Positions 1 through 42,317 of a DNA stretch of 42,317 nucleotides are shown here, piece after piece. The position numbers and the translations under genes were made by a program. Where the stretch lies: assembly GCA_946183175.1 (NCBI GenBank), contig CAMHBH010000002.1, positions 1-42,317 on the forward strand, in the 5' to 3' direction. Within the stretch, counting starts at the first letter, position 1. Each line of letters starts with the position of its first letter. Below the pieces are notes generated by a model. That model did no database searches, was not told where the DNA came from, and was given only the letters and a program-made list of their open reading frames with translations. The DNA comes from an uncultured Oscillibacter sp. (GTDB taxonomy: Bacteria > Bacillota > Clostridia > Oscillospirales > Oscillospiraceae).

Positions 1-2
1 TG

Positions 3-482
3 CAGTCGAAAGAAGTACGCGACCTCATGCCCGCCCTGCGCAGTCGCTGGCTTGCGTTCCACGTCTCCACCGTCATTGTCGCCTACGGCGCGTTCGGCGT
101 GTCGTTCGTACTCGCGCTGATTTACCTGTTGCGCGACCGCGTGGCCCCGGGCGGCTTTCTGGATTCCCACATCCCCCGGAACGACAAGCTCGACATTATC
201 GGCTACCGGAGCGTGTCCCTGGGCCTGCTGTTCCTGACGTTCACCATCGTCACGGGCGCAATCTGGGCCGAACAGGCCTGGGGCAGTTACTGGTCGTGGG
301 ACCCGAAAGAAACCTGGTCGCTTGTGACGTGGATTGTCTACGCGGCCTACCTGCACTTACGCCTCCGGCGCGGCTGGCGCGGGAAAGCCGCCGCGTTATT
401 CGCCGCGCTCGGGTTCGTGTGCGTCATGTTCACCTATATCGGCGTGAATACCTTCCTCCCCGGCATTCACAGCTACGCATAA
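3..482 (+). CDS. ccsB: Cytochrome c biogenesis protein CcsB/CcsA (ResC) family, C-terminal part; reading frame open to left edge
   Basis: WGSYWSWDPKETWSLVTWIVYAAYLHLR haem-handling WWD-type signature and C-terminal FTYIGVNTFLPGIHSYA; frame remains open upstream of the first ATG (QSKEVRDL-MPALRS). Confidence 0.9.
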   Translation, partial: QSKEVRDLMPALRSRWLAFHVSTVIVAYGAFGVSFVLALIYLLRDRVAPGGFLDSHIPRNDKLDIIGYRSVSLGLLFLTFTIVTGAIWAEQAWGSYWSWDPKETWSLVTWIVYAAYLHLRLRRGWRGKAAALFAALGFVCVMFTYIGVNTFLPGIHSYA

Positions 483-524
483 CAACAGCGGGACGGCCAC
501 AGGCCGCCCCGCTCTCATTGTCCT

Positions 525-1583
525 TTACAGGCTTATAACCGCCTCCACGTCGTCGCGGTCGACGGGCTTATTGTGCGCGAGCTGGTTCCGAATCCGGCGG
601 CAGAGGCGCAGGCCGCTGACTTCCGCCGACGTGAACAGGTGCACGCGCAGGTTGGCGATGATGTAGCACAGCGCGCCGATTTCGAGGTCGAAAGGCTCCG
701 TGACTTCGTCGCCGTTGGAGTTGGAAATCGGCAGGAAGCGCGAGAGTTCCAGTTTGTGCCGCTCTATGAAGTCGATACGGTAGCGCTCCATGAGGGGAAA
801 TAACAGCGCGACAGCCGCAAGCCATACTTTGCTTGTCAATTCGCTTTCGGTCTGGGGCGGAAAGTGCCTTCCGTCGGAGTCGCGCGCGGTCGCGAGGACT
901 TGCCGCGCGGTTTCGAGGGGGTCGTCGACGAGGCGCGCGCCCGTCTCCAACAGCGCCGCGCATAATTCCGGCTGGCTCCCCGCGATACTCAGCGCGAGTT
1001 CGGCCTGATAGTCGCGCAGTTGCGTGCCGGACTGCTCCGCCGCCATTTCCAGACAGAACACCCGGCAGTCGTAGCGCTCCACCTGACACGATATCAAGTC
1101 CAGATTGCCGGGCTTCATCGGGGGCCCGTCGTACTCAATCACGAATACGGCATGGGGTTCGCTGTCGGGGGCGGCGGCGTGGTACTGCGTCACGAACTCC
1201 GCCCACTTCATCAGGTCGGCCTTCTGGTGTACGCCCGTAATCCAGATGTCGTAGTCGTTCATGGCGAGGCTGCGCCGGGACGCGAGATATTCGCCGTAAG
1301 TCTGCCCGGGCCAGTAGTCGGCCTGTACGTCAATCGGGCAGAGGCTGTTCAGGATGAACTGTCCGGGGGCGGTCTTGCCGGGCCAAGAGACCCGCTTCAG
1401 GCGGCGCGCCACGCTGTAGGGGGCGCGCCGGATGTCGATTTCGCCGTAGAAGCGCTCCCGCCACGGGAAGCGTTCCGGCATGGACAGCACCGCCGAACGG
1501 TGGTCGCGGAGGTGTTCCGTGACGCTCGTCAGGAGGCGGAGAGAGTTTCCAATCTGTCCCCACCAGATGTCGTCGGGCCTCAT
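525..1583 (-). CDS. Uncharacterised 352-aa protein with C-terminal HEPN-like motif (RNQLAH), partner of the downstream-coordinate ATPase gene
   Basis: ORF with ATG overlapping the TGA of the 1.9k-aa gene (ATGA, 1583-1580); C-terminus LCRRIRNQLAHNKPVDRDDVEAVISL contains Rx4H typical of HEPN domains. Confidence 0.8.
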   Translation of the reverse strand: MRPDDIWWGQIGNSLRLLTSVTEHLRDHRSAVLSMPERFPWRERFYGEIDIRRAPYSVARRLKRVSWPGKTAPGQFILNSLCPIDVQADYWPGQTYGEYLASRRSLAMNDYDIWITGVHQKADLMKWAEFVTQYHAAAPDSEPHAVFVIEYDGPPMKPGNLDLISCQVERYDCRVFCLEMAAEQSGTQLRDYQAELALSIAGSQPELCAALLETGARLVDDPLETARQVLATARDSDGRHFPPQTESELTSKVWLAAVALLFPLMERYRIDFIERHKLELSRFLPISNSNGDEVTEPFDLEIGALCYIIANLRVHLFTSAEVSGLRLCRRIRNQLAHNKPVDRDDVEAVISL

Positions 1584-4500
1584 TCCGCGCCCTCCCCCAT
1601 GCGGGACAGCTTCTCAAAGATTTCCTCGTCGGAACCGAGCAGGTCGCGGAAGTTCTTCGACGCCAGAAGGTAGGTGTCCTGGCTGACGCTCCGGAGGATG
1701 TTCAGGTCTTGCAATTCCTGTAAGAGGGCGTCGACCTGTTCCTCGGAGAGGTCGCGGAGGGGCGCAATCTGCAAGTCCTTCGCGTGGCGGAGGATGTCCC
1801 CGGCGGTGTAGCCGCCCCGCGACGGCTCGTCGGTGTACATCCAGCCAATGAGGAGCGTCAGCGGGTAGTAGCAACTCCCCTGGTCCTGGTCGAGACGGAG
1901 CGTGATTTCAAACTTTTCGCGAATCTGCTCCATGAACTCCTTGTCGGCCATGACGCGCCGGAGGTGGTCGTCGGTGATGACGTAGGGCGGCGTGCGCTTG
2001 ACATCGTAGCCGGCGTAGTCGGGGGCGCGGAGGGACTCTATCAGCTTCTGGCAGTAGAGTTGAATCAGGCCGGGGAAGTAGTTGACGGTCGCGAGAATCT
2101 GCGAGACGGTGACGCGGCTGGGCAGGGACAGTCCCAGATAGCTCAGCGGGACGGTAAGCAGTTCCTGTGCTTCGGGGGTGCGGAAGGGCGTGATTTTCAG
2201 GGAGGAGAACTGCGTAATCACGGCGTTCCTGCCGAGGGCCACTTCGCGGTTGAAGCGGATAATATTGTGCAGTCCGGCGAGGGCGAATTTGAATCTGCCG
2301 GGGAGAACCTGCTGGATATTCTTCAGGTCGACGAGGGGCCTGTAGTTGTACTGACTGCAATCGGCGATAAAGGTATCGGCCTCGTCGAGCATGATGAGGA
2401 GGTAACGTACATCCTCATTCCGGCGGAGGTAGCGGCGGATTAAGTCACAGAGTTCGTCCCAGTCTTCGATAGCGGGGCCGTCGTCGGGGAGGATTTCCAG
2501 CTCCATGAGCTCCATAGACAACCGGCGCGCGGCGGCGGCGCAGTCGCAGTCCTTGATGTCGACGAGCACGGCGCGGCGGCCCTGATTGCCGTCGAGGTCT
2601 CCGCGGGCCTTCTTGAAGAGCGCCGACTTGCCGAGCTGACGCCCGCCGTAAATCAGGTTGACGCCGTTCGGGTCTTCGATTCGGAAAAGTTCGTCCTTGC
2701 GCCCGATGAAGATTTCGGGCGGCATGGTGTGCGACGACTCCACGACGTAGGGCTGGCAGTAGGAGAAGGGGATGCCGTCGGCCATGAGAATGCGGTTGAT
2801 GAGGTTCTCGTTGTAGTTGTTGGCGAGGTGGCAAATCAGAACGCGGTCGATGACAAGGTAGACGTTCCGGAGGCCGCTTTCGCGCTGTTTGATTTTGCGG
2901 GCGAGTACGCGCCGGTCGACGCCGCCAAGGGCGTAGTCAAGGAGGATTACTTTATTCCCGTCGAGGGCGTCGAGGGAGCGGATTTTCTCGTAGAGCCTGT
3001 CGCAGTCGTAGGAGCCGTAGAGGCAGGCGACGTACATGCCATCCCGGGCGAGGCGCGAGCCGAACGCCGCGATAGGGTGTACGGGCGCGGTCATATTGGC
3101 GGCTACGGCGTCGCGGAGGACGTGGTAAATCTCCGTGCGGGGGTCGGCGGGGAAACTGTACGCGCTGACCTGGATATTGTTCCATCCCAGGCGGTTGAGC
3201 AGTTGCGTGATACGCTCCGGGCTGGAGGGACTGCCGTTGTTGAGCCAGTTGTCAATGAGCTGTTGCGCGCCGCGCATGTCCTTGTTGCGGGCGCGGCGTC
3301 CGCCCAGAAGCGCCGACAAAGAACGGCTTGCGTCCGAAACGCGGCTGTAGACCGTCGCGTAGCTGTTCCAGAAGTCCTCCAGGTATCCGAGGGCCTCCGG
3401 CTGTTGAATATCAAGGGAGAAGTCGCCCACGCGGATACGCCGCATCCAGTCCTCCGCTACGATGAAGTTCTGGTTTGCAATCTGCTCCCGGATGGCGTCG
3501 ACGTAACCGGGGTGCTGGTCGAACTGCTCCTGATTCCCGGCGATGAGCGCGTCGAGCTGTGCGCCGAGGAGGCTTTCGTACTCCTGCGCGCTCTCGTGCA
3601 CTCTGTCCATGGCCTGCGTGAGAATGCGGTTGAAGAAACCGTAGTTCCTGCTCCGCAGACAGGCGACGTACCAGTAGCGTACTGTATCCTCTAAGGTAGA
3701 GCAGAAGTTGTCGGAGTTCATGATTTGCCCGTAGTTCATGGCCAGGGCGTAGGTTTCGAGGAAGCCCCGGAAGCGCACGCCGGCCTGTAGGCGGGCCTGC
3801 GTGACGAACTGGTCGGCGTTCTCGGGGACGGTCACGGCGTCGGCCTGTCCGGTGGCGCGGAGGTATTCGAGGATACGCGCGGCGGTGCCGTAGTTGTGGG
3901 CGGTCTTGTCGGGGCCGTAAACGCGGTCGAGGCGCGACTGCCAGTCGGTGAAGCCGTTCTCCGCGTGGGCCCGGATACGCGCCAGCACGTTGAGTTCGGG
4001 GAGGGCGCAGAACGTCGACGAAAAGTCCGGTAAGAAATCCTCGTCGAGCAGAACGGCGTCGCCCTTCAGGAACGTGACGTAGAAGAAATTCTCCTGCTCA
4101 AAGCTCCAGCGGCCTTCGAGGCGGTCGGAGAGTTCCTGCGCGGTGTGGCCCAGAATCCGGAGGCCCAGACGGTCTTCCGGGTTCGACGCCTGCGGGACGG
4201 TGTCGTGACAGTAGGCGGCGAGTTCTTCCAGTTGCCCGGACAGTCTCGGGTGCAGATTCGCGGCGGCCTTTTCGCCTTCCGGCGTGCGCCACGTCAGCCC
4301 GGCACTCCGCCCCGTCAGCGCGTACCACTGACAGACCACGTCCAGCATTTCCGTAATGTTCGAGCGGAGATTGTTCCGGCGGTCGCCCTGTAAGTCCGTG
4401 TGCTCCTTCTGTAGACGGAGACGCTTGGCGGCCTGCGTCCAGCAGTCCTCTATAAACTCGTCGATGGCGTCTGTGCTCAACTGCTTGTGGGAGAACTGCG

Positions 4501-7309
4501 GCACGCCGTTCAGGAAGCGCTCAATAAAGGTGTCGCGCTCTTCCTCTAACGCCTTCTGGTCGCGCTCCATGACGCGGCGAACCATCGTAGAGAGCCAGTT
4601 TTCTCTCGCGAACGCGATTTTTTTCGTTTCGAGCAGTCGCGCGAACCGGACGCCCTCCCGGGGCGGGGTGAGTACGAAACGGCGGTAAACCTCGTCGGCG
4701 TGGTGTACGACTTCCTCCAGCTCGTCGCGGATTCGGTTCACGTCCTGGTTGCGGTAGTCGGCGTAGATGTCCATGGCCTGTCCGGAGAGGTTGCGGAACT
4801 CTTCCAGCGTGTCACAGGCGCCTTGCAGGGCGGGGATGTCGCGTACCACGGAGATACTGTCGCGGAGGCCGCGGGCGGTGAAGTCCCAGCCGCGCCCGGA
4901 CAGGAACGACGCCCGCAGGAATGCCGCCGCCATACAGAAGTCGGTCAGACGGGGGTAGTCGGCGTCCATGTTCGTAAAGGCGCTGAGGAGGGCGGAGATG
5001 GAGTAATCCTGCGTCATGAGGGGGTCGCTGACGGCGATTCCCGCCACGCGGTACACCGGGAGCAGGGCGTCGTTGAGCGTGGAGGCGGCCTTCAGATACG
5101 CCACGGCCAGCGGCACGGCGTCGGGGCCGTCGAACTCCATCGCCTGGTCGACAATGTCCCGTTTCGACAGGCCCAGCGCGGCCCAGCCGTCGCGGTCCTG
5201 GTAGGGCACGGTCTCCATATTCTCGTCGCCGGAATCGGGCTCTTCCTCCTCCTCGTCGTCCTCGTCCTCGTCCTCTACGGCGTCCTCTTCTTCGTCGTAC
5301 TCCTCCCCGTCGCGGGGGAGTTCTTCGGGGCCTTCCTCCCCGGAATCGGCGGGGGCGCTCTCGGGGTACACCGGCCCCTCCCCGACGCGGTTCCGCTCCA
5401 CGCGGCGGCGCGTCTCCTCTAACGCCGCGTAAGAGCGCGCGAGGCGTTCGTCGTAGGGCGGCAACACCTCCGACGCAAGACGTAAATCTTCTTCCGCCTC
5501 GTCGGGCAGATTCAGCGCGCACTCCGCGCGGCACTTCCAAATCAGTATGCGCGGGTAGAAGCGGGCGTTCTGCTCGTCTCCGGCGAGTTCGTCGCTGCGG
5601 TAGAGCGCCAGCCACTCCTCGGCGCTCCGCCGCACGTCCTCCATGAGCGACAGGTCGAGCTTCTCGTAGTAACTGCGGATACAGGAGCGGATATACTGCG
5701 CCAGGAACGTCGAGCGCACTTTCGCGCTGGTGGGTCCGGCGTCGAGGGCGCGCCCCAAGTATTCCCGCGAAACCGGGAACTCGCAAAGGGAGTAGTAGAG
5801 CTGCCCGATGGCCGCGATACGCCACGGCTCCTCGGGGTAGGCGTCCTGGTGGGCGCGGTAGAAGGATTCGACTTCGTACAGGGTATCGGTCTGCCTGTCC
5901 ATGCGGAACTTTTCGAGCGCGAACTGCACGAGGTCGCCCATGGCGCTCGGGGCGTCGGGGGTCAGCGCGGCCTCCTCGCACAGGGCGATTGCCGCCCCGT
6001 ACTCCCCGCGCGCGGCGGCCTGACGCGCCCGTACAAGCGGCGAGTCCGCGCCGTGGATTTCGTAGGCCCAGCCCTCCCGGGGCACGAAACTGACCCATAT
6101 CGGTGGGCCCTCCAGGCGGTTGTTGAGATTCTCTTCCAGCCGTTGGGCGAGCGGCTTGTCGGCCTCCTGATAGGAGAAGTAGCACCGCCCGTCGGGGGCT
6201 GTAATCTCCCCGCGACGCCCGCCCCAGTCGAGTTTGCTAATCCAGCCGACGTAGCGGCGCTCCGGCGGCGCGACGACCGCCGACGGTTCCGGCACTTGCG
6301 CGACGCCCGACGCGGCTTCTTCCCCCTCCAGGACGGTGAAGCGGCGGATTTCCTGCGCGCTTTCGGTTCCGGGGAAGTAGCGGGTCAGGGTATTGAGGGC
6401 GCGTTCGGTGTCCTGAAGGCTGACGGTCTCCGGGAGGGGCTTGCTTGCCACGAGCGCGGCCAGTACGCGGCGCAAATTCTGCTGGAAGCCCAGCCCGAGG
6501 CGCTTGTCGAGCAGGCGGACGGCGGAAATGTCCTTCGCGTTCAGGGCGCTGACCGTCAGGATACTGAGCAGGTCTTCCTCGGAGGAACCTTCGGGGTGAC
6601 GGGTGTCGGGTTCGAGAATCGCCAGGGCGGCGTAGGCCCCCGCCTTGGCCCAGGTACCCTCCCGGAAGGCGCACAGGGCGGCCTCGTGGAAACAGCGCCC
6701 CACCAGGAACACGTCGGCGTAGTACAGGCCCGCGCGGGCCAGCATGGCCCCGCAGAAACAGGCCGCGTCGGTGCTCCAGGCGTCCTGCCGGGGGGCCTGC
6801 GGCTGTGTAATGAGTTGGTACGCGGCCCGCGCCGCCGCCGACATCCGCTCGCGGTCGGTACACTTCACGCCGTACTGAAATTTACTGTAGATACCGTCAA
6901 GTTTTTTGCGCTCCTTACGGGAGAGCTGTCCGAACAGGTCGCGGATTTTTCTGTCGCTGAGGGCGAGCCCCGCTACGGACACTTCGTCTCGGAGTAAGGA
7001 CGCGGTTTCGATTTGGGGTTCCGGCGCGGGGGCCGGGGCCGGGGTGTTTGACTGCGCCGGGGCCGGGGACGTTACGGACGAGACCTGCTTCCAGCCGTGA
7101 ATGATTCCGTAGCTCAAAAAGAGTTCCTGCCCGGCCCCGTCGGTGAGCATGAGCGTCCCGCCGGAAGGCGTGCCTTCCGCGTCGTACTCGGTTTCGTTCT
7201 CCGTCACAGTCGCGGAAAGTGTCTCCAGGTGCGTGACATCCCCGTAAGTGACGGATACCGTGTCCCCGCTCCGCAATTTTGAGAGCGACTTCATGATAAG
7301 TCTTGACAC
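1580..7309 (-). CDS. Giant (~1900 aa) multidomain protein: N-terminal beta/cold-shock-like segment, TPR-like helical repeats, acidic linker, C-terminal STAND/AAA-type P-loop ATPase
   Basis: Walker A GGRQLGKSAL and Walker B YLLIMLDEAD in the C-terminal third, preceded by PPEIFIGRKDEL; long alpha-helical repeats; EEYDEEEDAVEDEDEDDEEEEE linker. Start chosen at GTG 7309 because AGAGGAGG lies 7 nt upstream; ORF track extends to 7372. Confidence 0.85.
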   Translation of the reverse strand: MSRLIMKSLSKLRSGDTVSVTYGDVTHLETLSATVTENETEYDAEGTPSGGTLMLTDGAGQELFLSYGIIHGWKQVSSVTSPAPAQSNTPAPAPAPEPQIETASLLRDEVSVAGLALSDRKIRDLFGQLSRKERKKLDGIYSKFQYGVKCTDRERMSAAARAAYQLITQPQAPRQDAWSTDAACFCGAMLARAGLYYADVFLVGRCFHEAALCAFREGTWAKAGAYAALAILEPDTRHPEGSSEEDLLSILTVSALNAKDISAVRLLDKRLGLGFQQNLRRVLAALVASKPLPETVSLQDTERALNTLTRYFPGTESAQEIRRFTVLEGEEAASGVAQVPEPSAVVAPPERRYVGWISKLDWGGRRGEITAPDGRCYFSYQEADKPLAQRLEENLNNRLEGPPIWVSFVPREGWAYEIHGADSPLVRARQAAARGEYGAAIALCEEAALTPDAPSAMGDLVQFALEKFRMDRQTDTLYEVESFYRAHQDAYPEEPWRIAAIGQLYYSLCEFPVSREYLGRALDAGPTSAKVRSTFLAQYIRSCIRSYYEKLDLSLMEDVRRSAEEWLALYRSDELAGDEQNARFYPRILIWKCRAECALNLPDEAEEDLRLASEVLPPYDERLARSYAALEETRRRVERNRVGEGPVYPESAPADSGEEGPEELPRDGEEYDEEEDAVEDEDEDDEEEEEPDSGDENMETVPYQDRDGWAALGLSKRDIVDQAMEFDGPDAVPLAVAYLKAASTLNDALLPVYRVAGIAVSDPLMTQDYSISALLSAFTNMDADYPRLTDFCMAAAFLRASFLSGRGWDFTARGLRDSISVVRDIPALQGACDTLEEFRNLSGQAMDIYADYRNQDVNRIRDELEEVVHHADEVYRRFVLTPPREGVRFARLLETKKIAFARENWLSTMVRRVMERDQKALEEERDTFIERFLNGVPQFSHKQLSTDAIDEFIEDCWTQAAKRLRLQKEHTDLQGDRRNNLRSNITEMLDVVCQWYALTGRSAGLTWRTPEGEKAAANLHPRLSGQLEELAAYCHDTVPQASNPEDRLGLRILGHTAQELSDRLEGRWSFEQENFFYVTFLKGDAVLLDEDFLPDFSSTFCALPELNVLARIRAHAENGFTDWQSRLDRVYGPDKTAHNYGTAARILEYLRATGQADAVTVPENADQFVTQARLQAGVRFRGFLETYALAMNYGQIMNSDNFCSTLEDTVRYWYVACLRSRNYGFFNRILTQAMDRVHESAQEYESLLGAQLDALIAGNQEQFDQHPGYVDAIREQIANQNFIVAEDWMRRIRVGDFSLDIQQPEALGYLEDFWNSYATVYSRVSDASRSLSALLGGRRARNKDMRGAQQLIDNWLNNGSPSSPERITQLLNRLGWNNIQVSAYSFPADPRTEIYHVLRDAVAANMTAPVHPIAAFGSRLARDGMYVACLYGSYDCDRLYEKIRSLDALDGNKVILLDYALGGVDRRVLARKIKQRESGLRNVYLVIDRVLICHLANNYNENLINRILMADGIPFSYCQPYVVESSHTMPPEIFIGRKDELFRIEDPNGVNLIYGGRQLGKSALFKKARGDLDGNQGRRAVLVDIKDCDCAAAARRLSMELMELEILPDDGPAIEDWDELCDLIRRYLRRNEDVRYLLIMLDEADTFIADCSQYNYRPLVDLKNIQQVLPGRFKFALAGLHNIIRFNREVALGRNAVITQFSSLKITPFRTPEAQELLTVPLSYLGLSLPSRVTVSQILATVNYFPGLIQLYCQKLIESLRAPDYAGYDVKRTPPYVITDDHLRRVMADKEFMEQIREKFEITLRLDQDQGSCYYPLTLLIGWMYTDEPSRGGYTAGDILRHAKDLQIAPLRDLSEEQVDALLQELQDLNILRSVSQDTYLLASKNFRDLLGSDEEIFEKLSRMGEGAE

Positions 7310-7505
7310 AAAAAAGCCTCCTCTGCATGTCAAAATTTTACCGAATGGATTATACCACGGCGGCGACGGCATTTCAAGAGGTTTTTTGCGCGATTACAGT
7401 CGAATTGTATGTAAAAATGTTTGCCTGCCCCCCTCCGGGACACCGGAAAGTATGTGTAAAATTGACTGGCAAGCGTCATTTGCGCGCATTCGCGGGAAAA
7501 GGGGA

Positions 7506-7533
7506 TTGTATTTTCTCCCGTTTCCGCTATAAT
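7506..7533 (+). promoter_or_regulatory. Sigma-A-like promoter for metG (TTGTAT-N16-TATAAT)
   Basis: ttgtat 7506-7511, tataat 7528-7533, followed by ggagaaaggaaagaaggagg and metG. Confidence 0.65.
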
Positions 7534-7570
7534 GTGGGCATGGAGAAAGGAAAGAAGGAGGCCTTTGCAC

Positions 7571-9658
7571 ATGTCACAACGCAAACCCTACTATATCACC
7601 ACGCCGATTTACTACCCCTCCGACAAGCTCCACATCGGCCACACCTACTGCACCGTCGCCACGGACGCCCTCGCGCGCTACCAGCGCCTCAAAGGACGCG
7701 ACGTGATTTTCCTGACGGGCACCGACGAGCACGGGCAGAAAATCGAGACCAAGGCCAAAGAGGCCGGCGTGTCGCCGAAAGAATTTGTGGACGCCATCGT
7801 AGACGGCCCGCGCGGCGTGCGCGACCTCTGGCGGCTGATGAACATCTCCAACGACCGCTTCATCCGCACGACCGACGAGTACCATGTCAAGTCCGTACAG
7901 CGCATCTTCCGCCGCATGTACGAGAAGGGCGACATCTATCTCGGCTCCTACAAGGGAAAATACTGTACGCCCTGCGAATCCTTCTGGACGGAAAGTCAGC
8001 TCAAGGACGGCTGTTGCCCCGACTGCGGGCGGCCCGTCACCGACGCCGAAGAAGAGGCCTACTTCTTCCGCCTGAGCAAGTACGCCGACCGTATCCGCGA
8101 CCTGCTGGAGAATACCGACTTCTTACAGCCCCGTAGCCGCGTCAACGAGATGGTTAAGAACTTCCTCGACCCCGGCCTCGAAGACCTGTGCGTGTCGCGG
8201 ACAAGTTTCCAGTGGGGCATTCCCGTCGATTTCGACACCAAACACGTCGTCTACGTCTGGCTCGACGCCCTCACAAACTATATTACCGCCCTCGGCTACG
8301 AGAACGAACAATTCAGCGACTACGACCGCTTCTGGGCCGACGCCCAAGACGAAAGCTCCTGGCGGAGAAGCAATATCGCCGTGAACATCGTCGGCAAGGA
8401 AATCGTGCGCTTCCATTCGATTATCTGGCCCGCTATGCTGATGAGTTTGGGCGAACCTGTCCCCAAACACGTATTCGGCCACGGCTGGCTGTTGCTCGAC
8501 GGCGGCAAGATGTCGAAATCCAAGGGCAACGTCGTCGACCCGTATATTTTAGCCGAACAGTTCGGCGTAGACGCCCTGCGGTTCTTCTTACTGCGCACGT
8601 TCCCCTTCGGCGCGGACGGCAATTTCTCCAACGAACTCCTCATTCAGACCATCAATACCGACCTCGCCAACGACTTAGGCAACCTCGTTTCGCGCACGAC
8701 GGCAATGGCGGTCAAGTATTTTAACGGTACGCTTCCGGAATCCGCCGGGGCCACCGCCGACGAAATCGACCTCGCGAAACTGTCGGCGGCGGGCGGGGAA
8801 ATCACGCTCTCCGCCACCAGCGACGGCGACCCGCTCCTCTACGACGCCCAGCTCGTCGCGCTGGCGTCCGGACTGCGCAACCGCTTTGCGGCGCAAATGG
8901 ACACGTTCGCGCCCCATAACGCGCTGTCCGAAATCTTTAAGGTTATCCAGCGGGCCAATAAGTATATCGACGAGAACGCCCCGTGGGCCCTCGCGAAGGA
9001 TATGGACGCCAACGGCGCGCGCCTCGCGCATGTCCTGTACAACCTGCTGGAAACGGCGCGTATTTGCGGCGTGTTGCTGACGCCGTTCATCCCCGAATCG
9101 TGCGGGAAGCTGTTCGGGCAAATCGGCGCGCCGGAATCGGTTCGTACTTGGGACAGCGCCGCCGTGTGGGGGGCTTTACCCGTCGGCGCGACTATCTCGA
9201 AGGGCGAAAACCTCTTCCCGCGCGTGGACATGGAGAAGGCCTTAGCCGAACTCGAAGCGGCGTCGGAGGCCGCCAAAAAGGCCGCGCTCCCGCCCGTCGA
9301 ACTCGAACCGTATACGGCGGAACCCGTGGACTTTGACACGTTCTGCAAGAGCGACTTCCGGGTCGTGAAAGTCAAGGATTGTACGGCGGTCAAAAAGAGC
9401 GCGAAACTGTTGCGCTTCACCCTCGACGACGGCTCCGGTACGGACAGGCAGATTTTGTCGGGTATTCACGCATGGTACGAGCCGGAGGCGCTGATTGGCA
9501 AGACGCTTGCGGCGATTGTGAATCTCCCGCCGCGCAAGATGATGGGCCTTGAAAGTAACGGCATGCTGTTGTCCGCCGTCCACCGCGAGAACGGCGAGGA
9601 AAAGCTGAACCTTATCATTCTGGACGACGCGATTCCCGCCGGGGCCAAACTCTGCTGA
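7571..9658 (+). CDS. metG: Methionyl-tRNA synthetase with C-terminal tRNA-binding (OB) domain
   Basis: YYITTPIYYPSDKLHIGHTY (HIGH motif), GTDEHGQK, KMSKSKGN (KMSKS), C-terminal DFRVVKVKDCTAVKKSAKLLRFTLDDG...RQILSGI. Confidence 0.97.
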   Translation: MSQRKPYYITTPIYYPSDKLHIGHTYCTVATDALARYQRLKGRDVIFLTGTDEHGQKIETKAKEAGVSPKEFVDAIVDGPRGVRDLWRLMNISNDRFIRTTDEYHVKSVQRIFRRMYEKGDIYLGSYKGKYCTPCESFWTESQLKDGCCPDCGRPVTDAEEEAYFFRLSKYADRIRDLLENTDFLQPRSRVNEMVKNFLDPGLEDLCVSRTSFQWGIPVDFDTKHVVYVWLDALTNYITALGYENEQFSDYDRFWADAQDESSWRRSNIAVNIVGKEIVRFHSIIWPAMLMSLGEPVPKHVFGHGWLLLDGGKMSKSKGNVVDPYILAEQFGVDALRFFLLRTFPFGADGNFSNELLIQTINTDLANDLGNLVSRTTAMAVKYFNGTLPESAGATADEIDLAKLSAAGGEITLSATSDGDPLLYDAQLVALASGLRNRFAAQMDTFAPHNALSEIFKVIQRANKYIDENAPWALAKDMDANGARLAHVLYNLLETARICGVLLTPFIPESCGKLFGQIGAPESVRTWDSAAVWGALPVGATISKGENLFPRVDMEKALAELEAASEAAKKAALPPVELEPYTAEPVDFDTFCKSDFRVVKVKDCTAVKKSAKLLRFTLDDGSGTDRQILSGIHAWYEPEALIGKTLAAIVNLPPRKMMGLESNGMLLSAVHRENGEEKLNLIILDDAIPAGAKLC

Positions 9659-9720
9659 CACCTGTCGGGCGGGGACGCCGCGCGCGTCTCCGCCGGAATC
9701 CGTAAGAATCGAGGTGCGTT

Positions 9721-10377
9721 ATGAGACTGCAAAGCGCGATATTCGACATGGACGGTACGCTACTGGACAGTATGCCGATGTGGCGGAACCTCTTGAATGA
9801 CTTCCTTCACTCGCAGGGGCGTATGGCCAAGGGGAACTTGTGGGAGGAAATCCGCCCCCTGACATTAGAGGATACCGCCGTTTATTTCCGGGAAGTCTAC
9901 AAGCTCCGGCAGTCCGAGGAGGAAATCGTGTCGATGATTAACGCGCGGATTGCCGAGTTTTACGAAAAGGAAGTCCGGGCGAAACCGGGCGTGGAGGAGT
10001 TCCTGTCCATGCTGAAAATGGAGGGCGTGTGGATGTACGTCGCGACGGGCACCGACAGGCCGTTCGCCGAGGCGGGGCTGAAGTGCGCCGGGATTGACGG
10101 CTATTTCCGGGGTCTGCTGACGTGTCAGGAATCGGGGGCCGGCAAGGACAAGAGCGCCGATATCTTTGAGCGGGCGATGGTTCGCCTGCGCTCCAATAAG
10201 AAGGACACGATTATTTTCGAGGATTCGCTTCCGGCGATTCGCGTCGCGAAGGCGGCGGGATTCCGCGTGGCGGGCGTCTACGACGCCGACTGCCCCGGCG
10301 ACCAGGACGAAATCCGCGCCCTGTCCGACTACTACATCCGCTCTTTCGAGGAACTCTTCACCGCGACCCCCGTCTGA
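9721..10377 (+). CDS. HAD family phosphatase (beta-phosphoglucomutase-like)
   Basis: FDMDGTLLDSMPMW motif I, ATGTD motif II, IIFEDSLPAIRVAKAAGF motif IV. Confidence 0.9.
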   Translation: MRLQSAIFDMDGTLLDSMPMWRNLLNDFLHSQGRMAKGNLWEEIRPLTLEDTAVYFREVYKLRQSEEEIVSMINARIAEFYEKEVRAKPGVEEFLSMLKMEGVWMYVATGTDRPFAEAGLKCAGIDGYFRGLLTCQESGAGKDKSADIFERAMVRLRSNKKDTIIFEDSLPAIRVAKAAGFRVAGVYDADCPGDQDEIRALSDYYIRSFEELFTATPV

Positions 10378-10395
10378 GCTATGGAGGGAGACAGT

Positions 10396-11544
10396 ATGAT
10401 ATTGACAGTTCCCTGTCTGCTGGGGCTGGAGGGGATTGTAGCCGACGAGCTCCGGCGGCTGGACTGCAAGAATATACAGCCCGAAAACGGGCGCGTGTCG
10501 TGCGCGGGGAGTATCGCCGACGTTGCGCGGCTCAATCTGAACCTGCGTTGCGGGGCGCGCGTACTGCTCAAAGTCGGGACGTTCCCCGCGCCCGATTTCG
10601 AGGCCCTGTTCCAGGGCGTCAACCGTATCCCGTGGGAGGAAATCATCCCAAAGGACGGCGAATTTCCCGTCAAGGGCTGGTCGCTCAATTCGGTACTGCA
10701 TTCCGTCCCGGCCTGTCAGGCGATAGTCAAAAAGTCGGTCGCCACGCGTCTGGGCCGCGTCTACGGCTGTCAGACGCTCCCCGAGACCGGCGAACGCTAT
10801 CAGATACGCTTTTCAATCACCCATGACACGGCGTCGGTGTACCTTGACACCACGGGCGAGGGCTTGTACAAGCGCGGCTACCGCGCGCGGAATATGGGCG
10901 CGCCGTTGCGCGAGACCTTAGCGGCGGCACTGGTACTGTTGTCGCGCTACCGGGGCAAGGACCCCTTCTGTGACCCGTTCTGCGGTTCGGGCACGATTCC
11001 CATTGAGGCGGCGCTGATTGCCAAGAACCGCGCCCCCGGACTTGACCGCCATTTCGCCGCGCAGAGGTGGAAGACGATGGAGTCGCGCCACTGGGTGGAG
11101 GCCGCCGGGGAGGCTATCGACAAGGAATACCACGGGCAGTACGAGATTGTCGGCAGCGACATCGACCCCGACGCGGTGGAGCTGTCGCGGCACAACGCCG
11201 AGCTGGCGGGCGTCGACGACTGTACGCGCTTTGAAGTCGCCGACGCGCTGGACTTCCGCCGCGGGAGCGAGTACGGACAACTTGTGACGAATCCGCCCTA
11301 CGGCGAGCGCCTCATGGACAGAGCGCAAGTCGAAACGCTGTACCGGAATTTCGGGCAGACGCTGGAGGCGTTGCCGGAGCGCTGGCGCGTGATTATCCTG
11401 TCGTCGCATGAAGAATTTGAACGTTGTTTCGGGCGTCCGGCTGCGAAACGGCGCAAACTCTACAACGGCATGATTCCCTGTAACGCCTACTTCTACGGCG
11501 GCTGGACGCGCGCCGCCGGACAGAATGCGCCCGGCTCAAAATAG
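10396..11544 (+). CDS. Class I SAM-dependent RNA methyltransferase (THUMP domain, RlmL/YpsC type)
   Basis: CLLGLEGIVADELRRL N-terminus, DPFCGSGTIPIEAALIAKNRAPG, VTNPPYGERL motif; ATG 10396 has ggaggga upstream. Confidence 0.92.
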   Translation: MILTVPCLLGLEGIVADELRRLDCKNIQPENGRVSCAGSIADVARLNLNLRCGARVLLKVGTFPAPDFEALFQGVNRIPWEEIIPKDGEFPVKGWSLNSVLHSVPACQAIVKKSVATRLGRVYGCQTLPETGERYQIRFSITHDTASVYLDTTGEGLYKRGYRARNMGAPLRETLAAALVLLSRYRGKDPFCDPFCGSGTIPIEAALIAKNRAPGLDRHFAAQRWKTMESRHWVEAAGEAIDKEYHGQYEIVGSDIDPDAVELSRHNAELAGVDDCTRFEVADALDFRRGSEYGQLVTNPPYGERLMDRAQVETLYRNFGQTLEALPERWRVIILSSHEEFERCFGRPAAKRRKLYNGMIPCNAYFYGGWTRAAGQNAPGSK

Positions 11545-11581
11545 CACACAATTTTATGGATGCCCGAAAGGCGGTGACGAA

Positions 11582-11917
11582 ATGGATGTGCAAGAGATTT
11601 CCGCCGCGCTCGCCGAAATCAGGGACGGTCTCTCCGCGCTGTTCGGCGCAAGGCTGGAAAATGTGTTCCTGTACGGCTCCTACGCGCGGGGCGAACAGGA
11701 TGAGGAATCCGACGTTGACATTCTGGCGGTCGTGAATCTCCCCGCCGGGACGCTGGAACAGTACGAAAGCCCGGTTTTGGATTTAGCCCTAGAAGTCGGA
11801 CTGCGTTATGACGCCCTCTTTTCCGTACTCCTACAGGACGCCGACGGGTTTCGCAAATACCAGACAGCTATGCCCTTTTTCGCCAATGTGATGAGGGAGG
11901 GAATCAGCATTGTATGA
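11582..11917 (+). CDS. MNT-type nucleotidyltransferase domain protein (antitoxin-like)
   Basis: VFLYGSYARGEQDEESDVDILAVV = GSxARGxxxxxSDxD minimal nucleotidyltransferase signature; overlaps the next HEPN ORF. Confidence 0.88.
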   Translation: MDVQEISAALAEIRDGLSALFGARLENVFLYGSYARGEQDEESDVDILAVVNLPAGTLEQYESPVLDLALEVGLRYDALFSVLLQDADGFRKYQTAMPFFANVMREGISIV

Positions 11918-12311
11918 GCAGGAGCGCGTAGACCTCGCGCTGTACCGCATGGACAAGGCGCAGGAGGCCTTGACCGACGCCGGGGAAGCGTTGCGGCAGG
12001 GCAGGCTCGCCAACGCCGCCAACCGTTCCTATTACGCGTTTTTCCACGCCGTCCGCGCCCTTTTCGCGCTGGAAGCACGCGATTTCCGAAAGCATTCCGG
12101 CGTGATTGCCGCGTTTCAAAAGGACTACGTGAAAACGGGCGTCTTTCCCGTCTCGCTGGGAAAACAGTTGCAAAGCGCGTTCAATCTCCGCACACAGAGC
12201 GATTACCGCGATTTTTACGTCTTGTCAAAAGAGAAAGTCGCCGCGCAGGTCGCCGACGCGGAACAATTCGTGGAGACGTTAAAGCGCTATTTATTGTCCA
12301 TGATAAGCTAG
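11910..12311 (+). CDS. HEPN domain protein (toxin-like partner of MNT)
   Basis: NRSYYAFFHAVRALF with Rx6H HEPN motif; 8-nt overlap with the MNT gene. Confidence 0.88.
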   Translation: MYEQERVDLALYRMDKAQEALTDAGEALRQGRLANAANRSYYAFFHAVRALFALEARDFRKHSGVIAAFQKDYVKTGVFPVSLGKQLQSAFNLRTQSDYRDFYVLSKEKVAAQVADAEQFVETLKRYLLSMIS

Positions 12312-12392
12312 CCGACGGGCGTTTTCATGTCGGATTCGTCCAAGTCATGAAAAATTGCGGTAAAATTTTCATAACTTTTGTGAAAAATCCCC

Positions 12393-12421
12393 TTTACAAA
12401 TTGGCAAGACTGTATTATGAT
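12393..12421 (+). promoter_or_regulatory. Sigma-A promoter of groES-groEL (TTTACA-N17-TATGAT)
   Basis: tttaca 12393-12398 and tatgat 12416-12421 with 17-nt spacer, immediately upstream of CIRCE. Confidence 0.8.
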
Positions 12422-12428
12422 ATCAGCG

Positions 12429-12455
12429 TTAGCACTCGAACGGATTGAGTGCTAA
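12429..12455 (+). promoter_or_regulatory. CIRCE element (HrcA operator)
   Basis: TTAGCACTC-gaacggatt-GAGTGCTAA, perfect 9-N9-9 inverted repeat upstream of groES. Confidence 0.97.
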
Positions 12456-12490
12456 CGCCGAACGCATATTCGACAAGGGAGGAACCTTCT

Positions 12491-12775
12491 ATGAAACTCA
12501 CACCGCTGGCCGACCGCGTCATTTTGAAGATGGTGGAGACCGAGGAGACCACGAAGGGCGGAATTATCCTGACCGGTTCCGCGAAGGAAAAGCCGTCCGT
12601 GGCGGAAGTCATTTCCGTGGGCCCCGGCGGCATGGTCGACGGCAAGGAAGTCACCATGACCGTCAAGCCCGGTGACAAAGTGATTACCAGCCAGTATTCC
12701 GGGACGAAAGTCACGCTGGAAGAAGTGGAGTACGTGGTAGTCCGGCAGAACGACATTCTCGCTATCGTCGAGTAA
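12491..12775 (+). CDS. groES: Co-chaperonin GroES
   Basis: MKLTPLADRVILKMVETEETTKGGIILTGSAKEKPSVAEVISVGPG... Confidence 0.97.
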   Translation: MKLTPLADRVILKMVETEETTKGGIILTGSAKEKPSVAEVISVGPGGMVDGKEVTMTVKPGDKVITSQYSGTKVTLEEVEYVVVRQNDILAIVE

Positions 12776-12800
12776 ACACCGTGCCTTTCGGGGCGCTTGA

Positions 12801-14447
<1,647 letters not shown>

Positions 14448-14467
14448 TTCCGGATACGACACGTAAA

Positions 14468-14503
14468 ACGGGAGACGGTTTCCAATCGGGAACCGTCTCC
14501 CGT
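14468..14503 (+). terminator. Stem-loop after groEL
   Basis: ACGGGAGACGGTT ... AACCGTCTCCCGT 13-bp perfect stem, 10-nt loop; weak U tract. Confidence 0.7.
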
Positions 14504-14569
14504 GCTGTCAGTCCTTGAAAATCCGCGCCGGGTGTGGTAGTATGGAAGTCGCAAAGGAGGGGGTTGCAT

Positions 14570-14815
14570 ATGCGGCGGCACTATGTCACGCTTTGCGTCC
14601 ACGGCAACACAGTCGTGACTTATACGCGCACGACGGGTGGCGTAGAGGTTACGTTTGAACAGGCGAAACACAAAGGTTTCAATACGGCAGTAATGGACTT
14701 GAACGGCGGGATTATCAGTAACGACGGCTTTGAACCCGCCGAGGCGGATTACTTCCGGCGTTTTTTAAGCCGCAACCGTGACGCCATTGCCGAAGGAGCG
14801 CTTGAAAATGCCTAA
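14570..14815 (+). CDS. Small uncharacterised protein (81 aa), upstream partner of a DUF4160-like protein
   Basis: ATG 14570 preceded by aaaggagggggt; overlaps the next ORF start at 14808. Confidence 0.7.
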   Translation: MRRHYVTLCVHGNTVVTYTRTTGGVEVTFEQAKHKGFNTAVMDLNGGIISNDGFEPAEADYFRRFLSRNRDAIAEGALENA

Positions 14816-15080
14816 GCTGTACGAATTGCTAGGCTATCAGGTCAGCATTTGGAGCTTTGAGAACGGGGAACCAATTCATGTGCATATCTCGAAACGCCGT
14901 CCGGGCGCGAACTCAACAAAAATCTGGCTACTGTCGGACGGCACATTTGAACTGGCGCATAACGCTTCCCGGATTCCTCAGAGCGACTTAAACAGGATTA
15001 TCCGCTTTCTGAACGACAACGCGGACGAAATCCGGGATTTCTGGATTGCGTACCACGGATATGAAAAGTACGTCAGATAA
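14808..15080 (+). CDS. DUF4160-like protein
   Basis: SFENGEPIHVHISKRRPGANSTKIWLLSDGTFELAHNASRIPQSDLNRIIRFLNDNADEIRDFWIAYHG resembles the DUF4160 pattern (xEPIHVHV..., N...I...W...). Confidence 0.75.
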   Translation: MPKLYELLGYQVSIWSFENGEPIHVHISKRRPGANSTKIWLLSDGTFELAHNASRIPQSDLNRIIRFLNDNADEIRDFWIAYHGYEKYVR

Positions 15081-15092
15081 GAAAGCGCTTAC

Positions 15093-15134
15093 AAAAAAGC
15101 CTCCCCCGTTGTTACACAGGGGAGGGGAATTTTT
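15093..15134. terminator. Bidirectional Rho-independent terminator
   Basis: AAAAAAG-CCTCCCC...GGGGAGG-ggaATTTTT between convergent DUF4160 and dapA genes. Confidence 0.8.
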
Positions 15135-15137
15135 ACG

Positions 15138-16025
15138 TTATTTCAAAAGCCCGTATTCTTTGAGCGCGTCGCGGATGTACGCCATATGCTCCGGCGACGG
15201 CTCGCACATGGGCAGACGGTACTCCCCGGCGTCGAGGCCCAGCAGGTTCATAGCGGCCTTGACGGGGCCGGGGTTCACCTCGCAGAACATCGCGTCGCAC
15301 AGCTTTTTCAACTGTACTTGCAGTTTCCCGGCGGCGGCGAAGTCGTTCGCCTTGCACAGTTCCGTCATGCGGCGCATTTCCGTGGGGTACACGTTCGCCA
15401 CAACCGATATCACGCCCTGTCCGCCCAGCGCGTAAATCGGCACGGTCTGGTCGTCGTTGCCCGACCAGACGTAGAAATCCTCCGGGCACAGGCGGAGAAT
15501 GTCCTGTACGACCCCGAGATTCCCGGACGCCTCTTTGATACCGTGAATGTTAGGATGTCCGGAAAGTCTGGCGCAGGTCTCCGGGGCGATACTCACGCCC
15601 GTGCGCGACGGGACATTATACAGAATACAGGGGCGCTCTACGGCGTCGAGAATGCGGAGGTAGTGCTGTACGAGGCCGTTCTGTGTGGCCTTGTTATAGT
15701 AGGGCGTGACAAGAAGGAGGGCGTCGGCCCCGGCGCGCTGGGCGTCTTTCGACAGCGCCACGGCGTGGGCGGTGTCGTTGGTGCCGCTCCCGGCGATAAC
15801 CGGGACGCGTCCGGCGACGCGCTCGACGCAGTAGGCGATAGTCCGCAGGCGCTCCTCGTTGCTCATGGTCACGGATTCGCCCGTCGTGCCGCAGACAATC
15901 ACGGCGTCGATACCGCTCTCAATCTGCCAGTCGATGATACGCCCGAAGGCGTCGAAGTCCACGTCGCCGGACTTGAACGGCGTCACAATCGCCACGCCCG
16001 AACCGGTGAAAATGGGGCTTTTCAT
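15138..16025 (-). CDS. dapA: 4-hydroxy-tetrahydrodipicolinate synthase
   Basis: GSGVAIVTPFKSGDVDFDAF, CGTTGESVTMSNEE, YYNKATQNGLVQH, YNVPSRTGVSI, GIKEASGNL. Confidence 0.96.
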   Translation of the reverse strand: MKSPIFTGSGVAIVTPFKSGDVDFDAFGRIIDWQIESGIDAVIVCGTTGESVTMSNEERLRTIAYCVERVAGRVPVIAGSGTNDTAHAVALSKDAQRAGADALLLVTPYYNKATQNGLVQHYLRILDAVERPCILYNVPSRTGVSIAPETCARLSGHPNIHGIKEASGNLGVVQDILRLCPEDFYVWSGNDDQTVPIYALGGQGVISVVANVYPTEMRRMTELCKANDFAAAGKLQVQLKKLCDAMFCEVNPGPVKAAMNLLGLDAGEYRLPMCEPSPEHMAYIRDALKEYGLLK

Positions 16026-16049
16026 ATAGAATCCTCCATTCCTGATTGC

Positions 16050-17141
16050 TTAGTCCAGATAGCCTTTCGCGCAGAGTAACTCGGCCAGCAGGACGCCGCC
16101 GCCCGCCGCGCCGCGTAAGGTATTGTGGCTCAGGCCGGCGAATTTGTAGTCGTACTGCGTATCGGGGCGCAGACGCCCGAGGGAAATCGCCATGCCGCGT
16201 TCGAGATTCCGGTCGAGGCGGGTTTGGGGGCGGTCGGGTTCTTCAAAATAGTGTAAGAACTGTTTCGGCGCGGACGGAAGCTGTAATTCCTGCGCGGGGC
16301 CGCGGAAGGCGTCCCAGTCGGCGCGAATCTGTTCGATAGACGGCTTGCGGCCCTCCGCGAACTTCATGAACACCGCCGCCATATGCCCGTCGAGGCAGGC
16401 CACCCGGAAGCACTGCGCGGTAATCGACGGCCCCTCCGCCTTCACGATACGCCCGTTTTCGACGCGGCCCCAGAGTTTCAAAGGCTCCTGTTCGCTCTTC
16501 TCCTCCTCGCCGCCGATGTACGGGATACAGTTGTCAACCATTTCGGGCCAGCGCTCGAACGTCTTGCCCGCGCCGGAAATCGCCTGGTACGTACACACTA
16601 ACACGCGCTCCAGGCCGTACTTGCGGAGAGGGTGTAAGGCCGGGACGTAGCTTTGCAGGGAGCAGTTCGACTTCACCGCGATAAAGCCGCGTTTCGTGCC
16701 TAAGCGCTTCTTTTGGGCGTCGATGACTTCCAGATGTTCGGCGTTGAGTTCGGGGACGACCATAGGAACATCAGGCGTCCAGCGGTTGGCGGAGTTGTTG
16801 GAGACTATCGGGCATTCGAGTTTCGCGTAGCGCTCCTCCAGCGCCCGGATTTCCTCCTTTTTCATGTCGACGGCGCAGAAACAGAAGTCGACTTGCGCGG
16901 CAAGGGCCTCGGCGTCGGCGTCGGCGTCGGCGTCGAGTACGGTCAACGCCTTCGCGGCGTCGGGAATCGGCTCGGACATCGCCCAGCGTTTCGATACGGC
17001 TTCCTCATACGTTTTCCCGGCGCTCCTGCCGCTCGCCGCGACGGCCACCAGTTGAAACCACGGGTGCGCCGCTAACAACGTCACGAAACGTTGTCCCACC
17101 ATTCCCGTAGCACCAATGACACCTGCTTTATATTGTTTCAC
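16050..17141 (-). CDS. asd: Aspartate-semialdehyde dehydrogenase (archaeal/fungal-type)
   Basis: KAGVIGATGMVGQRFVTLLAAHPWFQLV, VKSNCSLQSYVPALHPL active-site Cys, TYQAISGAGKTF. Confidence 0.93.
   Translation of the reverse strand: MKQYKAGVIGATGMVGQRFVTLLAAHPWFQLVAVAASGRSAGKTYEEAVSKRWAMSEPIPDAAKALTVLDADADADAEALAAQVDFCFCAVDMKKEEIRALEERYAKLECPIVSNNSANRWTPDVPMVVPELNAEHLEVIDAQKKRLGTKRGFIAVKSNCSLQSYVPALHPLRKYGLERVLVCTYQAISGAGKTFERWPEMVDNCIPYIGGEEEKSEQEPLKLWGRVENGRIVKAEGPSITAQCFRVACLDGHMAAVFMKFAEGRKPSIEQIRADWDAFRGPAQELQLPSAPKQFLHYFEEPDRPQTRLDRNLERGMAISLGRLRPDTQYDYKFAGLSHNTLRGAAGGGVLLAELLCAKGYLD
16909..16935. repeat. Hexanucleotide (GTCGGC)n microsatellite within asd
   Basis: cggcgtcggcgtcggcgtcggcgtcg encoding the DADADADA stretch. 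Confidence 0.85.
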
Positions 17142-17195
17142 TGCTATTCACTCCCATGCGTTTATAGAAATATCAAAATGCGCTTTTCTGTCGGC

Positions 17196-17280
17196 GGAAT
17201 CGCCCCGCGTGTGCGGGGAAAGGACAGGCCAAATCGGTCACTATCATTTTTAGGAGCACCCCCGCGTGTGCGGGGAAAGG
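17196..17280. CRISPR. Two-unit orphan CRISPR-like remnant (type I-E-like repeats), no cas genes in window
   Basis: GGAATCGCCCCGCGTGTGCGGGGAAAGG (17196-17223) and GGAGCACCCCCGCGTGTGCGGGGAAAGG (17253-17280), 24/28 identical, 29-nt intervening unique sequence; translations give the PRVRGK / FPAHAG artefact typical of I-E arrays. Confidence 0.6.
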
Positions 17281-17373
17281 CCATAGGAATCCCCAACAGA
17301 AAAGCGGAGAAATACTATCACGCTTCCCGCACCTTGTCAAGAGCGGAGAAAATGTAACAAAGGACGGATTCCC

Positions 17374-18399
17374 ATGAAAACCAGTGACTTTTCCTACGAC
17401 CTCCCGCCCGAACTGATTGCCCAGACGCCCGCCGAACGGCGCGACGCGTCGCGTCTGATGACACTGAACCGCGCAACGAGCGAAATAGCCCATCATCATT
17501 TCTATGATTTGCCGCGGTTTCTATGCCCGGGGGACTGCCTGATTTTGAACGATTCCCGGGTGATTCCGGCGCGCCTCATCGGACAGCGTCAGCCGGGGGG
17601 CGGCGTCAGCGAAATCCTGCTCTTGACGGAGCGCGGCGGCGGCGTGTGGGAATGCCTCGTCCGTCCGGGGCGGAAACTCCGCCCGGGGACGGTGGTCACG
17701 TTCGGCGGCGGGGAACTGTCGGCGGAAATACTGGAACGCCTCGACAACGGAAACCGCCTGGTGAAATTCGCATGGGAGGGTATTTTCCTGGAAGTGCTGG
17801 AGCGCCTCGGGGAAATGCCCCTGCCGCCGTACATCCGGGAGAAACTCCGCGACCGCGACCGTTACCAGACGGTCTACGCGAGAATCAACGGGAGCGCGGC
17901 GGCCCCGACTGCCGGACTGCATTTCACCAAGGAATTGCTGTCGGAAATTAGGGCGCGGGGCGTGGGAATCGGTTCCGTGACACTGCACGTAGGCCTCGGG
18001 ACATTCCGGCCCGTGCGGGAGGAAGACCCGTTGGAGCACGAAATGCACAAGGAATACTGTATCGTGCCGCCGGAGACCGCCGAACTGGTGAACCGTACCC
18101 GGGCCAACGGCGGGCGGTGTGTCTGCGTGGGCACGACATCCTGTCGGACGCTCGAAACGTGGGCCGACGAAAGCGGAATTTTGCGTCCGGGCGCGGACTG
18201 GACGGGGATTTATATTTATCCCGGCTACCGTTTCAAAGTCACGGACGCGCTCGTGACGAATTTCCATCTGCCGGAAAGTACGCTGTTGATGTTGGTCTCG
18301 GCCTTCGCCGGACGCGAACGAATACTCAACGCCTACCGGGAGGCAGTTAAGGAACGCTACCGGTTCTTTTCCTTCGGCGACGCTATGTTGCTGATTTAA
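17374..18399 (+). CDS. queA: tRNA preQ1(34) S-adenosylmethionine ribosyltransferase-isomerase
   Basis: [69 protein letters not shown]. Confidence 0.97.
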
Positions 18400-18557
18400 C
18401 CTGATTCCGTGCAAAAGCGCTTCTGACGCGTTAGCTTCAGTCTGTCCGGGCATTGCCCGTCCTTCACCATGGAAGAATACGGGACTTCTGGCGGGACAGG
18501 TCGCTCGTAAGGATAAGTCCCGGACGGCGAAACCGCGCTCCCAAGGGATACGATACC

Positions 18558-18686
18558 AGTACAGTTGGAAACGCTGTTATGCGTCGCCATTTCCATGACC
18601 GTCTTGACTGCCATTCCCTTTTGCCCGTCCTCGTAATCCGGGCTCTCGATGTTCTCGAAAATCGTCAGAGCTTCGCCGGCGTTCAT
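18558..18686 (-). pseudogene. Possible gene fragment (N-terminal part of a small mobile-element/phage-like protein)
   Basis: MNAGEALTIFENIESPDYEDGQKGMAVKTVMEMATHNSVSN then apparently unrelated sequence; family recollection is weak. Confidence 0.3.
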
Positions 18687-18728
18687 TTCCCGATTGTCAG
18701 CCCGGCTTCTCCCCGGAGCGTTTTCATA

Positions 18729-18993
18729 AGGTCGGCGACGCTTACGTGTACTGGGGCAGGGACAGGGCGGAACGCAATTTCTTCAAACCGGCGCTGTTCC
18801 TGTTCTGGTTCCCGAAAATCCTGCAAGGCCCGATTTTCCGTCACAAGAACGTCGGCCCGCAACTGACGCGGGGAACCGTTTCGACTATGAAGGCTCCTGC
18901 TTCGGCGTACAGCTCGCTATGTGGGGCTACTTCAAGAAGCTGTGGGGCATTGCCGACGCTTCCTGTACGCGTACAATTTTCTCGAGGTCTATT
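18729..18993 (+). pseudogene. Decayed MBOAT-family O-acyltransferase fragment with two frameshifts
   Basis: VYWGRDRAERNFFKPALFLFWFPKILQGPIFRHKNVGPQLTRG (frame 2), then RFDYEGSCFGVQLAMWGYFKKLWGIAD (frame 1), then RFLYAYNFLEVY (frame 3): consecutive MBOAT segments in three frames. Confidence 0.75.
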
Positions 18994-19113
18994 GACAAAT
19001 GTCATGGTAATCTGCTATTCTTAACGGCGGAATGTCCCTGCATTCGGGACGACGGCGCGCATACGCCGTATTCGCGTGTGATTCGCCGTACAGTAACACA
19101 GGAGGCGAACAGG

Positions 19114-20544
19114 ATGAAAAGAAGAACTTGGTTATTGCTCGTCGCAGTCGCGGCGCTTGCGGCGCTGTTGACGGCCTGCGGCGGCGGGGGCACCGCTCCC
19201 GTAGAGGACACCGCGACCCCCGACGCCGACGCCGACGCCGCGCCGGAAGTCACCGACGCCGCGCCGGATTCCTACGAGTGCCAGTTAATCGGTACCGTCA
19301 CCGACGCCGGAGAGGTCGTCAGCGCCCTGACGATTGATTTCGGCGAGGCCAAAAAGGTCACGGGCGTCGACAACGACACGTTTACCGTCCACGCGACCGC
19401 CTCGACGGAGGCTTTCCGCGCCGATACCGATTTGGAGAGCTTCGGCGACTACGACATCGACCGCGCCATCGTCAAGACGGAGGACGGGCAGACTGTCACG
19501 CTCTATTTCGACGAATCGGAGGGCGCGACGCTGGCCTACACGTCCGGCTCCCGCAACTACCCCGCCGACTTGACTTACACCGTCACGCAGAATAAGCCCG
19601 TAACGCTGACGGCGGCGGACGGTACGGTGCTGAACGACGCCTACACGGCGGAGTACACCTGCGACAACTCCGTACAGGACGCCGAAACCGCGAAATTCCA
19701 GTCGGTTATCGTGGAGGACGGCATTAATTACCAGTTCTACGACGCCGGCGCGGACAAACTGCTTGTCTGGTTCCACGGCAACGGGGAAGGCGACCTTCTG
19801 CACTCCGGCAACAACGTCGCGCAAATGCTGGCCAATCGCGGTACCGTCGCGTGGGCGTCCGACGAGTTCCAGACGATTTTAGGCGGCGCGTCCGTGATGG
19901 CCTTCCAGGCCCCCGATACCTGGTACTACGCCCAGAAAGACGGCCTCCTGGACAAGGCCGCCGACGAAATCAACGCCGTTGTGGCGCAGTACGGCATTGA
20001 CCCCGCGAAAGTCCTGGTATCCGGCTGTTCGGCGGGTGGCTACATGACTACGCGTATGATTATCGCCCACCCGGAGCTGTTCAAGGCGGCTATGATTAAC
20101 TGCCCGGCCTACGACGTGGCCTCTGCCCGCGGCGGCGAGACGCCTACCGACGAGGAATTGCAGGCCGTGAAAGATTCCGGCGTCGCGGTGTGGCTCGTGC
20201 AGGGCGAGACCGACAGCGTCGTCGCGACCGACGCGTGCTCCCAGCGTCTTTTCAACATCCTGACGGACGGCGAGGCCCTCACGGAAACCGCCGTAACGCA
20301 GGAAAACCCGCAGGATTCCGATTTCGTGACGTACGAGACCGCCGACGGGAACTATAAGCTGTCGCTGTACGACACGACGGAGGACAACCAGCTCCGTTTC
20401 GCGGAGGACTACGACCAGGACGGCACGCTCAGCGAGGTACAGTACAGTAGCCACTGGTCGTGGATTTACACGCTCAAGAATAACCCGCAGTCGGCGGACG
20501 GTACGCATATCGTCGACTGGGCCGCCGGATTCGTCAACGGCTGA
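19114..20544 (+). CDS. Lipoprotein with alpha/beta-hydrolase (esterase/prolyl-oligopeptidase-like) domain
   Basis: MKRRTWLLLVAVAALAALLTACGGG lipobox; LLVWFHGNGEGD, VLVSGCSAGGYMTTRMIIAHPELF (GxSxGG nucleophile elbow), SSHWSW near C-terminus; aggagg upstream of ATG 19114. Confidence 0.85.
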   Translation: MKRRTWLLLVAVAALAALLTACGGGGTAPVEDTATPDADADAAPEVTDAAPDSYECQLIGTVTDAGEVVSALTIDFGEAKKVTGVDNDTFTVHATASTEAFRADTDLESFGDYDIDRAIVKTEDGQTVTLYFDESEGATLAYTSGSRNYPADLTYTVTQNKPVTLTAADGTVLNDAYTAEYTCDNSVQDAETAKFQSVIVEDGINYQFYDAGADKLLVWFHGNGEGDLLHSGNNVAQMLANRGTVAWASDEFQTILGGASVMAFQAPDTWYYAQKDGLLDKAADEINAVVAQYGIDPAKVLVSGCSAGGYMTTRMIIAHPELFKAAMINCPAYDVASARGGETPTDEELQAVKDSGVAVWLVQGETDSVVATDACSQRLFNILTDGEALTETAVTQENPQDSDFVTYETADGNYKLSLYDTTEDNQLRFAEDYDQDGTLSEVQYSSHWSWIYTLKNNPQSADGTHIVDWAAGFVNG

Positions 20545-20563
20545 CGGATTCCGCGACGGCAAA

Positions 20564-20595
20564 CGGGGCCGCGGACAAGTGTCCGTCGCCCCGTC
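20564..20595. terminator. Stem-loop between convergent lipoprotein and uvrA genes
   Basis: aaACGGGGCcgCGGACaagtGTCCGtcGCCCCGT. Confidence 0.65.
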
Positions 20596-20598
20596 GTA

Positions 20599-23427
20599 TT
20601 ACATATCCAGCACGCGGCGGAGATACTGCCCGGTGAAACTCTCGTCACGCCGCGCGACTTCCTCCGGCGTACCCGTGGCGACAATCCGCCCGCCGCCGTC
20701 CCCGCCCTCCGGGCCGAGGTCTATAATATAGTCCGCGCACTTGATAACGTCCAAATTATGCTCGATGACTACTACGGTATTCCCGGCGTCTACGAGGCGC
20801 TGTAGCACGTCCAGCAGACGCCGTACGTCGTCGGTATGCAGTCCGGTCGTCGGCTCGTCCAGAATATAGATAGTCCGCCCGGTGGCCCGCTTGGAAAGCT
20901 CCGTCGCGAGTTTGACGCGTTGCGCCTCCCCGCCCGAAAGTTCCGTCGACGGCTGGCCGAGTTTCACGTAGCCCAAACCCACGTCCTGTAGCGTCTGGAG
21001 ACGGTTCCGGAGTTTCGGGAGCGTCTCAAAGAACGCCAGCGCCTCGTCTACGGTCATGTCGAGCACTTCCGAAATGTTCTTCCCCTTGTAGCGTACTTCC
21101 AACGTCTCGCGGTTGTAGCGCCGCCCGTGGCAGACTTCGCACGGTACAAAGATGTCCGGCAGGAAGTGCATTTCGATTTTGAGCACGCCGTCGCCGGAAC
21201 ACGCCTCACAGCGCCCGCCGCGTACGTTAAAGCTGAATCGCCCCGCCTGATAGCCCCGGCTTTTCGCCTCCGGCGTCGACGCGAACAAGTCGCGAATGTC
21301 GTTGAAAAGGTTCGTGTACGTGGCCGGATTGGAGCGCGGCGTACGGCCAATCGGGCTCTGGTCGATGTTCACGACTTTGTCGAGGTGTTCGATACCCTCG
21401 ATTCCCGCGCAGCGCCCGGGGTGTACTTTCATTCGCATGAGGTCTGCGCCCAGACGCTTGAACAGAATTTCGTTGACGAGGGACGATTTCCCGCTTCCCG
21501 AAACCCCCGTAACCGCCGTAAACAGGCCTAACGGGAAAGATACGTCAATCTGTTTCAGGTTATTTTCCGCCGCGCCGAGTACCCGCAGGAATTTTCCGTT
21601 GCCGTGGCGGCGCGCCGCCGGGACGGGAATCCGGCGTACCCCCGACAGGTACTGCCCCGTCAGGCTGTCGGGGTTGGCCATGACTTCCGCGGGCGTCCCC
21701 GCCGCGACGACTTCCCCGCCGTGTACGCCCGCCCCCGGGCCGATGTCTATCAGGTAATCCGCCGCGCGCATGGTGTCCTCGTCGTGCTCCACGACCAGAA
21801 GCGTATTGCCGAGGTCGCGCAGGTCGCGCAAAGTCGCGAGTAATTTGTCGTTGTCGCGCTGGTGCAGTCCTATGGAAGGTTCGTCGAGGATGTAGAGCAC
21901 GCCCATGAGGGACGAACCGATTTGCGTCGCGAGGCGGATTCGCTGGCTTTCGCCGCCGGAGAGCGTCCCGGCGGAACGGCTCAATGTCAGATAGCCGAGG
22001 CCCACCGATTGCAGGAACCCCAGCCGCGCGCGGATTTCCTTCAGAATCTGGTCGGCGATACGCCGCTGTTGCGGCGAGAGTTGCAACGCTTCGACGCGTT
22101 CGAGTTCCTCCGACACCGAAAGCCGCGTGAACGCGTCGATATCCTGTCCGCCCACCGTGACGGCGAGCGCTTCCTTACGCAGTCGCCGCCCCCCGCACGC
22201 CGGGCACGGGCATTCCGACATCAGCTCCTCCAATTCGCTCTTGCTTGCGTCGCTTTGCGTTTCCCTGTAACGCCGCTCCACGTTCGCGCAGATTCCCTCA
22301 AAGGGTTGATAAAGTACACCCTTTCCGCGCGGCTGGTCGTAGTGCAATTCGAGTTTTTCGCCGCCGGTGCCGTAGAGCAGGATTTGTTTGGCCTCGTCCG
22401 AGAGTTCCCGCCACGGCGCGTCGAGCGGGAAGCCGTACTTCTCCGACAGGGCCTCGAAGTACATCCGCGCGATACCGTCCGATTTGACGTTGTGCCACCC
22501 GCTGACGGCTATCGCCCCCTGTGCGACGGACTTGCTTTCGTCGGGTATCATTAACACGGGGTCGGCCTTTAACTGGCTGCCCAGTCCCGTACAGGCCGGA
22601 CAGAACCCGTAAGGGTTGTTAAACGAGAACATGCGCGGGGTCAATTCCTCAATGGAAATGCCGCAGTCCTCGCAGGCGTAATTCTGCGAAAACGTCAGGT
22701 CGCGTTCCTCGTCGGGCAGATTCACGACAATCAGCCCGCCCGACTGCCCCGACGCCGTCTCTACGCTGTCGGTCAGGCGTTGCCGGATATCCGGGCGGAC
22801 GGCGAGACGGTCAATCACGATTTCGATATTGTGCTTCTTATTCTTTTCCAGCTTGATTTCCTCGTCAAGACTGTACAGGTTGCCGTCAATCCGGACGCGG
22901 ACGTAGCCCGAACGCCGCGCGCCCTCGAAAATTTTCGCGTGTTCGCCCTTCTTGCCGCGCACTACCGGGGCCATAACCTGTATCCGGGTACCCTCCGGGA
23001 GGGCGAGTAACTGGTCGATTATCTGGTCTATCGTCTGTTGCCGGATTTCCTTCCCGCACTTGGGGCAGTGGGGCACGCCGACGCGTGCCCACAGGAGACG
23101 CAGATAGTCGTAAATCTCGGTGACGGTGCCGACGGTCGAACGCGGATTCTTACTGGTCGTCTTCTGGTCGATGGAAATGGCCGGGGACAGGCCTTCGATA
23201 TAGTCCACGTCGGGCTTTTCCATTTGTCCGAGGAACATCCGGGCGTAGGACGAGAGGCTTTCGACGTAACGCCGCTGTCCCTCGGCGTAGATGGTATCGA
23301 ACGCGAGGGAGGACTTGCCCGAACCCGAAAGCCCCGTCATGACGACTAATTTGTCGCGGGGAATCGTCACGTCCAGATTTTTCAGGTTGTTGACGCGCGC
23401 GCCTTTGACGATGATTTTGTCTTGCAT
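20599..23427 (-). CDS. uvrA: Excinuclease ABC subunit A
   Basis: [78 protein letters not shown] and [16 protein letters not shown]; zinc-finger CxxC motifs. Confidence 0.98.
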
Positions 23428-23454
23428 GAGGTACTCCTTTTTCCTTAATTATTA

Positions 23455-23497
23455 AAACATCTGTTCTAATTATACCCGGTTTCCGCTTCTTTGTCAA
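23455..23497 (-). promoter_or_regulatory. uvrA promoter (TTGACA-N17-TATAAT) with LexA/Cheo-like box just downstream of -10
   Basis: Minus strand TTGACA (23497-23492), TATAAT (23474-23469), then GAACAGATGTTT (23466-23455), one mismatch to GAACNNNNGTTC. Confidence 0.75.
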
Positions 23498-23646
23498 GCT
23501 GTAGTCGCGTGGGCCTCTCCGGGGCTATCTCCCGTAATTTGGCCGGTTCCCGACTCCCCCGCCGTACACGGCGACGGAAAGGCAAGTGCCAGGCCTTGAC
23601 AGTCATTTTCTCCATAGATTCCGCGCGCAGACAGCCGAAAAAGTAT

Positions 23647-23675
23647 TTGACAACTCTGCTTATACATGGTAAACT
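23647..23675 (+). promoter_or_regulatory. Promoter of P-ATPase/TerD operon (TTGACA-N17-TAAACT)
   Basis: ttgaca 23647-23652 and taaact 23670-23675. Confidence 0.55.
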
Positions 23676-23739
23676 GAATCGCTTACTTGATAAAATGACT
23701 GTAGATTGTATCCTTGGGCATAATACGGAGGTATGTCTT

Positions 23740-26343
23740 ATGAAATTCACCGGTCTGACGCCGCAGGAAGTCGAGGAAAGCCGAAAGCAATACGGCGCGA
23801 ACGTACTGACGCAGATTCCGCCCGACCCGCTCTGGAAAAAAATCATGGAGGGCTTCAAGGACCCCATGATTATGATTCTGCTGGTCGCAATGGCCGTACA
23901 ACTGATTCTGTTCTTTCTCAAACAGGCGGAGTGGTTCGAGCCCGTCGGAATCCTGATTGCCATCCTGATTGCGAACGGGGTTTCCTCCGTCAGCGAGAGC
24001 CGTCAGGAGGGCAAGGCGTCGGCGCTGAAGGCCGAGGAGGAGGCCCGGGAATCGGCGAAGGTCGTCCGGGCCGGGGAACTGCTGGAAATCCCGGTCGGGG
24101 AGGTCGTCACGGGCGATATCGTCTATCTACAGGCCGGGGACAAAATCGCCGCCGACGGCGAAATCGTAGAGGGTATGGTCATGGTCGACCAGGCCGCGCT
24201 CAACGGCGAGACCGAGGAGGCCAGAAAGACCCCGCTCCCCGAGGGGGAATCGTACAACATCAAAGACCTGCTCAACCCCTGCTACGCCTACCGCGGTACG
24301 GTCGTCTGCGGCGGCGAGGCCTATATGCAAGTCAAGGTTGTCGGCGATAAGACGCTGTTCGGCGAACTGGCTTTAGAAGTACAGGAGGACACCCGCGAGA
24401 CGCCCTTACAGGTCAAGCTCCACGACCTGGCGAATAAGATTTCGCGGTTCGGCTATATCGGGGCCACGGCGATAGTCGTGGGCATTCTGGCGAAAAACCT
24501 GCTGGGCGGGAATATCCCCGATAACTTCTACGGCTGGGTGCGGCTGATTCTCGACGCCGTGACCGTCGCCGTGACTATCATCGTCTGCGCGGTGCCCGAG
24601 GGCCTGCCTATGCTGACTTCTATTCTGCTGTCGTTCCAGAGTCTGCGCATGGCGAAAGACAACGTACTCGTCCGCAAAATCAACGGCCTGGAGACCGCCG
24701 GAAGTCTGAGCCTGCTCTACTCCGACAAAACCGGGACGATTACGGAAGGCCGCCTGTCCGTGACGGAACTCGCCACCGGCGACGGCAAGACCTACGCCGC
24801 GATTCGCGACACGTCCGCCGGGTTCGCCGAGGAACTGCTGTTAGGATTGGGCGTCAACAACAGCGCCGCCGTCAGCGCCGGGAACATCATCGGCGGCAAC
24901 AGCACCGACCGCGCCGTGATGTCGTACCTGTACGAGGCCGGGCTGGCCGGGCGTATCCCGGAACTCAAAAACAGTGCCAAGTCCTTCCGGGCGTTCGATT
25001 CCAATAAGAAATCGTCAAGCGTGACGGTTTCCCGCGAAAACGGGGCCTATACCTACGTCAAGGGCGCGCCGGAACGCCTGCTTGTCCGTTGTCGGCACTA
25101 CCTCGCCGCCGACGGCACCGTACACCCCATGCCCGACCAGAAGGCCATGCAGGACTATCTCGACACGCAGTCGGCGCGCTCTATGCGCCTGTTGGCCGTA
25201 GCGCGTGCTGAGGGCGAGAGCGACGAGGGCGAACTGACCCTTGTATGCCTCTTGAGTATCCGGGACAACGTGCGCAAGGAGGCCGTCAGCGCCATTCAGG
25301 AAGTGCGCAACGCCGGCATTCAGGTCGTCATGATTACCGGAGACCGCAAGGAAACCGCCGTGGCCATTGCGAAAGAGTCGGGGCTTGTCACGTCGCCCGA
25401 CGACGTGGCGCTGACTTCGGCGGAAGTCGGGGAGAAGACCGACAGCGAACTCAAAGAACTGTTGCCGCGACTTCGTGTCGTCTCGCGTGCTTTGCCGTCC
25501 GACAAAAGTCGTCTCGTGCGCGTGGCGCAGGAACTCAACCGCGTCGTGGGCATGACCGGAGACGGCGTCAACGATTCCCCCGCGCTCAAAAAGGCCGATG
25601 TCGGCTTCGCCATGGGCAGCGGCACGGAAGTCGCAAAAGAGGCCGGGGATATTACGATTCTCGACGACAATTTCTCGTCCATCGAAAAGGCCATCCTCTA
25701 CGGGCGCACGATGTTTAAGAGTATCCGCAAATTCCTGATTTTCCAGTTGACGGTCAACGTCGCCGCCGTGCTGATTTGCTTCCTCGGGCCCCTGCTCGGC
25801 GAAAACGTCGTCATGACGGTCATTCAGCTTCTTTTGGTCAACCTCGCCATGGACACCCTCGCGGCAATCGCCTTCGGGAGCGAACCCGCCCGCCAGGAGT
25901 ATATGCGCGAACCGCCCGTGCCGCGCTCGGCGAGTATCGTCAGCCGGGATATGCTCATTCAGATTATCATCGCCGCGCTCTATATTACCTGTCTGTGCCT
26001 CTCGATTCTCTTCTTCCCGCCGCTTCGCAACCTCTTCGGCGACGTGGACACCACCTATCTGAAATCCGCGCTCTTCGCGACCTTCATGATGTCCATTACC
26101 TTCAACGGCTTCAACGCCCGTACCGAACACCTCAACCCGTTCTACGAAATCGGCCGCAACCGGAATTTCCTGCTCGTCATGGGCTCCATCTTCGCCCTGC
26201 AATTCGTCTTCGTGACGTTCGGCGGCCCGGCCTTAAGCGTCGAACCGTTAAGCGTCGGGGCCTGGCTCCTCTGCGCCGCGCTTGCCTTCCTCGTGATTCC
26301 GATTGATATGCTGAGAAAGTTCGTGACCGGGAAACACGCCTGA
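23740..26343 (+). CDS. Calcium-translocating-type P-type ATPase (PMCA-like)
   Basis: [16 protein letters not shown] phosphorylation motif, [62 protein letters not shown]. Confidence 0.95.
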
Positions 26344-26366
26344 ACTGTGATAAGGAGGCTGTCAAA

Positions 26367-26945
26367 ATGGCTGTAAGTTTGTCCAAGGGGCAGAAAGTAG
26401 ACCTGACGAAAAACAATCCGGGCCTGAGCAAGATTCTCGTCGGGCTGGGCTGGGATACCAACAAATACGATGGGGGCTACGACTTCGACCTCGACGCCGC
26501 CGCCTTCCTGCTGGGGGCCAACGGCAAGGTGACTTCCGATGCCGATTTCGTATTCTACAACAACCTCAAGCACCCCTCGGGGAGTGTCGAACACATGGGC
26601 GACAACCGTACCGGGGCCGGCGAGGGCGACGACGAACAGATTCTCATCGACCTGAGCAAAGTCCCCGCCAATATCGACAAGATTGACTTTACCGTCACCA
26701 TCTACGAGGCCGACGAGCGCCAGCAGAATTTCGGACAGGTCAGCAACGCCTATATCCACGTCCTCGACGACGCCAACAGCCGGGAACTCATCCGCTATGA
26801 CCTCGGGGAAGATTTCTCCGTCGAAACCGCCATGGTCGTCGGGGAGATTTACCGCAACGCCGGGGAATGGAAATTCAACGCCATCGGGAGCGGCTTCAAG
26901 GGCGGACTGCGCGCGCTGGGCCTCAACTACGGCGTCAACGTGTAA
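26367..26945 (+). CDS. terD: TerD family protein (copy 1)
   Basis: [53 protein letters not shown]...[19 protein letters not shown]. Confidence 0.95.
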
Positions 26946-26959
26946 TGGAGGGTTCGTAA

Positions 26960-27538
26960 ATGGCAGTGAATTTGTCCAAGGGGCAGAAAGTCGACCTGAC
27001 GAAAAACAACCCCGGTCTGAGCAAACTCCTTGTCGGGCTGGGCTGGGACGTGAACAAGTACGACGGCGGCTCCGACTTCGACCTCGACGCCTCCGTATTC
27101 CTCCTCGCGCCCAACGGCAGGGTGACTTCCGACGCCGATTTCGTATTCTACGGCAACCTCAAGCACGCTTCCGGGAGTGTCGAACACATGGGCGACAACC
27201 GTACCGGGGCCGGGGAGGGCGACGACGAACAAATCCGCGTCGATTTGGCTAAAGTCCCCGAATCCATCGACAAAATTGATTTCACCGTCACCATCTACGA
27301 GGCCGACGCCCGCAAGCAGAACTTCGGACAGGTCAGCAACGCCTATATCCGCGTCATGGACGAGGCCAACCACAAGGAACTCGTCCGCTACGACCTCGGA
27401 GAAGACTACTCCATCGAAACCGCGCTCGTCGTGGGCGAACTCTACCGCAACCGCGGGGAATGGAAGTTCAACGCCATCGGCAACGGCTTTCAGGGGGGAC
27501 TTCGCGCGCTGGGCCTCAACTACGGGGTGAACGTGTGA
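26960..27538 (+). CDS. terD: TerD family protein (copy 2, tandem paralogue)
   Basis: Same length (192 aa) and near-identical architecture to copy 1: [47 protein letters not shown]. Confidence 0.95.
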
Positions 27539-28236
27539 TGAAGTACGAAATTCTCTACGGCAACGCCTTTCCGGTCGTGCGTTGCGAACTCGAACGCGGG
27601 GAGGCCGTCAAGGCCGAATCCGACGCCATGATTGCCATGTCCGGCGCGCTGGACATTGAGGGCTCCATGGAGGGGAATTTCCTCGGCGGTCTGGCCCGGA
27701 AATTCCTCACCGGAGAAAAATTCTTCTTCCAGACCATCCGCGCCGCGCGCGGCCCCGGGAAAGTCCTCCTCGGGCCGTCCACACTCGGTGGCGTCGTCGA
27801 CGTGCAACTGGACGGAAGCTATCACCTGCGCGTACAGAAGGACGGCTTCCTCGCCGCTACGTCCGGGATTAACGTCGAGACCGCCATGCAGAATCTTATG
27901 CAGGGGATATTCTCTCGGGAAGGCCTTTTCGTGCTGGACGTACACGGGCGCGGGACAGTCTTTTTGAGCAGTTTCGGCGCGATTCACGCCATCAACCTCG
28001 CCGCCGGGGAGGAGGTCGTCGTCGACAACGGGCACCTCGTCGCGTGGCCCGATTATATGGACTACCACATCGAAAAGGCCTCCGGCGGCTGGATTTCCAG
28101 CATGATGTCCGGGGAGACGCTGGTCTGCCGCTTTACGGGCCCCGGCGTCGTGCTCATCCAGACCAGAAAGCCCGAATCGTTCGGACAGTGGCTGCAAGGG
28201 ATGCTTCCGCCGTCCGTCCGGCAGAACCGCAATTGA
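27538..28236 (+). CDS. AIM24/TIGR00266 family protein
   Basis: [69 protein letters not shown]...GPGKVLLGPSTLGGV; start overlaps terD copy 2 stop. Confidence 0.88.
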   Translation: MKYEILYGNAFPVVRCELERGEAVKAESDAMIAMSGALDIEGSMEGNFLGGLARKFLTGEKFFFQTIRAARGPGKVLLGPSTLGGVVDVQLDGSYHLRVQKDGFLAATSGINVETAMQNLMQGIFSREGLFVLDVHGRGTVFLSSFGAIHAINLAAGEEVVVDNGHLVAWPDYMDYHIEKASGGWISSMMSGETLVCRFTGPGVVLIQTRKPESFGQWLQGMLPPSVRQNRN

Positions 28237-28245
28237 ACGCGCTCA

Positions 28246-28272
28246 GGCGGGGAACTTTCCCCGCCCCTTTTC
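28246..28272 (+). terminator. GC stem-loop plus T run after AIM24 gene (may be partial termination within operon)
   Basis: GGCGGGGAActTTCCCCGCCccttttc. Confidence 0.6.
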
Positions 28273-28297
28273 GTACAGAATCAAGAGGGGGGATTTT

Positions 28298-29530
28298 ATG
28301 AACGTCCAGCGAGGAATGCGCGGCAAACTCGACCAGTACGTGAACACGGGCCGGGAGATTACGGTATCCATGTCCGTGACGGGCCGGGACGTTTACGACT
28401 ACTGCTGTTTCGGCGTCGACGCCGACGGGAAGCTCTCCGACGACCGCTACATGGTCTTCTACAATCAGACGCGCTCCCCGGGCGGCGAAATCCGCTACGC
28501 GCCGAATGCTCAGGGCGCGGCGTTCACGGTGTCGCTCGAAAGCCTCCCCGCGACTATCGACAAACTCGTGTTCACGGTCTCCATCGACGGACAGGGCGTC
28601 ATGGGCACTATCTCGGCGCATACGCTGGACGTAGTCCAGGACGGCGACGCCGCCCTGCAAATGCGCCTCTCCGGGTCCGACTTCCTCAACGAACGCGCCA
28701 TTATCTCCGTGGAACTCTACCGGAAAGGCGGCTGGCGCTTCTCCGCCGTGGCGCGGGGGTTCAACGGCGGCCTCGGTGACTTGCTCCGCGCCTACGGCGG
28801 CGAGGAGGCCGCCCCGCAACCGCAACCCGTACCGCCGCCGAAAGCGCCTCCCGTCGTGCCGCCCGCGCCGCCGAAAATTGTCACGCCGCCGAAAGAGACG
28901 ATTGTCATACCGCCGCCCGTCGCGACGCCGCCGAAAAAAGTCGAGTTGCGCAAGGGTCAGAAAGTCAGCCTTGAGAAGCGCGGAAAGAACTTAGGCGAAA
29001 TCGTCATCAACCTGAACTGGCAGCAGCCGACGGGGCGCGGCGGACTGTTCGGAATGCGTCCCGCTGCCGTGGACTTGGACTTGGGCTGTCTGTACGAACT
29101 GAAGGACGGCACAAAGGGCTGCGTACAGGCGCTTGGCAAGTCGTTCGGCAACTACTCGAAAGTGCCGTACGTCGTACTCGACGGCGACGACCGTACAGGG
29201 GCCTCCGCGGGCGGGGAAAACCTCCGCGTCAACGGGAACAAAGTCTCCCTCATCCGCCGGATTCTCGTTTATACGTTCATCTACGACGGCGCGGCGAACT
29301 GGCGCGAGGCCAATGGCGTCGTGACTGTCCGGTGTGCCGACGGGCAGGAAATCATCGTCCGCATGGACGAATACGGCTCCAACCTCGGAATGTGCGCGAT
29401 TGCGCTGTTGGAGAACGACCACGACGAGACTTTGAGCGTCGAGAAGGTGGTACGCTTCTTCAAGGGACACAACCAAATGGACGACGCGTTCCACTGGGGC
29501 CTCCGCTGGATTCGCGGCAAAAAGGACTGA
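28298..29530 (+). CDS. Two-domain TerD/TerA-like protein with proline-rich linker
   Basis: N-terminal TerD-like half (VSLESLPATIDKLVFTVSIDG...ELYRKGGWRFSAVARGFNGGL), linker PQPVPPPKAPPVVPPAPPK, second TerD-like half (VELRKGQKVSLEKRGKNLGEIVINLNW...LDGDDRTG). Confidence 0.85.
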   Translation: MNVQRGMRGKLDQYVNTGREITVSMSVTGRDVYDYCCFGVDADGKLSDDRYMVFYNQTRSPGGEIRYAPNAQGAAFTVSLESLPATIDKLVFTVSIDGQGVMGTISAHTLDVVQDGDAALQMRLSGSDFLNERAIISVELYRKGGWRFSAVARGFNGGLGDLLRAYGGEEAAPQPQPVPPPKAPPVVPPAPPKIVTPPKETIVIPPPVATPPKKVELRKGQKVSLEKRGKNLGEIVINLNWQQPTGRGGLFGMRPAAVDLDLGCLYELKDGTKGCVQALGKSFGNYSKVPYVVLDGDDRTGASAGGENLRVNGNKVSLIRRILVYTFIYDGAANWREANGVVTVRCADGQEIIVRMDEYGSNLGMCAIALLENDHDETLSVEKVVRFFKGHNQMDDAFHWGLRWIRGKKD

Positions 29531-29535
29531 TACAA

Positions 29536-29566
29536 AACCCGCCCGGGCGCGTTTCCCGGACGGGTT
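29536..29566. terminator. Bidirectional terminator hairpin between convergent genes
   Basis: AACCCGCCCGGGcgcgtttCCCGGACGGGTT. Confidence 0.7.
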
Positions 29567-29569
29567 GCG

Positions 29570-31174
29570 TTATTGCGCGGCGCACTCGTCGGCGAGACGC
29601 GCCAGCGACTGCGCCGTGATGGCCGTACAGGGTACATAGCGGTGTGTCGGGTTGCCGTTCAGCAGGAATCCCGCGATTCCGTTCGGGTTGCGGGTCATGT
29701 GCCATACGCCGTTCTTGTCGGAGGCCCCTTCCCGCGCGACCAGGGCCTCACAGATACGCTCCCACAAGGCCATGTCGACGGCCTCTCCGCGCGTCAGGAC
29801 GGCGGAGTGTATTTCGGCGTCGCGGAAAATCGTCAGGCCGAACGCGCCGTTGTGCGTCCGCAGGTAGCGGTTCAGCGGCCCCGGCGAAAGTCCGCCTACT
29901 GACGATAAGTCGTAGATTTTCAGCGGCACGCCGTGCTTGTCTTTCAGCTCGCAACTCGCAATGGTAATTGTCCCCGCCGGGGTCTCGATGGCGTCGGCCT
30001 CCGCGCAGTCCTTCGGAATCGCCGCGCACAGCGCTTCGTAGGTGCGCGAAAAGAGCATTTCCTGGTAGAACCGCCCTTCCCACAGGAAGTACATCACCAG
30101 CCGCGACACCTCCTCGCCCCATGTCCGCGTACACAGATACGGCAGATACGGTACCAGCAGATTCAAGTCGGTTTCGTGCCCGGTCTCGCGTCCCTTCACG
30201 ACACGGTTGCCCTGCTTGTCGGTCATCGTCAGTTTCAAGTCGCCGTTGGCCTGACTGCGCGCGAAAACCGTCGTCAGAAAGCGCGTGATTTTACGCGACG
30301 CGGCGTCGAACCCCGGTTCGTCCTTCAGCGCCGTGCGCGCCCGGTAGTCCGACAGCGAACGCCGTAGCGCCGGCTCCCAGCGCCCGCGCTCCCGGAAGTT
30401 CGCGGACGGCTCGCGTAAACCTTCATAGAACGCCGTCAGGGCGGCGTCGACGACGGCGGTTTTCCATACCGGGGCGGCGTCCTCCCCGCCGAACTTCTCC
30501 GCCGGGAGCGCGTTCAAATACTTGACGTACGTCGCGAGGTTCTTCGAGTGCCCCCCGCCGTACATGTCGATATAGTTGACCTCGTTCAACATCTGATAGA
30601 ACGGGTACGGGGGCCGTTGCTTTCCCAAAAGGTAACGCTTCATCAGAATCACGAGGGAACTGCTTTCGCGCTCCTCCCCGTAGGATTCGTGCTCGTCGAA
30701 CAGCAACAGCGGCTCCGCGCCGCCCCGAACCGTACTCCCGATTCCGAGTACGGCGGCGTGGGGCCAGCGCGCTTTCGCGTCGAGGTCGTCGTCGCGGGAG
30801 GTCAGGAACGTCTCGCCGAGTTGTAACCGGTACATCTCATCAGGCAGACAGGCCCGCAGGAATAAGGACGACAAATACTCGTCCATATGGGGCCGGAAGT
30901 GCGGCAGGATATACTCCCACTGTTCGAGCACGTCGGGCGGGAAGGCGTGGATTTCGAGGCCCCGGAACGTCTCCCGGACGACGGCGGCGGATTTCCGGGA
31001 AATCGCCCGGGGCAGTCCGCCACTGTCGCGGATTTCGCCGGGCGTCAGCGTAACGAGGCCGGGGGCCTCCCGGCTCTTTTCGCCGATACGGTCGCACAGC
31101 GCCCAGTTTTCCAGCGTAAATCCGGACTGCTCCGGGATACGGGGCTCTTCCTTCTGATAGTCGGTTTTCTTCAC
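29570..31174 (-). CDS. Unrecognised ~530-aa protein convergent to the TerD operon
   Basis: Long ORF with normal codon pattern; GTG start at 31174 (VKKTDYQKEEPRIPEQ) preceded by AAAGGAGC; no family recognised. Confidence 0.8.
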   Translation of the reverse strand: MKKTDYQKEEPRIPEQSGFTLENWALCDRIGEKSREAPGLVTLTPGEIRDSGGLPRAISRKSAAVVRETFRGLEIHAFPPDVLEQWEYILPHFRPHMDEYLSSLFLRACLPDEMYRLQLGETFLTSRDDDLDAKARWPHAAVLGIGSTVRGGAEPLLLFDEHESYGEERESSSLVILMKRYLLGKQRPPYPFYQMLNEVNYIDMYGGGHSKNLATYVKYLNALPAEKFGGEDAAPVWKTAVVDAALTAFYEGLREPSANFRERGRWEPALRRSLSDYRARTALKDEPGFDAASRKITRFLTTVFARSQANGDLKLTMTDKQGNRVVKGRETGHETDLNLLVPYLPYLCTRTWGEEVSRLVMYFLWEGRFYQEMLFSRTYEALCAAIPKDCAEADAIETPAGTITIASCELKDKHGVPLKIYDLSSVGGLSPGPLNRYLRTHNGAFGLTIFRDAEIHSAVLTRGEAVDMALWERICEALVAREGASDKNGVWHMTRNPNGIAGFLLNGNPTHRYVPCTAITAQSLARLADECAAQ

Positions 31175-31410
31175 AGAGCGGCTCCTTTCCGACTTGTTTC
31201 GTCTGTTTTTCTCGCACAAGCCGTAAGTATACTCTGATTCTACGCATAAAGCAAGCGTTATTTGCCCTGCCGCGCGGAAAGCGGAACGGAATCATAGTCG
31301 ACTCTGCCCGGATTTTGCGGAGAAGGTCTTAATTTTTCGATATAAACAGCGTCTTGCGTTACGGAGGGCCCGCGCCAAAAAACTCTAGCGAAGTCAAGCG
31401 CAAAAAAGAG

Positions 31411-31439
31411 TTTACGTTCCGGGGCGGTTGTGCTACAAT
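31411..31439 (+). promoter_or_regulatory. Promoter upstream of TrpR-like gene (TTTACG-N17-TACAAT)
   Basis: tttacg 31411-31416; tacaat 31434-31439. Confidence 0.55.
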
Positions 31440-31486
31440 ACCACCGGACGCGACATTCCCGGCGGAACACGAAAGGGGCGGACGCT

Positions 31487-31810
31487 ATGGGCGGGAATCG
31501 AAAACACAGAGAACCGAATACGGGCCTTTATGAGACCATCCTGAACCTCAGAGACCTCGACGAGTGTACCCGTTTTTTTCAAGACCTGTGTACGCCGATA
31601 GAATTACGGAGCATGGAACAGCGCTTTGAAGTGGCGGTAGAGCTGGAGCGCGGCGAAGTCTACTCCGAAATTCTGGCGAAAACCGGGGCGAGCAGTGCGA
31701 CCATCAGCCGGGTACGGCGTTCGATGTTGGACGGCGGCGCGGGCGGCGTCATGCGGGACGTGATTTTCCGCGAACGCTTCCGGCGCACGCCCGAAGAGGA
31801 ATCATCTTGA
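31487..31810 (+). CDS. TrpR-related YerC/YecD family regulator
   Basis: LYETILNLRDLDECTRFFQDLCTPIELRSMEQRFEVAVELERGEVYSEILAKTGASSATISRVRRSM. Confidence 0.9.
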   Translation: MGGNRKHREPNTGLYETILNLRDLDECTRFFQDLCTPIELRSMEQRFEVAVELERGEVYSEILAKTGASSATISRVRRSMLDGGAGGVMRDVIFRERFRRTPEEESS

Positions 31811-31826
31811 CGGAAATTGTGAGGGA

Positions 31827-33578
31827 ATGAACATGAGACAACTGATGTTGGGCAACGCGGCGGTTGCCTGCGGACTGTACGAGGCGGGCTGCGCGGTGGT
31901 ATCCAGCTACCCGGGCACGCCGAGTACGGAAATCACCGAGGAGGCCGCGAAGTACGACGAAATCTACTGCGAGTGGGCCCCCAACGAGAAAGTAGCCATG
32001 GAGACGGCGTTCGGGGCAAGCCTGGCCGGGAAGCGGAGCTTTTGCGGCATGAAACACGTAGGGTTGAACGTGGCCGCCGACCCGCTGTTTACGGTGTCCT
32101 ATACGGGCGTCAACGCCGGCATGGTGATTGCCGTCGCCGACGACGCCGGCATGCACTCGTCGCAGAATGAGCAGGATTCCCGGCACTACGCCCGCTCCGC
32201 CAAACTGCCCATGCTGGAGCCGTCCGATTCGGCGGAGGGCCGCGCGTTCGCCATGCGGGCCTACGAAATCTCCGAGGCGTTCGACTGCCCCGTACTGCTC
32301 AAAATGTGTACGCGTATCGCACACTCGCAGTCGGTCGTGGAGACCGGGGAGCGTACCGCGCCGCCCGCGAGGCCCTACGAGAAAAATATCGCCAAGTACG
32401 TCATGATGCCCGGCAACGCGATTCGGCGTCACCCGGTCGTAGAGGAGCGTATGCGCAGGCTGGCGGAGTTCGCGGAAACGTCGGACCTGAACCGCGCGGA
32501 GCCCGGACAGGATACTGCTTTTGGCCTTCTTACATCGTCGACCTGCTACCAGTACGTAAAAGAGGTGTGCGGAGACCGCTACCCGGTCTTGAAACTCGGC
32601 ATGGTCTGGCCCCTCCCCGAAAAGAAAATCCGCGCGTTCGCCGCCTCCGTCGATTCTCTGGTCGTCGTTGAGGAACTCGACGGTTTCCTGGAAACCTTCT
32701 GCCGGGAAATCGGGCTGGAATGCGTCGGGAAGGAGAAATTCCCACCGCTGGGAGAGTATTCACAGAACTTCGTCGCGGAGAAACTCGGAATGCCCGTACA
32801 CAGCGGGAAAGCCTTGGACGAGCCGATACCGCCGCGCCCGCCCGTCATGTGCGCGGGCTGTCCGCACAGGGGGCTGTTCCACACGCTCAACAAGTTAAAG
32901 TGTACCGTCCTCGGCGATATCGGCTGTTACACGCTGGGGGCCGTCGCGCCGCTGTCGGCCATGGAAATGACGCTCTGCATGGGCGCGTCCATCAGCGCCA
33001 TACACGGTTTCAACAAGGCCTTCGGCGCGGAGAGCGAACACAAAACCGTCGCGGTTATCGGCGATTCCACCTTTATGCACTCCGGCATGACGGGCCTTGC
33101 AAATATCGCCTACAACCGGTCCAACAGCACGGTGATTATCCTCGACAACTCCATCACGGGCATGACCGGACACCAGCAGAACCCCACGACGGGCTACAAT
33201 ATCAAGGGCGACCCCGCCGGGAAAATCGACCTGGAAAGCCTCTGCCGCGCCATGGGATTCCGGCGCGTGCGCGTCGTCGACCCCTACGACCTCGCGGAGA
33301 CAGAGAAGGCCGTCAAAGAGGAACTCGCGGCGGAGGAACCGTCGGTGATTATCTCGCGGCGTCCGTGCGCGCTGTTGAAGTACGTCAAGCACAAGGCCCC
33401 GCTGAAAGTCAACACCGAAAAGTGTGTGGGCTGTAAGTCGTGCATGAAAATCGGCTGTCCGGCGATTTCGATTCAGGGCGGCAGGGCCCGCGTCGACGCG
33501 ACGCTGTGCGTAGGCTGCGGCGTGTGTACGCAACTTTGCAAGTTCGGCGCGTTCGAGAGTACCGGAGGGGAGGCGTGA
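31827..33578 (+). CDS. iorA: Indolepyruvate ferredoxin oxidoreductase subunit alpha
   Basis: LMLGNAAVACGLYEAGCAVVSSYPGTPSTEI; CAGCPHRG; GDIGCYTLG; C-terminal CVGCKSCMKIGCP and CVGCGVCTQLC clusters. Confidence 0.95.
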   Translation: MNMRQLMLGNAAVACGLYEAGCAVVSSYPGTPSTEITEEAAKYDEIYCEWAPNEKVAMETAFGASLAGKRSFCGMKHVGLNVAADPLFTVSYTGVNAGMVIAVADDAGMHSSQNEQDSRHYARSAKLPMLEPSDSAEGRAFAMRAYEISEAFDCPVLLKMCTRIAHSQSVVETGERTAPPARPYEKNIAKYVMMPGNAIRRHPVVEERMRRLAEFAETSDLNRAEPGQDTAFGLLTSSTCYQYVKEVCGDRYPVLKLGMVWPLPEKKIRAFAASVDSLVVVEELDGFLETFCREIGLECVGKEKFPPLGEYSQNFVAEKLGMPVHSGKALDEPIPPRPPVMCAGCPHRGLFHTLNKLKCTVLGDIGCYTLGAVAPLSAMEMTLCMGASISAIHGFNKAFGAESEHKTVAVIGDSTFMHSGMTGLANIAYNRSNSTVIILDNSITGMTGHQQNPTTGYNIKGDPAGKIDLESLCRAMGFRRVRVVDPYDLAETEKAVKEELAAEEPSVIISRRPCALLKYVKHKAPLKVNTEKCVGCKSCMKIGCPAISIQGGRARVDATLCVGCGVCTQLCKFGAFESTGGEA

Positions 33579-33580
33579 GC

Positions 33581-34153
33581 ATGGAGACGAAAAATATCAT
33601 GATAGTCGGCGTCGGCGGACAGGGAAGCCTTCTGGCAAGCAAACTCCTCGGGCATTTGCTTCTCGGGCAGGGCTACGACGTGAAGGTGTCGGAAGTACAC
33701 GGGATGTCCCAGCGCGGCGGGAGTGTCGTCACTTACGTGCGCTACGGCGACCGCGTCAACTCGCCCGTCATCGACCGCGGCGAAGCCGATTTCATCGTGT
33801 CCTTTGAACTGCTGGAGGCCGCGCGCTGGCTGTCGTACCTGAAGCCCGACGGGCAGATTGTCACGTCCACGCAGAGAATTGACCCCATGCCGGTCATTAC
33901 GGGCGCGGCGGCGTACCCGGAAAGCCTCGTCGAGAAAATGCGCGCCACGGGGGCGAAAGTCGACGCGCTGGACTGTCTTGCGCTGGCGGAGCAGGCCGGG
34001 AGCAGTAAGGCGGTCAATATCGTGTTGATGGGGCGGCTGTCGCACTACTTTGACCTCCCGGCGGAGGCGTGGGAAAAGTCGCTGGAAGCGATGGTTCCGG
34101 CGAAGTTCCTCGAACTCAACCGCAGGGCGTTCGCGCTCGGAAAAAACGCTTGA
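33581..34153 (+). CDS. iorB: Indolepyruvate oxidoreductase subunit beta
   Basis: NIMIVGVGGQGSLLASKLLGHLLLGQGYDVKVSEVHGMSQRGGSVVTYVRYGD. Confidence 0.94.
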   Translation: METKNIMIVGVGGQGSLLASKLLGHLLLGQGYDVKVSEVHGMSQRGGSVVTYVRYGDRVNSPVIDRGEADFIVSFELLEAARWLSYLKPDGQIVTSTQRIDPMPVITGAAAYPESLVEKMRATGAKVDALDCLALAEQAGSSKAVNIVLMGRLSHYFDLPAEAWEKSLEAMVPAKFLELNRRAFALGKNA

Positions 34154-34186
34154 CAAATGCTCTTTTGTGGTGTAAAACATTACACC
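34150..34186 (+). promoter_or_regulatory. Putative promoter (TTGACA-N17-TAAAAC) overlapped by operator-like palindrome GGTGTAA-aaca-TTACACC
   Basis: ttgaca 34150-34155; taaaac 34173-34178; perfect 7-bp inverted repeat 34169-34175/34180-34186. Confidence 0.6.
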
Positions 34187-34231
34187 GTTAAAGAGCCGCG
34201 CGGAAAGCGCACCGGAAAAGGAGTGTACAAT

Positions 34232-35533
34232 TTGGAGCGTTATTACCAACCGGAAATCGAGACCGCGTCGCGGGAGCAAATCAAGGCCTGGCAGGACGAA
34301 CGCCTTGTCACGCAGGTTCGCCACGTCTGGGACAACGTCCCCTACTACCGGGAGAAAATGCAGACCGCCGGAGTAACCCCCGACGACATCCACGGCACCG
34401 GGGATTTGCACAAGTTGCCGTTCCTGAGCAAGGACGACTTGCGCAGGGCGTACCCCTACGGCCTCGTCGCCGTGCCGCTGAAAGACTGCGTGCGGATTCA
34501 GTCCACGTCGGGCACGACCGGCAAGCGCGTCGTGGCCTTCTACACGCAGGCCGACCTCGACTTGTGGGAAAGCTGTTGCGCGCGCGCGATTGTCGCGGCG
34601 GGCGGCACCAACGAGGACGTGTGCCAGATATCCTACGGCTACGGCCTGTTCACGGGCGGCCCGGGCCTCAACGGCGGTTCGCACAAAGTCGGCTGCCTGA
34701 CGATTCCCACCTCGTCCGGCAATACCGAACGGCAGATTATGTTCATCCGCGACCTGAACGCGACGATTCTTTGCTGTACGCCGTCCTACGCCGCCTACTT
34801 GGGCGAGAGCATGAAGGAAATGGGCCTCACCCCCGACGAAATCCCCCTGAAAGCGGGCATTTTCGGCGCGGAAGCGTGGTCGGAGGAAATGCGGCAGTCC
34901 ATTCAGGACACGCTCGGAATCAAGGCCTACGACATCTACGGCCTGACGGAATTGTCCGGCCCGGGCGTGGCGTTCGAGTGCTCGGCCCAGTCCGGCATGC
35001 ACATCAACGAAGACCACTTCATCGCGGAAGTCATCGACCCGGAGACGGGCGAAGTCCTCCCGGACGGCACACAGGGCGAACTCGTGTTCACGTCCATCAC
35101 GAAGAAGGCCTTCCCGCTGATTCGCTACCGTACCCGCGACATCTGCGTACTGACGCGCGAAAAGTGCTCCTGCGGGCGTACCCACGTCAAAATGACGAAG
35201 CCGCGCGGCAGAACCGACGATATGCTCATTATCCGCGGCGTGAATGTCTTCCCGTCTCAGATTGAGACCGTCCTGCTGAATCTGGGCTACCCCGCCAACT
35301 ACCAGATTCTCGTCGACCGCGTGAACAATACCGACACGCTGGACATACAGGTAGAAATGACACCGGAGATGTTTACGGACAACCTCGGCGAAATCAGCCG
35401 CCGTCAGAAAGAACTCGTCAACGGCCTGCGCTCCATGCTGGGCCTGACCGCGAAAGTGACGCTTGTCGCGCCGAAGTCCATCGTGCGGAGCGAGGGAAAG
35501 GCCGTGCGCGTCATCGACAAGCGCAAGATTTGA
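34232..35533 (+). CDS. paaK: Phenylacetate-CoA ligase family protein
   Basis: IQSTSGTTGKRVVAFYT AMP-binding motif, YGLTELSGPGVAFEC, GRTDDMLIIRGVNVFPSQIE; TTG start at 34232 with aaaaggag upstream. Confidence 0.93.
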   Translation: MERYYQPEIETASREQIKAWQDERLVTQVRHVWDNVPYYREKMQTAGVTPDDIHGTGDLHKLPFLSKDDLRRAYPYGLVAVPLKDCVRIQSTSGTTGKRVVAFYTQADLDLWESCCARAIVAAGGTNEDVCQISYGYGLFTGGPGLNGGSHKVGCLTIPTSSGNTERQIMFIRDLNATILCCTPSYAAYLGESMKEMGLTPDEIPLKAGIFGAEAWSEEMRQSIQDTLGIKAYDIYGLTELSGPGVAFECSAQSGMHINEDHFIAEVIDPETGEVLPDGTQGELVFTSITKKAFPLIRYRTRDICVLTREKCSCGRTHVKMTKPRGRTDDMLIIRGVNVFPSQIETVLLNLGYPANYQILVDRVNNTDTLDIQVEMTPEMFTDNLGEISRRQKELVNGLRSMLGLTAKVTLVAPKSIVRSEGKAVRVIDKRKI

Positions 35534-35548
35534 GAGGAGGCGTGCCCC

Positions 35549-35980
35549 GTGATTCAACAGATTTCAGTCTTTGTGGAGAACCGTCCCGGCGCGTTGCAGT
35601 CCATGACCGCCGTACTGGCGGAGAACGGAATCGACATGCGGGCGTTTTCACTGGCGGAGACCAGCGATTTCGGAATCGCCCGTATCATCGTCGACGACGT
35701 TTACAAGACGACCACCGTCTTGCGCGACGCGGAGTTTGTCCACAGCGTGACGCAAGTCCTGGGCGTGGCGCTGTCCGACACCCCCGGCGGTCTTGACAAG
35801 GTGCTCCGCGTTCTGGCTGACGCCGGCGTGAACGTAGAGTATATGTACGCCTTCCTGGGCGGCAAGAAGGGCAAGGACGCCTACATGATTTTCCGTGTCG
35901 CGGACAACGCGAAAGCCTCCGCCGCGCTCACGGCGAAGGGTATCCGGCAGGTCGAACAGCAGGAAATGACCGACTTGTAA
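35549..35980 (+). CDS. Tandem ACT domain protein
   Basis: QISVFVENRPGALQSMTAVLAENGIDMRAFSLAETSDFGIARIIV... DTPGGLDKVLRVLADAGVNVEYMYAF. Confidence 0.92.
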   Translation: MIQQISVFVENRPGALQSMTAVLAENGIDMRAFSLAETSDFGIARIIVDDVYKTTTVLRDAEFVHSVTQVLGVALSDTPGGLDKVLRVLADAGVNVEYMYAFLGGKKGKDAYMIFRVADNAKASAALTAKGIRQVEQQEMTDL

Positions 35981-36022
35981 GGCAGTACGGAACCGGGGCA
36001 GTAGTTGTCCCGGTTCCGTGCC
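35981..36022. terminator. Strong bidirectional hairpin between convergent ACT and NADAR-DraG genes
   Basis: GGCAgtaCGGAACCGGG...CCCGGTTCCGTGCC. Confidence 0.7.
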
Positions 36023-36024
36023 GC

Positions 36025-37659
36025 TTACGGCTGATAGGTTTGCTGGATATACTTGCTTTCCCAGAGCGGGTCTTGATACGTCCCGTAGCCCGACAGGCGG
36101 CACTCCTGAAACAAATCGTCGGCGATTTCCAGAATCACGCTCCGCAGTTCCAGATTCTCCGTGAACTTGCGCGGAATCGCGCCGTAGCCCAGACGCGCCC
36201 CCAGAATATTCCCCGCCACGGCCCCGGTCGAGTCGCTGTCGCCGTCGTGGTTGACGGCGGCGATAATGCCCCGCTCGAAGTCGGTTTCGTACTTCAGGGC
36301 GCAGTAGACGGCGATTGCAAGCGTCTCCTCGGCGACCCAGCCCTTGCCCAGTCGCCGGATTGCGTCAAGGTCTGCCATGCCGGACGCTGACAAGTCCACA
36401 GCCTTGCGCGTAAGCGACACAAACTCCTCCATGTGTTTCGCGCCCGGAAACAGCCCGGGAATCGTATTCAGCGCGTCGGTCACGGCGGAAAGTACGGTTT
36501 CCCGTTCGTTTTCGGCCAGCCTCCGGACGATATGCGCGAGGGCGGCGGCGGGAATGTAGCCTAACTCGTGCCCGTGTGTCAGCGCGGCGGCCTCCGCCGC
36601 TATCCGGTCGGAAGTCTCAATGGAGACTTTGTTATAACAAGTCGGCTCGGCGAAAAACAGTCCGACGGGCGCGACGCGCATGACACCGCCGCAACCCTTA
36701 CTGTGATTAATCGGCTCCTCAATCGTCCCCAGACGCCCGCCCGACAGCGCCGACATACACGTATTCCCCGGCGCACGCGTATGGTACAGCCCGGGCACGT
36801 TCAACAGCCACGACGTATAATATTCGTCCGCTTTCGGGGCCTGATTTCTTTGTGTCCTGTACCAGTCGCGATAGGCGCCGTCCAGGTAGCCCCACGGGAG
36901 GCCGATACCGCGTGTGGAAACTCTCGTGTCCCCGAACAGCAGGCCGTTCGCGGTGAAAAGCGTCATCTGCGTATCGTCGGAGATTTGCGCCACGCCGCCG
37001 CGGAGTTTGTATTCCGTGATTCCGCGCGGCCCGTACTCCCGGAAAATGTCGTCCGCCGTCCGGAACTCCACCGCGTACCCCAGCGCGTCCCCGGCCGCGC
37101 CGCCAATCATACACCCCCGGAACTTGTTCAAATCCCGCCGGACGGGCTTTTCGTCCTGCCGGGCGGCTTCCCGTATTTTCAATGCCTCCCGCGCCATCAT
37201 CAGCGACGCCCCCAGAAGGTTTTGCCCCTTCCAGTTCTCCATATTCGCGCGGCCCGGGTCTTTCGTCGACACGCCGATACCCCAGACTTTGTCCGCAAAG
37301 GCGCATTCCGCGAGAATATCGTCGCCCGTGTCGAGAAGTTTCCGTTTCAGTTCGGCATTCTGCCCGAATTTCGCGAGCAGTCCCCGGTACACGACCGCCT
37401 GCCGGACTGCACTCCATGCGGCGTCGTTGTAGTCCGACACCTCCCGGCCCAGCGCCTTGACTTTCTCCGGGTTCGATTCCTCCAGAATCTTCTTTGCCGT
37501 TTTGCTGTCGCCGAAAATAACCGCTTTCTGGTACATCATGTATTGTTCCATCGAGCGGAACAGTACCCCGTCCAGCGTGAACTCCGACGGATACCAGTTA
37601 CTTAAATATCCGTTTTCGTCCTCCGGCCTGTGAAACAGTCGCACACGATACAAGTCCAC
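36025..37659 (-). CDS. NADAR (YbiA-like) domain fused to ADP-ribosylglycohydrolase (DraG-like) domain
   Basis: N-term GYLSNWYPSEFTLDGVLFRSMEQYMMYQKAVIFGD and KVWGIGVSTKDP...WKGQNLLGASLMMARE (NADAR); C-term FRGCMIGGAAGDALGYAVEF, SDDTQMTLFTANGLL, HDGDSDSTGAVAGNILGA (DraG). Confidence 0.92.
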   Translation of the reverse strand: MDLYRVRLFHRPEDENGYLSNWYPSEFTLDGVLFRSMEQYMMYQKAVIFGDSKTAKKILEESNPEKVKALGREVSDYNDAAWSAVRQAVVYRGLLAKFGQNAELKRKLLDTGDDILAECAFADKVWGIGVSTKDPGRANMENWKGQNLLGASLMMAREALKIREAARQDEKPVRRDLNKFRGCMIGGAAGDALGYAVEFRTADDIFREYGPRGITEYKLRGGVAQISDDTQMTLFTANGLLFGDTRVSTRGIGLPWGYLDGAYRDWYRTQRNQAPKADEYYTSWLLNVPGLYHTRAPGNTCMSALSGGRLGTIEEPINHSKGCGGVMRVAPVGLFFAEPTCYNKVSIETSDRIAAEAAALTHGHELGYIPAAALAHIVRRLAENERETVLSAVTDALNTIPGLFPGAKHMEEFVSLTRKAVDLSASGMADLDAIRRLGKGWVAEETLAIAVYCALKYETDFERGIIAAVNHDGDSDSTGAVAGNILGARLGYGAIPRKFTENLELRSVILEIADDLFQECRLSGYGTYQDPLWESKYIQQTYQP

Positions 37660-37774
37660 CGCCTCCTTTGTTCCATTTTAGCATACGGGTACCGCGCGCG
37701 CAAGGGCGGTTTCGTCGAAAACGCCGAAATTCCGTATTTCCCGGCGTTCACGCGCGGAGAATCGCGGATTCCGC

Positions 37775-37803
37775 TTGACTTTTCTGCTTTGAAGGTTTAT
37801 AGT
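37775..37803 (+). promoter_or_regulatory. Promoter of SSS symporter (TTGACT-N17-TATAGT)
   Basis: ttgact 37775-37780; tatagt 37798-37803. Confidence 0.6.
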
Positions 37804-37841
37804 GTTAAAGCTGTAAAGCAAAAGAAAGGACTGGTTTCTTT

Positions 37842-39269
37842 ATGGTTTTGAAAGCGCTCATGCTGGTGGTATTCTTCGGGCTGATGGTCGGAATCGGCCT
37901 CTACTGCCGCCGCAACGCCACCGATGTCGACGGCTTCGTACTCGGCGGGCGCTCCGTCGGGCCGTGGCTGACCGCCTTCGCCTACGGCACTTCCTATTTC
38001 TCGGCGGTCGTGTTCGTCGGCTACGCCGGGCAATTCGGCTGGCGCTACGGTATGGCCGCCACATGGGCCGGTATCGGGAATGCCCTCCTCGGCTCCCTGC
38101 TCGCCTGGGCCGTACTCGGTCGCCGTACCCGTATCATGACGCAGCACCTTTCCAGCGCCACTATGCCGGAGTTCTTCGGCAAACGCTTCGGCAGTCACTC
38201 CCTCAAAATCTCCGCCTCCGTGATTATCTTCATCTTCCTCATTCCCTACACCGCAAGCCTTTACAACGGCCTCTCGCGCCTCTTCGGAATGGCCTTCCAC
38301 ATCGACTACTCCGTGTGCGTCGTCGTCATGGCCGTGCTGACGGGTATCTATGTCATCGCCGGGGGCTACATGGCTACCGCTATCAACGATTTCATCCAGG
38401 GCATTATCATGCTCTTCGGAATCTGCGCCGTAATTGCCGCCGTACTCCACAGCCGGGGCGGCTTCCTCGCCGCGCTCGACGGCCTTTCGCGTGTCAGTGA
38501 CCCGCTGGTGTCGGACGCCCCCGGCGTGTTCAACTCCTTCTTCGGCCCCGACCCCGTGAACCTCCTCGGCGTCGTTATCCTGACTTCCCTCGGTACCTGG
38601 GGCCTCCCCCAAATGGTACAGAAATTCTACGCTATCAAGAGTGAGGAAGCGGTCAACAAGGGTACCGTGATTTCCACGCTCTTCGCGTTCGTCGTCGCGG
38701 GCGGGTGCTACTTCCTCGGCGGCTTCGGACGCCTCTTCTCCGACGTGATTCAAGTCACCGAAAACGGCGTCCCCGTCGGCGGCTACGACGCCGTCATCCC
38801 CTCCATGCTCTCCGGCCTCCCCGATATCTTAATCGCCGTCGTCGTCATCCTCGTGCTCTCCGCGTCCATGTCTACGCTCTCCTCTCTCGTACTCGCTTCC
38901 TCCTCCACGCTCACACTCGACTTTATCAAAGACCTGTTTTTCCCCGGCATGAACCAGAAACGGCAAGTTTCCATTATGCGCGCCCTGATTGTCGTCTTTA
39001 TCGCCGTGTCCGTCGTACTGGCGATTATCCAGTACCGCTCCAGCGTGACCTTTATCGCGCAACTCATGGGCGTAAGCTGGGGCGCACTCGCGGGGGCCTT
39101 CCTCGCGCCGTTCCTCTACGGCCTCTACTGGCGGCGTACAACTAAAATCGCCTGCTGGGTCAGCTTCGTATTCTCTACCGTCGTCATGCTCGCGAATATC
39201 TTCGTCCGCTCGAGTTTCCCCGTACTGATTCAGTCCCCGATTAACGCGGGCGCGTTAATCGGGGACTGA
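37842..39269 (+). CDS. Sodium:solute symporter (SSS family), prematurely terminated by an inverted duplication
   Basis: FVLGGRSVGPWLTAFAYGTSYFSAVVFVGYAGQFGWRYG, multiple TM helices; TGA 39267-39269 lies inside the inverted duplication, with recognisable C-terminus (NAGAFCMLAGLVIVPLVSLFTPAPDKNLVDGAFSCYDRKVTVRQSEALGDPE) downstream in the same frame. Confidence 0.9.
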   Translation: MVLKALMLVVFFGLMVGIGLYCRRNATDVDGFVLGGRSVGPWLTAFAYGTSYFSAVVFVGYAGQFGWRYGMAATWAGIGNALLGSLLAWAVLGRRTRIMTQHLSSATMPEFFGKRFGSHSLKISASVIIFIFLIPYTASLYNGLSRLFGMAFHIDYSVCVVVMAVLTGIYVIAGGYMATAINDFIQGIIMLFGICAVIAAVLHSRGGFLAALDGLSRVSDPLVSDAPGVFNSFFGPDPVNLLGVVILTSLGTWGLPQMVQKFYAIKSEEAVNKGTVISTLFAFVVAGGCYFLGGFGRLFSDVIQVTENGVPVGGYDAVIPSMLSGLPDILIAVVVILVLSASMSTLSSLVLASSSTLTLDFIKDLFFPGMNQKRQVSIMRALIVVFIAVSVVLAIIQYRSSVTFIAQLMGVSWGALAGAFLAPFLYGLYWRRTTKIACWVSFVFSTVVMLANIFVRSSFPVLIQSPINAGALIGD

Positions 39270-39285
39270 ATCAGTACGGGGAAAC
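39214..39285. repeat. Perfect 34-bp-arm inverted repeat (4-nt loop)
   Basis: GTTTCCCCGTACTGATTCAGTCCCCGATTAACGC-gggc-GCGTTAATCGGGGACTGAATCAGTACGGGGAAAC. Confidence 0.97.
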
Positions 39286-39310
39286 AGTCCCCGATTAACG
39301 CGGGCGCGTT
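39231..39310 (+). repeat. 26-bp direct repeat, offset 54 bp, flanking the inverted segment
   Basis: CAGTCCCCGATTAACGCGGGCGCGTT at 39231-39256 and 39285-39310. Confidence 0.96.
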
Positions 39311-39451
39311 CTGCATGCTCGCCGGATTGGTGATTGTCCCGCTTGTCAGCCTGTTCACGCCCGCCCCCGACAAGAATCTCGTCGACGGCGCGTTCTCCTG
39401 CTACGACCGGAAAGTCACGGTTCGCCAAAGCGAGGCCCTCGGAGACCCGGA

Positions 39452-40300
39452 ATGATTATCGACATCCACACGCATACTTTCCCCGGCAAAATTGCCGCCG
39501 CGACGGTGTACAAACTGCAAGCCGCCGCGCATATCCGCCCCTTCACCGACGGCACGGTAGACGCCCTGCGGGCGTCCATGCGGGCGGCGGGCGTCGACTA
39601 CTCCGTCAATCTGCCCGTCGCCACGTCCGCGCGGCAAGTCCGGGGAATCAACGACGCGGCGGCGCGTACCAATGACACCCGGGAGACCGGGGTGCTGTCC
39701 TTCGGGGCCATGCACCCCGACTACGGCGACTGGCGCGACGAACTCGGACGCGTCGCCGCGCTGGGGATACGGGGTATCAAGCTACATCCGCCGTACCAGG
39801 GCGCGGACTTCGACGACATCCGCTATCTGCGTATCCTCGACCGCGCCGGGGAACTCGGCCTCGCCGTACTCGTACACGCCGGGCTTGACATCGGCCTCCC
39901 GGACGAGAACCGCGTCACGCCCGCCATGATAGCCCGGGCCGTCCGGCAGACCGGGCCTGTAAAGCTGATTTGCGCGCATATGGGCGGCTGGCGGCAGTGG
40001 GACGCCGTGGAAGAACTCCTCCCCGAAACGGGCGTGTACCTCGACACCTCGTTTTCGCTCGGGCGGATTACGCCCAACGGCGACGGCTACCCGTGGACAG
40101 AAGCGGAACTTCCGTTGATGGACGCCGCGCAATTCGTGCGGATTGTGCGGAAATTCGGCGCGGAGCGTATCCTGTTCGGGACGGATTCGCCGTGGGGCGG
40201 ACAGGCGGAGGCACTACGCCTCTTTCGGGAACTCCCGCTCACGGACGCCGAACAGTCGGCGATTCTCGGCGGCAACGCCGCGCGGCTTCTGGGATTGTAA
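39452..40300 (+). CDS. Amidohydrolase family (TIM-barrel metal-dependent hydrolase)
   Basis: MIIDIHTHTFPGKIA, GIKLHPPYQGADFDD, LVHAGLDIGLP, LICAHMGGW, ILFGTDSPWGG. Confidence 0.92.
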   Translation: MIIDIHTHTFPGKIAAATVYKLQAAAHIRPFTDGTVDALRASMRAAGVDYSVNLPVATSARQVRGINDAAARTNDTRETGVLSFGAMHPDYGDWRDELGRVAALGIRGIKLHPPYQGADFDDIRYLRILDRAGELGLAVLVHAGLDIGLPDENRVTPAMIARAVRQTGPVKLICAHMGGWRQWDAVEELLPETGVYLDTSFSLGRITPNGDGYPWTEAELPLMDAAQFVRIVRKFGAERILFGTDSPWGGQAEALRLFRELPLTDAEQSAILGGNAARLLGL

Positions 40301-40338
40301 AAACGCGGACAGAGGAAACGTTTCCTCTGTCCGTTTTT
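40300..40338. terminator. Bidirectional terminator
   Basis: aaaaacgCGGACAGAGGAAAcgTTTCCTCTGTCCGttttt. Confidence 0.85.
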
Positions 40339-40340
40339 CG

Positions 40341-41975
40341 TCAACCCTTGTTCTGGCTTTCGACAAGGCGCGTTGCCCCGTAGATTTCGCGCAGTTTCGG
40401 CTTCTCGATTTTGCCCGTAGGGTTGCGCGGCACGTCGGCGAAAATAATCTTGCGCGGGCGCTTGTAGCGCGGCAAGTCCATACAGAACTTTTGAATTTCC
40501 TCTTCCGTACACGTTTCTCCCTCGCGGACTTGGATAATCGCGGCGGCGATTTCGCCCAGTCGCGGGTCGGGCAGTCCGATAACCGCCACGTCGTGAATTT
40601 TCGGGTGGGTGTGCAAGAAGTCCTCAATCTGTACCGGGTACAGGTTCTCGCCGCCGGAAATAATCACGTCCTTCTTGCGGTCCACCAGAAAATAGAATCC
40701 GTCGGGGTCCTGCTTGGCCATGTCGCCCGTATGGAGCCAGCCGTCTTTCAGGACTTCCGCCGTGGCCTTGGGGTCGTGGTAGTAACAGCGCATGACGCCC
40801 GGGCCCTTTACGCACAGTTCGCCCACGTCGCCCTGCGGTACGGTTTTCCCCTGCTCGTCGACAATCTTGCACTTCCAGCCGAACCCCGGCACGCCAATCG
40901 CGCCGACTTTGCGGATGTTCTCCAGCCCCAAATGCACACAGCCCGGGCCGGTCGATTCCGAAAGGCCGTAGTTGGTGTCGTACTTGTGGTGCGGGAAATA
41001 CTCCATCCAGCGCTTGATGAGCGACGGCGGCACGGGCTGCGCGCCGATGTGCATGAGCCGCCACTGCGAAAGCTGATAGTCTTCCAGCCGCAAGTCGCCG
41101 CGGTCGAGGGCCGCTAACAAGTCCTGACACCACGGCACGAGCAGCCAGACGATAGTACAGCCCTCCCGCGTGACCGCTTCCAGTATCGCTTTCGGGGAGT
41201 TGCTTTTGAGAAGCACGGCTTTCCCGCCCGTGTAGAGGGAGCCGAACCAGTGCATTTTCGCGCCGGTGTGGTAGAGCGGCGGAATACACAGGAATACGTC
41301 GTCGTGTGTGGTCTCGTGGTGTACGGCCTCCATGCGCGCCGACTGCGACAGCGCCGTGTGGTCGAGAAGGATGGCTTTCGGGAATCCGGTCGTACCGGAG
41401 GAGTAGTAGATGGCGGCCTCGTCGGTGTCCTGCACGAGGATTTTCGGGGCAGCGGAGGAACAATTCGCGGTGGCGTCGTGGTAGCTCTCGGCGAACGACG
41501 GACAGCTCTGGCCGACATAGAACAGAATCCGGTTCAGGCCGATACTGTCGACGATTTCCTCGACGCGCCCGATGAACTCCGGGCCGAAAAACAGCACGTC
41601 GGCGTCGGCGAGTTTAAGGCAGTATTCGATTTCGTCGGCGGTGTAGCGGAAGTTGAGCGGGACGGCGACCGCGCCCGTCTTCAGGACGCCGAAGTAAATC
41701 GGGAGCCACTCCAGGCAGTTCATGAGCAGAATCGCGACTTTCTGTCCCTTGCGCACGCCGCGCGACAACAGCAGATTCGCGACGCGGTTGGCCTTCTCGT
41801 CGAACACGCTCCAGGTAATCTGCCGGACGTAGGGCGTGGGGGCCGTGGGCTGGATAAGCTCGTACTCTTTCCAAGTGACGCGCGGGGCCTCCTGTATGTC
41901 CGGGTTCATCTCGACCAGACAGATTTCCTCGCCGTAGAGTTTGCTGTTGCGTTCCAGCAGGTCGGTAATGGGCAT
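40341..41975 (-). CDS. AMP-dependent acyl-CoA synthetase/ligase
   Basis: IYYSSGTTGFPKAILLDH, YGLSESTGPGCVHLG, GWLHTGDMAKQDPDGFYFLVDRKKDVIISGGENLYPVQIE, NPTGKIEKPKLREI; ATG 41975 with aaagga upstream. Confidence 0.94.
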   Translation of the reverse strand: MPITDLLERNSKLYGEEICLVEMNPDIQEAPRVTWKEYELIQPTAPTPYVRQITWSVFDEKANRVANLLLSRGVRKGQKVAILLMNCLEWLPIYFGVLKTGAVAVPLNFRYTADEIEYCLKLADADVLFFGPEFIGRVEEIVDSIGLNRILFYVGQSCPSFAESYHDATANCSSAAPKILVQDTDEAAIYYSSGTTGFPKAILLDHTALSQSARMEAVHHETTHDDVFLCIPPLYHTGAKMHWFGSLYTGGKAVLLKSNSPKAILEAVTREGCTIVWLLVPWCQDLLAALDRGDLRLEDYQLSQWRLMHIGAQPVPPSLIKRWMEYFPHHKYDTNYGLSESTGPGCVHLGLENIRKVGAIGVPGFGWKCKIVDEQGKTVPQGDVGELCVKGPGVMRCYYHDPKATAEVLKDGWLHTGDMAKQDPDGFYFLVDRKKDVIISGGENLYPVQIEDFLHTHPKIHDVAVIGLPDPRLGEIAAAIIQVREGETCTEEEIQKFCMDLPRYKRPRKIIFADVPRNPTGKIEKPKLREIYGATRLVESQNKG

Positions 41976-42036
41976 AAAAGCAACATCCTTTCCGTTCTTT
42001 TGCGCTTTTATGGTTTTCGCCTCTAAAGCAACCGTA

Positions 42037-42065
42037 AGCATAGCCCATCCGGCGCGGATTGTCAA
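42037..42065 (-). promoter_or_regulatory. Promoter of acyl-CoA synthetase (TTGACA-N17-TATGCT on minus strand)
   Basis: tgtcaa 42060-42065 and agcata 42037-42042 on + strand. Confidence 0.55.
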
Positions 42066-42130
42066 GACCAAATTCTTCCTTTTCTGTCACGGGGCGCACT
42101 TCTAACGGGCGTAAACCTTGACGAAATCTG

Positions 42131-42158
42131 TTGACATCCGACGCAATCGGAGTATAAT
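42131..42158 (+). promoter_or_regulatory. Consensus sigma-A promoter (TTGACA-N16-TATAAT) for right-edge gene
   Basis: ttgaca 42131-42136; tataat 42153-42158. Confidence 0.8.
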
Positions 42159-42187
42159 GTACGGAGCATGATAGGGGCATTCGTTTC

Positions 42188-42249
42188 ATGACTTCACGGA
42201 GCGCGTCCGCGGGAGAGGGCGCGTGAAGTCGTGCGCTGTCATGACTTCA
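42188..42249 (+). promoter_or_regulatory. 5' leader with mutually exclusive hairpins
   Basis: GACTTCACG (42190-42198), CGTGAAGTC (42222-42230), GACTTCA (42243-42249): the middle arm can pair with either flank. Confidence 0.55.
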
Positions 42250-42272
42250 TCTTTCGCTAAGGAGTGAGACGC

Positions 42273-42317
42273 ATGAAAAAAGTGTCGCGGCGCGTCATGG
42301 CCTTCCTGCCCATGATG
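42273..42317 (+). CDS. Start of a CDS cut by window edge (MKKVSRRVMAFLPMM...), possibly an exported protein
   Basis: ATG 42273 preceded by aaggagtgagacgc; basic N-terminus then hydrophobic residues. Confidence 0.6.
   Translation, partial: MKKVSRRVMAFLPMM

Follow-up and report, generated by a model that had tools for sequence, protein, structure and literature searches.

The window, that is, the whole stretch of 42,317 nucleotides that was analysed, belongs to an Oscillibacter-like rumen bacterium and carries a two-gene operon at positions 525–7309 of its minus strand. The initial annotation had described two minus-strand genes joined by an ATGA start/stop overlap, and both open reading frames are present (1580–7372 and 525–1583, minus strand), the end of gene 1 overlapping the start of gene 2 in the ATGA at 1583–1580. 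The features of the operon are listed below from 5' to 3', with gene 1 residues numbered along the 1930-aa frame that occupies 1580–7372 (minus strand, read from ATG 7372).

7349–7377, minus: promoter-like site TTGAAA-17-TATAAT with a TG before the -10 element, 11/12 matches
7317–7324, minus: ribosome-binding site AGAGGAGG, 7 nt 5' of GTG 7309, read directly
1580–7309, minus: gene 1, giant STAND-type ATPase, 1909 aa from GTG 7309
7088–7294, minus: N-terminal beta-rich segment (residues 27–95), predicted SH3/OB-like fold by eye, fast evolving
6038–6262, minus: OB/cold-shock-like segment (residues 371–445), by motif pattern only
5909–6034, minus: weak TPR-like match (residues 447–488), TPR_19 E=0.0065 and TPR_14 E=0.019, below Pfam cut-offs
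5198–5452, minus: acidic low-complexity linker (residues 641–725), from sequence, 19–65% identity among relatives
2738–3082, minus: conserved, unclassified alpha/beta domain (residues 1431–1545), directly N-terminal to the ATPase
2624–2647, minus: Walker A GGRQLGKS (residues 1576–1583); G147, R148, L150, G151 and K152 invariant in ATPase profile A2
2375–2401, minus: Walker B LLIMLDEAD (residues 1658–1666); D233 and E234 invariant in profile A2
1589–1876, minus: winged-helix-like segment (residues 1833–1928), helix-helix-helix-strand-strand with pLDDT ~64–85 in an otherwise poor, low-confidence AF2 model of the ATPase
525–1583, minus: gene 2, HEPN-domain protein, 352 aa
528–866, minus: Swt1-like HEPN domain (residues 240–352), by hhalign; mostly helical in AF2, pLDDT ~71–86
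573–590, minus: Rx4H motif RNQLAH (residues 332–337), presumed active site
487–513, minus: terminator-like hairpin 3' of gene 2, 12 pairs, weak T tract

ATG 7372 was rejected as the start of gene 1, since it falls within the promoter-like site at 7377–7349; as, in addition, GTG 7309 is preceded by a ribosome-binding site, the latter is the better start, which agrees with the limit at 7309 and the length of about 1900 residues initially proposed. About one promoter-like site of such quality is expected by chance in the region, and the argument for this one lies in its position, not in the count; likewise, the overall number of terminator-like sites across the region is at chance level. No Rfam family matches within the window. 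Coding constraint is clear in both genes, third-position changes being dominant when the window is compared with the related locus L001 (changes by codon position 32/21/114 for the HEPN gene and 24/7/161 for the ATPase gene). The operon is flanked by housekeeping genes, namely a ccsB-like gene and metG. The ccsB-like (cytochrome c biogenesis) open frame, recognized by eye only at 2–482 of the plus strand, converges on the hairpin at 487–513.

Judged by its motifs, the C-terminal part of gene 1 is a STAND-type ATPase. The FxGR, GGRxLGK, DE and GLHN-type sensor 1 motifs are invariant in an alignment of 14 divergent homologues, among them the two ATPase motifs that had been quoted at the outset. 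AAA_22 scores above the Pfam cut-off in ATPase homologues, with E down to 1e-9, and among PDB sequences the ATPase profile matches the STAND protein PH0952 best (E 1.9e-4), over no more than the 38 residues of the GR...P-loop stretch. The position of the GxP motif reads NYxP in this ATPase; relatives outside the clostridial group carry at their C terminus a second, Walker-less ATPase copy (Prob 80%), and this degenerate copy has GGWP. The N-terminal half of gene 1 presents a different picture, with 18–35% identity to the related locus L031 (29% in the beta-rich segment) versus 66–68% in the ATPase. Diversifying pressure on a sensor would be expected to lower conservation in this way, but a non-catalytic scaffold that drifts faster would give the same picture. 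A Pfam scan of gene 1 for a cold-shock or OB domain gave no match, and the TPR-like repeats of the initial annotation are weakly supported, by the two sub-threshold matches listed above. No match to the ATPase was found in a phage sequence collection.

As far as profile comparison can tell, the C-terminal domain of gene 2 is a Swt1-like HEPN domain. In a profile–profile comparison (hhalign) with Pfam HEPN_Swt1 members, this part reaches Prob 88% (E 2.9e-6), compared with Prob 0.1% for the two controls, a reversed alignment and the N-terminal half of gene 2, so that the HEPN assignment made initially holds. Single-sequence Pfam searches yield a sub-threshold HEPN_Swt1 match located at the motif of the window protein and sub-threshold matches in 6 of the 24 aligned members (best E 0.01); most of the weak matches over this set are to HEPN families (HEPN_Swt1 6, pEK499_p136 2, HepT 1). 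Of the aligned columns, R332, N333 and H337 alone are invariant across the 24 homologues, which come from several phyla and all carry RNx[LIVM][AS]H; the partner at locus L139 keeps the R and the H as RRGMAH. In the structural check envisaged in the initial annotation, residues ~173–352 are modelled by AF2 as mostly helical (pLDDT 67–93), the first ~170 residues are poorly modelled, and Foldseek returned no significant match for the whole gene 2 model. A PDB profile search for the HEPN part likewise gave nothing. The N-terminal ~170 residues are unclassified; an inactive STAND domain like BrxB was considered for them and rejected, given hhalign probabilities of 0.7% versus BrxB, 1.2% versus the second STAND copy and 0.1% versus ATPase profile A2.

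The ATPase and HEPN genes form a conserved, co-evolving unit across phyla. A HEPN gene lies directly downstream of the ATPase gene in 30 of the 36 ATPase loci examined, and the pair is thus not a chance arrangement; the co-occurrence on which the initial annotation had staked its reading is therefore present. The paired loci are the window, L001–L006, L031–L035 and L049–L058, together with the plasmid loci L025, L026, L028–L030, L137, L139 and L142. Seven related Oscillibacter loci were found, and all six of those uncut by a contig end have the HEPN gene right after the ATPase; the further loci, in other phyla, stem from searches of the order, class, phylum and plasmids. The distance matrices of the ATPase and its partner correlate at r=0.93 (n=23 loci), with none of 10,000 permutations as high, and at r=0.89, again with 0/10,000 permutations, once the four closest loci of the close clade are left out. 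A HEPN gene is absent from six ATPase loci (L027, L138, L140, L143, L141 and L136): in L141 a transposase-like ORF, recognized by eye, takes its place, and in L136 the ATPase gene is broken. Genes are interrupted in L033 and L054. At L138, L140 and L143, the HEPN position is held by other proteins of ~900 aa in which no domain was identified, those of L140 and L143 being alike.

The distribution is patchy: the first search for relatives found the pair in 4 of 99 genomes, and within the order 11 of 394 have it. It is scattered over several phyla in differing contexts, is lacking in most congeners and in most of the genera searched, and is in many cases plasmid-borne. In the window's own clade metG remains the neighbour of the pair, which therefore looks stably inherited there. 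Among the 30 metG loci listed for the genus, some of which are cut at contig ends, only three (G000, G018 and G1212) have metG flanked by the ATPase gene.

The pair is often found in the company of defence genes. The proteins flanking 19 loci match 135 PADLOC families at E<=1e-8, compared with 5 families for 92 proteins taken from other stretches of eight of these genomes. Defence-gene neighbours are thus enriched over the control regions, the check that the initial annotation had proposed, although the comparison is rough, as plasmids are unmatched and one helicase can match many models. These matches include Druantia DruH3 and DruE, type IIG restriction–modification, AbiEi and Cas models. 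On a Methylocystis plasmid (L029, 9491–12958, plus strand), the genes directly downstream of the pair encode a Druantia type III DruH homologue, which matches DruH3 at E~0, and a DEAD/DEAH helicase. On a Salinibacter plasmid (L025, 16089–21254, plus strand), a DUF4011/MTES_1575/DUF3320 protein beside the pair matches the PADLOC candidate PDC-S37. Other neighbours comprise a DruE-like protein (L058), a methyltransferase (L028) and HerA (L056).

Domain searches further show that relatives exchange their N-terminal modules and, in fewer cases, their partners. In locus L027 (4264–11469, plus strand), on a plasmid of the cyanobacterium Brasilonema, sigma-70 regions 1.2, 2, 3 and 4 are fused in frame before the STAND ATPase, and a PLD+SNF2 helicase gene follows the ATPase instead of a HEPN gene. 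Three alphaproteobacterial plasmid loci, from Microvirga (L030), Azospirillum (L139) and Bradyrhizobium (L142), carry pPIWI_RE_X and MID_pPIWI_RE N-terminal to the ATPase in a single frame of >3100 aa, with the HEPN gene following it; for the Microvirga fusion, Pfam also shows RNaseH_pPIWI_RE (E 1.2e-23). Pfam detects no pPIWI-RE module in the window proteins. The Microvirga HEPN partner (8178–9797, plus strand) bears an extra C-terminal AAA_33 (polynucleotide-kinase-like) domain.

When the fast-evolving N terminus, the conserved ATPase, the invariant Rx4H motif and the tight linkage are taken together, the simplest reading is that of a sensor, a STAND switch and a separately encoded HEPN RNase, and the pair is probably a modular two-gene system directed against invaders, most plausibly phages, with a variable sensor, a STAND switch and a HEPN RNase effector. 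Sensing of an invader-derived cue would fall to the N-terminal half of the gene 1 protein, which evolves fast. The STAND ATPase would serve as the switch, with a closed, ADP-bound resting form that becomes ATP-bound and assembles once triggered, and the assembled ATPase may then recruit or pair the HEPN proteins. The Rx4H site, presumably formed in the HEPN dimer, would cleave RNA and thereby drive the infected cell into dormancy or death. Several points run against this explanation, namely the weakness of both AF2 models outside the HEPN half, the null Foldseek result, the housekeeping flanks of the window, the seemingly stable inheritance beside metG in its clade, the six HEPN-less loci and the roughness of the control for defence neighbours.

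The same observations have to be weighed against other readings. The HEPN protein might be an RNA- or protein-binding adaptor and not an RNase, with the response left to the ATPase of gene 1 or to some host factor. In favour of this, inactive members are known among Swt1-type HEPN domains (PMC3710099), the gene 2 partner has a long unclassified N-terminal half and the Microvirga HEPN protein is joined to a kinase-like domain; the adaptor reading is nevertheless unlikely, for the R and the H are kept in every aligned partner despite ~20% identity elsewhere, as catalysis predicts. It also seems improbable that the pair constitutes a toxin–antitoxin or stress module, in which the ATPase would restrain a HEPN toxin and free it under general stress without phage sensing: known antitoxins bear little resemblance to a partner of 1900 aa whose N-terminal modules vary, the neighbours are restriction and Druantia-type genes, and the fusion to pPIWI-RE suggests that the cue is invader nucleic acid, whereas the overlapping two-gene operon, the frequency of HEPN toxins in toxin–antitoxin loci and the many plasmid-borne homologues would suit such a module. 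The fixed place by metG in the window's own clade, finally, could speak for a lineage-specific housekeeping or RNA-metabolism regulator that lies near defence genes by accident, but a gene pair missing from most congeners and most genera searched, scattered over phyla in varied contexts and with its N terminus swapped wholesale makes this very improbable.

The preferred reading, a sensor–switch–RNase system, has relatives among known defence proteins. Avs and bNACHT proteins are single chains in effector–STAND–sensor order, in which a STAND switch is coupled to a nuclease effector. The window pair has in common with them the switch and the (here predicted) nuclease effector, but it consists of two chains and has no PADLOC match. 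In keeping with the initial annotation, which could not assign the pair to a named system, nothing named or housekeeping matches it: the PADLOC 2023 models give no match to the window pair at E<=1 and weak matches only to its relatives, and neither protein is named by any NCBIfam or above-threshold Pfam family. A literature search for the ATPase/HEPN pair, with preprints and subscription papers outside its scope, retrieved no matching system. HEPN nuclease domains also occur in at least four of the validated systems that DefensePredictor reports (PMC13092281); the novelty of the pair is judged here against the PADLOC, NCBIfam and Pfam families and the literature searched.

The nearest printed precedent, compared by description, is the class of single-chain HEPN (Abi2/Swt1 class)-STAND-TPR-S1 proteins predicted to act in conflict in the 2013 HEPN survey (Npun_F6454, MED222_16016 and Desac_1927; PMC3710099, Table 1). 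The likeness extends to the Swt1-class HEPN domain, the STAND ATPase and the TPR/OB-type modules; the precedent is a single chain, whereas the window has two overlapping genes, the first of which carries its ATPase C-terminally, and relatives swap their sensor modules. The term "undescribed", as used initially, thus applies to the two-gene layout with swappable sensor modules, as far as the searched libraries show, and not to the kind of system itself. PH0952 (PMC6468293) resembles gene 1 in the profile match mentioned above and in a putative C-terminal winged-helix-like segment, but STANDs of its type place the sensor after the ATPase core, while the window protein has its long variable part before the ATPase. 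DUF499 (BREX-related/Hma) ATPases with an N-terminal HEPN domain (PMC12839542) likewise combine a large AAA/STAND-ORC ATPase with Swt1-class HEPN in defence loci; in contrast to these, the window proteins match neither DUF499 (Pfam) nor BrxC nor BrxB (hhalign Prob 0.9% for the ATPase), the dedicated methyltransferase/helicase trio is missing and the HEPN domain is a separate gene. The pPIWI-RE systems have been described in standalone and REase/DinG-triad forms only (PMC3702460), and the ATPase–HEPN pair with which the module is associated in the three alphaproteobacterial relatives is not among them.

Whether these loci represent a broadly distributed, undescribed immune class, with one STAND-ATPase/HEPN core joined to varied sensors (OB/TPR-like, sigma-70, Argonaute-like pPIWI-RE) and sometimes to varied partners, is a question on which our judgement is evenly divided. 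If they do and work as proposed, the ATPase switch and the RNase effector would make up a recurrent immune core that is retained as sensors are exchanged, and what each sensor detects could be asked directly; the pPIWI-RE relatives would then suggest that an RNase can be triggered under nucleic-acid guidance by way of a STAND hub. ATPase profile A2 and HEPN-partner profile A6 provide concrete families with which uncatalogued defence loci can be sought. Among the pPIWI-RE relatives, those of Azospirillum and Bradyrhizobium possess a further large gene of ~1130 aa that overlaps upstream.
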